Shown here one piece after another: positions 1 through 33,975 of a stretch of 33,975 nt of DNA (the first letter of the stretch is position 1; every line of letters starts with the position of its first letter). This DNA is from a virus. The position numbers and the translations under genes are program-made. The stretch is taken from positions 1 through 33,975 of IMG/VR virus record IMGVR_UViG_3300022920_000389; one strand, given 5' to 3'. The notes below the pieces were generated by a model. That model had not been told where the DNA came from. It saw nothing but the letters and a program-made list of their open reading frames with translations, and made no database searches.

Positions 1-1
1 A

Positions 2-400
2 GAAGAAGTTGGAACAGCAGAAGCAGAAGCATTTAATGCCGCAGCAGAAGCAGCAATTGGATCAGCTCTTGAAGCAGTAAAAACTGCAAATGACCAAGTA
101 AGTAACGCAGTGCTAACAGCACAAGGGCAACCAGTAACAGACATGGATACAACACCAGATATGGAAGCACCAATGGGTGACGAAATGCCAGATATGGATG
201 TAGATTTAGACATGGATGCAGAAGCACCAGCAGATGATTTTGAAGGCACAGATGCCGCAGATAATTCTTTTGATGACACTGGCCGTGAAATGAAAGAAGA
301 CAAGTACTTAGCAGCAGTGCGTATGATTAAAGAAGCACAGCGTGAAGGTAAAATTAGTAAAGACATCGTAAAAGCAGCATTTGGTAAGTTAAAAGACTAA
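2..400 (+). CDS. C-terminal part of an acidic Ala/Asp-rich phage protein (5' end outside window)
   Basis: The reading frame is open from the left edge to a TAA at 398-400, so this is the last ~132 residues of a longer protein. The first ~45 residues are Ala/Glu-rich and probably helical. The middle is very acidic, with repeated Asp-Met/Pro pieces (around positions 150-260). The end is a basic/amphipathic helix-rich tail (positions ~290-397). An internal GTG at 110 could act as a start, but the frame continues upstream without a stop. I do not recognise the family. Low-complexity acidic proteins of this type occur among phage scaffold or core proteins, and the neighbouring genes look virion-related, but that role is inference only. 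Confidence 0.7.
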   Translation, partial: EEVGTAEAEAFNAAAEAAIGSALEAVKTANDQVSNAVLTAQGQPVTDMDTTPDMEAPMGDEMPDMDVDLDMDAEAPADDFEGTDAADNSFDDTGREMKEDKYLAAVRMIKEAQREGKISKDIVKAAFGKLKD

Positions 401-403
401 AGT

Positions 404-757
404 ATGCGTATACACGATATCATATCCGCTCAAATGAGCTTAAACGAAGAACCATCTGACCCTACACAGTCTGTTATTGATATTTTAACAACAATGACTG
501 GAGAAGGTATTAACAGTATTAGCTTTGATGCTATTATTGCAGAATTGGCTTCGGAGGGATATGATATTGATGATGGGTCACTATTTGATCTCCTTGATAA
601 CCTCGCAATTGTTAGAAACATCAAGGATAACGTTGTATTTTTTAATTCAGATAGTGACCAAAGTCACAGTGATTACGATAAACCAGATCCTGAAAAGGAT
701 AATAAAGTTGTCAGTAAAATGGCACAAAAGCAAGTGAAAAAAGAGTTAAGCAAATGA
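404..757 (+). CDS. Conserved-looking small hypothetical protein, 117 aa
   Basis: ATG start three bases after the preceding stop; no strong Shine-Dalgarno sequence, so translation may be coupled to the upstream gene. The first ~80 residues read as a small helical fold with an N-terminal amphipathic segment and a hydrophobic strand near residues 70-80. The last ~35 residues are charged (Asp/Lys-rich) and probably disordered. Its stop codon overlaps the next start (ATGA at 754-757). Family not recognised; position suggests a virion or assembly gene. Confidence 0.7.
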   Translation: MRIHDIISAQMSLNEEPSDPTQSVIDILTTMTGEGINSISFDAIIAELASEGYDIDDGSLFDLLDNLAIVRNIKDNVVFFNSDSDQSHSDYDKPDPEKDNKVVSKMAQKQVKKELSK

Positions 758-1371
758 GTATGGGATTAAACGCATCGCAGGCACGAGCAAGAAGCCACCA
801 AGATCTAATTATTTTTAATGAGTGTACAGCAATCATGCAAGAAATAATTACAGTAAGTGCAACTGGCGCATATGAACTCACTATTGCTAATAAAACTGAT
901 ATGACTACAACTACACCAACAGCAACAGTAATTGGTACAATAGTGTCACCAGTAATTAATGTTGGCGATACTGTTATAATTCAAGGAACTACTGTAGTTC
1001 TTGGCACATCAGGAACAAATTTAAATTCTGTTATTGCAGACATTAACGATGCAAATATTGCAGGCGTAACAGCATCTAAAGACGAAAACAGTCATTTAGT
1101 ATTAACAATTTTAACAGACCCAGCAACATGGACTTATGAAATTGGGGCAGGTACTGCAAATGCAGATCTTGGCTTAACTGCTGGTGTTGCATCAGTACCA
1201 TCACCAGTAAGCAAAACTTATTGGGAAACATGGGCAGGTACAACAGTTGATCGTGCAAAGCAACAGCAAATGGATGCGGTTGTTCAATATTTTGTTAATC
1301 TTGGTTACAAAGTAGACCGCATTACAAATGCAGATACTGGTAGAACATTTAACTGGTACATTTACTGGTAA
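754..1371 (+). CDS. Putative phage virion protein, 205 aa
   Basis: Starts at the ATGA overlap with the previous gene; a second in-frame ATG lies two codons later. The N-terminal ~30 residues are helical. The middle (about residues 30-130) is rich in Thr, Val, Ile and Ala with alternating hydrophobic residues, as in beta-sandwich virion proteins. The C-terminal 50 residues form a helix-rich segment ending in an aromatic stretch (Asn-Trp-Tyr-Ile-Tyr-Trp). No enzymatic motif seen. Composition and the run of coupled neighbours support a structural role; the specific part of the particle is unknown. Confidence 0.6.
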   Translation: MSMGLNASQARARSHQDLIIFNECTAIMQEIITVSATGAYELTIANKTDMTTTTPTATVIGTIVSPVINVGDTVIIQGTTVVLGTSGTNLNSVIADINDANIAGVTASKDENSHLVLTILTDPATWTYEIGAGTANADLGLTAGVASVPSPVSKTYWETWAGTTVDRAKQQQMDAVVQYFVNLGYKVDRITNADTGRTFNWYIYW

Positions 1372-1396
1372 TAACTATTGACATCTTGGTGTCATT

Positions 1397-2104
1397 ATGT
1401 TACAGTCAAGAATGTTAGAAATAAAATCACCATTCCCGTATAAAGAATTAAAACGTAAAGAAGTAGACGGTAAACGTCTATATCAAAACCCTTGGGGCGA
1501 TCCAGTGCCAAGTGTTACAACAATCTTAGGCGCAACACAAAGTGAAGAAAAGCGTAAAGTTCTACAGAACTGGCGTAAGCGTGTTGGTACAGAAGAAGCA
1601 CAGCGTATTACTACAACAGCAGCCAATCGCGGCACAGTAATGCACAATATACTAGAGCATTGGGCCTTGGGCCAGTATGAAGAATATAATCCTGGTAATA
1701 ATATTGTACATCAACAAGCAAAAGCAATGGCGGCAGAAGTAATTAAAAACATTGAGCCTACTATTGACGAAATTTGGGGTACTGAGGTTATGTTATGTAT
1801 GCCTGAGCTTTATGCAGGCACAACAGATTTAGTTGGAGTGTACAAAGGCAAGCCAACTATTATGGACTTTAAGCAAACCAACAAGCCCAAAAAGCGTGAA
1901 TGGATTGACGACTATTTTATGCAAGGTGCCGCATACGCACTTGCACACAACGAATTATATGAAACTAAAATTGAAAACATTGCTATCTTTATGTGTAGTG
2001 GCGATGTGCAATTTCAGTTATTTGAAGTACAAGAAGCTGAATTTAAGCATTGGGCGGACGGTTGGGCAGCCAAAGTTGCTCAGTTTTATGGCGTTCAAAC
2101 ATAA
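1397..2104 (+). CDS. PD-(D/E)XK exonuclease, RecB/MGME1-like
   Basis: A 235-residue protein with the ordered motifs of the PD-(D/E)XK nuclease superfamily: an Arg-Gly-Thr-x2-His segment (about residues 73-79), a Gly-Thr-Thr-Asp-Leu-Val-Gly segment supplying the first acidic metal ligand (about 139-145), and Ile-Met-Asp-Phe-Lys-Gln, the D-x-K catalytic core (about 152-157), followed by a helix with Gln/Tyr (MQGAAYALAH). This order matches RecB-family single-strand exonucleases such as MGME1 and related phage proteins. Likely role: processing DNA ends during recombination, replication or host DNA breakdown. The start could be the ATG at 1397 or the one at 1412; neither has a clear ribosome site. 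The stop overlaps a late-promoter-like ATAAATA. Confidence 0.75.
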   Translation: MLQSRMLEIKSPFPYKELKRKEVDGKRLYQNPWGDPVPSVTTILGATQSEEKRKVLQNWRKRVGTEEAQRITTTAANRGTVMHNILEHWALGQYEEYNPGNNIVHQQAKAMAAEVIKNIEPTIDEIWGTEVMLCMPELYAGTTDLVGVYKGKPTIMDFKQTNKPKKREWIDDYFMQGAAYALAHNELYETKIENIAIFMCSGDVQFQLFEVQEAEFKHWADGWAAKVAQFYGVQT

Positions 2105-2107
2105 ATA
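2101..2107 (+). promoter_or_regulatory. T4-type late promoter element (ATAAATA)
   Basis: ATAAATA lies 32 bases before the start of the tail-fibre-like gene at 2140, the usual distance for a T4-type late -10 element (T4 consensus TATAAATA). It overlaps the stop codon of the nuclease gene. Confidence 0.5.
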
Positions 2108-2139
2108 CAGTATATAGAAAACGCACGGGGTAAACTATT

Positions 2140-3294
2140 ATGGCAAATATTAATGCATCATTTAAAGTAAGGCAGGGTAATCTAATAGATTTGCCAGCAC
2201 TTACAACTGGCGAAATAGGATACGCCACAGACGTCAAACGCCTGTTTATTGGTAATGATCCAATGACATTTACAGGTGATGGCAATGCAACAGAATTTAA
2301 CACAGGAATTGATTTAGATGATGTAGCATCAAATGCATATACCGTATTAATTGACGAGGTTCCAACAACAGACTTTACCATAGATGATTTTGTAATTACA
2401 TTTGCAGATCCACCAGCTGATGGTGCAAATATCGTAATTAAATTTAACTCAGAAATTCCACTAATAGCCCCTCCAGAAGCAACTCCAGTAAATCCAAGCA
2501 CAGCAGAATTATCACCATCAGTAACAGATGAACCTTTTAACTCTATTGCTGTTGACACTGAACGTTTTGGCTTTACACAAATTACATACACACTAACAGA
2601 CGGAACATCACGTAGAAGTGGTACACTACGCATTAGTATAGATGATGATGGAGATGCTACACTAGATGATAATTATACAACATCATCACCAGCAGCTAGC
2701 AGATTAGATCATGTATTTGGCGGTACGGTAACTGATGGTATTTTTGTTTTAACTTATACATGCGCAGATCCAAATCCAGTGCAAATGACATGGATTGAAC
2801 AAAGTTTTGCAGTTGCAGATCCTGCTAACCCTGCAGCTGGATTAGTTACAGTTGCAGCACTACTTGGCGGCGGCGGTGCAATTAGTTATGGCGTAGGTGG
2901 CGGTAGTGGCGGCGGTACTGGAAACAGTCGTATTGCAATATCTGGCACGACAAGTTCAATTGCTGATGGCGCTACTTACAACCTAGATATTACAAGTGCA
3001 GCAAAAACATATAGTATTTTCTCAATTACAACTGATGCCGCAGCATGGGTTAGAGTATACAGTAGTGACATAGCACGTAACGCAGACTCATCAAGATTGG
3101 AAGGTGTAGACCCAGAATCAGATGCAGGAGTACATGCTGAAGTAATTACTACATCAGCTACTACTGTAAAATTTACTCCAGCAAGTATTTGTTGGAATGA
3201 TGCTGGTAATGATACAGTATATCTTGCAGTTACTAATAAGTCAGGAAGTACAACCGCAGTTGAAGCATCTTTAGCTATACTGAAAATGGAATAA
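2140..3294 (+). CDS. Tail-fibre/adhesin-like virion protein, 384 aa
   Basis: The N-terminal ~45 residues (Phe-Lys-Val-Arg-Gln-Gly ... Gly-Glu-Ile-Gly-Tyr-Ala-Thr-Asp ... Leu-Phe-Ile-Gly) match the short N-terminal motif found on many phage tail fibre, neck and receptor-binding proteins, where it attaches the fibre. The rest is beta-rich (Thr, Val, Asp, Ser). A Gly-rich linker near residues 245-265 separates a C-terminal beta domain of about 115 residues. No enzymatic motif. A late-promoter-like element lies upstream, and the stop overlaps the protease start (TAATG), so the two are co-translated and may be in the same virion substructure. Tail or neck appendage is inference from the N-terminal motif. 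Confidence 0.65.
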   Translation: MANINASFKVRQGNLIDLPALTTGEIGYATDVKRLFIGNDPMTFTGDGNATEFNTGIDLDDVASNAYTVLIDEVPTTDFTIDDFVITFADPPADGANIVIKFNSEIPLIAPPEATPVNPSTAELSPSVTDEPFNSIAVDTERFGFTQITYTLTDGTSRRSGTLRISIDDDGDATLDDNYTTSSPAASRLDHVFGGTVTDGIFVLTYTCADPNPVQMTWIEQSFAVADPANPAAGLVTVAALLGGGGAISYGVGGGSGGGTGNSRIAISGTTSSIADGATYNLDITSAAKTYSIFSITTDAAAWVRVYSSDIARNADSSRLEGVDPESDAGVHAEVITTSATTVKFTPASICWNDAGNDTVYLAVTNKSGSTTAVEASLAILKME

Positions 3295-6038
3295 TGGCAA
3301 TGCAACAATTATATGCCGTTATCCTGAAAGATTTTAAAGACTCAGATACTTTTTACGATGACATGGAAACTCCTGGAGGTAGTATTACTATTCCAGATAG
3401 ACAAGTTGAAGTTGATATGCGTAAACCAATCAGCCGTGTAACAATTTACAGTTTAACACCTCAGGAAGCAGACCTAGTAAAACAGGACGATCGTGTAGAA
3501 GATGTAGAAATATATGATAAGGATTTTCCAATTGAATTATTGGGAAACTATAGAAGATATCGATTCCAACAGCCGACGGACAACAATTGGGGAAGATTTC
3601 AACATATACATCAAGATCAACCAGTACCAGCAACATCAGATATTATTACTTTACCAGAATTACCATATACTGGTAAAAATGTTGATGTTGTTATTATGGA
3701 TGATATGGGTTGGGAACCAAACCACCCAGAATTTCTTGACGAGAACGGAAACACTAGAGTAATTGATTATAACTGGTTCCAACACGCACGAGAATTAGGT
3801 GATATCACCAAATTTGATGATGTTATATACCATCCAACAGTTGACAACTTTCATAATATTCACGTAGCAGGAACCGTTGCTGGTAGAAATGAAGGATGGG
3901 CTACAGACGCCAATATATATTTTTTACCAATGCGATTTGGTAGTAATAATCCATCTGCAACTGTTTCTATAGACCTTGCATTTGACTATATTAGATTATT
4001 CCACAGAAATAAACCAGTTAATCCAGAAACAGGTAGGAAAAATCCTACAATTGTTAATGCAAGTTGGGGTGCTTCTGTTGGTTGGATGTTTGGTATGAAT
4101 CCTAAAAGCATTTCAAGTATCAATTTTCGAGGACAGAATTATCTTCCGTCAGATCTTTTTACAGTGTACGATGGATATTATGGTCCCGCTACAGCAGACA
4201 CAACACTTGTTGGTCTTCCAACAGGATCAAATCCAATCAATAGCACTTTTAAATATATAACATCTGATGCAACGCCTACTACGTCAACAGTTGATAGATT
4301 AGTTTCAGTACCTCCGGAATTTGAAAAATCAATTAACTTTGGTGCAAGTTTTACTTTAGATGACCCTGGTAATAGTAATAAAGAAATTACAGTTAACACC
4401 CCATGCGATTTAAAATCTTATAGTACGTTACGTGCTAAAATTGTTAATTATGATTCTGTTGATGATACTGCAAGTGTTAGTAGTATTACTATTAGACGTA
4501 TAATTAATAATAGTGGCCAAATTGTAACTACGTTTCCATTTGTCGATGGACAAATTTCAGTTGACCTAAGAGGACTTACTAGGTTTAGTCAAATGAGTGC
4601 AAGTGGCAATATACCAGTACGTTATATGGTTGAAGTTGATTTACGTAATGGAGATATAGCCGAGTACGAAGTAGATTGGAATTTTAGAACACATGAGTAT
4701 GGAACACAAGTATTAAATGAAAATGAGATTAATGATTTAACATATGACGAGCCTACAGCCCATACTGTTAGTTCAACCTCTGCTAATGCAACTGTTGAAG
4801 AAATAACACACACTCCACTACTAGATTTCACAGATGAATCAAACTTGTTTGTTGGTAGTGCATATTCCGGTCCAAAAAAAGCAACAATAGATACTCCGTG
4901 GCCAATAAGTTACTTAGGACAAGATTATAATACAATTGGGGTATCTTCATACAGCTTTATGACGTTTGGTTTTTCAACTGGCTATGGCGGCACTCCAGAT
5001 ACTCCAGGTGTTCCAAAACTACTATTGGGAAGTGCATCATTAATAAACACCGGTTCAAGTTTTACTTCTGGCGCCAATCGATATGGATCTGACTGTAAAA
5101 CTAAAACTTTGGGTGTAGCACCTAACAGAACATTTGTAGTACACTATAGAGGATGGCAAACATTGTTTAGCATGATCTATCGACCAACAGAACATCTTGA
5201 CTGGCAATGTACTTTTTATGAAAATGAACCAGGACGTATAGACGTGGCATATGGAAATAATCCTTTGGATTATCAGGATGGTGGATTTAGTGAAGAAGAA
5301 ATTCATAATTTTCAATTTAATCTTAGAGGATACTCCTTTAAAAACTCTGCATATGATGCTGATTGTGTAGATTTAATGAATGACGGAATTTTATTTGTCG
5401 CCGCCGCAGGAAATAGTAATGCTGGAATCTTTAATCCTGGCGATATTGATTACGATAATGCATATCTTAACAGTAGTGCGACATCATATACATATTACAA
5501 TCGAGCAGGTTCTCCGCATAGTGCAGGTGGCAATAGTGACACCAGAGCAATTACTGTAGGATCTTTGGATATAGATCTACAAACCGCAACATTAAATAGA
5601 AGAAGTGGATTTAGTAATTGGGGTAGTAATATAGATGTATGGGCAGCAGGTAGTTACGTACAAAGTGCATGGCCAAATGATAACGATAGAGACGATACTT
5701 CAGTACGTGATGGTTTTAAATATCGTAAGATAAGTGGCACAAGTATGGCAAGTCCACAGGTATGTGGTATTTTGGCATGTATGTTAGAGAAGTATCCAGA
5801 TATGTCGCAAAAGCAAGCAATACGTCTACTACAATCTATAATGGTATCAAATGATGGAGTTTATGATGAACCTATTGATGGAAACATTGAAAAAAATATA
5901 ACTGGGTCTGTTAATAAAACATTGATGTATCCAAACCTTGAAAAACCAAAAGATAAACCAGCGTATCCAAAACCGCATATGGGTCGACCTAAATCAGGTG
6001 CAGTATACCCCCGTGCAATAATTAAAAGAAGAAAATAA
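3294..6038 (+). CDS. Subtilisin-like serine protease (S8), virion-region, 914 aa
   Basis: Full S8 catalytic apparatus in order: Asp in VVIMDDMG (D136), His in HNIHVAGT (H187; the usual Gly after His is Asn), the substrate-binding SWG (257-259), oxyanion Asn in AAAGNS (N707), and Ser in GTSMASP (S817). The ~110-residue N-terminal region resembles a propeptide/inhibitor-like segment. Between SWG and the oxyanion Asn lie ~450 residues where subtilisin has about 28, so a large beta-rich domain is inserted in the catalytic fold. No signal peptide is visible. The gene overlaps its neighbours by TAATG junctions within a virion-type run, so the enzyme probably rides on or matures the particle, or degrades a host surface protein. 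Protease family is firm; role is inferred. Confidence 0.85.
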   Translation: MAMQQLYAVILKDFKDSDTFYDDMETPGGSITIPDRQVEVDMRKPISRVTIYSLTPQEADLVKQDDRVEDVEIYDKDFPIELLGNYRRYRFQQPTDNNWGRFQHIHQDQPVPATSDIITLPELPYTGKNVDVVIMDDMGWEPNHPEFLDENGNTRVIDYNWFQHARELGDITKFDDVIYHPTVDNFHNIHVAGTVAGRNEGWATDANIYFLPMRFGSNNPSATVSIDLAFDYIRLFHRNKPVNPETGRKNPTIVNASWGASVGWMFGMNPKSISSINFRGQNYLPSDLFTVYDGYYGPATADTTLVGLPTGSNPINSTFKYITSDATPTTSTVDRLVSVPPEFEKSINFGASFTLDDPGNSNKEITVNTPCDLKSYSTLRAKIVNYDSVDDTASVSSITIRRIINNSGQIVTTFPFVDGQISVDLRGLTRFSQMSASGNIPVRYMVEVDLRNGDIAEYEVDWNFRTHEYGTQVLNENEINDLTYDEPTAHTVSSTSANATVEEITHTPLLDFTDESNLFVGSAYSGPKKATIDTPWPISYLGQDYNTIGVSSYSFMTFGFSTGYGGTPDTPGVPKLLLGSASLINTGSSFTSGANRYGSDCKTKTLGVAPNRTFVVHYRGWQTLFSMIYRPTEHLDWQCTFYENEPGRIDVAYGNNPLDYQDGGFSEEEIHNFQFNLRGYSFKNSAYDADCVDLMNDGILFVAAAGNSNAGIFNPGDIDYDNAYLNSSATSYTYYNRAGSPHSAGGNSDTRAITVGSLDIDLQTATLNRRSGFSNWGSNIDVWAAGSYVQSAWPNDNDRDDTSVRDGFKYRKISGTSMASPQVCGILACMLEKYPDMSQKQAIRLLQSIMVSNDGVYDEPIDGNIEKNITGSVNKTLMYPNLEKPKDKPAYPKPHMGRPKSGAVYPRAIIKRRK

Positions 6039-6469
6039 TGAACCATTTCCAGAAATCACCACGTGAGCTCTTACGTGACTGGCGAAGCTTTAGAAAATCA
6101 TTAAATGATATAGACGATGATGATCAAGTATTGCAGTTAATTGTAGATTGGTGGAAAGGTGCACCGATAAGTACTCGTGTAATTGATCCATATGATAACA
6201 AAGATTGGCCTGGGCCATGGGATCTAATGCACAACAATAACTTTGATGAAAATGCAATTGCTCTTGGCATGGCATATACGTTACAATTGATAGATTGGCC
6301 TTGTACAATATGTACAATACAAGACACAAAAAAAAGTTTGTTGAAAATGATAATTTTAGTTGACGATTTGTATATTTTAAACTATACTTATGGTGAAGTA
6401 GAAAACGAAAATAAGATAAGAAAAAGCACAATCCTGCATAGTTGGGAAAGTAGTGAGTTAACACTTTAG
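6038..6469 (+). CDS. Hypothetical protein, 143 aa
   Basis: Starts in a TAATG overlap with the protease gene. The N-terminal half contains Trp-rich segments: an Asp-Trp-Trp-Lys-Gly-Ala-Pro stretch, then Asp-Pro-Tyr, then Trp-Pro-Gly-Pro-Trp-Asp-Leu-Met. The C-terminal half is alternating hydrophobic and polar, likely beta strands. The pattern looks like a compact soluble protein conserved among T4-like marine phages, but I cannot name a function. It is the last gene before the nrd block. Confidence 0.65.
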   Translation: MNHFQKSPRELLRDWRSFRKSLNDIDDDDQVLQLIVDWWKGAPISTRVIDPYDNKDWPGPWDLMHNNNFDENAIALGMAYTLQLIDWPCTICTIQDTKKSLLKMIILVDDLYILNYTYGEVENENKIRKSTILHSWESSELTL

Positions 6470-6547
6470 TTTAATCAAAGGATGGTCTATTAAATACTCG
6501 ACCAGCAAAACACACTACGAAATCATAAGAGATAAGGTATAATAATA

Positions 6548-8842
6548 ATGACAAAAGAAATCACTGTACTTAAACGGGATGGCTCGAAAGAGCTGCTGGA
6601 CTTAGAAAAAATGCATAATGTTGTATTTTATGCATGTGAAGGTATAACCGGAGTTAGTCCTAGTGAAGTTGAGATTAAAAGTCATATTCAATTTTATAAT
6701 GGTATTACATCAGATGAAATACAAGAAACATTGATCAAAGCGGCAGCTGATTTAATTAATGGAGACACACCAAACTACCAATGGGTAGCAGGCAGACTAA
6801 TTAATTATCATTTGCGTAAAGAAGTATATGGGCAATTTGAGCCTTTCCACTTAACTGATGTGGCCCGTAAGAATGTAGACTTGGGTTATTACGATCCACA
6901 ATTTTTTGAAAAGTATACTGCTGAAGAAATTGAAAAACTAAACAGTTTAATTAAACATGATCGTGATGAGAATATTGCATATGTTGGTATGGAACAATTC
7001 CGCGGCAAATATCTAGTACAAAATCGTGTAACTGGTGCAATTTATGAAACACCGCAAATTGCATACATGATGATGTCAGCAACACTATTTCAAGATTATC
7101 CAAAAAACACACGCATGAAGTATATTAAGGAAATGTACGATGCAGTTAGTAATTTTGATCTAAGTCTGCCGACTCCTATTATGGCTGGTGTACGTACACC
7201 ACAACGCCAATTCAGTAGTTGTGTATTAATTGAAACAGATGATAGCCTGGATAGTATTAACGCTACATCAAGTAGTATTGTAAAATATGTAAGTCAAAAA
7301 GCAGGCATTGGTATTGGCGCAGGTAGTATTCGTGCTATTGGTAGTCCAATACGCCAAGGTGATGCATCGCACACTGGCGTTATTCCTTTTTATAAGATGT
7401 TCCAGTCAGCAGTTAAGTCATGTAGCCAAGGCGGTGTACGTGGCGGAGCAGCAACCTTGCATTATCCAATTTGGCATTTAGAAGTAGAAGATTTATTAGT
7501 ATTAAAAAATAACAAAGGTACAGAAGATAACAGAGTACGCCATTTAGATTACAGTGTACAATTCAATAAACTTATGTACGAACGTTTGCTTACAGGTGGA
7601 AACATTACACTATTCTCGCCTGCAGATGTACCTGGATTATACGACGCATTTTTTAATGACCAAGATGAATTTAGACGTCTTTATGAAACAGCAGAACGTA
7701 ATACAAAACTTCGCAAACAAGTAATTCCAGCAAGTGATTTGTTTAGTACATTTATGGAAGAACGTAAAAATACAGGTCGTGTATATTTACAAAATGTAGA
7801 CCATGCTAATACGCATAGTAGCTTTGATGAGAAGTTAGCACCAATACACATGAGCAATTTGTGTCAGGAAATTACATTGCCAACTAAGCCGTTGAACGAT
7901 TTAAATGATCCAAATGGTGAAATTAGTTTATGTACATTAGCCGCTATCAATTGGGGTAATATTAAAACAGTTGCAGAATTTGAGCGTGTATGTCGTTTAG
8001 CAGTACGTGCTTTAGACGAGTTATTGGACTATCAAAAATATCCAGTACTAGCGGCAGAATTGTCTACAATGAAACGCCGTCCGCTTGGTATTGGAATTAT
8101 TAATTTTGCATACTGGTTGGCTAAAAACGATACAAATTATCAGAACCCAAATTTAGAGTTAATTGATGAATGGACAGAAGCTTGGAGTTATTATTTAATC
8201 AAAGCAAGTGCAGATTTAGCTATTGAAAAAGGTAATATTGAAGGAATTGGTGAAACAAAATATGGACAAGGTATTACACCAAACCAAACATACAAAAAAG
8301 AATTAGACGAACTTATCCCACACGTTGAGCGTATGCCATGGGATGAGCTACGTAAGCAGTTGAAAGAAACTGGCATCCGTAATAGTACACTAATGGCTCT
8401 TATGCCAGCAGAAACATCAGCACAGATTTCTAACTCTACAAACGGTATTGAGCCTCCACGCTCACTAGTGTCAGTTAAGCAATCTAAGCATGGTGTTCTA
8501 AAGCAAGTTGTGCCTGAGTACAGACGTTTGCAAAACAAATATGACCTACTATGGGATCAACGTAGTCCAGAAGGTTATTTAAAAATCATGGCAGTGTTAC
8601 AGAAGTACATTGACCAAGCAATTAGTGTTAACACAAGTTACAATCCAGAATTTTATGAAGATGAGAAAATTCCAATGTCAACTATGTTACAGCATTTGCT
8701 TATGTTCTACAAATATGGCGGTAAACAATTATATTACTTTAACACATTTGACGGACAAGGCGAAATGGACTTTAGTGTCAAAGATGGTGAACTGGCGGCA
8801 GGCGCACTTGACGATGACGATTGTGAAAGTTGCAAAATTTAA
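6548..8842 (+). CDS. nrdA: Class Ia ribonucleoside-diphosphate reductase, alpha subunit
   Basis: Reduces ribonucleoside diphosphates to deoxy forms for phage DNA synthesis, in complex with NrdB. The 764-residue length and residue numbering match E. coli NrdA closely: redox Cys at 225 (SSCVL), active-site Cys 439 and Glu 441 (NLCQEI) and Cys 462 (SLCTL). An ATP-cone-like N-terminal region (about residues 5-95) implies allosteric control by ATP/dATP. The substrate/phosphate motif MPAETSAQ is present. The C-terminal tail ends in CESCKI, the thiol shuttle pair reloaded by glutaredoxin, here with a CxxC rather than the longer E. coli spacing. nrdB and a glutaredoxin gene follow directly. A TTAAATA element lies 52 bases upstream. 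Confidence 0.97.
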   Translation: MTKEITVLKRDGSKELLDLEKMHNVVFYACEGITGVSPSEVEIKSHIQFYNGITSDEIQETLIKAAADLINGDTPNYQWVAGRLINYHLRKEVYGQFEPFHLTDVARKNVDLGYYDPQFFEKYTAEEIEKLNSLIKHDRDENIAYVGMEQFRGKYLVQNRVTGAIYETPQIAYMMMSATLFQDYPKNTRMKYIKEMYDAVSNFDLSLPTPIMAGVRTPQRQFSSCVLIETDDSLDSINATSSSIVKYVSQKAGIGIGAGSIRAIGSPIRQGDASHTGVIPFYKMFQSAVKSCSQGGVRGGAATLHYPIWHLEVEDLLVLKNNKGTEDNRVRHLDYSVQFNKLMYERLLTGGNITLFSPADVPGLYDAFFNDQDEFRRLYETAERNTKLRKQVIPASDLFSTFMEERKNTGRVYLQNVDHANTHSSFDEKLAPIHMSNLCQEITLPTKPLNDLNDPNGEISLCTLAAINWGNIKTVAEFERVCRLAVRALDELLDYQKYPVLAAELSTMKRRPLGIGIINFAYWLAKNDTNYQNPNLELIDEWTEAWSYYLIKASADLAIEKGNIEGIGETKYGQGITPNQTYKKELDELIPHVERMPWDELRKQLKETGIRNSTLMALMPAETSAQISNSTNGIEPPRSLVSVKQSKHGVLKQVVPEYRRLQNKYDLLWDQRSPEGYLKIMAVLQKYIDQAISVNTSYNPEFYEDEKIPMSTMLQHLLMFYKYGGKQLYYFNTFDGQGEMDFSVKDGELAAGALDDDDCESCKI

Positions 8843-8914
8843 AAAACAGCTCGACAGACATAGTTGGGTAGTGTACTATGATTACATAGTGAAAAACTTA
8901 TAGGGGCCGAAATA

Positions 8915-10042
8915 ATGGCAGTTTTGAATACAGAGAATAAAAAGCATCATACAGACCAGCTGGCATTTTTAGATGAAGGCCTAGGAATGCAACGCTATGA
9001 TGTGATGAAATATAAACAATTTGATAAACTAACTGAAAAGCAGTTGGGCTTCTTCTGGCAACCACAAGAAGTAGACGTAAGCAAAGATAGCAAGGACTTT
9101 AAAGACCTAACTGATCATGAACGTCATATTTTTACAAGTAATCTGAAGCGTCAGATTCTTTTGGATAGTGTACAAGGACGTAGTCCTAACCTGGCACTAC
9201 TTCCTATTGTAACATTGCCAGAATTGGAAACTTGGATTGAAACTTGGGCATTTAGTGAAACAATTCACTCACGCTCATATACACATATTATTCGTAATGT
9301 ATACTCAGACCCTAGTGTAGTATTTGATACAATGATGGATAATCCACGCATTACAGAATGTGCAGATGATATTTCAAAGTATTACGATGACTTAATTGAA
9401 TATACGCAATGGTACCAGCTTTTGGGCGAAGGTACACATACAGTTAATGGCAAGAAAATTGTAGTTGACAAGTATGAACTAAAGAAATTGATCTGGATGT
9501 GCATTAACAGTGTTAATGTACTAGAAGGCATTCGTTTTTATGTAAGTTTTGCATGCTCTTGGGCATTTGCAGAATTAAAGAAGATGGAAGGCAATGCTAA
9601 GATTATTAAGTTTATTGCTCGTGACGAAAATGTACATTTAGGTTCAACACAATACTTGCTATCAAAAGTATTAAAGCAAGAAGACCCAGACTTTGCTAAG
9701 ATTGCAAAAGAGTGCGAACCAGCAATTATACAAATGTTTGTTGATGCAGTTGAGCAAGAAAAAGAATGGGCTGAATACTTATTTAAAGATGGTTCGATGA
9801 TTGGTCTAAACACTGAACTACTTAATCAATATATCGAGTGGATTGCGTGTAAACGTATGACAGCTCTAGGACTTAAATGTCCATACACAACACCACAAGC
9901 GAATCCACTGCCGTGGACTCAAAAGTGGATCTCAGGTGCAGAGGTACAAGTTGCACCACAAGAGACTGAGATCAGCTCTTACGTTATCGGTGGCGTTAAA
10001 AAAGACGTTAGCGAAGATACATTTAAAGGATTTAGTTTATGA
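8915..10042 (+). CDS. nrdB: Class Ia ribonucleoside-diphosphate reductase, beta subunit
   Basis: Carries the diiron centre and tyrosyl radical that NrdA needs. The segment TWAFSETIHSRSYTHII holds the Glu and His iron ligands and the radical Tyr (E. coli Tyr122 equivalent). The acidic/His ligands of the second helix pair appear in the region FIARDENVHLG (Glu and His). Length is 375 residues, normal for the family, and the sequence is close to proteobacterial NrdB. The ribosome site AGGGGCC precedes the ATG by ~8 bases. The stop overlaps the glutaredoxin start (ATGA), so subunit and reductant are co-translated. Confidence 0.97.
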   Translation: MAVLNTENKKHHTDQLAFLDEGLGMQRYDVMKYKQFDKLTEKQLGFFWQPQEVDVSKDSKDFKDLTDHERHIFTSNLKRQILLDSVQGRSPNLALLPIVTLPELETWIETWAFSETIHSRSYTHIIRNVYSDPSVVFDTMMDNPRITECADDISKYYDDLIEYTQWYQLLGEGTHTVNGKKIVVDKYELKKLIWMCINSVNVLEGIRFYVSFACSWAFAELKKMEGNAKIIKFIARDENVHLGSTQYLLSKVLKQEDPDFAKIAKECEPAIIQMFVDAVEQEKEWAEYLFKDGSMIGLNTELLNQYIEWIACKRMTALGLKCPYTTPQANPLPWTQKWISGAEVQVAPQETEISSYVIGGVKKDVSEDTFKGFSL

Positions 10043-10290
10043 TTGAAATTTGGGGTAAACCTGCTTGTCCACATTGCGACCAAGCAAAAACAATCTGTGA
10101 GAAACGAAAACTTGATTATGTCTACAAACAACTAGATGTAGATTTCAATAGGGAAGAAATATTTGAAAACTTTCCTGGTGCAAGAACGTTTCCTCAGATT
10201 AAATTAAACGGAAAAATTATTGGTGGTAAGGATCAGTTGATCACTTATCTTGAAGAAACAGGCTATAACGGAACAGGACATGCACTATGA
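10039..10290 (+). CDS. grx: Glutaredoxin
   Basis: An 83-residue thioredoxin-fold protein with the redox motif Cys-Pro-His-Cys at residues 10-13, the cis-Pro segment Thr-Phe-Pro-Gln-Ile, and the glutathione-contact segment Ile-Gly-Gly-Lys-Asp. It likely reduces the C-terminal thiols of NrdA during each turnover. It overlaps nrdB upstream and the next gene downstream by ATGA, so the nrdB-grx-small protein run is translationally coupled. Typical length for phage glutaredoxins. Confidence 0.95.
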   Translation: MIEIWGKPACPHCDQAKTICEKRKLDYVYKQLDVDFNREEIFENFPGARTFPQIKLNGKIIGGKDQLITYLEETGYNGTGHAL

Positions 10291-10580
10291 TTATTGAAGC
10301 ACCTTACACAGTGGGAGATGTAGTTAGTATTAAAATTACATCAGGAGAAGAAATGGTTGGGCGTTTAGATTCAGAAGACGGATCTGCATGCACAGTTAGC
10401 AAACCACTAATGTTGATGGCAACAGAAAACGGCGTGGGCTTTGCTCCATTCATGTTTACTGTTAATCCATCAGGTAAAATAAAAATTAAAAACACAGGTA
10501 TTATTTGTATTACAAAAACTGCTAAAGATGCAGCAGATATGTATACCCAAAATACTAGTGGACTGGTGGCGGTAGCTTAA
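10287..10580 (+). CDS. Small beta-rich protein, possibly Sm/SH3-like barrel
   Basis: 97 residues starting in an ATGA overlap with the glutaredoxin gene. The first ~70 residues read as five beta strands, with a segment Gly-Asp-Val-Val-Ser-Ile-Lys-Ile-Thr-Ser-Gly-Glu-Glu-Met-Val-Gly that resembles the Sm1-type strand-turn-strand of LSm proteins. The last ~30 residues are polar and helical. An RNA-binding or structural role is possible, but the similarity is judged by eye and weak. Position bridges the nucleotide-metabolism block and the spike genes. Confidence 0.5.
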   Translation: MIIEAPYTVGDVVSIKITSGEEMVGRLDSEDGSACTVSKPLMLMATENGVGFAPFMFTVNPSGKIKIKNTGIICITKTAKDAADMYTQNTSGLVAVA

Positions 10581-10581
10581 C

Positions 10582-11238
10582 ATGGCATGCGTATCTATTG
10601 ATTTAAATTCTGGATTTGGTAATGCACTTGGTAGTTTACAAAATACATCAAGTGCATTGATGGCGTTGTCAAGTGACTCATGTAGTATCCTTGGAGCAAT
10701 CCCAGGATTAGACGCTATTGAAGCTGGCATTCAAGATGTATTTGCAGCAGTAGCAGGTATTACATCAGCAATTAACGATGCTCTTGGAAGAATTATGTCA
10801 TCTATCAATAATATTATTGCCACCGCTGTCGCAGCAGTACAAAATATTATTAATAATTTGTTGAATGTATTCAACAGCGTAGTTGATGCTATTAGCGGGG
10901 TTGTATCACAAGTAACAGGTATGATTGATAACTTTATTAATGTTGCGGCGGCACAAGCTAATTTGTCCGGCATACTAAGTTGTATTGGCGTAATTGGCAA
11001 ATTATCTGGCATGCCAGCTGGAGTAAGTAGTGAAATTGACAATCTATCTGCCAAACTTGCAAGCGGTACCGCCGTAAGTGATATTGTAGCAGATGGCATT
11101 GCCGATATTAAAAATGCAGCAGTCGACAGTGCAACTAGTGGATTAAACGATATTATGGGCAATCTGACTGACCCTATTACCAGTAAATTAGACTCAATTG
11201 ATCTTGGTATCGCTAGTATTGAGTTATTCCAATGTTAA
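10582..11238 (+). CDS. Hydrophobic helical phage protein next to PAAR spike tip, 218 aa
   Basis: Very rich in Ala, Ile, Ser, Gly, Asn and Val, with long amphipathic helical stretches (residues ~45-120) and few charged residues, yet no clear membrane anchor. The composition resembles tail-associated helical proteins. It lies directly before a PAAR-repeat gene, so a role in the baseplate or spike complex is plausible. No catalytic motif. Family not identified. Confidence 0.6.
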   Translation: MACVSIDLNSGFGNALGSLQNTSSALMALSSDSCSILGAIPGLDAIEAGIQDVFAAVAGITSAINDALGRIMSSINNIIATAVAAVQNIINNLLNVFNSVVDAISGVVSQVTGMIDNFINVAAAQANLSGILSCIGVIGKLSGMPAGVSSEIDNLSAKLASGTAVSDIVADGIADIKNAAVDSATSGLNDIMGNLTDPITSKLDSIDLGIASIELFQC

Positions 11239-11247
11239 GGTATTCTG

Positions 11248-11562
11248 ATGCCTAGAGGGGTAGCACGCCTAAACGATAATACTATTGGTACTTGTTATCA
11301 CCCTAGCCATTTAACGCCCATTACTGTTAGTGGTAAGATTATTACAGCCAGCGGCACGTATATCGTAAATAACCGCGGTGCCGCTAGATTAAATGATCTT
11401 GTTTTAACAAGTTGTGGCCATCACGATTTTATTAATAGCGCAAGCAGCACTTGTATTGCTGACCCACGCCCTGTGGCCAGACTAAATGACACTGTAGGTA
11501 AAAACGGCATCTATGTAGCAAAGATTATCACTGCCAGTGGCGATGTTATTGCAGATAATTAA
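11248..11562 (+). CDS. PAAR-repeat spike-tip protein (T4 gp5.4-like)
   Basis: 104 residues with the PAAR pattern: three repeats of an Arg-Leu-Asn-Asp-type element (near residues 7-10, 47-50 and 78-81), each following Val/Ala-Ala-Arg or Val-Ala-Arg, with conserved Cys and His residues (Cys-Tyr-His, Cys-Gly-His-His, Thr-Cys) that could bind a metal ion. PAAR proteins form the sharp conical tip on the central tail spike of contractile-tailed phages and type VI secretion systems; T4 gp5.4 is the phage example. The ribosome site AAGG precedes the ATG. The short length fits an isolated tip without effector extension. Confidence 0.85.
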   Translation: MPRGVARLNDNTIGTCYHPSHLTPITVSGKIITASGTYIVNNRGAARLNDLVLTSCGHHDFINSASSTCIADPRPVARLNDTVGKNGIYVAKIITASGDVIADN

Positions 11563-11601
11563 AAAAAAGTAAAAAAAGTTTACAAAAGTAATACTTTTTA
11601 C

Positions 11602-11633
11602 TTGACATTCCCCGTTTTGGTTGTTAGTATAGT
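11602..11633 (+). promoter_or_regulatory. Sigma70-like promoter
   Basis: TTGACA at 11602-11607, then 17 bases, then TAGTAT at 11625-11630 (TATAGT at 11628-11633 is the alternative with 20 bases). It sits in the gap before the gene at 11673. A weak A/T-only hairpin (GTAAAAA with TTTTTAC, about 11570-11601) just upstream could close the previous operon but is not convincing as a terminator. Confidence 0.65.
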
Positions 11634-11672
11634 AGAGTAAATACAAACAATTAACAACGGTGAGAATAACAA

Positions 11673-11957
11673 ATGAGAGCTAAATCAGGACCAGATGGCG
11701 TAAAGCGTATCAATGCCAAGGTTGAAATCCCCATGTCACATTCAGATGTAAGCGACTTTGTACTAAGTGCGGTTTATCACGGCACTTCAGTTGATGATGT
11801 ACAAATGCTCAACAAGCGTGAGTTATTGCGTGTAGCAAAAGATCAAATATTCACACATGGCGCAGTAAAACCAAGGGCGCTAGCTAACGAAGTCAATAAC
11901 GACACAGACGTAATTATTCGTAACTATGTAAAGCGAATGTTTCCAGAACTTGTTTGA
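11673..11957 (+). CDS. Hypothetical protein, 94 aa
   Basis: ATG preceded by GGTGAG at a normal distance and by a sigma70-like promoter. The protein is mixed alpha/beta with a helix around residues 44-56 (Asn-Lys-Arg-Glu-Leu-Leu-Arg-Val-Ala-Lys) and a basic C-terminal helix ending in a Lys-Arg-Met-Phe-Pro segment. It could be a small regulator expressed early, but no helix-turn-helix can be assigned with confidence. First gene of a three-gene run with the exported proteins downstream. Confidence 0.6.
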   Translation: MRAKSGPDGVKRINAKVEIPMSHSDVSDFVLSAVYHGTSVDDVQMLNKRELLRVAKDQIFTHGAVKPRALANEVNNDTDVIIRNYVKRMFPELV

Positions 11958-11968
11958 GGAATAAAACT

Positions 11969-12346
11969 ATGAAAAACGTATTATACACTATTGCATTAAT
12001 TTTGACGGCATCAACAGTATCAGCACATGAAATTGGTACAGACCATTTACATGTTGGAGATACACAATCTGACGTAAATGTAACAATTGAGACTGACGTT
12101 CATGTACACACTCATCGTACAGGGCGTGTTGTAAATTCTCGACCAGTACATAGGCATGGACACCACCATTGTCGTATAGTACGTGATTATGTTCCAAACC
12201 ATGGATTTACAAGTGTACGCAAATGCGACAAGCCTCGGCATCATCGCACACACTGGGTACTAACAATTGTATCAGATGGCATTTATTATGAAGTGACATC
12301 AAGAAACAAAGTACGAATTGGCGCTTCATACCGCCTTTCAAATTAA
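11969..12346 (+). CDS. Exported His-rich small protein
   Basis: I choose the ATG at 11969 because TGAGGA lies eight bases upstream and the protein then begins with a signal peptide: Met-Lys-Asn, a hydrophobic core of ~12 residues, and a Val-Ser-Ala cleavage site before His-Glu-Ile. A TTG at 11954 would add five residues. The mature part (~105 residues) is unusually rich in His, with His-x-His pairs near residues 45-49 and a cluster Arg-His-Gly-His-His-His-Cys, plus two Cys. This suggests metal binding in the periplasm or cell envelope. Function unknown. Confidence 0.65.
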   Translation: MKNVLYTIALILTASTVSAHEIGTDHLHVGDTQSDVNVTIETDVHVHTHRTGRVVNSRPVHRHGHHHCRIVRDYVPNHGFTSVRKCDKPRHHRTHWVLTIVSDGIYYEVTSRNKVRIGASYRLSN

Positions 12347-12356
12347 GGATAATCTG

Positions 12357-13679
12357 ATGTTAAAATATTTAATTCCAGCATTGGTATTTGCCACTAGTAT
12401 AAATGCAGCTGCTCCTGAGCAATCCCTCAAGCCTAAATTACGTCCAGCTAACTTGGTAAATGTGAATACTAATCGTAGTAAGCTTATTGATTATTCAGTA
12501 CAATATAAGTTTGAATATGATAAGTTTGAATTTATTGAAAATCCATCTGAATATAAACGTATCGCAACCACACACTGGGAAGACTTCAATAGATTTATGC
12601 GCCCACGGGTACTTGAATATTCTATGAAGTGCCTAACCATGTTGAAACAAGACCAAGCAATGTTTAACTGGCAAGGAGATAAAGATCAAACAGTAGCGAA
12701 TAAGGTGCAACGATGTAGTGGTGCAATATCATTTGCTATGGCATACTTTTACGCTCATGATGAAAAGCATCAATTTGTAACAGAGTTTTTTAATGAAGCA
12801 CTTCCAATGTGGATTGAAAAGGAAGCATTTGTACTTAAAGATGTACGTGATGAGTTTGGTTTCCAATTAGATATACCAAACGATAATATACGCTATAATA
12901 TTTTTCACTCATACTATGTATTTGGGGAATGGGCAGGTGTTCGATCCAAAGAACTAGATAACAAAATGCTAGCCTATTGGGAGAAAACTGAAAAGTATAA
13001 TACTTCCAGTGTTTGGGCACGAGACGTTGATAAATGCGTTATTATGAACGACGAAAATCCACAACACCCTAATTTTAGTAGCGTGTACAAACGTGGCACA
13101 AAAGATGGTAGCCATGGGTTATGTGATAATGGTGCAGCACGTTATGCTTATCATTTAGCACTAACAGGCCTGTACTATAAAAATAGTGACTATATTAACG
13201 AAGCCATATGGGTCGCTACAAACATTGCTGGCGGCGCATCACAAAACGGTTCAACAGTTGACTCAGTACGTGGCGGTCAAGCACCTGTGTATATGATTAA
13301 AACAGCAGACTACTTAGATCGTGTAGCAGTTGAATTGGACTATTATTTAGGTTTGAACATTAGAGATAACGCACACCCAAAAACTAATGTCACAATACAA
13401 ACGGTAATTGAGCGTGGACTTGAAGTATGGCTAAACCCTGAAATCAATTATGATTATGCGAGATTGAACGAAATGTGGCGTAAAGCAGAAGATGTGCAAG
13501 GACAAGAACTAGATGGCGGACAGCCTGTGGTAGTTATGCAAGCTAAACATGTACAACAGATGATTGGCGACTGGGCCTGGAATAATCCAGAACTTGATTC
13601 ACATCGCGATAAAGAATGGGCATTCCAAATGGGAGTACGCAGACAAGCACTAAAAGAATCACGTGAACTACTAAATTAA
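12357..13679 (+). CDS. Exported ~440-residue protein, weakly alginate-lyase-like
   Basis: The ATG at 12357 has AAGGAT just upstream and gives a signal peptide (Met-Leu-Lys, hydrophobic core, Ala-rich cleavage region near residue 19). The upstream ATG at 12318 would bury the signal sequence and overlap the previous gene. The mature protein is helix-rich with many aromatic residues and repeated helical hairpins. A segment with Ser-His-Gly, Asn-Gly-Ala-Ala-Arg-Tyr-Ala, Asn-Gly-Ser and Arg-Gly-Gly-Gln (about residues 250-320) resembles the catalytic region of alpha/alpha-toroid alginate lyases. A secreted polysaccharide-degrading enzyme is therefore possible, but the match is by eye. Stop at 13677-13679, just before a promoter for tRNAs. 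Confidence 0.6.
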   Translation: MLKYLIPALVFATSINAAAPEQSLKPKLRPANLVNVNTNRSKLIDYSVQYKFEYDKFEFIENPSEYKRIATTHWEDFNRFMRPRVLEYSMKCLTMLKQDQAMFNWQGDKDQTVANKVQRCSGAISFAMAYFYAHDEKHQFVTEFFNEALPMWIEKEAFVLKDVRDEFGFQLDIPNDNIRYNIFHSYYVFGEWAGVRSKELDNKMLAYWEKTEKYNTSSVWARDVDKCVIMNDENPQHPNFSSVYKRGTKDGSHGLCDNGAARYAYHLALTGLYYKNSDYINEAIWVATNIAGGASQNGSTVDSVRGGQAPVYMIKTADYLDRVAVELDYYLGLNIRDNAHPKTNVTIQTVIERGLEVWLNPEINYDYARLNEMWRKAEDVQGQELDGGQPVVVMQAKHVQQMIGDWAWNNPELDSHRDKEWAFQMGVRRQALKESRELLN

Positions 13680-13682
13680 AAC

Positions 13683-13714
13683 TTGACTTTTAAGCGTGTT
13701 TAATGTAGTATAAT
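13683..13714 (+). promoter_or_regulatory. Sigma70-like promoter for tRNA cluster
   Basis: TTGACT at 13683-13688, 17 bases, TAGTAT at 13706-13711; an exact TATAAT overlaps at 13709-13714 (20-base spacer). The layout matches the promoter at 11602. It would drive tRNA-Thr, the folded RNA, tRNA-Leu and tRNA-Ala. Confidence 0.65.
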
Positions 13715-13724
13715 GGAATAGAAG

Positions 13725-13731
13725 ATAAATA
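13725..13731 (+). promoter_or_regulatory. Late promoter-like element (ATAAATA) before tRNA-Thr
   Basis: GATAAATA ends 28 bases before tRNA-Thr and just downstream of the sigma70-like promoter, which would allow both early and late transcription of the tRNAs. Short motif, so chance occurrence in AT-rich DNA is possible. Confidence 0.35.
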
Positions 13732-13759
13732 ATATTAGCAGTTAATGAAAGTTAACTTC

Positions 13760-13835
13760 GCTCCTATAGCTCAGTTGGTAGAGCAACTGATTTGTAATCA
13801 GTAGGTCCGCGGTTCAAGTCCGTGTGGGAGCACCA
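13760..13835 (+). tRNA. tRNA-Thr (UGU)
   Basis: Cloverleaf with acceptor stem GCTCCTA paired to TGGGAGC (one G-T pair), D-arm with AGCTCAGTTGGTAGAG, anticodon stem ACTGA/TCAGT with loop TTTGTAA (anticodon TGT), T-arm GGTTCAAGTC, and encoded CCA. Confidence 0.95.
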
Positions 13836-13844
13836 TATAACAAC

Positions 13845-13938
13845 ACCTTCCAGGCTTAACATAGTTAGCTCAATACCGGAAGGTTACTTATGACCCAAGG
13901 TCACTGTACTGGTCTTGTCACCTGTATACACCTGGGTC
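13845..13938 (+). ncRNA. Folded RNA candidate between tRNA-Thr and tRNA-Leu
   Basis: Two adjacent hairpins fill the tRNA spacer. Hairpin 1: ACCTTCC (13845-13851) pairs with GGAAGGT (13878-13884); inside it GCTtAAC pairs with GTTAGC around a three-base ATA loop. Hairpin 2: GACCCA (13892-13897) pairs with TGGGTC (13933-13938), continued by GGT/ACC after a bulged A. It lacks the D- and T-arm consensus of a tRNA. It could be a small phage RNA, a processing element or a tRNA remnant. Confidence 0.4.
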
Positions 13939-13949
13939 TTCCTAACAAT

Positions 13950-14034
13950 GCGCCTGTGGTGAAATTGGTAGACACGCTAGATTTAGGTTCTAGTGCTTTA
14001 CGGCGTGGGGGTTCAAGTCCCTCCAGGCGCACCA
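13950..14034 (+). tRNA. tRNA-Leu (UAG)
   Basis: Class II tRNA with a long variable arm. Acceptor GCGCCTG/CAGGCGC, anticodon stem CTAGA/TCTAG with loop TTTAGGT (anticodon TAG), T-arm GGGGGTTCAAGTCCCTC, encoded CCA. Confidence 0.95.
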
Positions 14035-14074
14035 AATGTTTAATAGTACACGGACGAAATGAAGGACGTTTATG

Positions 14075-14081
14075 ATAAATA
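14075..14081 (+). promoter_or_regulatory. Late promoter-like element (ATAAATA) before tRNA-Ala
   Basis: GATAAATA ends 16 bases before tRNA-Ala. It is one of five GATAAATA copies found in or beside the tRNA regions; significance is uncertain at this length. Confidence 0.3.
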
Positions 14082-14097
14082 AAAAGGAATACTAATT

Positions 14098-14173
14098 GGG
14101 GCATTAGCTCAGCTGGGAGAGCACCTGCTTTGCAAGCAGGGGGTCAACGGTTCGATCCCGTTATGCTCCACCA
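14098..14173 (+). tRNA. tRNA-Ala (UGC)
   Basis: Acceptor GGGGCAT pairs with ATGCTCC (one G-T), D-arm AGCTCAGCTGGGAGAGC, anticodon stem CCTGC/GCAGG with loop TTTGCAA (anticodon TGC), T-arm with GGTTCGATCCC, encoded CCA. Confidence 0.95.
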
Positions 14174-14181
14174 ATTATTAT

Positions 14182-14217
14182 AAACCCTTGGTACATTGTA
14201 TCAAGGGTTTTCCTTTG
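14182..14217 (+). terminator. Rho-independent terminator after tRNA-Ala
   Basis: AAACCCTTG (14182-14190) pairs with CAAGGGTTT (14202-14210) around an 11-base loop, followed by a T-rich tail. It closes the three-tRNA transcript. Confidence 0.8.
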
Positions 14218-14225
14218 CTTTTCAG

Positions 14226-14232
14226 ATAAATA
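14226..14232 (+). promoter_or_regulatory. T4-type late promoter element (ATAAATA)
   Basis: GATAAATA lies 32 bases before the ATG at 14265, directly after the terminator, so it is the only visible promoter signal for that gene. Spacing equals that of the element at 2101. Confidence 0.5.
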
Positions 14233-14264
14233 TATATGTTATATAACCAAAGGAGGTACAACTA

Positions 14265-14588
14265 ATGTACACACTAAAATCAAAAATGTCTTCACTTCTA
14301 TCTGCAGAACAGACTTGGGAAGACACATCAGCATGGGAAGCAGCTCACAGCATTTCATGTGACGCAATTGTTGCAGAAGTACCAGGACTAACAAGTGTAG
14401 TTCTAGAACTTCAAGCAGATAAACGTTCAGTAATTCGTACACTAACATATGATGATGTTGATGCACGTAATTCACATTTCTTTAATGATGACATGCCAAC
14501 GCTACGTAAGCCTGGTCTGTTTGCAGTAGAATTTATTGAAGAATCAGAAGAGACACCGCCAAAGCCAGAAGGTTGGTTCGAAAATTAA
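14265..14588 (+). CDS. Hypothetical protein, 107 aa, with strong ribosome site
   Basis: An AAAGGAGGT Shine-Dalgarno sequence nine bases upstream is one of the strongest in the window, so high expression is likely. The protein has a helical N-terminal half and beta-like segments in the second half, and an acidic, Pro-rich tail (Glu-Glu-Thr-Pro-Pro-Lys-Pro). It stands alone between a terminator and the convergent minus-strand operon; the stop codons of the two face each other and overlap by four bases at 14585-14588. Family not recognised. Confidence 0.7.
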   Translation: MYTLKSKMSSLLSAEQTWEDTSAWEAAHSISCDAIVAEVPGLTSVVLELQADKRSVIRTLTYDDVDARNSHFFNDDMPTLRKPGLFAVEFIEESEETPPKPEGWFEN

Positions 14589-15211
14589 TAAAAATTGAAA
14601 GCCCAGTGCTTTTCACGACACCACCAACAGTCCTCACAAGGACGTGGTGGTGTTTCACTTTCACAGCTTATAGTTAAAGCTGCCAAGTCCATAATATCAT
14701 ATTGCTGATATAGTTCAGCTACTTTTTTCTTAGTATGATTTACAAATGGCTGATAATGATATACAACCTTTCCATTTATTACCATACTTTTTGTTTTTTC
14801 CTCGCCTGGGGTATCACGAGTAAAATCTCTGTCGTCAGTTAACAAATTTTTAACATCTTGTGGGTTAGCAGTCATGCCACTAAACAATCCATCTATATTA
14901 TATTTTTCTACTAATGCACGAGTAATGTTACCACGTCTTGTTCTTGCATCAGCTCTGTCTTCATAACGAGTAATTTTGTGTTCTATAATTCTGTTGGGAA
15001 ATAAATCTTCAAACTTTTCTCTAATACCATTAACATATTCTAAGTTATAATAGTTGAGGTGTTTGTGAGTTGCAGTACTAAGTACTACCTTGCTATTGGG
15101 CAATTCTTTAAGAATCATGTAGGTTAATAGAAAACTATCCAACCCACCACTTAATGTACTTAGGTACACTTTATGGTCTGGAACGCACGAAACGCCTAGA
15201 AACGTTTCCAT
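14585..15211 (-). CDS. PP-loop ATP pyrophosphatase, QueC-like
   Basis: Ser-Gly-Gly-Leu-Asp-Ser at residues 21-26 is the SGGxDS pyrophosphate-binding loop of N-type ATP pyrophosphatases, which adenylate a substrate before amidation or thiolation. The C-terminus has Cys-x8-Cys-x2-Cys-x2-Cys followed by Arg-x-Lys-His-Trp-Ala-Phe, matching the zinc-binding end of QueC (7-cyano-7-deazaguanine synthase). At 208 residues it is near QueC length. No queD, queE or folE is seen nearby, so it may use host precursor or act on a different substrate. AGGA lies upstream of the ATG. It is the last gene of the minus-strand operon and overlaps the previous gene by 16 bases. Confidence 0.75.
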   Translation of the reverse strand: METFLGVSCVPDHKVYLSTLSGGLDSFLLTYMILKELPNSKVVLSTATHKHLNYYNLEYVNGIREKFEDLFPNRIIEHKITRYEDRADARTRRGNITRALVEKYNIDGLFSGMTANPQDVKNLLTDDRDFTRDTPGEEKTKSMVINGKVVYHYQPFVNHTKKKVAELYQQYDIMDLAALTISCESETPPRPCEDCWWCREKHWAFNFY

Positions 15212-16323
15212 AGTGATTTCCTACTGTTTTCGCCCATAGAAATAAGGGCTTTGGAAACACTGATTCCATTAAATTCATTTTTGCAATGGTCATTGCCATA
15301 TACCGCTAAATCTGGATTATACGTATTTAAAGTGTTCACGAAGAGCCTGGAATTTTCAAAGCTCTGATCACTAGTTTTCATAATGTTAGCAGGCAATCTT
15401 TTTAACGCACCATTCCACCAAAAAGCACCATTGCCGTTAAGTTTAAGCTTTTTGAGAGTTTTGTTCAATAAGTCGTTATCGCTAAAGTTAACATGATTAA
15501 ATGTATGCTTGCATTGCTGGTATTTTTGCCAATGCTCAATCCATCCTTCATCACCAAAAGTTTCAATAACATGATCCCAACACCTACGTGCTGCTTTGTG
15601 ATGACTATGAAGTCTATTTTTTCCATTATACAATTCAAGCATTGGAAACTTTTCATAAATGTGATCCATCCAAGCATAGTAATCATGCCCGTCCCAATTC
15701 TTAATTGTATACTCTCTAACATACAAGCTCATAGGACTGACATCCATATGATGTATGCGAGTTTTCTTGTCAAATGTACTAAGGTTTAAAACGTAGTTGA
15801 TATAAAATCCACTACTTACAGTCATTGCAAAATCTAAATGATCGTGTAGCTTTTCTGGTTTTGGTATTTCATTATGAATAATGTAACTAATATTACTGTT
15901 ATGTGTTAATGTTGCCATTACTCCACTATGTGTAAGTGCAAACGTATCGTCATTAGTTGCATCAATAAATGGATAATGTCTGTCTAATTGAATTTTTGCT
16001 TCGCCAGTTTTTCCTGGTTTGACAACTGCAATATTTTCATTGTCAAAGCTAATAAGTCCAGCGTCACATTCTTCAACTTGTTTTCGTACACTACTTTCCC
16101 AATAGCTATATTCAAATACGATACCAGGATTTAAGATAATAAGATATTCATAATTTTCCATTGGTATTTTTCGATAGTCATCAGTTTCATAAAATGAGTA
16201 ATCACTATCTCCCACACGGTCAGCCATACAATAATCAAAATTTAACTGAGTGTAATTTTTAGCTACATCGTATTTCCAGCTATGTTGTCTTTGTGGATCT
16301 ATTAATAATACAACTGCCTTCAT
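15196..16323 (-). CDS. Unknown 375-residue protein in accessory operon
   Basis: Starts in an ATGA overlap with the upstream sulfotransferase-like gene. The first ~110 residues look alpha/beta (an N-terminal Lys-Ala-Val-Val-Leu-Leu-Ile-Asp strand, and later Tyr-Leu-Ile-Ile-Leu-Asn-Pro-Gly), in the manner of nucleotide-sugar-binding folds, but no DxD motif is obvious. The middle is His-rich (His-His, His-Ser-His-His). No transmembrane segment. A glycosyltransferase-like role would fit the operon, but this is a guess; treat as unknown. Confidence 0.7.
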   Translation of the reverse strand: MKAVVLLIDPQRQHSWKYDVAKNYTQLNFDYCMADRVGDSDYSFYETDDYRKIPMENYEYLIILNPGIVFEYSYWESSVRKQVEECDAGLISFDNENIAVVKPGKTGEAKIQLDRHYPFIDATNDDTFALTHSGVMATLTHNSNISYIIHNEIPKPEKLHDHLDFAMTVSSGFYINYVLNLSTFDKKTRIHHMDVSPMSLYVREYTIKNWDGHDYYAWMDHIYEKFPMLELYNGKNRLHSHHKAARRCWDHVIETFGDEGWIEHWQKYQQCKHTFNHVNFSDNDLLNKTLKKLKLNGNGAFWWNGALKRLPANIMKTSDQSFENSRLFVNTLNTYNPDLAVYGNDHCKNEFNGISVSKALISMGENSRKSLWKRF

Positions 16324-17051
16324 AGGAATTTTCCATCTATATCTTGGAAGTTGTAATATGCAAGACTAGTGTCGTATGTCATATCTCGCTCTGGTTGTTT
16401 CTTATTTGTCATATAACCCTCAATACTTCTTATATTTTTAAATTCTTTGCTACCTGGTACTAGCGGATCAATATCCCAATATTCTGCCCAGTGTCTCTGA
16501 GTAGCAATATGTATATTCAATTGCTTTTTAAATATCCAGCTTCTAGCATCTTTAACTTCGTCTTCAATTTTATCACGCATAGTTGGTTCATCAATGTAGT
16601 GATCAGCGTATGTTGGATATGTAATATTAAATCCACCTGCACCAAACCATCCTTTATAACAACTTTCTACTGGACGGAAAACAATCATAATTTTACTCTT
16701 GGGAAAGTTTTCAGCAATCCAATCCAAGTTGTTACTAATAACATGGCTCTTTACAATACGATATTCATCTGGACGTTCTTCAGTCCATGCACTAGTTATT
16801 TCTTGCAAAACTTCTTCACGTGATAACGTATGCATCTGATGCCAGTTATGACCTAACTCCATTCCAGGACCAAAGTATGTGCCTAAATGTTGTTGACTGT
16901 TAAACTTAGTTGGATGTGTATACACACGATCTTCTGTTCTGTCTGAGGTATTAACTTTAATCTTGGGGCTTAGGCTAAGTGCATTACTCACAGCACTCCA
17001 CTTGCTACCTGGAGCACCAGTAAAAAATATAATCTTACTTTCATCAATCAC
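16320..17051 (-). CDS. Sulfotransferase-like P-loop protein (copy 1)
   Basis: The N-terminus Ile-Ile-Phe-Phe-Thr-Gly-Ala-Pro-Gly-Ser-Lys-Trp-Ser resembles the 5'-phosphosulfate-binding loop of PAPS-dependent sulfotransferases, and Ile-Met-Ile-Val-Phe-Arg-Pro-Val-Glu-Ser-Cys-Tyr (about residues 125-136) resembles the 3'-phosphate-binding strand and helix. 243 residues, short for the family but normal for phage and bacterial versions. The start is GTG at 17051, chosen because AAAGGA lies eight bases upstream and no ATG is available before the P-loop. It overlaps the second copy by eight bases. It may transfer a sulfo group to a carbohydrate, lipid or peptide; the acceptor is unknown. Confidence 0.65.
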   Translation of the reverse strand: MIDESKIIFFTGAPGSKWSAVSNALSLSPKIKVNTSDRTEDRVYTHPTKFNSQQHLGTYFGPGMELGHNWHQMHTLSREEVLQEITSAWTEERPDEYRIVKSHVISNNLDWIAENFPKSKIMIVFRPVESCYKGWFGAGGFNITYPTYADHYIDEPTMRDKIEDEVKDARSWIFKKQLNIHIATQRHWAEYWDIDPLVPGSKEFKNIRSIEGYMTNKKQPERDMTYDTSLAYYNFQDIDGKFL

Positions 17052-17781
17052 GTAAAAATTCCTTTATTGCTTTGTAGTCTTTTTTACCAACTGTTAGAAT
17101 GTTATTGTGGTTGGTATATGTTCTTCTTTGTTGTATGCGTTCGTCAATCATGTTAACAACATACTGTTGATAATTCATTGCATATGTTGGATGGTACGAA
17201 TCATCAAATGTATCATAACACCATAGATCTCTAACTGTAAATCCTTTTCCAAAATCTGCAGCTACACTAGCAAGTTTTTTACCATATGAAGTATTTTCTC
17301 CATCTAACCATGTGCATTTTAAGTATGCTGGAAACAAACTAGTGGTTTCCATATATCTAACAGCAACTTGCAATGGATCGTCAATTATATTTAGCACCCT
17401 TGCATTAGGAAATCTTTCAGTTATTTCATGCGGCATTGCATGTGTACAATACACCAGGTGTTGTGTTTTTAATATCTCATGCCCGCCCATGCGTTCAAAT
17501 TGTGGATTAAAATATTGTGTATAATATTCGTCAGCGTCTGGTATAAAATCTTTTACATAGTCATGAGTTGGTGGTAACATTCCCTTAGGTACAAGTCTAT
17601 CAAAATGCCAACGACTTACTTTACGTTGCATAATTGATGTTTCTGTAAAATGCACATTCCAAGGATTAATGCCATTGTTGATATTACTATACCAATATAC
17701 GTTAGGCATTGCGGCTAACAGTCTGCCTAATTTGTGACCACCGCCACCATTTTCAAAACTTACAAATATAATATTATGCAT
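17044..17781 (-). CDS. Sulfotransferase-like P-loop protein (copy 2)
   Basis: The ATG at 17781 is preferred over the one at 17814 because GGGAAG lies just before it and the protein then begins directly with the first beta strand (His-Asn-Ile-Ile-Phe-Val-Ser-Phe-Glu-Asn-Gly-Gly-Gly-Gly-His-Lys), a Gly-rich phosphate-binding loop. A second element, Ala-Arg-Val-Leu-Asn-Ile-Ile-Asp-Asp-Pro, sits where the 3'-phosphate-binding segment is expected. The overall pattern parallels copy 1 but the sequences are diverged. Overlaps the adenylation-domain gene by eight bases. Confidence 0.55.
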   Translation of the reverse strand: MHNIIFVSFENGGGGHKLGRLLAAMPNVYWYSNINNGINPWNVHFTETSIMQRKVSRWHFDRLVPKGMLPPTHDYVKDFIPDADEYYTQYFNPQFERMGGHEILKTQHLVYCTHAMPHEITERFPNARVLNIIDDPLQVAVRYMETTSLFPAYLKCTWLDGENTSYGKKLASVAADFGKGFTVRDLWCYDTFDDSYHPTYAMNYQQYVVNMIDERIQQRRTYTNHNNILTVGKKDYKAIKEFLRD

Positions 17782-18487
17782 TATTTCTTCCCATGTAATA
17801 GAAGTGGCCAGCACTATTTAATTTTACACGATCTCCAGTAAGAGCCCAACCGTCGTGTACACATATGTCTCCTTTGACATATAATTGATCGTCTACAATT
17901 TTTGTATCGCAATATGTATTAATACCCATAATACTATGGCCTTTTAAATTCCATTCTTGATAGTAACATACATCATCCATATTACGAAACTTAACATTAA
18001 TAGCACATGGGCCACATTCAGTCATTCCCCAGTTTGCCATAAACGTAGCACCACGGATAACAAATGCTTCAATAATATCCCATGTTACAGGATCACTACC
18101 ACATGTTACCCATACATTGGATAAATCTAATGTTCGAAACCCTTTTGTTCCCATAATAGCCTTTGCATGACTTGGAGTAATATGCGTATGTGTATAGTTT
18201 CCAACTTCTTTAACAAACCTATATGCATTGAAATCTTCAATAACAACATCAGCACCAATACTCAGTGCTGGTAATGTCTGTGCTAAAAGTCCGCCAGCAT
18301 GCTTAGTTTTACATACTGTATAAACACGACTACTTGATGTTAACTGTTGACAATCAACAGCAATTTTATTCGCTGCGGTTAGTTTTGTTGGACTTTGATA
18401 TATAGCTTTGGAAGGGCCAGTTGTTCCTGATGTCTGTAGTGTTGTCCCCTGACTGATTATTGCCAGAAGATCTGCTTGGTTGTTCAT
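17774..18487 (-). CDS. Minimal ANL-superfamily adenylation domain (acyl/aryl-AMP ligase-like)
   Basis: Three core motifs of adenylate-forming enzymes are clear: Thr-Ser-Gly-Thr-Thr-Gly-Pro-Ser-Lys at residues 19-27 (ATP phosphate loop), Asn-Trp-Gly-Met-Thr-Glu at 152-157 (adenine/substrate motif), and Leu-Thr-Gly-Asp-Arg at 216-220 with Tyr-Met-Gly-Arg at 231-234. The protein is only 237 residues: it begins at the phosphate loop and ends at the hinge, so the usual N-terminal part and the whole C-terminal lid, with its catalytic Lys, are missing. AGGAAAG lies upstream of the ATG, supporting this start even though the gene overlaps the previous one by 122 bases. It probably activates a small carboxylate as AMP ester; substrate unknown. 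Confidence 0.8.
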   Translation of the reverse strand: MNNQADLLAIISQGTTLQTSGTTGPSKAIYQSPTKLTAANKIAVDCQQLTSSSRVYTVCKTKHAGGLLAQTLPALSIGADVVIEDFNAYRFVKEVGNYTHTHITPSHAKAIMGTKGFRTLDLSNVWVTCGSDPVTWDIIEAFVIRGATFMANWGMTECGPCAINVKFRNMDDVCYYQEWNLKGHSIMGINTYCDTKIVDDQLYVKGDICVHDGWALTGDRVKLNSAGHFYYMGRNNA

Positions 18488-18773
18488 TTAATTCTTTCCT
18501 AAGATCTTCCCATATTGGATGTTGTGGTAAAAATTTATATAATCCACGAGTTTGATTGACTACTATTTCTAATAACTTAAAGTTGAATAAGAATGGCAAA
18601 AATGCATGTATAACACTTGCGCCTGCCATTAACAATTGTTTTACCGCCTCACGTAAACTGATACGCATATGTATAAAATAGTTAACAATTCCACTTTTAG
18701 GATTGCCACCATTTAACCGTTCAGCAACTCTCAGGTGATTCCAGTTGAACCATCCTGCTAATTTAATTTTCAT
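18366..18773 (-). CDS. DUF6356-like membrane-associated protein, 135 aa
   Basis: Residues ~20-70 (Tyr-Phe-Ile-His-Met-Arg ... Leu-Arg-Glu-Ala ... Gly-Ala-Ser-Val-Ile-His-Ala-Phe-Leu-Pro-Phe-Leu-Phe) match the pattern I recall for DUF6356: a His near the start, an amphipathic helix, and a hydrophobic helix with Ile-His-Ala-Phe. One membrane-inserting segment is likely. The last ~45 residues are polar and low-complexity, and their codons overlap the following adenylation gene out of frame. Starts in an ATGA overlap with the upstream gene. Function of the family is unknown. Confidence 0.65.
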   Translation of the reverse strand: MKIKLAGWFNWNHLRVAERLNGGNPKSGIVNYFIHMRISLREAVKQLLMAGASVIHAFLPFLFNFKLLEIVVNQTRGLYKFLPQHPIWEDLRKELNEQPSRSSGNNQSGDNTTDIRNNWPFQSYISKSNKTNRSE

Positions 18774-19309
18774 ATTGCTTCTCCGTCTCTAGTCTCATAA
18801 TACTTTGGTATGTTTAGTTTCCATACAGCCTGGGGAACATTATATAATTCTTCTTCACCAATGTAATCAAACACACCTAGTTTACTTAAAATATCAACAC
18901 TACGATGCGCTCTATTCATACGCCCACTACGATCTAATGTATCATATGGACTTGTGGTTACATAAACTGGATGTGGGCTATTTCTATTAGCCCATTGTAC
19001 TTGCAAATCAAGATGATCGTTATGTACATAGTTCTGCTTCTGATATTTATTCATTCCTTTGAACTGTCTTATTTCAGTTTGAGCACCGCGAAATAATCCA
19101 CGATATCCATCTTTAAATGGATGTACGCCACTTAATGCTACCATGCGATCCTGATTAAATGTAGCAACCCACATGCCGCCAGTATCAATGCACCAATCAA
19201 ATTTTAATGCCTTGAGGTTACAATTATTGTTAAATCCACGGTTATCACATTCACGCATGAATAGTTCAAGACTGCGTGAGTTTGTCAGAATTCTTTTAGT
19301 TGTTATCAT
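18770..19309 (-). CDS. GNAT-like protein, first gene of minus-strand operon
   Basis: About 180 residues, mixed alpha/beta. A central stretch (Met-Trp-Val-Ala-Thr-Phe ... Arg-Met-Val-Ala-Leu-Ser-Gly-Val-His-Pro-Phe, then Arg-Gly-Leu-Phe-Arg-Gly-Ala) resembles strands of GNAT acyltransferases, but the acyl-CoA loop is not clear, so the family call is tentative. Starts are possible at 19315, 19309 or further in. The -10 box at 19316-19321 puts the likely transcription start near 19309, so the ATG at 19309 is shown; it would be leaderless or nearly so. The stop overlaps the next gene by ATGA. Confidence 0.55.
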   Translation of the reverse strand: MITTKRILTNSRSLELFMRECDNRGFNNNCNLKALKFDWCIDTGGMWVATFNQDRMVALSGVHPFKDGYRGLFRGAQTEIRQFKGMNKYQKQNYVHNDHLDLQVQWANRNSPHPVYVTTSPYDTLDRSGRMNRAHRSVDILSKLGVFDYIGEEELYNVPQAVWKLNIPKYYETRDGEAI

Positions 19310-19315
19310 AAGCAT

Positions 19316-19343
19316 ATTATAACATTTATTAGCGGTAAGTCAA
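19316..19343 (-). promoter_or_regulatory. Strong sigma70-like promoter of minus-strand operon
   Basis: On the minus strand: TTGACT (19343-19338), a 16-base spacer, then an exact TATAAT (19321-19316). It faces away from a plus-strand promoter 35 bases further along, forming a divergent control region. Confidence 0.75.
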
Positions 19344-19377
19344 ACTAAAATTAATTTAAAAAAAGTAAATTTAGTTG

Positions 19378-19406
19378 TTGACAACCGGTATAGTATACGC
19401 TATATT
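19378..19406 (+). promoter_or_regulatory. Sigma70-like promoter with palindrome in spacer
   Basis: TTGACA at 19378-19383, 17-base spacer, TATATT at 19401-19406. Inside the spacer is the palindrome GTATAGTATAC (19388-19398), well placed for a repressor or activator. Drives the small acidic protein and possibly the tRNAs after it. Confidence 0.7.
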
Positions 19407-19444
19407 GAGTAAGTAATAACAACGCATCAATGGAGTATGCAAAA

Positions 19445-19630
19445 ATGACAAAGACTAGCTTCGCAGAGTTTGTGGATCAAATGAACGATAAAAATGTGGT
19501 AGAACTATTCAATAGCATGGGTATTGAAGTTAAGCTTGATAGTGAGCGTCCTTTAGCGTTTGAAGATGTGGAGCAATATATCATCGATCATGAATTTGAC
19601 GATGAGGATGGTATCCTTATTGATGAATGA
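19445..19630 (+). CDS. Small acidic hypothetical protein, ~61 aa
   Basis: GGAG lies nine bases before the ATG at 19445, favouring it over the ATG at 19430. The protein is strongly acidic, especially the last 15 residues (Asp-Asp-Glu-Asp-Gly), with a helical N-terminal half. Small acidic early proteins in phages often inhibit host proteins or mimic DNA, but nothing here identifies a target. It has its own strong promoter, divergent from the accessory operon. Stop at 19628-19630 overlaps a GATAAATA element. Confidence 0.65.
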   Translation: MTKTSFAEFVDQMNDKNVVELFNSMGIEVKLDSERPLAFEDVEQYIIDHEFDDEDGILIDE

Positions 19631-19636
19631 TAAATA
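19630..19636 (+). promoter_or_regulatory. Late promoter-like element (ATAAATA) before tRNA-Asn
   Basis: GATAAATA overlaps the stop of the small acidic gene and ends 25 bases before tRNA-Asn, so the five-tRNA block could be transcribed late. Confidence 0.35.
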
Positions 19637-19661
19637 AACATGTAGTTTAATTATGTTGTTT

Positions 19662-19736
19662 TCCAACGTAGCTCAGTGGTAGAGCAGTTGACTGTTAATC
19701 AATTGGTCGTAGGTTCGACCCCTACCGTTGGAGCCA
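19662..19736 (+). tRNA. tRNA-Asn (GUU)
   Basis: Acceptor TCCAACG/CGTTGGA, D-arm AGCTCAGTGGTAGAGC, anticodon stem GTTGA/TCAAT with loop CTGTTAA (anticodon GTT; one G-T pair in the stem), T-arm AGGTTCGACCCCT, encoded CCA. Confidence 0.95.
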
Positions 19737-19751
19737 ACATAATAAGATTTA

Positions 19752-19827
19752 GGGTGATTAGCTCAGTTGGTAGAGCGCCTCCTTTACACGGAGGATGTCA
19801 GGAGTTCGAGTCTCTTATCACCCACCA
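19752..19827 (+). tRNA. tRNA-Val (UAC)
   Basis: Acceptor GGGTGAT/ATCACCC, D-arm AGCTCAGTTGGTAGAGC, anticodon stem CCTCC/GGAGG with loop TTTACAC (anticodon TAC), T-arm GAGTTCGAGTCTC, encoded CCA. Confidence 0.95.
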
Positions 19828-19836
19828 AAGTGACTT

Positions 19837-19913
19837 AGAGATATAGCTCAGTTGGTTAGAGCATTCGCCTGATAAGCGAAAGGTCGGTGGTTCGAGTCCA
19901 CCTATCTCTACCA
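19837..19913 (+). tRNA. tRNA-Ile (GAU)
   Basis: Acceptor AGAGATA/TATCTCT, D-arm AGCTCAGTTGGTTAGAGC, anticodon stem TTCGC/GCGAA with loop CTGATAA (anticodon GAT), T-arm GGTGGTTCGAGTCCACC, encoded CCA. Confidence 0.95.
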
Positions 19914-19915
19914 TA

Positions 19916-19922
19916 ATAAATA
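19916..19922 (+). promoter_or_regulatory. ATAAATA element between tRNA-Ile and tRNA-Asp
   Basis: ATAAATA in the 16-base spacer, 7 bases before tRNA-Asp. It is close enough to set a transcript start right at the tRNA, but may be chance. Confidence 0.25.
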
Positions 19923-19929
19923 ACAATGT

Positions 19930-20006
19930 GCGGTTGTAGCTCAGTTGGTTAGAGTATCGGCCTGTCACGCCGAGGGTCGCGAGTTCGAGTCTCGTCAACC
20001 GCGCCA
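19930..20006 (+). tRNA. tRNA-Asp (GUC)
   Basis: Acceptor GCGGTTG/CAACCGC, D-arm AGCTCAGTTGGTTAGAG, anticodon stem TCGGC/GCCGA with loop CTGTCAC (anticodon GTC), T-arm GCGAGTTCGAGTCTCGT, encoded CCA. Confidence 0.95.
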
Positions 20007-20021
20007 TAAAAATTAAAATGC

Positions 20022-20096
20022 GGTCCCTTCGTCTATCGGTTAGGACGCCAGGTTTTCAACCTGGAAAGAGGGGTTCAATTCCCCTAGGGACTGCCA
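20022..20096 (+). tRNA. tRNA-Glu (UUC)
   Basis: Acceptor GGTCCCT/AGGGACT (terminal G-T pair), D-arm CGTCTATCGGTTAGGACG as usual for Glu, anticodon stem CCAGG/CCTGG with loop TTTTCAA (anticodon TTC), T-arm GGGGTTCAATTCCCC, encoded CCA. Ends 11 bases before the stop of the convergent hydroxylase-like gene. Confidence 0.95.
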
Positions 20097-20107
20097 CTTA
20101 ATTTGGG

Positions 20108-20896
20108 TTACCCACCAATAAGTTTATCGTAGCCATTACACGCTAAATCGTGCTTCGATTCATTAAAATCATCCAAAACAATCATATGTAAACGATCCTG
20201 ATCTGTGTCATTGTATACACAATGCAATCTTGCGACATCCATAAAGCGAATATCTCCAACTTCCCAAGGAACCGTTCCTGCTTTTTCTTGCGCAAATAAA
20301 CAATTGCTAGGATTTGTTAATGCTATATTATATGACATTAACCGCCAAATGCCTTTTCCAGTATCGCTATGTATGCCAATCCAACCTCCAGGACGTAATA
20401 ACATAAATCTTATACGATTTAATCTATCTGAAGATGGCCAAACATCTTTAAACCATTCTGTTGTCCGTGGGCAAAATTCAGCAAGCTCTGTCCAACTATG
20501 TCTCTGTTCTACACCAGGATAATATCTGGGATTGTCAGTATACATAGATCCAGAACCAGGTTCGCCTTGTGCATGTAGCGCCATACTAAACCAATTTGGA
20601 TGTCCATCATGGCGATGTTTTATAAAATATTCACTAGCATTATATGCCTCATCAACCATGTCTTGAACTGGTAAGTTAGGAAGATCAAACTTTAAAGTTG
20701 GTGCACCTGATTTATCACTAATCCAATTGGCATATTGATCCCTTATATCTTCATCGTCTTGCCAGTTATCAAATTTTGTAGGCTTGGGTTGTATAAACTC
20801 ATAATGCTTGTACTGTTGTGATTCATTTATAAAATATTTGATGGTTTCTATATCGTTGATATTGTTATCATTATATTCCATACAGATATTTATCAT
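20108..20896 (-). CDS. Aspartyl/asparaginyl hydroxylase-like 2OG-Fe(II) oxygenase
   Basis: 262 residues with the iron and 2-oxoglutarate signature in a double-stranded beta-helix: His-Ser-Asp (H176, D178) within Gly-Trp-Ile-Gly-Ile-His-Ser-Asp-Thr-Gly, distal His 225 (Arg-Leu-His-Cys-Val) and Arg 235 ten residues later (Asp-Arg-Leu-His-Met). The spacing and the segment Gly-Asp-Ile-Arg-Phe before the distal His fit the Asp/Asn beta-hydroxylase (PF05118) group, which hydroxylates protein or small-molecule substrates. The ATG may be at 20896 or 20881; the late-promoter-like element on this strand lies right beside both. It sits alone between two tRNA groups. Substrate unknown. Confidence 0.8.
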   Translation of the reverse strand: MINICMEYNDNNINDIETIKYFINESQQYKHYEFIQPKPTKFDNWQDDEDIRDQYANWISDKSGAPTLKFDLPNLPVQDMVDEAYNASEYFIKHRHDGHPNWFSMALHAQGEPGSGSMYTDNPRYYPGVEQRHSWTELAEFCPRTTEWFKDVWPSSDRLNRIRFMLLRPGGWIGIHSDTGKGIWRLMSYNIALTNPSNCLFAQEKAGTVPWEVGDIRFMDVARLHCVYNDTDQDRLHMIVLDDFNESKHDLACNGYDKLIGG

Positions 20897-20905
20897 GGAT
20901 AAATA
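20887..20905. promoter_or_regulatory. Back-to-back late promoter palindrome
   Basis: TATTTATC (20887-20894), three bases, GATAAATA (20898-20905): a perfect inverted repeat that puts an ATAAATA element on each strand. One side faces the hydroxylase gene, the other the tRNA-Gln group. The minus-strand copy is only a few bases from the hydroxylase start, so the mRNA leader would be very short. Confidence 0.45.
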
Positions 20906-20911
20906 AAACTG

Positions 20912-20940
20912 TTGACAAGTACGTTAACAAGTGTTATATT
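20912..20940 (+). promoter_or_regulatory. Sigma70-like promoter before tRNA-Gln
   Basis: TTGACA (20912-20917), 17-base spacer, TATATT (20935-20940), the same -35/-10 pair and spacing as the promoter at 19378. The expected start falls at or just before tRNA-Gln. Confidence 0.75.
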
Positions 20941-20949
20941 AAATTATAT

Positions 20950-21024
20950 TGGAACGTAGCATAATGGTAATGCACCGCTTTTTGGTAGCGTAGAGTATAG
21001 GTTCGAGTCCTATCGTTCCAGCCA
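20950..21024 (+). tRNA. tRNA-Gln (UUG)
   Basis: Acceptor TGGAACG/CGTTCCA, D-arm AGCATAATGGTAATGC, anticodon arm CCGCT/AGCGT with loop TTTTGGT (anticodon TTG), T-arm AGGTTCGAGTCCT, encoded CCA. The first anticodon-stem pair is a C-T mismatch, unusual but tolerable. Confidence 0.92.
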
Positions 21025-21034
21025 TAAACACCAT

Positions 21035-21109
21035 GCGGGTGTAGCTCAGTGGTAGAGCATCTCGTTGCCAACGAGAATGTCGAGAGTTCGAATCTCTTCA
21101 CCCGCTCCA
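21035..21109 (+). tRNA. tRNA-Gly (GCC)
   Basis: Acceptor GCGGGTG/CACCCGC, D-arm AGCTCAGTGGTAGAGC, anticodon stem TCTCG/CGAGA with loop TTGCCAA (anticodon GCC), T-arm GAGAGTTCGAATCTCTT, encoded CCA. Confidence 0.95.
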
Positions 21110-21124
21110 AATTTTAAACTGCCT

Positions 21125-21212
21125 GGAGAGGTGGTAGAGTGGTCGATTACGTTGGTCTTGAAAACCAATGAACAGCAATGTTCCCAGGGTTCGAATCCCT
21201 GTCTCTCCGCCA
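21125..21212 (+). tRNA. tRNA-Ser (UGA)
   Basis: Class II tRNA with a long variable arm. Acceptor GGAGAGG/TCTCTCC type pairing, anticodon stem TTGGT/ACCAA with loop CTTGAAA (anticodon TGA), T-arm CAGGGTTCGAATCCCTG, encoded CCA. Confidence 0.95.
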
Positions 21213-21230
21213 GTTTAATTATATAACAAG

Positions 21231-21440
21231 ATGGAAAAAAATATGCGAGATATAATGATTACAGCAGCCAAAGCGCATGCTGAAGGCCAAATGGCACTAC
21301 ACAAAGCAAACATTGAAGTATACCTTACTAACCCTGCTGGTATTGGCGAGCATCCTGATGTAATGGAAGCATTACAATCTGAACTAGACAAAATGGCTGC
21401 CGCACATGACCGTCTAGAAATGATCAAGTTGATTGACTAA
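21231..21440 (+). CDS. Small helical protein conserved in T4-like marine phages, 69 aa
   Basis: Starts at ATG 21231 (a second ATG at 21243 gives Met-Arg-Asp). Nearly all helix: Ala/Lys-rich first helix, a short Val-Tyr-Leu-Thr-Asn-Pro-Ala-Gly-Ile-Gly-Glu-His turn, then a second helix with Glu-Leu-Asp-Lys-Met-Ala. I recall similar short proteins in cyanophage genomes, without known function. The stop overlaps the cupin start (TAATG). Confidence 0.65.
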   Translation: MEKNMRDIMITAAKAHAEGQMALHKANIEVYLTNPAGIGEHPDVMEALQSELDKMAAAHDRLEMIKLID

Positions 21441-21796
21441 TGGGAATTAAATCAGGAAAGATTTGGGGCAATACTGAACTAATCCATGCCAATGGTGCTC
21501 TTGAGTTTCACCGCATTGAGTTTAATAAAGGATTCAAATGTAGTGAACATGAACATCAATTTAAATGGAACGGTTTTTATGTTGAAAGCGGCCGCATGCT
21601 CATTAGAGTGTGGCAAGATGATCAAGGACTGGTTGATGAGACTATTCTTGAAACTGGAGACTTTACACAAGTAAAGCCTGGCAAAATTCATCAATTTGAA
21701 GGTTTAGAAGATGGCGTAGCATTTGAACTATACTGGGCCGAATTTAATCACGATGATATTGTCAGACGAACTAGTGGCACTAAAATTAAAAAATGA
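21440..21796 (+). CDS. Cupin-domain protein, 118 aa
   Basis: A single small beta-barrel with the two cupin motifs: His-x-His at residues 37 and 39 followed by Glu 49, and Gly-Asp-Phe-Thr-Gln-Val-Lys-Pro-Gly-Lys-Ile-His with His 84. These supply a metal site (3 His + Glu). Single-domain cupins of this size are isomerases, dioxygenases or ligand-binding proteins; which one cannot be told. It lies in a tight run before the split radical SAM genes and overlaps the next start by ATGA, suggesting a shared pathway. Confidence 0.8.
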   Translation: MGIKSGKIWGNTELIHANGALEFHRIEFNKGFKCSEHEHQFKWNGFYVESGRMLIRVWQDDQGLVDETILETGDFTQVKPGKIHQFEGLEDGVAFELYWAEFNHDDIVRRTSGTKIKK

Positions 21797-22422
21797 ATTT
21801 CAACCGTGTAGTAGAATTTGGTATTACAAATCACTGCCAAGCTAAGTGTCCAGCCTGTGCTAGAACAGGACTGGACTTTACTCTTGAGCATATGAACGTA
21901 AAAACATTCGAAAAAGCTATACAACACCAACCATTACAAGATACATTAATAAGGCTTTGTGGTGAGATTGGCGATGCAATGATGCACCCTGACATAGAAC
22001 AGTTTGTAGAGATAGCACTTGCCAGAACTAAAAAAGTAACTATCAGCACAAACGGCGGATTGCGTAATCCTGAGTGGTATACTTATATGGGCCAAAAGTT
22101 TGGCGATCGTTTAGCTATTATTTTTGGTATAGATGGTACTGATTCTGAAACTAACAACATGTATCGAATAGGTGTAGACTACGAACGTGCAATGGATAAT
22201 ATGAAAGCATACGCAGATAGTCCAGGAAAAGCAGTATGGCAATTTATTGTGTTTGTACATAATATGCATCAGCTATCTGAAAGTAAATTGATGGCTACAC
22301 AGATAGGCGCCAAGCATTTGTTTTTAATTAATAGAGACAAATTTAACGGATTATCTGACAAGCAAGAACAACGAGTGTTAGAACAATATGAAGCAGACAA
22401 GCCTTTGTGGAGACTAAAATGA
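21793..22422 (+). CDS. Radical SAM enzyme core domain (split protein, N-terminal half)
   Basis: Cys15-x3-Cys19-x2-Cys22 (Asn-His-Cys-Gln-Ala-Lys-Cys-Pro-Ala-Cys) is the radical SAM [4Fe-4S] site. Further core features follow: Cys-Gly-Glu-Ile-Gly-Asp (GGE-like), Ile-Ser-Thr-Asn-Gly-Gly, and Phe-Gly-Ile-Asp-Gly. The protein stops at 209 residues without an auxiliary-cluster domain; that domain is encoded in the next gene, in the -1 frame, across an ATGA overlap. Compared with the 354-residue homologue at 23546, the two pieces together equal one enzyme. Likely uses S-adenosylmethionine to make a 5'-deoxyadenosyl radical and modify a substrate, possibly a peptide. Confidence 0.85.
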   Translation: MNFNRVVEFGITNHCQAKCPACARTGLDFTLEHMNVKTFEKAIQHQPLQDTLIRLCGEIGDAMMHPDIEQFVEIALARTKKVTISTNGGLRNPEWYTYMGQKFGDRLAIIFGIDGTDSETNNMYRIGVDYERAMDNMKAYADSPGKAVWQFIVFVHNMHQLSESKLMATQIGAKHLFLINRDKFNGLSDKQEQRVLEQYEADKPLWRLK

Positions 22423-22751
22423 TAGAATGTGAAGTATTAGATTATGATAAGAAAGCGTTTAATGTAAGCAATCATTATGATGTTGATCAAAATGCACGAG
22501 TTTGGCCATGTTGTATTTTTGTATCTGCATGGTTTAAATATAGTCAAGGATTGCCCGTACAAGAAGAAGAATCACTTGCAAATGATCCTATATTGCAAGA
22601 GCTACTACAGCAAGATCCAGACTGGAATAGTCTGGAAAAACATTCATTTGAAGATATAATTAAAAACGATTTCTTTACACAGTATATAAACCAAACTGGT
22701 TGGAACAGTGACAGCCCACCTCCGTTGTGCAAAGCTTTTTGTGACAAATAA
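22419..22751 (+). CDS. SPASM-like auxiliary Fe-S domain (split protein, C-terminal half)
   Basis: The ATG at 22419 overlaps the previous TGA (ATGA); a GTG at 22407 is an alternative. Residues Val-Trp-Pro-Cys-Cys-Ile-Phe, and a C-terminal Leu-Cys-Lys-Ala-Phe-Cys, match the Cys pattern in the C-terminal SPASM-like region of the full-length protein at 23546 (Val-Tyr-Pro-Cys-Cys-Met-Phe ... Cys-x2-Cys-x3-Cys). This would hold an auxiliary [4Fe-4S] cluster. On its own it has no SAM-binding core, so it must work with the preceding protein, or be joined to it by -1 frameshifting. About 110 residues. Confidence 0.75.
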   Translation: MIECEVLDYDKKAFNVSNHYDVDQNARVWPCCIFVSAWFKYSQGLPVQEEESLANDPILQELLQQDPDWNSLEKHSFEDIIKNDFFTQYINQTGWNSDSPPPLCKAFCDK

Positions 22752-22754
22752 ATA
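22748..22754 (+). promoter_or_regulatory. Late promoter-like element (ATAAATA)
   Basis: ATAAATA overlapping the stop of the SPASM-like gene, 21 bases before the reductase start, so the reductase and the next radical SAM gene may have an added late transcript. Confidence 0.4.
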
Positions 22755-22775
22755 GATATAACAGCGGAGAATACA

Positions 22776-23546
22776 TTGGCTATTAACAAAGAAAAAGTAA
22801 TTAGCGTAGAGCATTACACACCAGAACTATTTCATTTTACAGTATCAAGAGACCCAGGGTTACGTTTTCGTGATGGGGAATTTGTTATGATGGGTATTAC
22901 TAATCCTGATACAGGTAAACCATTGATGCGAGCATATAGTATTGCAAGTCCAAATCATCAGGACACAATGGAATTTTATTCGATTAAAGTACAAGATGGT
23001 CCACTAACAAGTAAATTGCAACACATTGTAGAAGGCGACGAAGTATTAGTTAACACAAAATCAGTTGGTACATTGGTACTAGATAATTTACGTGACGGAC
23101 GCAATCTTTATTTCCTAGCAACAGGTACAGGTGTTGCTCCATTTATTGGATTAACTCGTGGTATTGAAACATATGAAAATTTTGATAATGTAGTTTTAGC
23201 CTGGGGAGCAAGAACCGCAAGTGAACTTCCGTTTGCTGACTTTTTTGAGAACCTTAATGAACATGAAATTTATGGTGAATTAACAGAAGGCAAGTTTAAA
23301 TTTTATCCTACAGTAACCCGCGAGCCTTATCGCAATCAAGGACGTATTACAACAGCATTATTCGAAGGACGCATAAGTGAGCAGTTGGGCCTAGATAAAC
23401 TTGATCCAGAACATGATCGTATTATGATCTGCGGAAGTATCCCATTTAATAGTGACTTACAACAGTGGCTAGATGCAAATGGCTTCACTGAAGGAAGTGC
23501 AAACTGCAAAGGCGAATATGTGGTAGAGCGAGCTTTTGTAAGCTAA
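22776..23546 (+). CDS. fpr: Ferredoxin/flavodoxin-NADP+ reductase
   Basis: 256 residues with the FAD motif Arg-Ala-Tyr-Ser (52-55), Gly-Pro-Leu-Thr-Ser (FAD phosphate contact, 75-79), the NADP-binding Gly-Thr-Gly-Val-Ala-Pro-Phe (117-123), a Cys-Gly-Ser nucleotide motif, and the C-terminal Tyr-Val-Val-Glu-Arg-Ala-Phe-Val-Ser typical of the bacterial Fpr subclass. It moves electrons between NADPH and ferredoxin or flavodoxin. The start is TTG at 22776, with GGAG six bases upstream; no ATG precedes the domain. Flanked by radical SAM genes on both sides, it is well placed to supply the electron that reduces their clusters. No ferredoxin gene is seen in the window. Confidence 0.92.
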   Translation: MAINKEKVISVEHYTPELFHFTVSRDPGLRFRDGEFVMMGITNPDTGKPLMRAYSIASPNHQDTMEFYSIKVQDGPLTSKLQHIVEGDEVLVNTKSVGTLVLDNLRDGRNLYFLATGTGVAPFIGLTRGIETYENFDNVVLAWGARTASELPFADFFENLNEHEIYGELTEGKFKFYPTVTREPYRNQGRITTALFEGRISEQLGLDKLDPEHDRIMICGSIPFNSDLQQWLDANGFTEGSANCKGEYVVERAFVS

Positions 23547-24610
23547 TGGCAATTTATGATCGCATATCACACGTTGAGTTTGAACTAAACACGATATGTC
23601 AAAGTTATTGTCCAATTTGTATCAGGTACACTGCGGTAGGCGTAGTTAATGCTGAAACTGGTAAAAAAGAAGATCAGTTATTCTTAAATCCCAATGCTAG
23701 ATTAAATGAAGTACTAGATTTCGAATTAATTGAAAAAATATTTAGCGATCCATTGATAGCAGACCGTGTTAGGGTAGACATGATTGGTACTGCTGGTGAA
23801 CCAGTAGCACACCCACGTTTCTTAGAAATTGTAAAAAAGATAATTGAATTAAAGCCCAACGCTAATTTTAATATACATACCAATGGCGGCGTTAGAAACG
23901 AAAAGTTCTTTACTGCATTAGGAGAAATACTACCTAGTGGTAGTAGAGTATGCTTTAGTTTAGATGGTCTAGAAGATACAAATCATATATACAGAATTAA
24001 CGTTGATTGGAACAAATGCATCAAAAACTTAAAGGCATTTATTGCTACAGGCGCCCGTGCTACATGGCAAATGGTATTGTTTGATTGGAATAAACACCAA
24101 TTGGATGATGTAAGAAACTATGCTATTGAGCTTGGTTGTGATGAATTTGAAACAAGAGAAAATGTAGATGCTGAAGGTATTCAAAAAGCATTAGATGCAG
24201 CTACAACAAAAATTAATAATATCCCTGCGCCATCAAAGACAACTAACAAACCATATCCAACTGCTCCAATAGTTGACATAATTGATGATCAATGCTTTAG
24301 TAAGCGTAACATATTTGTTAGTAGCAATGGCAAGGTATACCCATGTTGTATGTTTCCTGCAGCTAGCTTTGATAAAGTGTTCAAGAAGTTTTTTCATGAA
24401 GCTATGGAAATAGATACATATGGAGATGAATGGAACGATCTAAAGAATCATACTGTAACTGAGATTATGGAACATCAATGGTGGATAGATCTAAAGAAAC
24501 AAATTAACATGGAAATAGATCCTTGTTTTATTTGTAAGCATGAATGTGGATCTAGTGATGAATGGAATGCTCATGCAGATATCAACGAAAAATCATATCA
24601 ACTCAAGTAA
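23546..24610 (+). CDS. Radical SAM/SPASM-like enzyme, full length
   Basis: 354 residues. Cys18-x3-Cys22-x2-Cys25 in Thr-Ile-Cys-Gln-Ser-Tyr-Cys-Pro-Ile-Cys binds the catalytic [4Fe-4S] cluster. Gly-Thr-Ala-Gly-Glu-Pro (GGEP-like), Ile-His-Thr-Asn-Gly-Gly and Phe-Ser-Leu-Asp-Gly follow in the expected order. The C-terminal region has Ser-Asn-Gly-Lys-Val-Tyr-Pro-Cys-Cys (C267, C268) and Cys327-x2-Cys330-x3-Cys334, an auxiliary-cluster domain of SPASM type. Such enzymes mostly modify peptides or small molecules. Start overlaps the reductase stop (TAATG). Substrate unknown; no obvious precursor peptide found next to it. Confidence 0.88.
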   Translation: MAIYDRISHVEFELNTICQSYCPICIRYTAVGVVNAETGKKEDQLFLNPNARLNEVLDFELIEKIFSDPLIADRVRVDMIGTAGEPVAHPRFLEIVKKIIELKPNANFNIHTNGGVRNEKFFTALGEILPSGSRVCFSLDGLEDTNHIYRINVDWNKCIKNLKAFIATGARATWQMVLFDWNKHQLDDVRNYAIELGCDEFETRENVDAEGIQKALDAATTKINNIPAPSKTTNKPYPTAPIVDIIDDQCFSKRNIFVSSNGKVYPCCMFPAASFDKVFKKFFHEAMEIDTYGDEWNDLKNHTVTEIMEHQWWIDLKKQINMEIDPCFICKHECGSSDEWNAHADINEKSYQLK

Positions 24611-24616
24611 TAAATA
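24610..24616 (+). promoter_or_regulatory. Late promoter-like element (ATAAATA)
   Basis: ATAAATA right at the end of the radical SAM gene, 25 bases before the ATG at 24642, with an AGGAG ribosome site in between. Confidence 0.45.
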
Positions 24617-24641
24617 TTATTGTTACTAACAGGAGTACATA

Positions 24642-24887
24642 ATGCAAGAAGATAGTAAGCCAGGGCTAATCGTTGACTTAACAGAAATATTTTCACACAA
24701 AGAAAAAAAAGAAAAAGAACTACAATATTATCAAGCTGAATTAGAAAAACTAATACTCAGAATGACAATGGTACAACAAGAAATCAAATTAACTGAAACT
24801 ATACTTATCATGATTAAGCAAGAATCAGTAGTTGATCTTAAAAAAATGATGGCAGAAAAATATGACCCAAATAATCCCTTTCAGTGA
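24642..24887 (+). CDS. Small coiled-coil protein, 81 aa
   Basis: AGGAG lies upstream of the ATG. From about residue 17 to 70 the protein is one long charged helix with heptad-like Leu/Ile spacing, consistent with a coiled coil. It ends in Asp-Pro-Asn-Asn-Pro-Phe. No domain recognised. Overlaps the next gene by 26 bases. Confidence 0.65.
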   Translation: MQEDSKPGLIVDLTEIFSHKEKKEKELQYYQAELEKLILRMTMVQQEIKLTETILIMIKQESVVDLKKMMAEKYDPNNPFQ

Positions 24888-25221
24888 TAAGATAAAATTA
24901 TACGTTTTTAAAGACGAACAAACAGCACAATTAAGTTTTAAAATAAACGACTATTGCGTGATTAAGTACAGACTTACTATTAATGAAATGACACAAGTAG
25001 TTGAAAACTGGCGTGATCCAGGCGTAAGTGGATTGGAAACTGAAGACTGTGGCAGAATATGGTGGGAATATAGAGATTGTGGCCCACGCCCTGAATGTGT
25101 ACCTGCATCGTTTGTTGCAGTAAGTTTGCGTGGTTTTGAATGGAGACTTACTGTTGATGAGATGGAAGATTTGTGTAAAGTGTTTTATGAACAGTTAAAT
25201 GGGCAAAATCATTGGGATTGA
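24862..25221 (+). CDS. Hypothetical protein, 119 aa
   Basis: Starts within the end of the coiled-coil gene. Mixed alpha/beta, with a Cys-containing middle (Asp-Cys-Gly-Arg, Asp-Cys-Gly-Pro-Arg-Pro-Glu-Cys) that could bind a metal or form disulfides, and a Trp-rich edge. Family not recognised. Confidence 0.6.
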   Translation: MTQIIPFSDKIKLYVFKDEQTAQLSFKINDYCVIKYRLTINEMTQVVENWRDPGVSGLETEDCGRIWWEYRDCGPRPECVPASFVAVSLRGFEWRLTVDEMEDLCKVFYEQLNGQNHWD

Positions 25222-25234
25222 ACTAAATACATAT

Positions 25235-25744
25235 ATGAACAACACACGCAAGATAATAATCAAGGTATTAAACAAACCAACTGAGCTACTATTAGTCAGT
25301 CTAGTAATAGCTATGCTAACATTTACTGGTAATCTTTTCTATACATACATATTCCTACAACGTGCTCAACCACTGGAAAATTTTAGCGGTTATATTGTAA
25401 CACCAATCGTATTAGATACTGACACTACAATTAGAACAGGCGGTACTTTTGACAGGCGTGTTTATTGTGATTTGACTAGCTTCATAGTATACCTAACAAA
25501 CACATCAACTGGTGATATAACAGCTATTACACGACAACATATGGTAGAGATGCCAGTAACATTTGCAAAACCTAGAAAAGATATGCCAATTACATTTACT
25601 GCCAGAATTCCCAATAACTTATATGCTGGTACATGGAGCCCAGAATTTGTAGGTACTTATACATGTATGAAGGGTATATTTACTTCACGTAAAACCCAAC
25701 GCATTTTAACTAACTCGGTTATTGTTTTAGACAGCCCAAAATAG
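25235..25744 (+). CDS. Membrane-anchored protein with beta-rich outer domain
   Basis: I prefer the ATG at 25235 because the protein then begins with a short basic tail and one transmembrane helix (about residues 15-38). An upstream ATG at 25199 adds 12 residues and overlaps the previous gene. The remaining ~125 residues are rich in Thr and aromatic residues with alternating strand pattern, like an immunoglobulin-like domain, with two Cys that may pair. Topology suggests the domain lies outside the inner membrane. Possible role in lysis control or superinfection exclusion is only speculation. Confidence 0.6.
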   Translation: MNNTRKIIIKVLNKPTELLLVSLVIAMLTFTGNLFYTYIFLQRAQPLENFSGYIVTPIVLDTDTTIRTGGTFDRRVYCDLTSFIVYLTNTSTGDITAITRQHMVEMPVTFAKPRKDMPITFTARIPNNLYAGTWSPEFVGTYTCMKGIFTSRKTQRILTNSVIVLDSPK

Positions 25745-25747
25745 TTG

Positions 25748-25776
25748 TTGACTAACCAACCTAGTTAATATATACT
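25748..25776 (+). promoter_or_regulatory. Sigma70-like promoter
   Basis: TTGACT (25748-25753), 17 bases, TATACT (25771-25776), just before the gene at 25807 and its AAGGAG ribosome site. Likely transcribes the oxygenase-like gene and clpP up to the terminator at ~27354. Confidence 0.75.
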
Positions 25777-25806
25777 GAATTTAACAAACAATAGAAGGAG
25801 CAATAT

Positions 25807-26670
25807 ATGCTTTACACAAAGTCTGAGCTCAAAGATATGCAAGCTAATGATCAGTGGCCTATTCATGAACATGATAGTCTAGCTGATAAATTTGCAGATC
25901 GTTGGCAACAATCAGAAGCCCTTATGGCACAAGTTAATGAAGAGTTTTTTAACGACTTTAATAATTCCTTTACTGATGATCCAAGCCGTAGTGAAAAGTG
26001 GGAAGATAGCGATATTCCTGAAAAGAGTTATGCGTACAAATATGGCGGACCAGTGTTTAGTTGCGATCTAGACTACATGGTTGGACCACACGATTGGTAC
26101 AATGATGGAGATGATGTAGAAAAAGAAAATGACTACGTTATGCGCAAAAAGTTATATTTGTATAATTGGAGTAAAGATCGTTATTATGCACAACCCAAGC
26201 GTTGTCCAGAATTAGAATATTTCATGGATATGCATCAAGAGTTTGTTCCAGTATTAGAACACTATGCTAAAGAAACATTTAGTGAGTATAATGACAATGT
26301 TAGATTTTACTTGTACAAATTAATGGTTATTGAGTATAGCACACCTACTGCAAATGAAGATAACTTCATTGATCATCGTGAACACAATACACTGCGTTTT
26401 GGACCAGAGCATTGTGATGAGACAATTGGTGGTTTGCATATAGGAGAAAACTATAGTGAACTAGAAGCACAGTTGCCAACAAGCAAAGGTTGGACCAATA
26501 TTGAAGAACTAACACAACCAAAAAGCTTGTGGATGTTTGGAGAACACAGCGAACGAACAGGTTGGACACCAACCTATCACAGAATGACACACAACCCTGA
26601 CCCTTATATTGAGGGTAAGCGTTACAGCATTATTTTTGATTTACAAGCAAGATTTAACGGAGAAGATTAA
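25807..26670 (+). CDS. Putative 2OG-Fe(II) oxygenase, 287 aa
   Basis: The second half carries a candidate facial triad: His-Cys-Asp (H202, D204), a distal His (H258 or H261) after Trp-Met-Phe-Gly-Glu, and Arg 272 before Tyr-Ser-Ile-Ile-Phe-Asp, the order and spacing of 2-oxoglutarate/Fe(II) dioxygenases. The first ~120 residues are acidic and helical with no known motif. Such genes are common in marine T4-like phages; targets are mostly unknown. AAGGAG precedes the ATG and a promoter lies upstream. The family call rests on the motif spacing alone. Confidence 0.55.
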
Positions 26671-26671
26671 A

Positions 26672-27292
26672 ATGGCATTAGTACCTATGGTAGTCGAACA
26701 AACAGGCCGCGGAGAGCGCAGCTATGATATCTACAGTCGACTATTGAAAGACCGCATTGTTATGCTCAATGGCGAAGTAAACGACATGACTGCAAACTTA
26801 GTAGTTGCACAAATGCTGTTCTTAGAGTCAGAGAGTAGTAGCGAAGATATTAACTTTTATATTAATAGCCCTGGAGGCAGTGTAACAGCAGGTTTATCAA
26901 TTTATGATACAATGCAGTTTATCAATGCCCCAGTATCAACTATTGTCATGGGACAAGCATGTTCAATGGGTTCATTCCTAGCTATGGCAGGCGAACCTGG
27001 CAAACGATTTGTACTACCCAACTCACGTACAATGATTCATCGTGTCAGCAGTGGCACTCGCGGAACCAGTGGCAGTGTACACGTACAAGAGTTAGAAATG
27101 GAAGACGCAATCCGCAGTTTTGCAGAAAGCAAAAAACTAAATCGTCAACTAACTGAAACATATGTAAGCCACAATACGGCAGGTAAAACATATGATGAAA
27201 TGTTTGAGACTATGAAGTTTGATACTTTCCTTTCAGCACCAGAAGCAGTTGAGTTTGGTTTAGCAGACAAGGTTATCAACAAGAAATCTTAA
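26672..27292 (+). CDS. clpP: ClpP protease subunit
   Basis: The start at 26672 is used because GGAGAAG lies just before it and the ClpP N-terminus (Leu-Val-Pro-Met-Val-Val-Glu-Gln-Thr) begins there. Ser98 (Gly-Gln-Ala-Cys-Ser-Met-Gly), His123 (Met-Ile-His-Arg) and Asp184 (Phe-Asp-Thr-Phe-Leu-Ser) form an intact triad. The region between His and Asp is about 12 residues longer than in E. coli, in the handle area. No long propeptide. With ClpX and ClpS encoded downstream, this phage could make a complete proteolytic machine, or mix its subunits with the host's. A terminator follows. Confidence 0.94.
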
Positions 27293-27314
27293 CACAAGCT
27301 ACATTATAATTAAA

Positions 27315-27354
27315 GCAAGCCTGTACTACATCTAGTGCAGGTTTTGCCTTTTTT
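27315..27354 (+). terminator. Rho-independent terminator after clpP
   Basis: CCTGTACT (27320-27327) pairs with AGTGCAGG (27334-27341) around a six-base loop, with one U-G pair. The stem extends through GCAAG/TTTGC, and six T's follow at 27349-27354. Confidence 0.8.
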
Positions 27355-27388
27355 ATTATCTAAGCACATAATGTATGCATGTATTAGC

Positions 27389-27395
27389 ATAAATA
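27389..27395 (+). promoter_or_regulatory. Late promoter-like element (ATAAATA)
   Basis: ATAAATA after the clpP terminator, 60 bases before the nuclease-like gene at 27456. It is the only promoter-like signal for the long downstream run. Confidence 0.4.
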
Positions 27396-27455
27396 GAGTT
27401 AAGAAGATCAATAAGATATGAGTCTTGGTATCATTCTGAAGGGATATATTAGGAT

Positions 27456-27815
27456 ATGTATACATATAAGTCAAAGTTAGTACGAGTTATAGATGGTGAC
27501 ACAATTGATGCAGAGATTGATCTTGGCTTCGGTATTTTTATCAAACAGCGTATTAAATTATACGGAATTAGCACTCCTGATTCAAAATCAAAAGATACAA
27601 ATATAAAACATAAGGGTGTTGATGCAAAAGCTCACCTTGTAAAAATCTTACCTAAAGAATTTATGGTTGAAACAATACTAAACAAACGTGGTAAGTTCGG
27701 ACGTGTTTTAGGCGTTGTATTTTTTATTGATGCCAACGATACTAAGCATACATTAAATGATATTCTAGTACAAGACGGATATGCAGAAGTGTATCTACCA
27801 GGAACAAAAGATTAA
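27456..27815 (+). CDS. Staphylococcal-nuclease-like (thermonuclease family) protein
   Basis: 119 residues with the family order Val-Ile-Asp-Gly-Asp-Thr-Ile (first Asp ligand), a strand ending Leu-Tyr-Gly-Ile-Ser-Thr-Pro-Asp, then Lys-Phe-Gly-Arg, and Asn-Asp-Ile-Leu-Val-Gln-Asp-Gly-Tyr-Ala. In classic nuclease the equivalent of Ile-Ser-Thr-Pro-Asp is Val-Asp-Thr-Pro-Glu, so the metal-ligand Asp40 is Ser, the catalytic Arg35 aligns with Lys and Glu43 with Asp. Arg87 is kept. It may be a reduced-activity or altered nuclease, or a nucleic-acid-binding relative. No signal peptide, so it acts inside the cell or in the particle. Confidence 0.75.
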   Translation: MYTYKSKLVRVIDGDTIDAEIDLGFGIFIKQRIKLYGISTPDSKSKDTNIKHKGVDAKAHLVKILPKEFMVETILNKRGKFGRVLGVVFFIDANDTKHTLNDILVQDGYAEVYLPGTKD

Positions 27816-27818
27816 CAT

Positions 27819-29432
27819 ATGAAATTATTTGGTATTTGGACAATATTAGTAGCATTAACTATTAGCGTAGTTGCGGCTTATTATAGTATTGTAGGCTTGG
27901 TAGCTATATTTGCAGCAAGCGCACTTCCTGTTATTATTATGGGTAGTGCATTGGAAGTTGGTAAAATTACAACAGCTATATATTTGCACCTATTTTGGAA
28001 ACAAGCTGGATTCATTATTAAAACATATTTAAGTGTAGCATTATTATTGCTTATGTTTATTACAAGTATGGGTATTTTTGGATTCTTATCAAAAGCACAC
28101 ATTGAACAAACAAGTGTTGCCGGTGAAACAACTGCCGTGTTACAACGTGTAACAACAGGTATCGAACGAAATGTAGATATTATTAGCAGAGCTGAAGCAA
28201 AAATTTTAAAACTTGAGACTGCAGATGATACAGCAAACAATACATTACAACAACAAATTGATGCACAAGAAGCAAGTAAACTTGTGGTGTTTAATCGTTT
28301 ACGTACAGACATAGATGGTATCAATGATAAGACATTAGCTAGTGTTGCTCCTTATACATTACAAGTTAAGCAAGCCAATGATACACTAAACCGCTTAACA
28401 ACACTAAGTGCAATTGATACAAAAGACCGTGATGCAGTTAGGCTATTACAAGCATTTGTAAAAGCAAAACCAGACGGTGCATGGGGTAGTAAAACAGCCT
28501 CCGCAGTACAAGAGTTTAAAAGAGTTACAGAAGTAAGTCGCCAATCCGCATTAATAAAGATTGACGAATTGAATAATACTGCCAATGCAAGTATTAAAAG
28601 TTTGAGAGAAGTTACTTCAGTAGCAACTCATCAAGCAGATGAACTTATTGGTAGATTAAGAGGTCAACTAGGAACTAAGTCTGATTCAGATGTTGAAGCT
28701 GAAGTTGAAGAACAACGTATTAAAATTATCCAAGCAGAAGTACAAATAGACGAACTAACGGGTAAAAAATATGAGATAGAAGCAGAAGCTAGAATGCTAG
28801 AAGCTGAAGTAGGACCAGTAAAATATATTGCAGAAATGATTTATGGTGATGCAGCAGGAAGAAACATTTTAGAAGAAGCAGTAAGATGGGTTATTTTGCT
28901 ATTAGTAGCAGTATTTGATCCATTAGCAGTTGTTCTTGTAATTGCAGGTATTTCAACAGTAGAAGTTGCCAATGCCCGCAAAAAAGTCAAGGCAAAAGTC
29001 AATGAACCAACAGAAGAAGACAGTAAAGTGGAAAGCATATCGCAAAGTACACTGGAACACCAAGTTAAAGAAGAGTTTTTTAAGGATGATGGCAAACCAG
29101 AAGAATTAACTATTGACATCCCAGTAAAAACAGCGTATAAATATAATAAGGTTGTAGTAAAAGATGGCCTTACACAACGAGAAATAGACGATATGATTCG
29201 TGAGCAACTAGAACTAAATCAAACCTCACGTAACATTACAGCCAAAGATAAAGTCAATTCTACGATAAATAAAATGAAAGAAGATGGACACTGGCCTGAC
29301 TTATCTTCTCAACAAAATATGGCAATTGAGACATTAATCGAAGCAGACCAATCAGGTGAACTTCGTGACTTAATAAATAAAGCGGATGGTAAAACATTCC
29401 AAGAAGTGCTAAAGAAACTTTCAAACACCTAA
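27819..29432 (+). CDS. Large membrane/coiled-coil protein, 537 aa
   Basis: Three hydrophobic segments in the first ~95 residues (about 5-30, 33-50, 68-92), a long helical coiled-coil region (about 100-350), a fourth membrane segment at about 368-388, and a polar C-terminal region of ~150 residues. A piece within the coiled region (Asp-Ala-Val-Arg-Leu-Leu-Gln-Ala-Phe ... Pro-Asp-Gly-Ala-Trp-Gly-Ser-Lys-Thr) looks like a peptidoglycan-binding repeat. Similar coiled membrane proteins occur in T4-like marine phages without known function. Could be a membrane-spanning structural or injection protein; uncertain. Confidence 0.65.
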   Translation: MKLFGIWTILVALTISVVAAYYSIVGLVAIFAASALPVIIMGSALEVGKITTAIYLHLFWKQAGFIIKTYLSVALLLLMFITSMGIFGFLSKAHIEQTSVAGETTAVLQRVTTGIERNVDIISRAEAKILKLETADDTANNTLQQQIDAQEASKLVVFNRLRTDIDGINDKTLASVAPYTLQVKQANDTLNRLTTLSAIDTKDRDAVRLLQAFVKAKPDGAWGSKTASAVQEFKRVTEVSRQSALIKIDELNNTANASIKSLREVTSVATHQADELIGRLRGQLGTKSDSDVEAEVEEQRIKIIQAEVQIDELTGKKYEIEAEARMLEAEVGPVKYIAEMIYGDAAGRNILEEAVRWVILLLVAVFDPLAVVLVIAGISTVEVANARKKVKAKVNEPTEEDSKVESISQSTLEHQVKEEFFKDDGKPEELTIDIPVKTAYKYNKVVVKDGLTQREIDDMIREQLELNQTSRNITAKDKVNSTINKMKEDGHWPDLSSQQNMAIETLIEADQSGELRDLINKADGKTFQEVLKKLSNT

Positions 29433-29442
29433 TGAGGCAATA

Positions 29443-29880
29443 ATGCAACAAGACAATAGTAGTTACACAGTAACATCTCCAGATATCTTATTGACAGATG
29501 ATGGAATTAGCATCCTAGTGACCAGTAAGAACCCTGAACTAGTAGATGATATTAAAGCACTTTATGAAAAATACATCGATACAAGTATTGTGGTTAATGT
29601 ACAAGACAAAAATACATCAGAGAATACCGTAAGTTGGATGTGGTATGTAAGCCGTCCATGCGACATGATGATTATTGATCTTGACACATGTGCCTGGATT
29701 GATGTTTGTATTGCTATGACAAAAAAGCAAGACGACAACCATAGTATAGTATTCATTAATCAAAAGAACAAAAAGCGTGATGCAGTACGATTACTTAATG
29801 CAACCAGCGAGTACCTAATTTTAAAGAGTATAGATGAATTTGATGTATATTTAAAATCGCAATTGGGATTTAATTCTTGA
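29443..29880 (+). CDS. Hypothetical alpha/beta protein, 145 aa
   Basis: A GAGG ribosome site precedes the ATG. The protein alternates strands and helices: Ile-Ser-Ile-Leu-Val-Thr, then Met-Met-Ile-Ile-Asp-Leu-Asp, then Ser-Ile-Val-Phe-Ile-Asn, in the manner of a flavodoxin or response-receiver fold, but the phosphorylation-site pattern is not complete. Its stop overlaps the TTG start of clpX, so it is translationally coupled to it and may act with ClpX, for example as an adaptor; this is inference from position only. Confidence 0.6.
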   Translation: MQQDNSSYTVTSPDILLTDDGISILVTSKNPELVDDIKALYEKYIDTSIVVNVQDKNTSENTVSWMWYVSRPCDMMIIDLDTCAWIDVCIAMTKKQDDNHSIVFINQKNKKRDAVRLLNATSEYLILKSIDEFDVYLKSQLGFNS

Positions 29881-31106
29881 TTGTAGTAGATTCTCTTCAT
29901 TGTAGTTTTTGTGGAAAAGGCAAAGATGAAGTTGCTAAATTATTAAGCGGCAATGAGAGTGTCTTTATATGTGATGGTTGTGTAGATCTTAGCTACACTA
30001 TACTAGAAAAAGAACGCAAACAAAAAAATGAAGCAAGCAAAAAAGCAAGACTTCGTAAAACATACAGAACGCTACCACCTAAAGAAATTCATGAATATTT
30101 AAACAAGCACATTATCGGACAAGAAAACGTAAAAAAAGGTGTAAGCGTAGCAGTATATAATCATTGTAAACGTATATTTAATAATACAAAAGTACCAGTA
30201 CAAAAAAGTAATGTATTGTTATTAGGTCCAACTGGTGTAGGCAAGACACTTATTGCACAAACTCTTGCAAGTTGCTTGGACGTTCCATTTGTTATTACAG
30301 ATGCAACTACATTAACTGAAAGTGGATATGCTGGAGATGATGCTGAAGTTTTAATACACAAGCTATTTCAAAACAGTGATTATGATACTGTTAAATCAGA
30401 AATTGGTATTATATATGTTGACGAGATAGACAAAAAAGCCAGGCGTAATGACATGGTAAGTTTAAGTCGCGACGTTAGTGGAGAAGGTGTACAACAAAGT
30501 TTACTAAAACTAATGGAAGGTACAATTATTAAGGTACCAAATAAACCAGGTAGTCAGCCTGAAATGGTTGAGATTGATACTACTAACATTTTGTTTGTGG
30601 TTGGCGGCGCTTTTGTTGGACTTAAAGACATGGTTACCAGGCGTCTAGGCAAAACTAAAATTGGCTTTGCTGACGATGATACTGCTAACAAGATAGATAA
30701 TTGGGAACAGTTCTTAGAAACTGATGACCTGATACAGTATGGTTTAATACCAGAATTTCTAGGCAGATTGCCTAGCATAAATAATTTGCATGAGTTAAGT
30801 AAAGAAGATTTATTGCGAGTATTAACTGAACCACAAAATAGCATAATAAAACAAATGCAGGCTCTGTTTTTACTTGACAAAATTGATTTAGAGTTTAATA
30901 TGAAAGCATTACAGGCAATTGTTGATATTGCCGTTGAACAAAACTTAGGCGCAAGAGGACTACGAAAAATTATAGAAAGTTCACTTATTGATATACAATA
31001 TGAACTACCAGATTTAGCAGCAAAAGGCGTTAAATCTATTATAGTTGGTCCTGAAACAATTATAGATAGGAAAATGCCACATATGATTAAAGGTAGTACG
31101 ACGTGA
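29877..31106 (+). CDS. clpX: ClpX unfoldase
   Basis: 409 residues, full ClpX layout: N-terminal zinc domain (Cys9-x2-Cys12 and Cys32-x2-Cys35), Walker A Gly-Pro-Thr-Gly-Val-Gly-Lys-Thr (117-124), pore loop Gly-Tyr-Ala-Gly (150-153; GYVG in E. coli), Walker B Ile-Ile-Tyr-Val-Asp-Glu (178-183), Ile-Gly-Phe (262-264) which docks ClpP, arginine-finger segment Glu-Phe-Leu-Gly-Arg-Leu-Pro (293-299), and sensor 2 Gly-Ala-Arg-Gly-Leu-Arg. It unfolds tagged proteins and feeds them to ClpP. The start is TTG, overlapping the previous stop as TTGA; no other start lies before the zinc domain. The IGF loop means it is meant to bind a ClpP. Confidence 0.95.
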   Translation: MIVVDSLHCSFCGKGKDEVAKLLSGNESVFICDGCVDLSYTILEKERKQKNEASKKARLRKTYRTLPPKEIHEYLNKHIIGQENVKKGVSVAVYNHCKRIFNNTKVPVQKSNVLLLGPTGVGKTLIAQTLASCLDVPFVITDATTLTESGYAGDDAEVLIHKLFQNSDYDTVKSEIGIIYVDEIDKKARRNDMVSLSRDVSGEGVQQSLLKLMEGTIIKVPNKPGSQPEMVEIDTTNILFVVGGAFVGLKDMVTRRLGKTKIGFADDDTANKIDNWEQFLETDDLIQYGLIPEFLGRLPSINNLHELSKEDLLRVLTEPQNSIIKQMQALFLLDKIDLEFNMKALQAIVDIAVEQNLGARGLRKIIESSLIDIQYELPDLAAKGVKSIIVGPETIIDRKMPHMIKGSTT

Positions 31107-31636
31107 GAAACGATCGTTTCAAGCGAACAGATCCAAGAGAGGGACTAATATTCAATAGTGGTATTAAGTCTCCAAAGGTGAGACTAACATCAGCAACTGA
31201 AGCAGCAGAAGTATTACCAACAAAGGTAGCACTTGCAAAAGCCAGAGAACAAAATCAGGACTTAATTGTTATTAGCAATAATGGCGATGTGCCAGTTGTA
31301 AAGATCATGGAAGTAAATAAATTTCTATATGAGAAAAAGCAGAGACAAAAAGAAGCTGCTAAAAAGGCCCGTGCCGCAGTCGTTGAGACAAAAGAAATTC
31401 GCATGGGATTAAACATCGGGCAAAATGATATTGACGTAAAAGTTAAGAGTGCCAGAAAGATGCTCGACAAACAGTGTAAAGTTTCATTAACTGTAACACT
31501 ACGTGGTCGAGAAAGAGGAAAACAAAACTTAGCACGAGAACTACTTATTAAGATTGCAGAGCAATTGGAAGTAGAACTAGAACCATTTACATCAAATGGT
31601 AATAGAGTTAGTGCTAGAGTAAAAATGGGAAAATAA
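31103..31636 (+). CDS. infC: Translation initiation factor IF-3
   Basis: 177 residues, the full two-domain length of bacterial IF-3 (E. coli 180). The N-domain has Glu-Ala-Leu-like helices and Val-Val-Lys-Ile-Met-Glu-Val-Asn-Lys-Phe-Leu-Tyr-Glu, the conserved end of that domain. A Lys/Ala-rich linker follows (~88-100), then the C-domain with Lys-Glu-Ile-Arg-Met and Leu-Arg-Gly-Arg-Glu. IF-3 binds the 30S subunit and controls start-site and initiator selection. Start is GTG in a GTGA overlap with clpX. Next to a phage S21 gene, another 30S protein, so it probably retunes host translation initiation. Confidence 0.93.
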   Translation: MRNDRFKRTDPREGLIFNSGIKSPKVRLTSATEAAEVLPTKVALAKAREQNQDLIVISNNGDVPVVKIMEVNKFLYEKKQRQKEAAKKARAAVVETKEIRMGLNIGQNDIDVKVKSARKMLDKQCKVSLTVTLRGRERGKQNLARELLIKIAEQLEVELEPFTSNGNRVSARVKMGK

Positions 31637-31861
31637 ATGTCAAAACACGGAAAAGCCACAACAGGGTTTTATGTTGAAGTACGTAATGGTAATGTAGATC
31701 AGGCCATGCGTAAGTTAAAGAAAAAAGTAGCAAATGATGGTATGATGATGGAATATCGCGATAAGCAAGAATTCGTACCAAACTTTGAAAAAAAGAAAAA
31801 GGCAAAAGCAGCCGCAAAATCACGTTGGAAGAAATTCTGTGCCAAACGTGATAGTATGTAA
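31637..31861 (+). CDS. rpsU: Ribosomal protein bS21
   Basis: 74 residues, basic, with the S21 pattern: Gly-Phe-Tyr-Val-Glu-Val-Arg-Asn-Gly-Asn-Val-Asp-Gln-Ala-Met-Arg-Lys-Leu-Lys and a Lys/Ala/Arg-rich C-terminal helix. S21 sits on the 30S platform near the 3' end of 16S rRNA, where it affects mRNA selection. Phage copies are known in some large phages. Starts directly at the IF-3 stop with no gap, so the two are made together. Confidence 0.92.
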   Translation: MSKHGKATTGFYVEVRNGNVDQAMRKLKKKVANDGMMMEYRDKQEFVPNFEKKKKAKAAAKSRWKKFCAKRDSM

Positions 31862-31889
31862 TTTTAAATTAAACTAAAAAGGTATTGTA

Positions 31890-32195
31890 ATGACAACCAG
31901 CACTGAATCAGCAGAACAATTTGCACCAACAAAATTGCGTGGCCCAAATAAGCATCACGTTATTATGCTTAATGATGATAGTACCCCTATGGAATTTGTA
32001 GTACAAGTATTAATTACAATTTTTAGGAAAACAAATGAACAAGCTACAGAAGTTATGTTAGAGATACATGAAAAAGGAAAGGCTATTGCTGGAACCTATA
32101 TGTATGAAGTAGCAGAACAAAAGCAACTGGAGACTACAAATGCAGCAAGAGCAGCTGGATATCCGCTATCGACAATCACTGAAGAGGCGGAATGA
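31890..32195 (+). CDS. clpS: ClpS adaptor protein
   Basis: 101 residues with ClpS hallmarks: His-Val-Ile-Met-Leu-Asn-Asp-Asp-Ser-Thr-Pro-Met-Glu-Phe-Val (N-degron pocket, equivalent of Asn34/Asp35 and Met-Glu-Phe) and Ile-His-Glu-Lys-Gly-Lys-Ala-Ile-Ala-Gly (His66 equivalent). ClpS delivers proteins with bulky N-terminal residues, classically to ClpA-ClpP. No clpA is in the window, so it may use host ClpA or redirect it. Stop overlaps the next start by ATGA. Confidence 0.93.
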   Translation: MTTSTESAEQFAPTKLRGPNKHHVIMLNDDSTPMEFVVQVLITIFRKTNEQATEVMLEIHEKGKAIAGTYMYEVAEQKQLETTNAARAAGYPLSTITEEAE

Positions 32196-32647
32196 CAACT
32201 GTTGGATTTACATGTAGCTCATTTGATTTATTACATGCAGGCCATGTACAAATGTTACGAGAAGCCAAAGACCAATGTGACTATTTAATTGTTGCATTGC
32301 AATTGGATCCTAATAACGATAGACCAGAAAAAAACTCTCCAATACAATCAGTAGTAGAACGTTACACTCAGTTAAAGGGTGTAAAGTATGTTGACGAAAT
32401 TATACCATATTGTACTGAATCTGACCTAATTGATATCTTGACAATGTATGATATTAATGTTAGAGTGTTAGGAGAAGAATATAGAAGTAAAGATTTTACT
32501 GGAAAAGACATTTGTCGCAGTAAAGGAATTGAGCTATATTTTAATAAGCGTGAGCATAGATTTAGTTCTAGTGATTTACGTAATAGAGTATATGAGAGGG
32601 AAAATGGCAACACACGCAATGATAGATATGGAGACACTCGGGACTGA
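32192..32647 (+). CDS. Cytidylyltransferase-like nucleotidyltransferase
   Basis: 151 residues with the nucleotidyltransferase motif Leu-Leu-His-Ala-Gly-His (HxGH) near the N-terminus and Ser-Ser-Ser-Asp-Leu-Arg near the C-terminus (ISSTxxR-like). Length and pattern fit glycerol-3-phosphate cytidylyltransferase (TagD-like) or a related sugar/alcohol-phosphate activator. It would transfer CMP (or AMP) to a phosphorylated substrate. Starts in an ATGA overlap with clpS, and its last 44 bases overlap the exonuclease gene. Exact substrate not determined. Confidence 0.82.
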   Translation: MTTVGFTCSSFDLLHAGHVQMLREAKDQCDYLIVALQLDPNNDRPEKNSPIQSVVERYTQLKGVKYVDEIIPYCTESDLIDILTMYDINVRVLGEEYRSKDFTGKDICRSKGIELYFNKREHRFSSSDLRNRVYERENGNTRNDRYGDTRD

Positions 32648-33140
32648 ACCTGATGGTGTTATTCTAAGTATTGGCGGATGTAAGTTTGATCCAAACAGTG
32701 ATAGAATTTGGGATGAGTTTCATTTCCGCTTAAACGTGGACGAGCAAACTGACCGTGGAAGAACAATTAATGAAGATACTATTAACTGGTGGCAGTCCAA
32801 GCCAACAGATGTAATTGAAGCGGCATTTAGCCCTGAAGGACGTATTAGTATTAATGAGTTTTTGGACTTTTTAAAAAAATGGTGTGTCAATGCAGACGCA
32901 TATTGGGCGCAAGGACCAACATTTGATATGATAATGTTGGAAAACTTATATAGACAATACAATAAACCTTACCCGTGGGCTTTTTGGAAAATACGTGATA
33001 GTAGAACACTGTTTAGTATTATGCCAGAAGATCCGCGAAAAGCAATGAACTTTGCAGCACATGATGCCTTAGAAGATGCTAAAGCACAAGCACAATGTGT
33101 CCAACAAACATTACAAAAACTGGAGTTAACATTAAGATGA
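32604..33140 (+). CDS. dexA: DexA-type 3'-5' exonuclease (DEDD family)
   Basis: The start at 32604 follows GAGAGGG and gives a protein of 178 residues beginning just before exonuclease motif I, Met-Ile-Asp-Met-Glu-Thr-Leu (D-x-E). Motif II is Gln-Gly-Pro-Thr-Phe-Asp and motif III is His-Asp-Ala-Leu-Glu-Asp. This is the arrangement of T4 DexA, which degrades single-stranded DNA from the 3' end. Trp-rich middle is also like DexA. Stop overlaps the next ATG as ATGA. Confidence 0.88.
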
Positions 33141-33975
33141 GAATCGAACAAGATATTAAACTAGACTACAGTGACGTACTAATTCGCCCAAAGCGTAGTA
33201 CACTAACTTCGCGAAAGCAAGTTCGTCTTGAGCGTAAATTTACTTTTCGTAATTATAGCCCATACGTAGCAACTGATGTATTACCAAAAGGATATCCTGC
33301 TGGCCCTTATAAAGATCCGCATTACAATGGCATTCCTATTATGGCTGCTAACATGGATGGTGTAGGCACATTTGAAATGGCAGACATTTTAGCCAATCAG
33401 CAAATGTTTACATGCTTAGTAAAGACATATACTGTAGAAGAACTTGTAGAATTCTTTAATAATGATTATCTAGATAGCAGACGTACAGAAAACGTTGCTA
33501 TGAGTATTGGCACAAGTGACGCTGACTTTTTAAAGTTAGTTGAAGTTATTCGAGAAGTAGGCGGCAATCTAAAATATGTATGTATGGACATTGCAAATGG
33601 TTACAGTGATCACTTTGCGGCAAGAGTTCGTAAGGTGCGTGATCAGTTTTCAAGACTAGTAATTATAGCAGGTAACGTGGTTACCGGAGAAATGACAGAG
33701 GAGTTAATTTTAAGTGGAGCAGATATTGTTAAAGTTGGCATCGGTCCGGGGAGCGTTTGCACAACTCGTATACAGACTGGTGTTGGCTTTCCGCAACTTA
33801 GTGCAGTCATTGAGTGTGCGGATGCAGCACATGGTCTTGGCGGACATATTATCGCTGATGGCGGCTGTACTTGTCCTGGTGATGTGGCTAAAGCATTTGC
33901 TGGCGGCGCCGATTTTGTAATGCTAGGCGGTATGCTTGCTGGACACGATGAAGGCGGTGGCGAAGTAATTACTAA
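33137..33975 (+). CDS. guaC: GMP reductase (3' end outside window)
   Basis: Starts at the ATGA overlap with dexA and stays open to the window end (~279 residues visible). The catalytic loop [11 protein letters not shown], with the active-site Cys, is followed by Gln-Thr-Gly-Val-Gly-Phe-Pro-Gln-Leu, which marks GMP reductase rather than IMP dehydrogenase. The N-terminal [11 protein letters not shown] and no CBS insertion also fit. It converts GMP to IMP with NADPH, probably recycling host RNA purines toward dATP. C-terminal end not visible. Confidence 0.93.

Follow-up and report, generated by a model that had tools for sequence, protein, structure and literature searches.

A recurrent cassette of overlapping phage genes with a lid-less ANL domain and a GNAT-fold protein as a candidate unit for acyl activation and acyl transfer

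Gene layout and promoter of the cassette

The window is the whole stretch of DNA that was analysed, 33,975 nt of IMG/VR record IMGVR_UViG_3300022920_000389. An earlier note on this DNA had described seven overlapping minus-strand genes, and all seven ORFs and their six overlaps of 4-122 nt are present where it placed them:

14585-19315, minus strand: cassette of seven overlapping genes
19316..19343, minus strand: promoter TTGACT-N16-TATAAT, an 11/12 sigma-70-type match with an extended -10
18770..19309, minus strand: gene 1, predicted GNAT-fold protein of 179 aa (the ORF may begin at 19315)
18366..18773, minus strand: gene 2, DUF6356 protein (PF19883; Pfam E 1.7e-6, over cut-off)
17774..18487, minus strand: gene 3, mini-ANL of 237 aa (PF00501 E 2.6e-16, profile positions 170-375 of 384)
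17044..17781, minus strand: gene 4 (STA), weakly sulfotransferase-like P-loop protein (from alignments; the ORF may begin at 17814)
16320..17051, minus strand: gene 5 (STB), weakly sulfotransferase-like protein with a TGAPGSKW 5′ loop and an R126 region
15196..16323, minus strand: gene 6, putative two-domain protein (AF2 pLDDT 85)
14585..15211, minus strand: gene 7, QueC-family PP-loop protein (PF06508 E 4.7e-6, over cut-off)
20108-20896, minus strand: AspH-like gene, outside the cassette

The overlaps at the six junctions are, in order, 4, 122, 41, 8, 4 and 16 nt. That of genes 2 and 3 is partly an effect of annotation, the last 38 aa of gene 2, which overlap gene 3, being unconserved, and the 41-nt overlap of genes 3 and 4 shrinks to 8 nt with the gene 4 start at 17781 that is seen in its relatives and is most likely the true one. 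The most likely true start of gene 1 is 19309, giving 179 aa. The cassette does run opposite to nearly everything else, as was claimed, with the exception of the AspH-like gene. Clusters of tRNA genes flank the cassette, and its G+C content (35%, compared with 37% in the rest of the contig) is near the contig average and therefore gives no sign of recent import.

The description of the cassette as one co-directional unit behind a single TTGACT-N16-TATAAT promoter is borne out. Promoter-like sites occur across the region at chance level (29 seen, 28.2 expected); a tighter form, TTGA-N18-20-TATA[AT]T-N5-7-ATG, has a single match in the window, where shuffles lead one to expect 0.15, and is enriched ahead of the cassette genes of relatives (12/375, compared with 8/1730 other ORFs; Fisher p = 2.8e-5). 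The predicted transcription start coincides with the ATG at 19309, and the cassette mRNA is predicted to be leaderless. The layout TATAAT-N5-7-ATG also precedes the first cassette gene in 12 other copies.

Genes 1 to 4

No Pfam family matches the gene 1 protein of the window. Its AlphaFold (AF2) model (pLDDT 89.9) matches GNATs with a Foldseek PDB E of 2.9e-6 and a VIA Z of 13.1, in keeping with the GNAT-like label it had been given. The model is classified as GNAT fold only, because the Q/RxxGxG/A CoA pyrophosphate loop is absent from all 31 aligned family members (residues about 80-98), with a GLxKYHMxS-type loop in its place; this loss is not proof of CoA independence. H65, R72 and R76 are strictly conserved in the family alignment.

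Gene 2 scores 28.5 bits against PF19883 (cut-off 24.4). Alignment and hydropathy give about 97 conserved residues and one hydrophobic helix, and the product is probably a one-helix membrane protein.

The ANL identity of gene 3, like the PP-loop/QueC-like identity of gene 7, is borne out by a Pfam match above cut-off (59.8 bits to PF00501, gathering score 29.9). Gene 3 contains motifs A3-A8 only; the N-terminal subdomain, the C-terminal lid and the A10 lysine are all absent. Each of its 104 unique relatives stops no more than 18 aa past the A8 arginine, so none of them has a C-terminal lid or a lid lysine. The ANL P-loop is kept, in one subgroup as TSGSTDxPK, as are the A5 glutamate (103 of the 104), the A7 aspartate (about 101) and the A8 arginine (97). 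The PDB profile matches are acyl-CoA synthetases, but since the lid domain and the A10 catalytic lysine are missing, gene 3 is better classified as an ANL core domain. ANLs without the lid lysine adenylate poorly in known systems, and gene 3 may therefore only bind and not activate. Of the adenylation chemistry proposed earlier, the nucleotide-binding motifs stand, whereas without a lid ordinary adenylation plus thioesterification should not be assumed. Supply of the lid in trans was considered and rejected: when 24 carrying contigs were searched for AMP-binding_C (PF13193), 20 had none and four had it inside separate larger ORFs of 456-470 aa.

Loss of the lid from all ANL relatives and of the canonical CoA loop from all aligned GNAT relatives would suit a cassette without catalysis, in which ANL and GNAT scaffolds bind a ligand as sensor or inhibitor; so would the longer ANL paralogues that lie beside GNAT in five contigs and have broken P-loops. 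Such a non-enzymatic cassette seems quite unlikely, as the strict conservation of the P-loop, Glu, Asp and Arg of the ANL and of H65, R72 and R76 of the GNAT argues for retained chemistry.

The two proteins described earlier as sulfotransferase-like, those of genes 4 and 5, may be so called on a weak sequence likeness, the Pfam matches being sub-threshold throughout. Sulfotransfer_3 is detected below cut-off in 3 of 26 gene 4 members (best 6.4e-5) and in 10 of 16 gene 5 members (best 2.6e-4); gene 5 itself scores 15.7 bits against a Pfam sulfotransferase cut-off of 27, neither gene of the window has a Pfam sulfotransferase match above cut-off, and profile searches of solved structures with both gave nothing credible. 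In three contigs gene 4 is fused to a homologue of gene 1.

Genes 6 and 7

Gene 6 is read, with moderate confidence from VIA-align, as a protein of two domains. Residues 2-135 of the model are nucleotidyl/glycosyltransferase-like (VIA Z 8.2 to CobY), and residues 145-358 resemble a Rossmann methyltransferase with a degenerate glycine motif (Z about 9 to NNMT and 11.1 to 6ulo). Foldseek with the whole model gave low TM-scores and a solved-structure profile search nothing credible; structural relatives are found among proteins of uncultured Caudovirales.

Sequence and alignment of gene 7 display SGGLDS, an intact zinc motif C183-x8-C192-x2-C195-x2-C198 and PF-x4-K161. According to the motif definitions for the QueC family, which include the C-x8-CxxCxxC zinc motif and the PF-x4-K of Cap9 (PMC13329287), the SGGxDS and zinc motifs place gene 7 in that family. 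The canonical QueC substrate motifs YxQxHxxE, VPxRN and YPDC are all missing from its sequence, so that the QueC-like label holds for family membership but does not imply deazaguanine chemistry. A deazaguanine pathway was also considered at the level of whole contigs and rejected: a QueD-type PTPS is encoded by 11 of 24 tested contigs, but no canonical QueC was found in these contigs, only weak matches to the C-terminal zinc region. The pathway for modification of nucleosides or DNA that the earlier note suggested draws on this PTPS and on the QueC-family membership of gene 7, and is nevertheless improbable: besides the missing motifs and the missing QueC, most cassettes lack gene 7 (it is near the ANL in 3 of 58 ANL loci), contigs with gene 7 often have no PTPS, though the contigs are fragments, and the pathway fits poorly with an ANL plus DUF6356.

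Against solved structures, the gene 7 profile matches Cap9 best (2.5e-5), then QueC (4.2e-5) and more weakly QatC (0.37). Given the zinc motif and PF-x4-K that it has in common with Cap9, gene 7 could conceivably attach a group to a protein N-terminus in the manner of Cap9 or QatC, in defence or counter-defence. Such protein conjugation is very improbable: the other substrate motifs of Cap9 are missing from gene 7, which with the lack of a recognised CD-NTase neighbour in the window argues against its being a Cap9; QatB and Cap10 partners are likewise not recognised within the window, and gene 7 is peripheral to the conserved core.

Distribution and co-occurrence

Cassette proteins are encoded by 170 to 190 stretches in IMG/VR, mainly from marine uncultivated phages, and the identical seven-gene order is found on other contigs. 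Synteny was sampled with 59 distinct gene 1 relatives drawn from IMG/VR with gene 1 alone as query: an ANL lies within 2.5 kb of 54 of these GNATs, on the same strand in 53. Starting from 58 phage ANLs, the partners are GNAT (42), gene 4 (36) and gene 2 (23), and 13 ANLs have no recognised partner. The ANL co-varies with GNAT (r 0.68), gene 4 (r 0.60) and gene 2 (r 0.47), each value being reached in 0 of 2000 permutations. GNAT, DUF6356, ANL and gene 4 form a core: they are conserved together and collinear, they co-vary, and three contigs show a partial fusion. Genes 5-7 are a looser extension and are often missing from cassettes that have the core. The earlier note had called for a synteny check. 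For the core, synteny, together with the fusions and the co-variation, goes against the view that each of the seven genes hitchhiked independently, and that view is rejected; for genes 5-7 it may still hold.

When 50,697 phage records were searched by tblastn, genes 1, 3, 4, 6 and 7 had no counterpart, and the matches of gene 5, all weak, were to a marine single-cell virus. Literature on DUF6356, lid-less ANLs and phage acyl-CoA synthetases or GNATs, searched with most subscription journals outside its scope, contained no description of such a cassette. The claim that no phage system of this content had been described thus agrees with the papers and sequenced phage records consulted. With so many stretches in IMG/VR and almost nothing in the phage records, the cassette is a recurrent gene set of ocean viruses that lies beyond the reach of cultured phages.

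A host origin was rejected. The scan of bacterial genomes gave only three loci (two Methylophilaceae and TMED23), the DUF6356-ANL pair being chromosomal in marine Methylophilaceae; of 299 genomes from that phylum, the source genome alone gave a match, and a search without a positive control found no GNAT relative in the three ANL-carrying bacterial genomes. A carrier protein inside the cassette was also rejected: none is seen there, and PF00550, over cut-off in 7 of 24 contigs, is not near the cassette where positions were compared.

A tail-fibre-like gene lies within 4 kb of the cassette in 24 of 96 loci, and some members of the family have AspH-like, methyltransferase and halogenase-like genes close by. 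These neighbours would be expected if the GNAT, using an acid activated by the ANL and helped by the tailoring enzymes, modified structural proteins or glycans of the virion or tail fibre, and the GNAT folds nearest to gene 1 include protein N-terminal and ribosomal-protein acetyltransferases. However, GNAT fold matches do not predict the substrate, the location of the cassette differs between phages (in the window it is between tRNA clusters), and DUF6356 suggests the membrane and not the virion; modification of the virion is accordingly regarded as unlikely.

Proposed function

The reading that we favour, tentatively and at somewhat less than an even chance, is that the cassette is a transcriptionally autonomous phage unit for acyl activation and acyl transfer. 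The mini-ANL of gene 3 would bind ATP and a carboxylic acid and form or hold the acyl-adenylate; the GNAT-fold protein of gene 1, its CoA loop lost, would take the activated acyl group to an amine; gene 2 would anchor the complex at the membrane; and gene 4, fused in some phages to the acyltransferase, would work on the same substrate. Genes 5-7 may be optional tailoring genes, contributing a second sulfotransferase-like activity, nucleotidyl/glycosyl- and methyltransferase-like activities, and QueC-like ATP-dependent amide or ligase chemistry. Most likely the cassette would make an amine, a lipid or a protein carrying an acyl group, with an effect on the infected cell or on the virion. In favour of this reading are the synteny, co-variation and fusions of the core, the nucleotide-binding residues kept by the ANL, the GNAT fold with its replaced CoA loop, the one-helix hydropathy of DUF6356 and the chromosomal DUF6356-ANL pair of Methylophilaceae. 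Against it are the missing lid lysine, the bacterial ANL loci in whose genomes no GNAT was found, the 13 ANLs with no recognised partner, the broken P-loops of the longer ANL paralogues, the sub-threshold Pfam matches of genes 4 and 5 and the lack of a carrier-protein gene in the cassette.

A more specific form of this proposal, and a doubtful one, is that the lid-less ANL and a CoA-independent GNAT are a split, membrane-tethered acyltransferase that passes the acyl-adenylate straight to an amine, with sulfotransferase-like and QueC-like tailoring. Acyl transfer by such a route has not been described for phages, and, if the proposal is true, neither the lid of an ANL nor the usual site for CoA is indispensable. 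A core of four genes is compact enough to express in full, which makes the question directly testable.

Comparison with known systems

QueC, Cap9 (of type IV CBASS) and QatC have the SGGxDS loop, the C-x8-CxxCxxC zinc motif and PF-x4-K in common with gene 7, which differs from them in having no YxQxHxxE, VPxRN or YPDC and in its gene neighbours. The PAPS sulfotransferase superfamily (Sulfotransfer_3) resembles gene 5 in the TGAPGSKW-type 5′ loop and the arginine-containing 3′ region, but the 3′ serine is not conserved and the Pfam match is weak. The GNAT acyltransferases PA3270/1yre, HP0935, RimI and Naa10 have the predicted fold of gene 1 (Z 11-13), though with only 8-16% identity and with a canonical CoA loop that the gene 1 family does not have. 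ANL acyl-CoA synthetases such as MenE, FadD and the 4-coumarate/feruloyl-CoA ligases share PF00501, the A3 P-loop, A5 Glu, A7 Asp and A8 Arg with gene 3, which, unlike the MenE/FadD-type synthetases, is only about 237 aa long and has dispensed with the N-terminal subdomain, the lid and the A10 lysine. DUF6356 proteins are small bacterial proteins of unknown function that share the Pfam match with gene 2; gene 2 is longer than these at either end and has an ANL as its partner.

Layout of the cassette

The genome record (33,975 bases, IMG/VR virus) encodes a class I ribonucleotide reductase, a ClpP-like head protease and eleven tRNAs, with tail genes (PAAR, tape-measure-like) elsewhere in the window. 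The cassette is flanked by tRNA clusters on both sides, and its seven genes are numbered 1 (GNAT fold), 2 (DUF6356), 3 (ANL), 4, 5, 6 (a two-domain protein) and 7 (QueC-like) in the direction of transcription; genes 1 to 4 are termed the core, and genes 5 to 7 form a looser extension.

19315 to 14585, minus strand: seven-ORF cassette with every junction overlapping
19309-19343: predicted leaderless sigma-70-type promoter, TATAAT-N5-7-ATG, ahead of the first cassette gene

The most likely start of gene 1 is its second ATG (19309) and that of gene 4 is 17781, the starts that their relatives use. Gene 2 carries a C-terminal tail of 38 amino acids (18366-18483) that is not in its relatives and overlaps gene 3 by 122 nucleotides. 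Near the cassette are genes for an AspH-like hydroxylase, two radical SAM proteins and a ferredoxin-NADP reductase-like protein (20108-20896, 21793-22422, 22776-23546, 23546-24610); reductase-like and radical SAM genes are again close to the cassette in three other loci (L003, L009, L011).

Conservation in viruses and beyond

The earlier note had described the cassette as a minus-strand run of seven genes overlapping at every junction, for which the ORF coordinates now give confirmation, and had proposed synteny as a check. The gene order GNAT-DUF6356-ANL-gene 4-gene 5-gene 6-gene 7 was indeed found again in other loci. Viral scans gave 170 GNAT and 193 ANL stretches. For each protein the best 80 were retained; an ANL gene lies within 2.5 kb of 54 of the 59 distinct GNAT genes, on the same strand in 53 cases. 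Conversely, the 58 distinct ANL genes have nearby a GNAT gene (42), gene 4 (36), gene 2 (23), gene 5 (19), gene 7 (3) or gene 6 (2), counts that are lowered because contig ends cut some loci. The distances for GNAT, gene 4, gene 2 and gene 5 co-vary with the ANL distances, a correlation for which shared phage ancestry may account in part. The T4-type capsid protein gp23 is encoded by eight of 24 carrying contigs tested, and therefore at least part of the cassette carriers are T4-like. The core very probably forms one functional unit. Flavin-dependent halogenase-like genes, recognised by sequence reading (e.g. L099:6431-7537), were noted near ANL in 21 of 96 loci, 19 of them within 1.5 kb.

When bacterial and archaeal genomes were scanned, three loci emerged. 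Two marine Methylophilaceae have the DUF6356-ANL pair amid ordinary chromosomal genes (L114:9778-10699, L115:847-1768), and a Rhodospirillaceae MAG has ANL outside such a setting; no GNAT relative was recognised in these three genomes. When 50,697 phage records were searched by tblastn, genes 1, 3, 4, 6 and 7 had zero matches and gene 5 had weak matches only, to a marine single-cell virus.

A predicted leaderless promoter ahead of whichever gene leads

The pattern TTGA-N18-20-TATA[AT]T-N5-7-ATG, which would place the start of sigma-70-type transcription on the start codon, stands before the first cassette gene regardless of which gene leads.

Ahead of GNAT: window, L003, L151, L154, L168
Ahead of gene 4: L005, L084, L089, L173, L178
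Ahead of ANL: L016, L165
Ahead of a gene 4-gene 1 fusion: L024

It precedes 12 of 375 cassette ORFs versus 8 of 1730 other ORFs (p = 2.8e-5, which is optimistic because related sequences are not independent); a duplicate locus placed the window copy among the eight others, a bias that runs against enrichment.

Proteins of the core

Gene 1 has no match in Pfam, and its AlphaFold model has a GNAT fold (pLDDT 89.9). The 31 aligned members of the family have a GLxKYHMxS-type loop in place of the CoA pyrophosphate loop. In three loci the sulfotransferase-like gene 4 is fused to the GNAT domain (L024:5254-6495, L025:5269-6522, L027:5209-6486). The DUF6356 protein encoded by gene 2 contains a single hydrophobic helix.

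Gene 3 encodes an ANL core that spans motifs A3 to A8 only. Its 104 unique relatives retain the nucleotide-binding residues and extend no more than 18 residues beyond the A8 arginine; all of them therefore lack the lid and its lysine. Only four of 24 carrying contigs encode lid domains, and these belong to larger ORFs of their own. Longer ANL paralogues of about 341-361 amino acids, directly upstream of GNAT (L002:8176-9201, L004:8176-9204, L017:8173-9198, L026:4965-6011, L082:4880-5965), have a broken P-loop and also lack the lid.

Either the absent ANL lid and the absent GNAT CoA loop are complementary, with direct hand-over from one protein to the other, or catalysis is absent from at least one of the two proteins. 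Because the ANL-GNAT pairing is conserved, GNAT has a fusion partner and the small protein is of a membrane type, the best reading is a membrane-based process in which the ANL core would activate an acid and the GNAT fold would transfer the acyl group, with tailoring as an option. That the chemistry leads from an acyl-adenylate to an amine is a tentative suggestion, somewhat less probable than its alternatives taken together.

The extension and comparison with known systems

Genes 4 and 5 bear a weak resemblance to sulfotransferases, and gene 6 has one nucleotidyl/glycosyltransferase-like and one methyltransferase-like domain. Gene 7 belongs to the QueC family, with profile matches to Cap9, QueC and, weakly, QatC. 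Read directly, its sequence retains SGGxDS, the zinc motif and PF-x4-K, and the QueC substrate motifs, as defined in PMC13329287, are absent from it. Of the products envisaged in the earlier note (a modified nucleoside, lipid or surface sugar), the nucleoside is weakened as an idea, because gene 7 lacks these motifs and is rare in the family. No description of the gene combination, the consistently lid-less ANL or the leaderless autonomous layout was found in the literature searched; the protein families that make up the cassette are already known.
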